A stretch of 12,498 nucleotides of DNA from JBHIER01 sp046760705 [NCBI: bacterium]. Lineage in GTDB: Bacteria; JBHIER01; G020348925. The notes beneath the pieces are model-generated. The model saw only the letters and a program-made list of their open reading frames with translations, was not told where the DNA came from and searched no databases. The position numbers were made by a program, and so were the translations under genes. Numbering within the stretch: position 1 is the stretch's first letter; every line of letters starts with the position of its first letter. The DNA lies in contig JBHIER010000042.1 of the NCBI GenBank assembly GCA_046760705.1, positions 1-12,498 on the forward strand, in the 5' to 3' direction. Positions 1 to 12,498 of this stretch are shown in pieces.

Positions 1-74
1 TCCAGCGTGATCTGCCTCTTCTGCTCCGTGTCGTACAACCTTCTGTTGACGTACCGTTTGATAACTCTGGCCAT
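1..74 (-). CDS. PhaR-like polyhydroxyalkanoate synthesis regulator, N-terminal fragment
   Basis: Reading the minus strand from the ATG at 74 gives 24 codons before the window ends. The translation contains VIKRYVNRRLYDTEQKR followed by QITL. This matches my recollection of the PHB/PHA accumulation regulator DNA-binding domain (PF07879), whose N-terminus reads roughly IKRYxNRRLYDTExxxYITL. Such proteins repress phasin and their own genes in PHA producers, but related proteins also occur in bacteria not known to make PHA, so no PHA metabolism is claimed. The start is well defined: AGGAGGTGAT, a near-perfect Shine-Dalgarno sequence, lies just upstream on the minus strand. The gene is divergent from the rnf operon and continues beyond the left edge, so its C-terminal part and true length cannot be seen. 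Confidence 0.82.
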   Translation of the reverse strand, partial: MARVIKRYVNRRLYDTEQKRQITL

Positions 75-105
75 ATTATCACCTCCTTTGTGAGATGTGC
101 CCCAT

Positions 106-134
106 AATATAGTGCACTGCACACCGAAAGTCAA
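106..134 (-). promoter_or_regulatory. Sigma-70-type promoter of the phaR-like gene with embedded inverted repeat
   Basis: On the minus strand TTGACT (134-129) and TATATT (111-106) are separated by exactly 17 bases, a near-consensus housekeeping promoter. Transcription would begin near 99, giving a leader of about 25 bases that holds the strong ribosome binding site. The last 11 bases of the spacer, next to the -10 box, are the perfect inverted repeat GTGCA-N-TGCAC (112-122). A protein bound there would block RNA polymerase, as expected of an operator. PhaR proteins are reported to bind TGC/GCA-rich sites, so autoregulation is a reasonable inference. Confidence 0.7.
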
Positions 135-154
135 CTCTTTTTAACCGCTATTTT

Positions 155-174
155 GGGGAAAGCCATCTTTCCCC
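155..174. repeat. Perfect inverted repeat between the divergent promoters
   Basis: GGGGAAAG at 155-162 and CTTTCCCC at 167-174 are perfect reverse complements separated by CCAT. The repeat lies upstream of both the phaR-like and rnf promoters. There is no U-tract immediately after either arm, so a classical terminator is not supported. A dimeric-regulator binding site is possible. Only the sequence symmetry is observed. Confidence 0.5.
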
Positions 175-202
175 CCTCTGAAACTTTTTCACATATATTA
201 TC

Positions 203-231
203 TTGACAAAGGGAGAGAAAATGTATTTATT
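203..231 (+). promoter_or_regulatory. Candidate promoter of the rnf operon
   Basis: A consensus -35 hexamer TTGACA lies at 203-208. The -10 is less clear: TATTTA at 224-229 gives a 15-base spacer and TTTATT at 226-231 a 17-base spacer. The region is AT-rich compared with the neighbouring coding DNA. This is the only convincing -35 element between the divergent phaR-like gene and rnfC, and it would leave a leader of about 50 bases. Confidence 0.5.
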
Positions 232-290
232 TGAATCTCCTTTTAGGGGAAGTGGTGGTTCATTTTTGATCAACGTAAGCGCACAGGGAT

Positions 291-1616
291 ATGTTGAGAC
301 GAACCTTTAAGGGCGGGGCCCATCCTCCTGAATGGAAGCAGTTCACCGAATCGAAGCCGATCGTGGACCTGGAAATGGTGCAGCGGGTGGTCGTTCCCCT
401 GCAGCAACACTTGGGGGCCCCCTCTGAGGCGATTGTCAAGAAAGGCGACGAGGTGAGGACCGGCCAGCCCATCAGCGAAGCCAAGGGCTTTGTCTCCGTC
501 CCTTCCCACGCTTCCATTACAGGGAAGGTGACGGCTGTGGAGCCCATGGACCATCCCCTGGGCAGCAAGGTGGTCTCGGTAGTCATTGAGGGGGAAGGTG
601 TCGATGTGTGGGACGATTCAATCCGACCCCAGGAGAGTATCGATCAATTGAGCCCGAAGGACTTAGTGGGTATGATCCAGCAGGCTGGCTTGGCGGGGAT
701 GGGTGGGGCTGCCTTTCCCACCCACGTGAAGCTGTCGCCTCCCCCGGATAAGCCCATCGAGATCGCCATCCTCAACGGGGCAGAATGTGAACCGTATCTC
801 ACCGCCGACCATCGACTGATGTTGGAGCAGCCGGAGGAGATTCTCTACGGATTCAAGCTCGTTATGAGAATATTGGGGGTGAAGCGAGGGGTTGTGGCCA
901 TTGAGGCCAACAAACCGGACGCGGTGAAGGCACTCTCAGCCTTGATCAAAGCAGAGAACAACATATCCCTGGTGAAGCTTCCTGTTAAATATCCCCAGGG
1001 GGCGGAGAAGCAGCTCATCAAGGCGCTCACCGGCCGGGAAGTGCCCCCGGGGGGGCTGCCCATGGACGTGGCCTGTCTGGTCCATAATGTGGGGACGGCC
1101 AAGGCCGTTCACGATGCCGTCACCCAGCGAAAGCCGCTCATTGAGCGGGTCGTCACAGTGACAGGCCCTGGAGTCACGGAGCCTAAAAACCTCCGCGTCC
1201 GCATCGGTACGCCCTTCAGTGAGCTCATCGACGCCTGCGGCGGGTACCGGGGAGAGGTGGGCAAACTGGTCATGGGCGGTCCGATGATGGGCCTGGCCCA
1301 GGACACCGACCAGGTGCCGGTGATTAAGGGGACGTCCGGAATCGTTGTGGTCGACGAAAAGGGTGCCTCCATCGGCAGGGCCCGAACCTGCATCTCCTGC
1401 GCCAGATGCGTGGATGCCTGTCCGATGAACTTGGTGCCCACCACCCTGGGGAAATTGGTGGAGAAAGAACGCTTCGATGAGGCCAGGGACAACGGTCTCC
1501 AAGATTGCATCGAGTGCGGGTGCTGCGCATACGTGTGCCCGTCAAAGATCAATCTGGTCCATCTGTTTAAGTTTGGCAAGGCCGAGATTATGGCCGCGGA
1601 GAGGAAAGCCGGATGA
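291..1616 (+). CDS. rnfC: Rnf complex subunit RnfC (NADH-binding, two 4Fe-4S clusters)
   Basis: RnfC is the peripheral subunit that exchanges electrons with NAD(H) in the ion-translocating ferredoxin:NAD oxidoreductase. The N-terminus (FKGGAHPPEWK) is typical of the RnfC barrel-sandwich domain. A nucleotide/FMN-binding 51-kDa-like fold follows, with the glycine-rich GLAGMGGAAFPT at residues 133-144 and NGAECEP at about 162-168. An SLBB-like segment comes next. The C-terminus has two ferredoxin motifs: C367-C370-C373-C377 and C406-C409-C412-C416. At 441 residues it is the short form, without the long Ala/Lys-rich tail of proteobacterial RnfC. ATG 291 is chosen because an in-frame stop lies at 276-278; AGGG sits only two bases upstream, so TTG 294 is an alternative start. 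The stop overlaps the rnfD start (ATGA). Confidence 0.96.
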   Translation: MLRRTFKGGAHPPEWKQFTESKPIVDLEMVQRVVVPLQQHLGAPSEAIVKKGDEVRTGQPISEAKGFVSVPSHASITGKVTAVEPMDHPLGSKVVSVVIEGEGVDVWDDSIRPQESIDQLSPKDLVGMIQQAGLAGMGGAAFPTHVKLSPPPDKPIEIAILNGAECEPYLTADHRLMLEQPEEILYGFKLVMRILGVKRGVVAIEANKPDAVKALSALIKAENNISLVKLPVKYPQGAEKQLIKALTGREVPPGGLPMDVACLVHNVGTAKAVHDAVTQRKPLIERVVTVTGPGVTEPKNLRVRIGTPFSELIDACGGYRGEVGKLVMGGPMMGLAQDTDQVPVIKGTSGIVVVDEKGASIGRARTCISCARCVDACPMNLVPTTLGKLVEKERFDEARDNGLQDCIECGCCAYVCPSKINLVHLFKFGKAEIMAAERKAG

Positions 1617-2701
1617 GAGGGACGAACGGCCAAGAGGTATCCACTGAGGGCTTGAAATCGACAGGGGGTGGGGAGGAAAGAGCCGGCCGGCTCCTTCTCG
1701 TCTCCTCCTCTCCCCACATCAGGGACGATGTCTCGGTGCCGAGAATAATGTATTCGGTCCTCATCGCCCTTCTACCGGCTTTGGTCGGGTCGGTCTACTT
1801 TTTCGGGTTTCGGGCCTTGTGGTTGATCCTCATTGCCGTTGCTACGGCCGTGATGACGGAGGCTCTGCTCCAGAAAGTGATGGGCCGGCCGGTCACCGTC
1901 ACCGACGGCAGTGCCATCATCACCGGCACCCTTCTGGCCTTCAATCTGCCGGGCGGGGTCCCCTATTGGATGCCAGCGGTGGGATCGGCCTTCGCCATAG
2001 CCATAGGCAAGATGGTCTTCGGAGGGCTGGGGTACAATCCCCTCAATCCGGCTCTGCTCGGTCGAGCTTTTCTGCTGGCCTCGTGGCCGGTGCACATGAC
2101 TACCGATTGGATTCCGACCACTTCGGGCACCATGACGGGATTCGATACGGTCACCCGGGCCACGCCGCTCAATCTGTTGAAGGAGGCTCACCGAGCCTTG
2201 GCCGACCCGGGTGCAACTGCGGACAAGATCACTCAGGCCAGGGAGGCGATCGAACAGCTCTCCACCGCCTCCGGCAATCTCTTCTGGGGAAATGTGAGCG
2301 GGTGCATCGGTGAGACATCCGCGGTTCTCCTGCTCTTAGGGGCTGCCTATCTTCTTTATAAGAAATATATTGATTGGCGGATACCGCTCCTCTATATTGC
2401 CTCTGTGGCCCTGCTGACGTGGATCTTCAGTGGAACAGGGGCGGCCTTCAGCGGTGACCCCCTCTTCCACGTTCTGGCCGGCGGGCTCGTTCTCGGCGCC
2501 TTTTTCATGGCCACGGATATGGTGACGACACCGGTGACGGTAAAGGGAAGATACATCTTCGGTATCGGGTGCGGCTTTCTGACGGTGGTCATTCGCCTCT
2601 GGGGCGGATACCCTGAGGGGGTCTCCTATTCGATCCTGTTGATGAACGGCTTTACGCCTCTCATCGACCGGTGGACCAGGCCGAAACGTTTTGGAGCATA
2701 A
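1613..2701 (+). CDS. rnfD: Rnf complex membrane subunit RnfD (covalent FMN)
   Basis: RnfD is the NqrB-like integral membrane subunit that carries covalently bound FMN and takes part in ion translocation. The 362-residue product has a hydrophilic N-terminus of about 35 residues, then LLLVSSSPHIR, a typical RnfD entry motif, and multiple hydrophobic helices. Family signatures include DGSAIITGTLLAFNLPGG and GYNPLNPALLGRAFLLASWP. The probable flavin-bearing residue is T184 in TRATPL, close to the position of the flavinylated threonine in characterised RnfD proteins. The start codon overlaps the rnfC stop by four bases, which suggests translational coupling. The first 30 residues are poorly conserved-looking (Gly/Glu-rich), so a shorter start cannot be ruled out. 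Confidence 0.95.
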   Translation: MRGTNGQEVSTEGLKSTGGGEERAGRLLLVSSSPHIRDDVSVPRIMYSVLIALLPALVGSVYFFGFRALWLILIAVATAVMTEALLQKVMGRPVTVTDGSAIITGTLLAFNLPGGVPYWMPAVGSAFAIAIGKMVFGGLGYNPLNPALLGRAFLLASWPVHMTTDWIPTTSGTMTGFDTVTRATPLNLLKEAHRALADPGATADKITQAREAIEQLSTASGNLFWGNVSGCIGETSAVLLLLGAAYLLYKKYIDWRIPLLYIASVALLTWIFSGTGAAFSGDPLFHVLAGGLVLGAFFMATDMVTTPVTVKGRYIFGIGCGFLTVVIRLWGGYPEGVSYSILLMNGFTPLIDRWTRPKRFGA

Positions 2702-2716
2702 GTTTTGGAGAGCCCG

Positions 2717-3349
2717 ATGAAGTCGTTGACCCCATTGATTGTTGCCCTGACAGCCGTCTGCTTGGGAGCGGCCTTGGCCCTTTCCCTGGTCAATTTTTTG
2801 ACGGCAGATCGTATCAGGCAGCAGGAGTGGATGGCCACCATGAAGGCCATCCGATCGGTGCTGCCGCCCTTTGACAACGATCCGGTCCAGGATACGAGAA
2901 CGATCCTGGTCTCCACCGACGCCCGCGGCCGTCCTGAGAGCTTAAAGGTCTATCTGGGTAAGATGGGCGATCAGATCACTGGGGTGGCTTTCTCCCGGAA
3001 GGGGGAGGGGTACGGCGGTTTTATCCATGTTATGATGGGCATCGATGTGGACGGTCGGATCAGCAACATCTTCATTCTGCCCGGCCATTTCGAGACGCCC
3101 GGGTTGGGGGCCAATATTGAGAGGCCCAGCTTTACTGAACAGTTTAAAGGTAAGTCGCTGAGAAGCGCGAAGCTGGTGGCAGGAAACCTGGCCGTGGACA
3201 AGGACGGCGGGGATATTGAGGCCATATCCGGGGCCACGATCTCACCCCGAGGGGTAACCAGAGCGGTGAGCGAAGGGCTCCACCTCTTCCAGCGGTTCCA
3301 GGCGGAACTCGTCGGCCCACCCCCGGCAGAGGAGAGCGAACCACAATGA
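2717..3349 (+). CDS. rnfG: Rnf complex subunit RnfG (covalent FMN, periplasmic domain)
   Basis: RnfG is a single-span subunit with an FMN-binding domain on the outer face of the membrane. The start at ATG 2717 is preferred over the upstream TTG 2705 because GGAG at 2707-2710 sits six bases before it; this gives 210 residues, the usual size. Residues about 5-27 form the membrane anchor. The flavinylation motif SGATISPRGVT is intact, with T174 as the expected phosphoester-linked residue, matching the position in characterised RnfG proteins. GGFIHVMMGIDVDGRI and FETPGLGANI are typical of the FMN-binding domain. The gene begins 15 bases after rnfD and ends in an ATGA overlap with rnfE. Confidence 0.95.
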   Translation: MKSLTPLIVALTAVCLGAALALSLVNFLTADRIRQQEWMATMKAIRSVLPPFDNDPVQDTRTILVSTDARGRPESLKVYLGKMGDQITGVAFSRKGEGYGGFIHVMMGIDVDGRISNIFILPGHFETPGLGANIERPSFTEQFKGKSLRSAKLVAGNLAVDKDGGDIEAISGATISPRGVTRAVSEGLHLFQRFQAELVGPPPAEESEPQ

Positions 3350-3942
3350 GGCTGTGGAGAGATTTTAGCAAAGGGATTATTGATGAGAATCCGCTGTTGC
3401 GTCTGGTCTTAGGCATGTGCCCGGCCCTGGCGGTGACCAATGAGGCAAAGAACGGCTTGGCCATGGGCTTGGCCACCGCGGCTGTCCTGGTCGGATCGAA
3501 CCTGGTCATCGCCGCCCTGCGCAAGCTCATTCCGGCCCGGGTGCGCATTCCTGTGTTCATCGTCGTCATCGCCTCCTTTGTGACCATCATCGATATGACC
3601 ATGCACGCCTTCTTCCTGGAACTGCACCGGGTGTTGGGGCTTTTTGTGCCCCTCATTGTGGTCAACTGCATCATTCTCGGCCGCGCCGAGGCCTTCGCCT
3701 CCAAGCGGCCTGTGGTCAACTCGCTCTTCGATGGGCTGGGAATGGGGGTGGGGTTCACGCTGGCGCTCATCGTTTTGGGTGCGGTGCGTGAGATCTTTGG
3801 CTACGGGACCATCTTTGGGCTGAGGGTCCTCGGCCCTGACTACGAACCGGCGCTCATAATGATTCTTCCCCCCGGAGCATTCCTGGCCTTAGGGCTCCTT
3901 TTGGGATTGATGAATAAGCTCACAAAGAAGGAGGAGACTTAG
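3346..3942 (+). CDS. rnfE: Rnf complex membrane subunit RnfE
   Basis: RnfE is one of two homologous six-helix subunits (with RnfA) that form the membrane core of Rnf. Together they hold a membrane-embedded iron-sulfur cluster on the electron path between the two faces. The 198-residue product has N-terminal ENPLLRLVLGMCPALAVTN, with C25 in the first helix, and VVNCIILGRAEAFA, with C108; these cysteines match the conserved cluster ligands of the RnfA/RnfE pair. The start overlaps the rnfG stop (ATGA), and GGAGAG lies upstream within rnfG. The charged tail NKLTKKEET ends two bases before the rnfA start. Confidence 0.95.
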   Translation: MRLWRDFSKGIIDENPLLRLVLGMCPALAVTNEAKNGLAMGLATAAVLVGSNLVIAALRKLIPARVRIPVFIVVIASFVTIIDMTMHAFFLELHRVLGLFVPLIVVNCIILGRAEAFASKRPVVNSLFDGLGMGVGFTLALIVLGAVREIFGYGTIFGLRVLGPDYEPALIMILPPGAFLALGLLLGLMNKLTKKEET

Positions 3943-3944
3943 AG

Positions 3945-4526
3945 ATGGCTGAATTGGTAGTCATCTTTATCGGCGCTGCTCTGGTCAACAACTTCGTGCT
4001 GGCCAGATTTTTGGGCATCTGCCCCTTTCTGGGGGTGTCCAAGAAGACCGATACGGCCCTCGGCATGGGGATGGCCGTCATCTTTGTCATGACGTTGGCC
4101 GCAGTCGGCACGTTCCTCATCTACCATTTCATCCTGATCCCTCTCGGCCTCGGGTTTCTGCAGATTGTCTCCTTCATTCTCATTATCGCCTCTCTGGTGC
4201 AACTGGTGGAGACCTTTCTGCGCAAGGTGAGTCCGGCCCTTTACAAGGGCCTGGGAATTTATCTTCCGCTGATCACTACCAACTGCGCCATCTTAGGGTT
4301 GGCTCTGCTCAATGTGATCAAGGGGTATGACTTCATCAGGTCTGTCGTCTTCGCCGTCGGAGCCGGCATCGGCTTCACCATTGCCTTGATCATAATGTCG
4401 GGCATCCGCGAGCGGCTTGAGTTCGCGGATGTGCCGGGACCCCTGAGGGGGACACCGATAGCCCTCGTCGTGGCTGGCCTGTTGGCCATCGTTTTTCTCG
4501 GATTTACCGGATTGGTGAAGCTGTAG
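3945..4526 (+). CDS. rnfA: Rnf complex membrane subunit RnfA
   Basis: RnfA is the partner of RnfE in the membrane core; the two are homologous and inserted in opposite orientations. The 193-residue product shows NNFVLARFLGICPFLGVSK, with C26, and TTNCAILGLALLN, with C114, the conserved pair expected to bind the membrane iron-sulfur cluster. Six hydrophobic segments fill the sequence, and GAGIGFTIALIIMSGIRERL is a typical late motif. A strong AAGGAGGAG site at the end of rnfE drives translation. Only two bases separate it from rnfE and 19 from rnfB. Confidence 0.96.
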   Translation: MAELVVIFIGAALVNNFVLARFLGICPFLGVSKKTDTALGMGMAVIFVMTLAAVGTFLIYHFILIPLGLGFLQIVSFILIIASLVQLVETFLRKVSPALYKGLGIYLPLITTNCAILGLALLNVIKGYDFIRSVVFAVGAGIGFTIALIIMSGIRERLEFADVPGPLRGTPIALVVAGLLAIVFLGFTGLVKL

Positions 4527-4545
4527 GAACACACTCTGGGGGTGA

Positions 4546-5370
4546 ATGGAGATGCCTGTCAGTCTCTTCTACGCCCTCCTCTCTCTGGGCGGACTGGGCC
4601 TTCTGTTCGGCTTTGGATTGGCTTTTGCCTCGAAGCGGTTTGCCGTCTCCGTCGATCCGAAGATTGAGCAGGTTCTCGACGCCTTGCCTGGAACCAACTG
4701 TGGCGCCTGCGGGTGTCCCGGATGTTCGGGGTTTGCCGAGGCCGTCGTCGGAGCTCGGGTGCTCATTACAGCCTGTAGGCCCGGTGGGCCGGAGGTGGCC
4801 CAAAAGATCGCCGAGATCATGGGTGTCCAGGTGGGAGAAGTGGTCCCGGAAGTGGCCTCTGTGCAGTGCCAAGGCGGCCGAAGAGAGGCCAAGGAGAAAT
4901 GCCGCTACGAGGGCCTCGAAGACTGTGGGGCCGCCGAATTGATCGCCGGCGGTTCGAAGGCCTGTCAGTACGGATGCTTGGGCCTCGGCGACTGCGTCCG
5001 AGCCTGCCCCTACGAGGCACTGGTCATGGGCGACGACAGGCTGCCCGTTGTCCTTGAGGAGAAGTGCACAGCCTGCGGGCTCTGCGTCCAGGCCTGCCCC
5101 CGGGGGATTATGCAGCTCATACCCAAGAGCGCCAAAGTCTATCTCGGCTGCGTCTCCCAGGATCGGGGCAAAGCGGTCAAGAAAATCTGCACCGTAGGGT
5201 GCACAGGATGTACCCTGTGTGCCAGCCCCAAGGTCACCCCGTCAGGGGCCATCCGGATGAAGGGGAACCTCCCCGTGATCGACTATACCATAGAGGGCGA
5301 TCTCGATAACGCTGTCAAAAAGTGCCCCACCCAGAGCTACGTTGTAAGAGGGCCAAGAGCCGTCACCTGA
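4546..5370 (+). CDS. rnfB: Rnf complex subunit RnfB (polyferredoxin entry point)
   Basis: RnfB accepts electrons from reduced ferredoxin and passes them into the Rnf membrane core. An N-terminal membrane anchor (about residues 5-28) is followed by a four-cysteine Fe-S domain: C52, C55 and C60 in GTNCGACGCPGC plus C77. Next come ferredoxin motifs around CQYGCLGLGDCVRACP and CTACGLCVQACP, then a C-terminal cysteine group including CTVGCTGCTLC and VKKCP. There are 22 cysteines in 274 residues, enough for at least five 4Fe-4S clusters, as in the longer clostridial/Thermotoga-type RnfB rather than the short proteobacterial form. ATG 4552 is an alternative start with better spacing from GGGGGTG at 4538-4544. 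It is the last rnf gene; no terminator follows before tatC. Confidence 0.95.
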   Translation: MEMPVSLFYALLSLGGLGLLFGFGLAFASKRFAVSVDPKIEQVLDALPGTNCGACGCPGCSGFAEAVVGARVLITACRPGGPEVAQKIAEIMGVQVGEVVPEVASVQCQGGRREAKEKCRYEGLEDCGAAELIAGGSKACQYGCLGLGDCVRACPYEALVMGDDRLPVVLEEKCTACGLCVQACPRGIMQLIPKSAKVYLGCVSQDRGKAVKKICTVGCTGCTLCASPKVTPSGAIRMKGNLPVIDYTIEGDLDNAVKKCPTQSYVVRGPRAVT

Positions 5371-5415
5371 CAATGGTCTGTACTGTCTCTCAGCTATGTC
5401 TGCCATCCGTTGACT

Positions 5416-6189
5416 ATGGTTCTCCAGAAAAGTAGCGAGGAGGAGAAGACCTCCAAGGAGATGTCTTTTTTAGACCACCTCGAGGAGCTGAGATGGCGTC
5501 TGATCAAATCGCTGGCGGCAATAGCCGTCGGGGCCATCGTCTGCTTCATCTTCTCCGGTCACATTTTAGACTTTTTGACCTTCCCGGTGCATGCAATCAA
5601 ACCTGTTCCGAAACTGATCTTTCTCTCCCCCACCGGCATGTTTTTCGTTCGGATCGTCATTTCGTTCGCCTGCGGTCTCATCATCGCTCTCCCGGTCGTC
5701 GTCTACCAGACGTATGCCTTCATTGTTCCCGGCCTGTACCCTCAAGAGAGAAGATACGTGTTTCCGATCATTCTTTTGACCATGGTCTGTTTCCTCGCCG
5801 GCAGCGGGTTCGCCTATTTTTTGATCGTCCCCTTCGGTCTAAAATTTTTGCTCGGTCTGGCCACCCCGGATATCGAGCCGCAATTGGATGTGGGCCGCTA
5901 CATCGGTTTTGTGACCAGACTCATGTTGGCCTTCGGTATCGTCTTTGAGCTGCCAGTGCTCTCCCTTTTCCTGACAAAGATCGGTCTTTTGACCCCGCGC
6001 TTTTTGCGCAAGAACCGGAGATACGCCGTCGTGATTATCGCCGTCGGCGCGGCCATTCTCACCCCTCCTGATATTTTCACTCAACTGATGATGGTCGTCC
6101 CCCTGGTGCTCCTGTATGAAGTGAGCATCCTGCTTTCAGCGGTGGTCTACAAAAGGGAACAGGAGGCCTTGAGAAAAGCGCTGGAATAG
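5416..6189 (+). CDS. tatC: Twin-arginine translocase subunit TatC
   Basis: TatC is the six-helix membrane receptor that recognises twin-arginine signal peptides and, with TatA, exports folded and often cofactor-containing proteins. Family signatures are present: SFLDHLEELRWRLI near the N-terminus; the YQTYAFIVPGLYPQERR block with E111; FELPVLSLFLTKIG with E178; and TPPD at 216-219 before the last helices. The 257-residue length is typical. The start is uncertain: TTG 5410, ATG 5416 and ATG 5461 are in frame, and none has an ideally spaced ribosome binding site. The ORF starts 45 bases after rnfB with no terminator between them, so read-through from the rnf operon is likely. No tatA or tatB is visible in the window. 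Confidence 0.94.
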   Translation: MVLQKSSEEEKTSKEMSFLDHLEELRWRLIKSLAAIAVGAIVCFIFSGHILDFLTFPVHAIKPVPKLIFLSPTGMFFVRIVISFACGLIIALPVVVYQTYAFIVPGLYPQERRYVFPIILLTMVCFLAGSGFAYFLIVPFGLKFLLGLATPDIEPQLDVGRYIGFVTRLMLAFGIVFELPVLSLFLTKIGLLTPRFLRKNRRYAVVIIAVGAAILTPPDIFTQLMMVVPLVLLYEVSILLSAVVYKREQEALRKALE

Positions 6190-6259
6190 ACGCCTACGGC
6201 TGTCCCTCTAACCCTTTCCCTTCCGTTCCGACAGTGATAGGGCTGGCTCGGCATCAAGA

Positions 6260-6296
6260 CCGGCGGACCGTTGGGGGAGCGATTAAGTCCAGCCGG
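6260..6296 (+). other. Imperfect hairpin just upstream of the small membrane ORF
   Basis: CCGGCGGAC at 6260-6268 pairs with GTCCAGCCGG at 6287-6296, with one bulged A, to form a nine-pair stem around an 18-base loop. The 3' arm ends five bases before the AGGAGG ribosome binding site at 6302-6307, so the structure could affect ribosome access. It lacks a U-tract, so it is not an intrinsic terminator for tatC. The functional role is unknown. Confidence 0.35.
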
Positions 6297-6313
6297 AAGA
6301 AAGGAGGAGATTG

Positions 6314-6418
6314 GTGGGTTTCTGGCTCGTATTCGTCCTGTTTGGCATACCGGGTTGTATCGTAGCTCTGGCAGTGGCCCTCTATTTTCTATGCGCGGAG
6401 GAGGAGAATGGGGGGTGA
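6314..6418 (+). CDS. 34-residue single-span membrane protein preceding the symporter
   Basis: A short ORF starts at GTG 6314, six bases after AGGAGG at 6302-6307, a strong, well-spaced ribosome binding site. TTG 6311 is a less likely start. The product is almost one transmembrane helix: GFWLVFVLFGIPGCIV, then ALAVALYFL, ending in the acidic tail CAEEENGG. The TGA at 6416-6418 overlaps the symporter start at 6408 by 11 bases, and the Glu codons encoding its tail (GGAGGAGGAG, 6397-6406) double as the symporter ribosome binding site. This architecture argues for a real, translationally coupled gene. Tiny helices encoded before SSS and NSS transporters are known as symporter small accessory or small-subunit proteins. 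This one may be such an accessory subunit, but I do not recognise its sequence as belonging to a named family. Confidence 0.68.
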   Translation: MGFWLVFVLFGIPGCIVALAVALYFLCAEEENGG

Positions 6419-7913
6419 GGGGACACACATTGGCGATCCGGTGGCCTTGGTGGCGTTCGTAAGCTATCTGATCTTCATGGTTCTCATCGGGATTTTCGCG
6501 GCCAAATTTGTCTCCGGCTCCTTGGGCGACTTCTTTCTCGGCGGCCGGAGGATGAAGGATTACGTGGTAGCCCTGAGCGCGGTGGTTTCAGGCAGGTCGG
6601 CCTGGCTCATCCTCGGTGTGAGCGGCCTGGCCTACGTGCGCGGTGTCTCGGCGGTGTGGGCGGTAGTGGGGTACATTCTCGTGGAGCTTTTTCTTTTCCT
6701 CTTCGTGGGCAAGCGACTGCGGCGCTACACGGCCAGAAGGGGGGACATCACCCTCCCGGACTTCTTCGAGTCGCGATTCAAGGACAATCGGCACATTCTG
6801 CGGGTCGTTTCTGCGGTCATCATCGTCGTCTTCATGGTCGCCTATGTTTCGGCGCAGTTGACTGCTGGGGGCAAGGCATTCTCTTCCAGCTTCGGCCTCT
6901 CTCCGATGGAGGGGCTGTGGCTCACGGCCGGGATAGTGCTCATCTACACGATGCTGGGAGGTTTTTTGGCCGTCTCTCTGACCGATGTCCTGCAGGCGAT
7001 CTTCATGCTCATTGGATTGGTCGTATTGCCGTGGGTGGCTATCGCCCGGTTTGGTGGGCTGGAGAGGGTAATCGCCCAGTTGGGGTCGGCCGACGCTCTC
7101 ATGCTCGACCCTTGGTCTGTGGGTCTGGGTGGGCTGGTAGGTTTTATCGGCATTGGCCTCGGCTCTCCGGGCAACCCTCACATCTTGGTCCGATACATGT
7201 CTGTGGAGAACCCGGCCCAGCTCCGAAGGTCGGCTCTGCTGGGCACCGTGTGGAACGTGCTCATGGCCTGGGGGGCCATACTGACCGGCTTAGTGGGACG
7301 GGCTACTTACCCGGCCAGAGAGATTCTGCCCTCTGCCGACACCGAAAATCTGTACACTTTTTTGGCGGCGAGCCACTTTCCTCCGCTCTTCTTCGGTCTG
7401 ACGGTGGCGGCCGTCTTCGCCGCCATCATGTCCACGGCCGACTCGCAACTTTTGGTAGCCTCCTCTGGCGCCGTCAGGGATATCTACCAGAGGCTGTTCA
7501 AACAGGGCTCGGACCTTTCGGGGCCTGAGATGGTAGCCATCAGCCGGGTCACAGTCTTCGTTCTCGTACTTTTGGCTATTGGGCTGGGGGTGGTGGCCAA
7601 AGGTCTCATCTTCTGGCTCGTTCTCTTCGCCTGGGGTGGCCTCGGGGCCTCCTTCGGTCCGGCGGTGATTCTGTCCCTCTTCTGGTCCAGGATCACCCGG
7701 TGGGGAGTTCTGGCCGGTTTTCTCTCCGGAACAGCGGTGACCGTCTTCTGGCGTCTTATCCCGGCCCTGAAGGCCATCACATACGAGCTCGTCCCCGGTT
7801 TCATTGTCTCGGCACTGCTGGTGGTTGGCGTCAGCCTGTTGACCGCCCCTCCCCCGGAGGCCCGCCTCGAAATCCAGCTCATCAGCCCCACATACAGGTT
7901 CGGACGAAAATAG
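6408..7913 (+). CDS. SSS-family (PutP-like) sodium:solute symporter
   Basis: The 501-residue product is an integral membrane transporter of the solute:sodium symporter family with about 13 helices. Recognisable blocks are FFLGGRRMKDYVVALSAV near the first helices, DITLPDFFESRF, LTAGGKAFSSSFGLS, MLGGFLAVSLTDVLQAIFM, GSPGNPHILVRYM and FAAIMSTADSQLLVASS. In the last, S342 and T343 align with the sodium-site Ser340/Thr341 of E. coli PutP. In contrast, the SGRSAWL segment places G62 and R63 where PutP has the sodium-linked Asp55 and Met56. The substrate is therefore uncertain; proline or another small organic solute is plausible, but I would not assign it. Translation is coupled to the 34-codon ORF upstream through an 11-base overlap and a GGAGG site at 6397-6401. 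Confidence 0.92.
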   Translation: MGGEGTHIGDPVALVAFVSYLIFMVLIGIFAAKFVSGSLGDFFLGGRRMKDYVVALSAVVSGRSAWLILGVSGLAYVRGVSAVWAVVGYILVELFLFLFVGKRLRRYTARRGDITLPDFFESRFKDNRHILRVVSAVIIVVFMVAYVSAQLTAGGKAFSSSFGLSPMEGLWLTAGIVLIYTMLGGFLAVSLTDVLQAIFMLIGLVVLPWVAIARFGGLERVIAQLGSADALMLDPWSVGLGGLVGFIGIGLGSPGNPHILVRYMSVENPAQLRRSALLGTVWNVLMAWGAILTGLVGRATYPAREILPSADTENLYTFLAASHFPPLFFGLTVAAVFAAIMSTADSQLLVASSGAVRDIYQRLFKQGSDLSGPEMVAISRVTVFVLVLLAIGLGVVAKGLIFWLVLFAWGGLGASFGPAVILSLFWSRITRWGVLAGFLSGTAVTVFWRLIPALKAITYELVPGFIVSALLVVGVSLLTAPPPEARLEIQLISPTYRFGRK

Positions 7914-7928
7914 AACGCCGATTGGAGC

Positions 7929-7946
7929 CGCGCTTTCCGAAGCGCG
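7929..7946. other. Short GC-rich hairpin after the symporter
   Basis: CGCGCTT and AAGCGCG form a perfect seven-pair stem closing a TCCG tetraloop, 16 bases after the symporter stop. It may protect the mRNA 3' end or act as a weak terminator, but no U-tract follows (CATGAGGTTT comes next), so an intrinsic terminator is not well supported. The rest of 7947-8121 is AT-rich, with nothing further that I recognise. Confidence 0.35.
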
Positions 7947-8121
7947 CATGAGGTTTCTCGGATATGAGTCCGCAGCTTTAGTATCTGGTCTTTTGTTCTT
8001 TGCCTCTCGCCGATTCTTAACCTTCTAATGCCGTCTTTGCCCTCTTCTCCCCTCTCATAAAGCATAGTGATTTTTGCCATTCAAGAGTTTATGTTTGCTT
8101 ACGATTAAAAGAGGAATTGGT

Positions 8122-8523
8122 ATGAAAAGAATAATCCTTGCCTCTGCCGTCATATTTATCATCTCCCTTGGTTATATTGGTTATAGCGCTATCAGAAACC
8201 ACGGTCATAGCAGAAACAATAGTCGTAATAGTATCCGAAACAATGATTACATCAGTATCAGAGATCATCAAGAGTGGGCAGACAGTTATTGTGGTCTTGT
8301 TGATATTGATGTGACGCTTTCCTCCATCCCTGAGTTGAATGAGGTTGTAGCTGTGACTGCCACTTTTACTGTCATAAAAGACCTTCGGGATCACGAGCCG
8401 ACGGATGAGGCACGAATTACCTTACCGACAGGGTTAAAATTTGTAAGTCAACGGGGCCAATCACATTCAATTCAAGGCGGTATCGGATATCAAGCTGCCT
8501 GCCTCGATTGTGGTTCAAGTTGA
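8122..8523 (+). CDS. N-terminal fragment of the interrupted exported protein
   Basis: The 133-codon frame contains a lipophilic signal sequence at residues 1-24, then a low-complexity Asn/Arg/Ser stretch (about 27-46), then a beta-sandwich-like segment ending TARITLPTGLKFVSQ-type sequence (read here as DEARITLPTGLKFVSQ). Sequence after residue 111 (GQSHSIQGG onward) looks out of frame, because the same DNA in the next frame gives sensible protein (DIKLPASIVVQVEDDGEWEE). Base composition is more AT-rich than in the flanking operons. ATG 8122 is preferred over the upstream ATG at 8074 because it has a ribosome binding site and begins the signal peptide. Confidence 0.55.
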   Translation: MKRIILASAVIFIISLGYIGYSAIRNHGHSRNNSRNSIRNNDYISIRDHQEWADSYCGLVDIDVTLSSIPELNEVVAVTATFTVIKDLRDHEPTDEARITLPTGLKFVSQRGQSHSIQGGIGYQAACLDCGSS

Positions 8524-9082
8524 AGATGATGGTGAATGGGAGGAAGTAAGGTCGATCCATCCTCGCTCCCATTGGGCAGTCGATCTGGTGGACTTGTCTG
8601 GATATCTTCAGGGGAATGAGAAGGATGTGAGGCTGAAGCTCTATTGGACGGCCCATCACAAGATCGATTATGCTGGGCTGATGAGGGAGGTTCCGGCGCA
8701 GAGTCATGCCCAGCCGTGCTCTCTGCTGTCGGCAGTCCATTCCACAGAGGGTTCTGTCACAGACAGACTGGATGCGATCGACCAATGGTATGCTGAGTTG
8801 GTCCCCCAGGACACTTTGACCCTTTCCTTTTCGTCCAATCCTGTGGATGGAAATAAGGCCAGAGACTTCGTCCTGGTAGCCAGAGGTCATTATGTGATGG
8901 GGGACAGCATGGGTGGGCCTTTGCCCAAGGCCCTTTCGATCACGCCCCCGGAGTTGCCCTCAGAATTTTTCCTCTCCCAGAACTATCCTAACCCCTTTAA
9001 CCCCGTTACTACCATCCGCTACGCCCTGCCGGAGGCGAGAAGCCAGATGCAAGAAGCAAGATGTCCATCCACGTCACCCTGA
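8510..9082 (+). CDS. Middle fragment of the interrupted exported protein
   Basis: The frame is open from 8447, and GTG 8510 is only its first start codon. Upstream in-frame residues (FKAVSDIKLPASIVVQVE) are plausible protein, and no ribosome binding site precedes 8510, so this is a continuation, not a separate gene. It carries a beta-rich domain (HWAVDLVDLSGYLQGNEKDV, LYWTAHHKIDYAGL), a Pro/Gly-rich hinge, and the start of the sorting domain (SQNYPNPFNPVTTIRYALPE). It then runs into a repeat-encoded RSQMQEARCPSTSP tail and a stop at 9080-9082, instead of continuing into the domain. Confidence 0.55.
   Translation: MVQVEDDGEWEEVRSIHPRSHWAVDLVDLSGYLQGNEKDVRLKLYWTAHHKIDYAGLMREVPAQSHAQPCSLLSAVHSTEGSVTDRLDAIDQWYAELVPQDTLTLSFSSNPVDGNKARDFVLVARGHYVMGDSMGGPLPKALSITPPELPSEFFLSQNYPNPFNPVTTIRYALPEARSQMQEARCPSTSP
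9038..9065 (+). repeat. 14-bp imperfect tandem duplication causing a frameshift
   Basis: AGAAGCCAGATGCA (9038-9051) is followed directly by AGAAGCAAGATGTC (9052-9065); the first 12 bases match at 11 positions. Fourteen is not a multiple of three, and removing one unit puts the upstream frame (LPEA) in register with the downstream frame (VTLKIYN). The duplication therefore accounts for the second frame change in the secreted-protein gene. Similar AGAAGCAAGATGC-type units occur, as I recall, as dispersed repeats in some bacterial genomes. Confidence 0.75.
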
Positions 9083-9270
9083 AGATTTACAACTTGCTCG
9101 GTCAGGAGGTGCGGACATTGGTTAGACTGAAAGAAGCTGGATATTACACCGTCATATGGGACAGTCAGGACGATCGGGGCTTGGATGTCTCCAGCGGGAT
9201 CTACTTCTATCGGTTGTCTGTAGACAGTGGTCGGTGGGCGGATACCAAGCGCATGGTGCTGCTGAAATAA
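9061..9270 (+). CDS. C-terminal fragment of the interrupted exported protein (rest of sorting domain)
   Basis: This 69-codon frame encodes VTLKIYNLLGQEVRTLV, then EAGYYTVIWDSQDDRG and SSGIYFYRL, ending KRMVLLK. It is the second half of the FlgD-Ig-like C-terminal domain whose first half lies in the preceding frame. ATG 9061 falls inside the second copy of a duplicated 14-mer and has no proper ribosome binding site, so independent translation is unlikely. Canonical domains run from LPE directly into VTLKIYN, which supports joining the two frames. Confidence 0.55.
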   Translation: MSIHVTLKIYNLLGQEVRTLVRLKEAGYYTVIWDSQDDRGLDVSSGIYFYRLSVDSGRWADTKRMVLLK

Positions 9271-9293
9271 GGTCAGCGTGTAGGGAGGTCAGA

Positions 9294-9326
9294 GGCCGCT
9301 GAGGTTTCCCCCTCGGCGGCCTTTTT
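9294..9326 (+). terminator. Intrinsic terminator after the exported-protein gene
   Basis: GGCCGCTGAGG (9294-9304) pairs with CCTCGGCGGCC (9311-9321) to give 11 pairs including one G-U wobble, with loop TTTCCC and TTTTT at 9322-9326. It lies 24 bases after the stop of the sorting-domain frame and is a textbook Rho-independent terminator. Confidence 0.92.
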
Positions 9327-9339
9327 GTTCAAAAAAAGG

Positions 9340-9368
9340 TTGACTATGAGCCGCCTTTGTTGTATTCT
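9340..9368 (+). promoter_or_regulatory. Promoter of the metallopeptidase-like gene
   Basis: TTGACT at 9340-9345 and TATTCT at 9363-9368 are separated by 17 bases and lie just after the terminator. Transcription would begin near 9375, leaving a leader of about 70 bases before GTG 9447. The placement makes the peptidase gene an independent transcription unit. Confidence 0.72.
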
Positions 9369-9446
9369 AAAAGGCCACGACGATATCGCTATCCTCCGTG
9401 CGGATGGCGAAACAGGTGTCCTCTCTTTTCCGAAAGGAGTTTTGTC

Positions 9447-11594
9447 GTGAAGCGATTATTGTATGTATGGATGAACCTCACTGCTGCGCTCCAGTGGACC
9501 CTTCGGGGCGGGGCGGTGGGACTGCTGAGCCTGGTGTTGGTCTTCTCACTCGTAACGGAAGGGATTGGAATGGCTCAAGTCACTTTCATCGACGAGGCGC
9601 AGATGGGGGCCGTGGTCGACGATCTTGTGGCCACCCACGGTGAGGGTGAACGCGCCAGGATTGAGAAGGGTGTGCGTCAAGTGGCCCAGTTCTGGAGGGA
9701 GGAGGACGGCAGCGGGGAGGAGTTTGCCCAGTTTTGCAAAGAGTACTACATCGCAGATCCAAAATCTCTTCAAGAGACGGCTGACCGATACGAAGCCGTC
9801 TTCGAGAGTATTTTTGGACACTTGAGGGAGATGAGGCGGGACCTGCACTGGCACCTCGATGTAGAAACTGGTCCAATCCTTCCCGTTGATTATCTGTTCG
9901 CCCAATATTCGCCCTGGGCCCACGTCAACGAGGACTTTTTCAGGACGAAGATTGCTTTCGCTACCCTTTTGAATTTCCCCCTCTATACCCTGAAGGAGCG
10001 TTTGCAACTGGGGCCAACGTGGACGCGGGAGCAGTGGGCCCAGGCCCGTCTCGTTGAGACCTTCTCCGCCCGGGTTCCGCCTGAGGTGTCGCAGCAAATC
10101 AACCGGGCCTTTGTCACGGCTGACAACTACATCAGCCAATACAATATTTACATGCATCACCTGCTGACTCCCGATGGAGGTCGGCCATTTTCCAAAGGGC
10201 TCAAGCTGATCAGCCACTGGAATCTGCGCGATGAACTGAAGGCCCTATATGCCGACCCGGAGGGGCTGCCCAAGCAGGAGATGATCTACCAGGTGATGGA
10301 AAAGATCATCAGGCAGCAGATCCCGGCGGCCGTGATAAACAACCCGGCTGTGGACTGGACCCTGGCCACCAACGAGGTGACCATCTCCCCGGTGGTCGAT
10401 GGGGATGTCCCGGCCGCATGGAAAGGGGAAGGAGAGCCTGGAACCGTTGTTGACAGTGCACCGGAGCCGGATACCCGGTATGCGCACCTGCTGGATATCT
10501 TCAAAGCGGAGCGCGGGGCCGATCCGTACTATCCGACCATGCCCACCATGATGGACCGCCGGTTTCAGAGGGACCGGGAGATTCCGGAGGCCAGGGTGGA
10601 AGCACTTTTTGAATCCGTGCTCACTTCTCCTGCCCTCGCTAAGACTGCCAGACTGATTGCGCAGCGGCTGGGTCGCAAACTCCGTCCCTTCGACATCTGG
10701 TACAACGGATTCAAGGCGCGAGGGGCTTACAAAGAGGAAGAGTTGGACAAAATCGTCTCCCAGAAGTACCCGACGGTAGAGTCCTTTCAGGCCGACCTTC
10801 CCAATTTGCTCCGCAAGCTGGGGTTTTCCGAGGAGACAGCGCAATTCTTGGTTTCCAAGATTGCCGTTGACCCGTCCCGGGGAGCCGGACATGCCATGGG
10901 CCCAGGCCGGCGGGTGGATAAAGCCCACTTACGCACAAGGATCCCATCCACCGGCATGAACTACAAGGGGTACAATATTGCCCTCCACGAGTTCGGCCAC
11001 AATGTTGAGCAGGTCTTCTCTTTGAACAGGGTTGATCATACCCTATTGCGGGGAGTGCCCAATACCGCCTTCACCGAAGGGTTCGCCTTCGTCTTCCAGT
11101 CTCGCGATTTGGAGCTGCTGGGTCTCACCAAGGAAGACCCTATGGCTGAACATTTGAAGGCCCTGGACAACCTGTGGGCAACCGCTGAGATTGCCAGTGT
11201 GGCCCTGGTGGATATGGGGGTCTGGCATTGGATGTATGACCATCCCGAGGCCAGTCCACGGGAACTAAAAGAAGCGGTGATCGATATCGCTAAAGATATC
11301 TGGAACCGTTACTACGCTCCGATCTTTGGAATTGAAGACTTCGATCTCTTGGCCATCTATTCCCACATGATCGACGCGGGCCTCTATCTGCCCGACTACC
11401 CTCTGGGTTACATCATCGCCTTTCAGGTGGAAGAGCATATGAGGAAGGGCAACCTGGCTGAGGAGATGGAGCGGATGTGCCGCCTGGGTTCCGTCACGCC
11501 AGATCTGTGGATGCAGCAAGCAGTTGGCCAGCCCATCTCCGTCGAGCCGATGCTTCAGGCAGCGGAAGAGGCATTGGAGGTGATTAAAGAGTGA
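9447..11594 (+). CDS. Exported HExxH zinc metallopeptidase-like protein (M3-like gluzincin)
   Basis: The gene encodes 715 residues from GTG 9447, chosen because AAAGGAG at 9433-9439 is seven bases upstream and the hydrophobic signal segment follows (about residues 21-37, possible cleavage after GMA at 41-43). The ORF is open further upstream from ATG 9357, but that would place the promoter inside the gene. The mature part is mainly helical, with about 470 residues before the active site. The catalytic motif is ALHEFGHNVEQ, with zinc ligands H514 and H518 and catalytic E515. FTEGFAFVFQ supplies the likely third ligand E544, 26 residues after H518. This spacing and the overall helical character resemble family M3 (thimet/oligoendopeptidase clan MA), so a peptide-degrading enzyme of the envelope or outside is likely. 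Substrate and exact family are unknown. Confidence 0.85.
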   Translation: MKRLLYVWMNLTAALQWTLRGGAVGLLSLVLVFSLVTEGIGMAQVTFIDEAQMGAVVDDLVATHGEGERARIEKGVRQVAQFWREEDGSGEEFAQFCKEYYIADPKSLQETADRYEAVFESIFGHLREMRRDLHWHLDVETGPILPVDYLFAQYSPWAHVNEDFFRTKIAFATLLNFPLYTLKERLQLGPTWTREQWAQARLVETFSARVPPEVSQQINRAFVTADNYISQYNIYMHHLLTPDGGRPFSKGLKLISHWNLRDELKALYADPEGLPKQEMIYQVMEKIIRQQIPAAVINNPAVDWTLATNEVTISPVVDGDVPAAWKGEGEPGTVVDSAPEPDTRYAHLLDIFKAERGADPYYPTMPTMMDRRFQRDREIPEARVEALFESVLTSPALAKTARLIAQRLGRKLRPFDIWYNGFKARGAYKEEELDKIVSQKYPTVESFQADLPNLLRKLGFSEETAQFLVSKIAVDPSRGAGHAMGPGRRVDKAHLRTRIPSTGMNYKGYNIALHEFGHNVEQVFSLNRVDHTLLRGVPNTAFTEGFAFVFQSRDLELLGLTKEDPMAEHLKALDNLWATAEIASVALVDMGVWHWMYDHPEASPRELKEAVIDIAKDIWNRYYAPIFGIEDFDLLAIYSHMIDAGLYLPDYPLGYIIAFQVEEHMRKGNLAEEMERMCRLGSVTPDLWMQQAVGQPISVEPMLQAAEEALEVIKE

Positions 11595-11701
11595 GGCTTT
11601 TAATGCTCTGGATTTGTCCTCCAAGCTCTCGATAGCGCCCATCGAAAGAACTTGGCTATTAAACGTCCAGTGGAAATTGTCAGCTTTGCATAACCGAAAG
11701 G

Positions 11702-11730
11702 TTCACCTTCGCATAATGGATTGATACAAT
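11702..11730 (+). promoter_or_regulatory. Candidate promoter of the small exported hypothetical gene
   Basis: TTCACC (11702-11707) and TACAAT (11725-11730) are separated by 17 bases; the -10 matches consensus at five of six positions and the -35 at four. It overlaps the TTG at 11721 that would open the longest version of the following ORF, so a downstream start such as GTG 11754 is more likely. Confidence 0.45.
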
Positions 11731-11753
11731 TTTCACCCATTGTGCAGGTATAT

Positions 11754-12101
11754 GTGACCAGATCCCTTTATTCCCGTATTTTCCTCCTATTACTTATTTA
11801 TCTCATAGCTTTCCCTCTTTTGGGTAGCTCCTATTCACCAGAAGATATGAGTAATACGGACAAATGCTATATTGGCGAAACGCGAAAGTATATATTCTGC
11901 TTGGACAATCAGCTTGAAAAGAGATGGATAAAAGAGAAGACAGGGCCTCACACATTCTGTTTTCTTAGTGAAGGATACATAATTCTGATTGATGAGAACA
12001 ATTATCTAATCCTAAATATTCATGAAGGTGATACGCTTTATCGTAAAACCCTCGGAATAGCCCAAATGGCTTTACAAGAAACAATAAGGAGATTACAGTA
12101 A
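11754..12101 (+). CDS. Small exported hypothetical protein, possibly a PQQ-like repeat fragment
   Basis: I do not recognise this gene. From GTG 11754 it encodes 115 residues: a basic N-terminus (MTRSLYSR), a strong hydrophobic segment (IFLLLLIYLIAFPLLG), then about 85 mostly beta-like residues. RKYIFCLDNQLEKRWIKE followed by GYIILIDENNYLILNIHEGD resembles a single pair of PQQ/beta-propeller strands (display of a value, then Leu-Asp and Arg-Trp), so it could be a remnant or a one-blade relative of a propeller protein. Earlier in-frame starts are TTG 11721 and GTG 11742, but a likely -10 box lies at 11725-11730. Base composition is clearly more AT-rich than in the upstream peptidase gene. Three cysteines are present. 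Confidence 0.5.
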   Translation: MTRSLYSRIFLLLLIYLIAFPLLGSSYSPEDMSNTDKCYIGETRKYIFCLDNQLEKRWIKEKTGPHTFCFLSEGYIILIDENNYLILNIHEGDTLYRKTLGIAQMALQETIRRLQ

Positions 12102-12106
12102 GTTCG

Positions 12107-12129
12107 GGAAAACAGAAAGAGCGTTTTCC
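12107..12129. repeat. Inverted repeat directly after the small exported gene
   Basis: GGAAAAC at 12107-12113 and GTTTTCC at 12123-12129 are perfect reverse complements with a nine-base loop, beginning six bases after the stop. The AT-rich stem is weak and only AATATTTCC follows, so a terminator is possible but not convincing. Confidence 0.35.
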
Positions 12130-12184
12130 AATATTTCCTTCCGATTTTCATAAAAACGATTCCCATGCCTGGACTAATCCCAGT

Positions 12185-12319
12185 ATGTCTGAAAAAGGAA
12201 AAGAGAAATCCTCGTATGCTTTAAGACTGAGCATCGATCCATATCGAGAATCGATTGAAAGAGATTCACTCCAGATGCATCGCCAATTACTTAATAAAGG
12301 GGAAATTAAACATGGCTGA
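12185..12319 (+). CDS. Possible 44-residue hypothetical ORF overlapping the AIM24-like start
   Basis: The frame from 12047 to 12319 is free of stops, with ATG 12185 as its only usual start. It encodes a hydrophilic, charged peptide (MSEKGKEKSSYALRLSIDP, then YRESIERDSLQMHRQLLNKG). It ends at TGA 12317-12319, overlapping the AIM24-like ATG at 12312 by eight bases. No ribosome binding site precedes ATG 12185. The open frame upstream (FPIFPSDFHKNDSHAWTNPS) raises the alternative that this is the out-of-frame tail of the preceding small gene after a frameshift. I do not recognise it. Confidence 0.25.
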   Translation: MSEKGKEKSSYALRLSIDPYRESIERDSLQMHRQLLNKGEIKHG

Positions 12320-12498
12320 TATTATTGACTACAAGATTTACGGGGATGATATGCAGATTGTTGAGGTCGAATGAGACCCCGCTGAAGGAGTGAGGGCTGA
12401 GGCTGGAGCGATAATGTACATGGGTGAGGGGATCGAGATGGACACCTCTGCCGGCGGTGGATTGTTCAAAGGGTTCAAACGAATGATCACCGGAGAGA
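12312..12498 (+). pseudogene. AIM24/TIGR00266-family protein start with in-frame TGA (partial)
   Basis: Translation from ATG 12312, nine bases after AAGGGG, gives MADIIDYKIYGDDMQIVEVE, then TGA at codon 21 (12372-12374), then DPAEGVRAEAGAIMYMGEG and an SAGGGLFKGFKRMITGE segment running off the window. Both sides match the N-terminus I recall for the TIGR00266/AIM24 family (PF01987), in which this position is normally leucine in VEVELDP. Family members are poorly understood beta-sandwich proteins; the yeast homologue is mitochondrial. The stop may be a true nonsense mutation, an assembly error or, less likely, a recoded codon. Reinitiation at ATG 12414 (GGAG five bases upstream) could make a shortened protein. 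Other genes here end in TGA, so genome-wide reassignment is excluded. Confidence 0.7.

What the first reader, a model, noticed from the sequence alone, without database searches (positions are those of the whole stretch)
6300..6420. Untracked 34-residue membrane ORF translationally coupled to a PutP-like symporter
A strong, well-spaced AGGAGG precedes GTG 6314. The peptide is essentially one transmembrane helix with an acidic tail, and its Glu codons double as the ribosome binding site of the symporter, whose start overlaps it by 11 bases. This dense architecture is hard to explain by chance. Small accessory helices are known for some SSS and NSS transporters, but this sequence (FGIPGCIVALAV core) does not match one I can name. 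It may be an undescribed accessory-subunit family.
Basis: partly seen in the sequence, partly recalled or inferred. Interest (0 to 1): 0.72.

Follow-up and report, generated by a model that had tools for sequence, protein, structure and literature searches.

The report
One-helix helper protein for a symporter
A tiny, easily overlooked gene of 34 codons encodes a single membrane-spanning helix that many distantly related bacteria keep next to one particular type of nutrient transporter, so it is probably a small helper subunit of that transporter.

Summary
The ORF is real. GTG 6314 to TGA 6418 has AGGAGG six bases upstream, encodes one transmembrane helix, and overlaps the symporter ATG 6408 by 11 bases. 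Of 81 loci with this symporter (window plus 80), 59 carry a homologous ORF upstream, 24-35 aa in 58 and 60 aa in one. It shows an invariant Pro, consensus F..MF.LP..II..A..LA, N-out/C-in charges, codon-level purifying selection and conservation concentrated on one helix face. Of 80 genomes searched, 58 have one match each at E<=1e-3; 57 lie at the symporter. Twelve carrier genomes hold 113 SSF matches but one small gene each. No Pfam or NCBIfam model matches convincingly. The partner is not PutP: 81 of 81 read S-G-R-S-[ASV]-W where E. coli PutP reads S-D-M-S-G-W. Most likely a new family of single-helix accessory subunit, working like CbrX on CbrA or MAP17 on SGLT2. Expression, binding and substrate are untested; 22 of 81 loci lack it.

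The parts
6302..6307 (+). Shine-Dalgarno AGGAGG of the small ORF, 6 nt before GTG
   Evidence: sequence
6314..6418 (+). small ORF, 34 aa single-helix membrane protein (accessory subunit candidate)
   Evidence: translation (there from TTG 6311); homologues; selection; AF2 helix 3-33
6350..6352 (+). codon of the family-invariant Pro (residue 13)
   Evidence: 59 of 59 homologues; invariant in A1 and A3
6397..6401 (+). Shine-Dalgarno GGAGG of the symporter, inside the Ala/Glu codons of the small ORF
   Evidence: sequence
6408..6418 (+). 11-base overlap of small ORF and symporter
6408..7913 (+). SSF/SLC5 symporter, PutP-like but a distinct subfamily
   Evidence: Pfam PF00474 278.2 bits; TIGR02121 415.6 bits, below its cut-off of 515.5; AF2 mean pLDDT 87.7
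6591..6596 (+). codons of Gly62-Arg63 of the symporter, in place of PutP Asp55-Met56, at the break of core helix 1
   Evidence: residues 63-64 non-helical in the model

Best explanation
The ORF encodes a single-pass membrane protein, N-out/C-in, that is a dedicated accessory subunit of the adjacent SLC5/SSS symporter. Ribosomes ending the small ORF re-initiate on, or free, the symporter start, so both are made together at the membrane (inferred from overlap and Shine-Dalgarno layout). The helix, bent or hinged near its invariant Pro, docks through its conserved face (-4, -3, -1, 0, +3, +4, +7, +10 relative to Pro) against the outside of the 13-helix symporter and helps it fold, stay stable or stay in an active state. 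Shown: a conserved coding family under purifying selection, strict linkage to one symporter subfamily, and helical periodicity in conservation. Inferred: translation, topology, binding, stabilising role. Unknown: the substrate and the docking site.
For: 59 of 81 symporter loci have it (L003 assigned by eye; L005 pattern hit dropped as spurious). The profile separates these from all else in the loci: weakest member 28.6 bits, best other stretch 11.6 bits among 23,541 six-frame pieces, members being the training set. Five-fold cross-validation recovers 55 of 59 at E<1e-3 and 59 of 59 at E<=10. Genome-wide: 58 of 80 genomes have one match each at E<=1e-3, 57 at the symporter (the query alignment A1 contains 37 of these loci's peptides). 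Twelve carrier genomes hold 113 SSF matches (some are fragments) and 12 copies of the small gene. pN<pS in 4 of 4, 25 of 26 and 256 of 261 pairs of the three closest bins, and in 880 of 897 and 519 of 523 of the others; window versus L001 pS 0.49, pN 0.19. Conservation moment at 100 degrees 7.65 against 3.43 shuffled, p 0.012. Lys/Arg 1 N-side, 143 C-side. No other neighbour cluster spans more than 14 loci. Seven of seven ordinary PutP-like controls (E. coli and six plasmid records) have D-M-S-G-W, not G-R-S, and no small gene. Precedents: CbrX bound to SLC5 CbrA (PMC13022988, passages) and MAP17 on SGLT2 (PMC10803289, passages).
Against: 22 of 81 loci have no copy upstream and 21 of those 22 genomes have no match at E<=1e-3 anywhere (mostly metagenome bins that may be incomplete), so the symporter seems able to work without it; the tree needs 9 changes. 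Without the window and L001 in training the window ORF scores only E 0.003, and in one cross-validation fold the weakest true member (E 2.0) falls below the best unrelated stretch (E 1.3). The window copy has no Lys/Arg after the helix, alone among 59, so its topology rests on homology. One genome (G002) has an unlinked copy (L084). Many pairs in the selection test share history, so the counts are not independent. In the closest precedent CbrX was not needed for growth on histidine (PMC13022988). No complex was modelled; no expression data.
Confidence: 0.78

Rival explanations
1. The ORF is a translational-coupling leader: its translation opens the symporter start, and the peptide itself does nothing.
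For: Overlap in 37 of 59 loci and a stop-to-start distance of at most 9 nt in 55 of 59 (the ATG nearest the stop was chosen, which favours closeness). For cbrX, a frame-altered peptide of the same length still supported CbrA production to almost the same level (PMC6591292, passages).
Against: A pure leader needs no amino-acid conservation, yet pN is far below pS, one Pro is invariant in 59 of 59 and conservation follows one helix face. Four of 59 loci keep the same helix at 15-73 nt from the chosen start. The later CbrX structure shows even that peptide bound to its transporter.
Confidence: 0.12
2. A small membrane protein with an independent function that merely shares an operon with the symporter.
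For: One genome has an unlinked copy overlapping a different upstream ORF (L084).
Against: 57 of 58 genome matches sit directly upstream of the same symporter in bacteria of many phyla, while no other neighbour is widely shared.
Confidence: 0.06
3. A chance short ORF in the intergenic space.
For: Very short; weak hold-out score for the window itself; 17 of 461 control ORF starts have a comparable hydrophobic ORF.
Against: Homology, synteny and codon-position constraint in 59 loci.
Confidence: 0.02

Closest known systems
CbrX with CbrA (Pseudomonas; PMC13022988, PMC6591292; passages seen)
   Same: Short hydrophobic ORF overlapping the start of an SLC5-type protein, translationally coupled; cryo-EM shows the peptide on the SLC5 domain (TM3/TM8). 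CbrA also departs from the canonical Na2 site (Lys196 occupies it; transport not sodium-driven).
   Different: CbrX is about 58 aa and a two-helix hairpin; its partner carries a histidine kinase. Here one helix, 24-35 aa in 58 of 59, and a plain symporter. The CbrX sequence was not compared.
NCBIfam NF045580, symporter small accessory protein (33 aa)
   Same: Length, and named as a symporter accessory protein.
   Different: Not reported for any of 38 members; profile comparison with one recalled example sequence finds nothing.
MAP17 (PDZK1IP1) with SGLT2 / SGLT1 (PMC10803289; passages seen)
   Same: Single helix attached to TM13 of an SLC5 transporter; required for full activity and thought to contribute to stability and folding.
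   Different: Mammalian, larger and not gene-coupled (recalled); homology not tested.
MetS (NCBIfam NF033493, NF033494)
   Same: Protein of about 30 aa encoded with a LeuT-fold transporter (partly recalled).
   Different: Partner is of the NSS family; not reported for any of 38 members, no profile alignment with one recalled example.
PutP, sodium/proline symporter (TIGR02121)
   Same: Closest described family of the partner.
   Different: Below the equivalog cut-off; Asp55, Met56, Trp244 and Tyr248 replaced by Gly, Arg, Ile and Ser, each in at least 97% of 81 homologues; E. coli putP and six plasmid PutP-like loci keep D-M-S-G-W and have no small gene of this family.

Membership tests
NF045580 symporter small accessory protein | NCBIfam profile score at or above 35 bits | tested here: not met
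   not among the 23 families reported for 38 members at E<=10 (HMMER filters drop weak matches); a recalled example scores 77 bits
MetS family NSS small subunit (NF033493) | NCBIfam profile score at or above 25 bits | tested here: not met
   not among the families reported; no profile alignment
MetS family NSS small subunit (NF033493) | encoded with an NSS transporter | tested here: not met
   the partner is SSF PF00474
CbrX-like peptide | ORF overlaps the start of an SLC5-domain gene | tested here: met
   11 nt in the window; overlap in 37 of 59 loci
CbrX-like peptide | two-helix hairpin of about 58 aa | tested here: not met
   34 aa, one helix 3-33
CbrX-like peptide | physically bound to the SLC5 domain | not testable with these tools
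   no complex prediction available
PutP sodium/proline symporter (partner) | TIGR02121 score at or above 515.5 bits | tested here: not met
   415.6 bits
PutP sodium/proline symporter (partner) | Asp55 and Tyr248, crucial for PutP (PMC7918813, passages) | tested here: not met
   Gly62 and Ser253 instead; both columns invariant in the 51-row alignment
SSS/SLC5 family (partner) | PF00474 above 22.8 bits and SLC5 fold | tested here: met
   278.2 bits; Foldseek best hit 7wmv_A SGLT1, TMq 0.81

The most novel reading that the evidence does not exclude
The small protein is the dedicated accessory subunit of an undescribed SLC5 subfamily in which an Arg sits at the break of core helix 1 in place of the PutP Asp-Met pair, so that transport is not driven by sodium in the canonical way; the helper helix stabilises or gates this altered transporter, as CbrX may do for CbrA, which is driven by protons.
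Probability: 0.25. Interest if true: 0.75.

Novelty: new variant of a known kind. Interest (0 to 1): 0.55.

Why it matters
It adds a widespread family of about 30-residue proteins, without a Pfam or NCBIfam model that we could match, to the few known helper helices of SLC5-fold transporters, a fold that includes human drug targets. By record titles carriers include Gemmatimonadota, Balneolota, Acidobacteriota, Aminicenantes, KSB1 and Calditrichota. Because some relatives lack the gene while keeping the symporter, the family gives a natural comparison of the same transporter with and without its helper.

Tried and rejected
Relatives of the window's genome: not available, no genome is held. Phylum-wide search from L001: not possible, because handles reached through loci carry no group (one search covered one genome). 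The distribution therefore rests on the best 80 of 222 symporter matches of one scan, which favours close symporters; more distant ones may differ.

Substrate from gene neighbourhood: rejected. A glutamate-dehydrogenase-like gene (named by recall) lies upstream in 14 loci; the six listed are Balneolaceae, except L029, titled Bacteroidetes but nested among Balneolota in the tree. No neighbour cluster spans more than 14 loci; loci cut by contig ends were not corrected for, and ORFs under 80 codons were not clustered.

Missing transporter helix: rejected, because the model of the symporter alone has the 13-helix layout by my count of its helices.

A fused small-protein/symporter chain for structure prediction was considered and not done: by the charge rule the two termini would lie on opposite membrane faces. 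Correlating symporter columns with loss of the small gene was considered and not run.

Literature: ten searches were answered. No title or abstract start in those (capped) listings concerned this peptide; the library holds open-licence papers only. Only passages of papers were seen, no whole text.

Full report
The observation. At 6314-6418 (+) there is a 34-codon ORF that starts with GTG and ends with TGA (where it is listed from an in-frame TTG at 6311). AGGAGG lies six bases before the GTG; GGAGG, inside the Ala/Glu codons, lies six bases before the symporter ATG at 6408; the two genes share 6408-6418. The nearest homologue supports the GTG. The symporter is a full-length SSF protein (278.2 bits to PF00474). 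It resembles PutP but stays below the PutP equivalog cut-off (415.6 against 515.5 bits). No whole genome is held for the window.

A conserved family. One scan of the genome collection gave 222 stretches encoding a relative of the symporter, of which the best 80 were kept. Scanning upstream of these and of the window, 59 of 81 loci have a homologous short ORF; one (L003) was added by eye, and one pattern hit (L005) was dropped as spurious. With starts chosen by rule, 58 are 24-35 aa and one (L071) is 60 aa. All 59 have a Pro at the same place; Phe at -3 occurs in 56 of 59 and Ile at +3 in 57 of 59. A profile of these finds nothing else convincing in the six-frame translations of the loci: weakest member 28.6 bits, strongest other stretch 11.6 bits, the members being its training set. 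In five-fold cross-validation 59 of 59 are found again at E<=10 and 55 of 59 at E<1e-3; in one fold the weakest member (E 2.0) is no better than the best unrelated stretch (E 1.3). Held out together with its closest relative, the window ORF is found at 17.5 bits, E 0.003: modest by itself, persuasive with its position.

It is coding and constrained. Over 21 ungapped codons, closely related pairs differ mostly at third positions: mean 1.25, 0.25 and 5.5 differences at positions 1, 2 and 3 in the four closest pairs, and pN is below pS in 4 of 4, 25 of 26, 256 of 261, 880 of 897 and 519 of 523 pairs from the closest to the most distant bin. Pairs are not independent. The window and L001 differ at 2, 6 and 9 sites of the three positions, pS 0.49 and pN 0.19. 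Conservation repeats with helical period: the moment at 100 degrees is 7.65 against 3.43 in shuffles (p 0.012), p 0.029 with the Pro column neutralised and 0.019 with 37 non-redundant rows. That is the mark of a helix with one contact face. Charges are one-sided, one Lys/Arg before the helix and 143 after it in 59 sequences, pointing to N-out/C-in; 41 of 59 tails are net positive, 12 net negative, and the window copy alone has no Lys/Arg. AlphaFold2 gives one helix, residues 3-33, mean pLDDT 88.4.

It belongs to this symporter. Searching the 80 whole genomes behind the loci with alignment A1 (38 of the peptides), 58 have a match at E<=1e-3, one per genome, and 57 of these are the copies at the symporter. 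L043 carries the ORF but its genome search did not reach the threshold. The exception is an unlinked copy in G002, the genome of L005, whose symporter lacks one. Twelve of the carrier genomes hold 113 SSF matches (some are fragments) but one small gene each. Comparable hydrophobic short ORFs precede 17 of 461 control ORF starts against 38 of 56 symporter starts scored the same way. Apart from the symporter, no neighbour cluster spans more than 14 loci. Stop and start overlap in 37 of 59 loci and lie within nine bases in 55 of 59, choosing the ATG nearest the stop.

Losses. 22 of 81 loci have no copy upstream; in 21 of these 22 genomes no match reached E<=1e-3 anywhere, with the caution that most are metagenome bins. 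L036 has only 47 bases of upstream sequence, and its genome gave only a weak match (E 0.044). On a tree of 80 symporters and PutP (L006 left out because of an in-frame stop), presence changes 9 times, at least 6 forced by well supported branches; the window groups with L001 (Gemmatimonadota) and L023 (Phycisphaerales). The helper is therefore probably old but dispensable.

The partner is unusual. 81 of 81 symporters read S-G-R-S-[ASV]-W; the scan patterns did not include this stretch. E. coli PutP and six PutP-like loci of plasmids read [SA]-D-M-S-G-W there, and none of the seven stretches holds a small gene of this family: the best profile score is 8.5 bits, within a symporter gene. Asp55 and Tyr248, reported as crucial for PutP (PMC7918813, passages), are Gly and Ser here. 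The Arg lies at the break of core helix 1 in the model (residues 63-64 non-helical, mean pLDDT of the whole model 87.7). That this position contributes to the Na2 site in PutP is recalled, not taken from a call. The TM8 Ser-Thr/Ser pair that I recall as sodium ligands is kept, so loss of sodium coupling is only a possibility. CbrA is a precedent for an SLC5 protein with a basic side chain in the Na2 site and no sodium dependence (PMC13022988, passages).

Known relatives. The window peptide has no NCBIfam match and two Pfam matches at E 0.43 and 0.48, below cut-off. Of 38 members scanned, no family matched more than three, the best E being 0.0048 in NCBIfam and 0.0063 in Pfam, which I read as chance. 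NCBIfam has one family named symporter small accessory protein, NF045580, and the MetS family; neither was reported. By arrangement the closest is CbrX: overlapping, translationally coupled, and seen bound to the SLC5 domain, although not needed for growth on histidine. MAP17 on SGLT2 is the single-helix precedent on the same fold; the best Foldseek matches of the symporter model are SGLT1/2 and CHT1 structures.

Verdict. A real family of single-helix proteins, not described in anything found here, dedicated to a distinct SLC5 subfamily. Accessory subunit is the best reading (0.78); a pure coupling leader is the main rival (0.12) and is disfavoured by amino-acid conservation. Translation, binding and function remain to be shown.

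Noticed in passing
window 6591-6596 and 80 homologous loci: The symporter subfamily has a conserved S-G-R-S-[ASV]-W motif in place of PutP S-D-M-S-G-W, with Ile and Ser for PutP Trp244 and Tyr248: substrate and ion coupling probably differ from PutP although its best NCBIfam match is PutP.
   Followed up: partly
window 291-6189: What looks like an Rnf-type electron transport operon (named by recall) followed by tatC lies directly upstream of the pair; of the loci compared, rnfB and tatC homologues were found only in L001.
   Followed up: partly
window 9357-11594: 745-aa ORF with no Pfam match that contains an HEFGH motif followed by TEGFAF, resembling a zinc metallopeptidase.
   Followed up: no
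window 8074-9270: Overlapping ORFs in different frames look like one interrupted secreted protein with a C-terminal NYPNPFNP...IYNLLGQEV sorting-type domain.
   Followed up: no
L084 (genome G002) about 250-355, minus strand: Unlinked copy of the small gene whose start overlaps another short ORF; the same bin's symporter (L005) has no copy upstream. Could be a relocated gene or bin contamination.
   Followed up: partly
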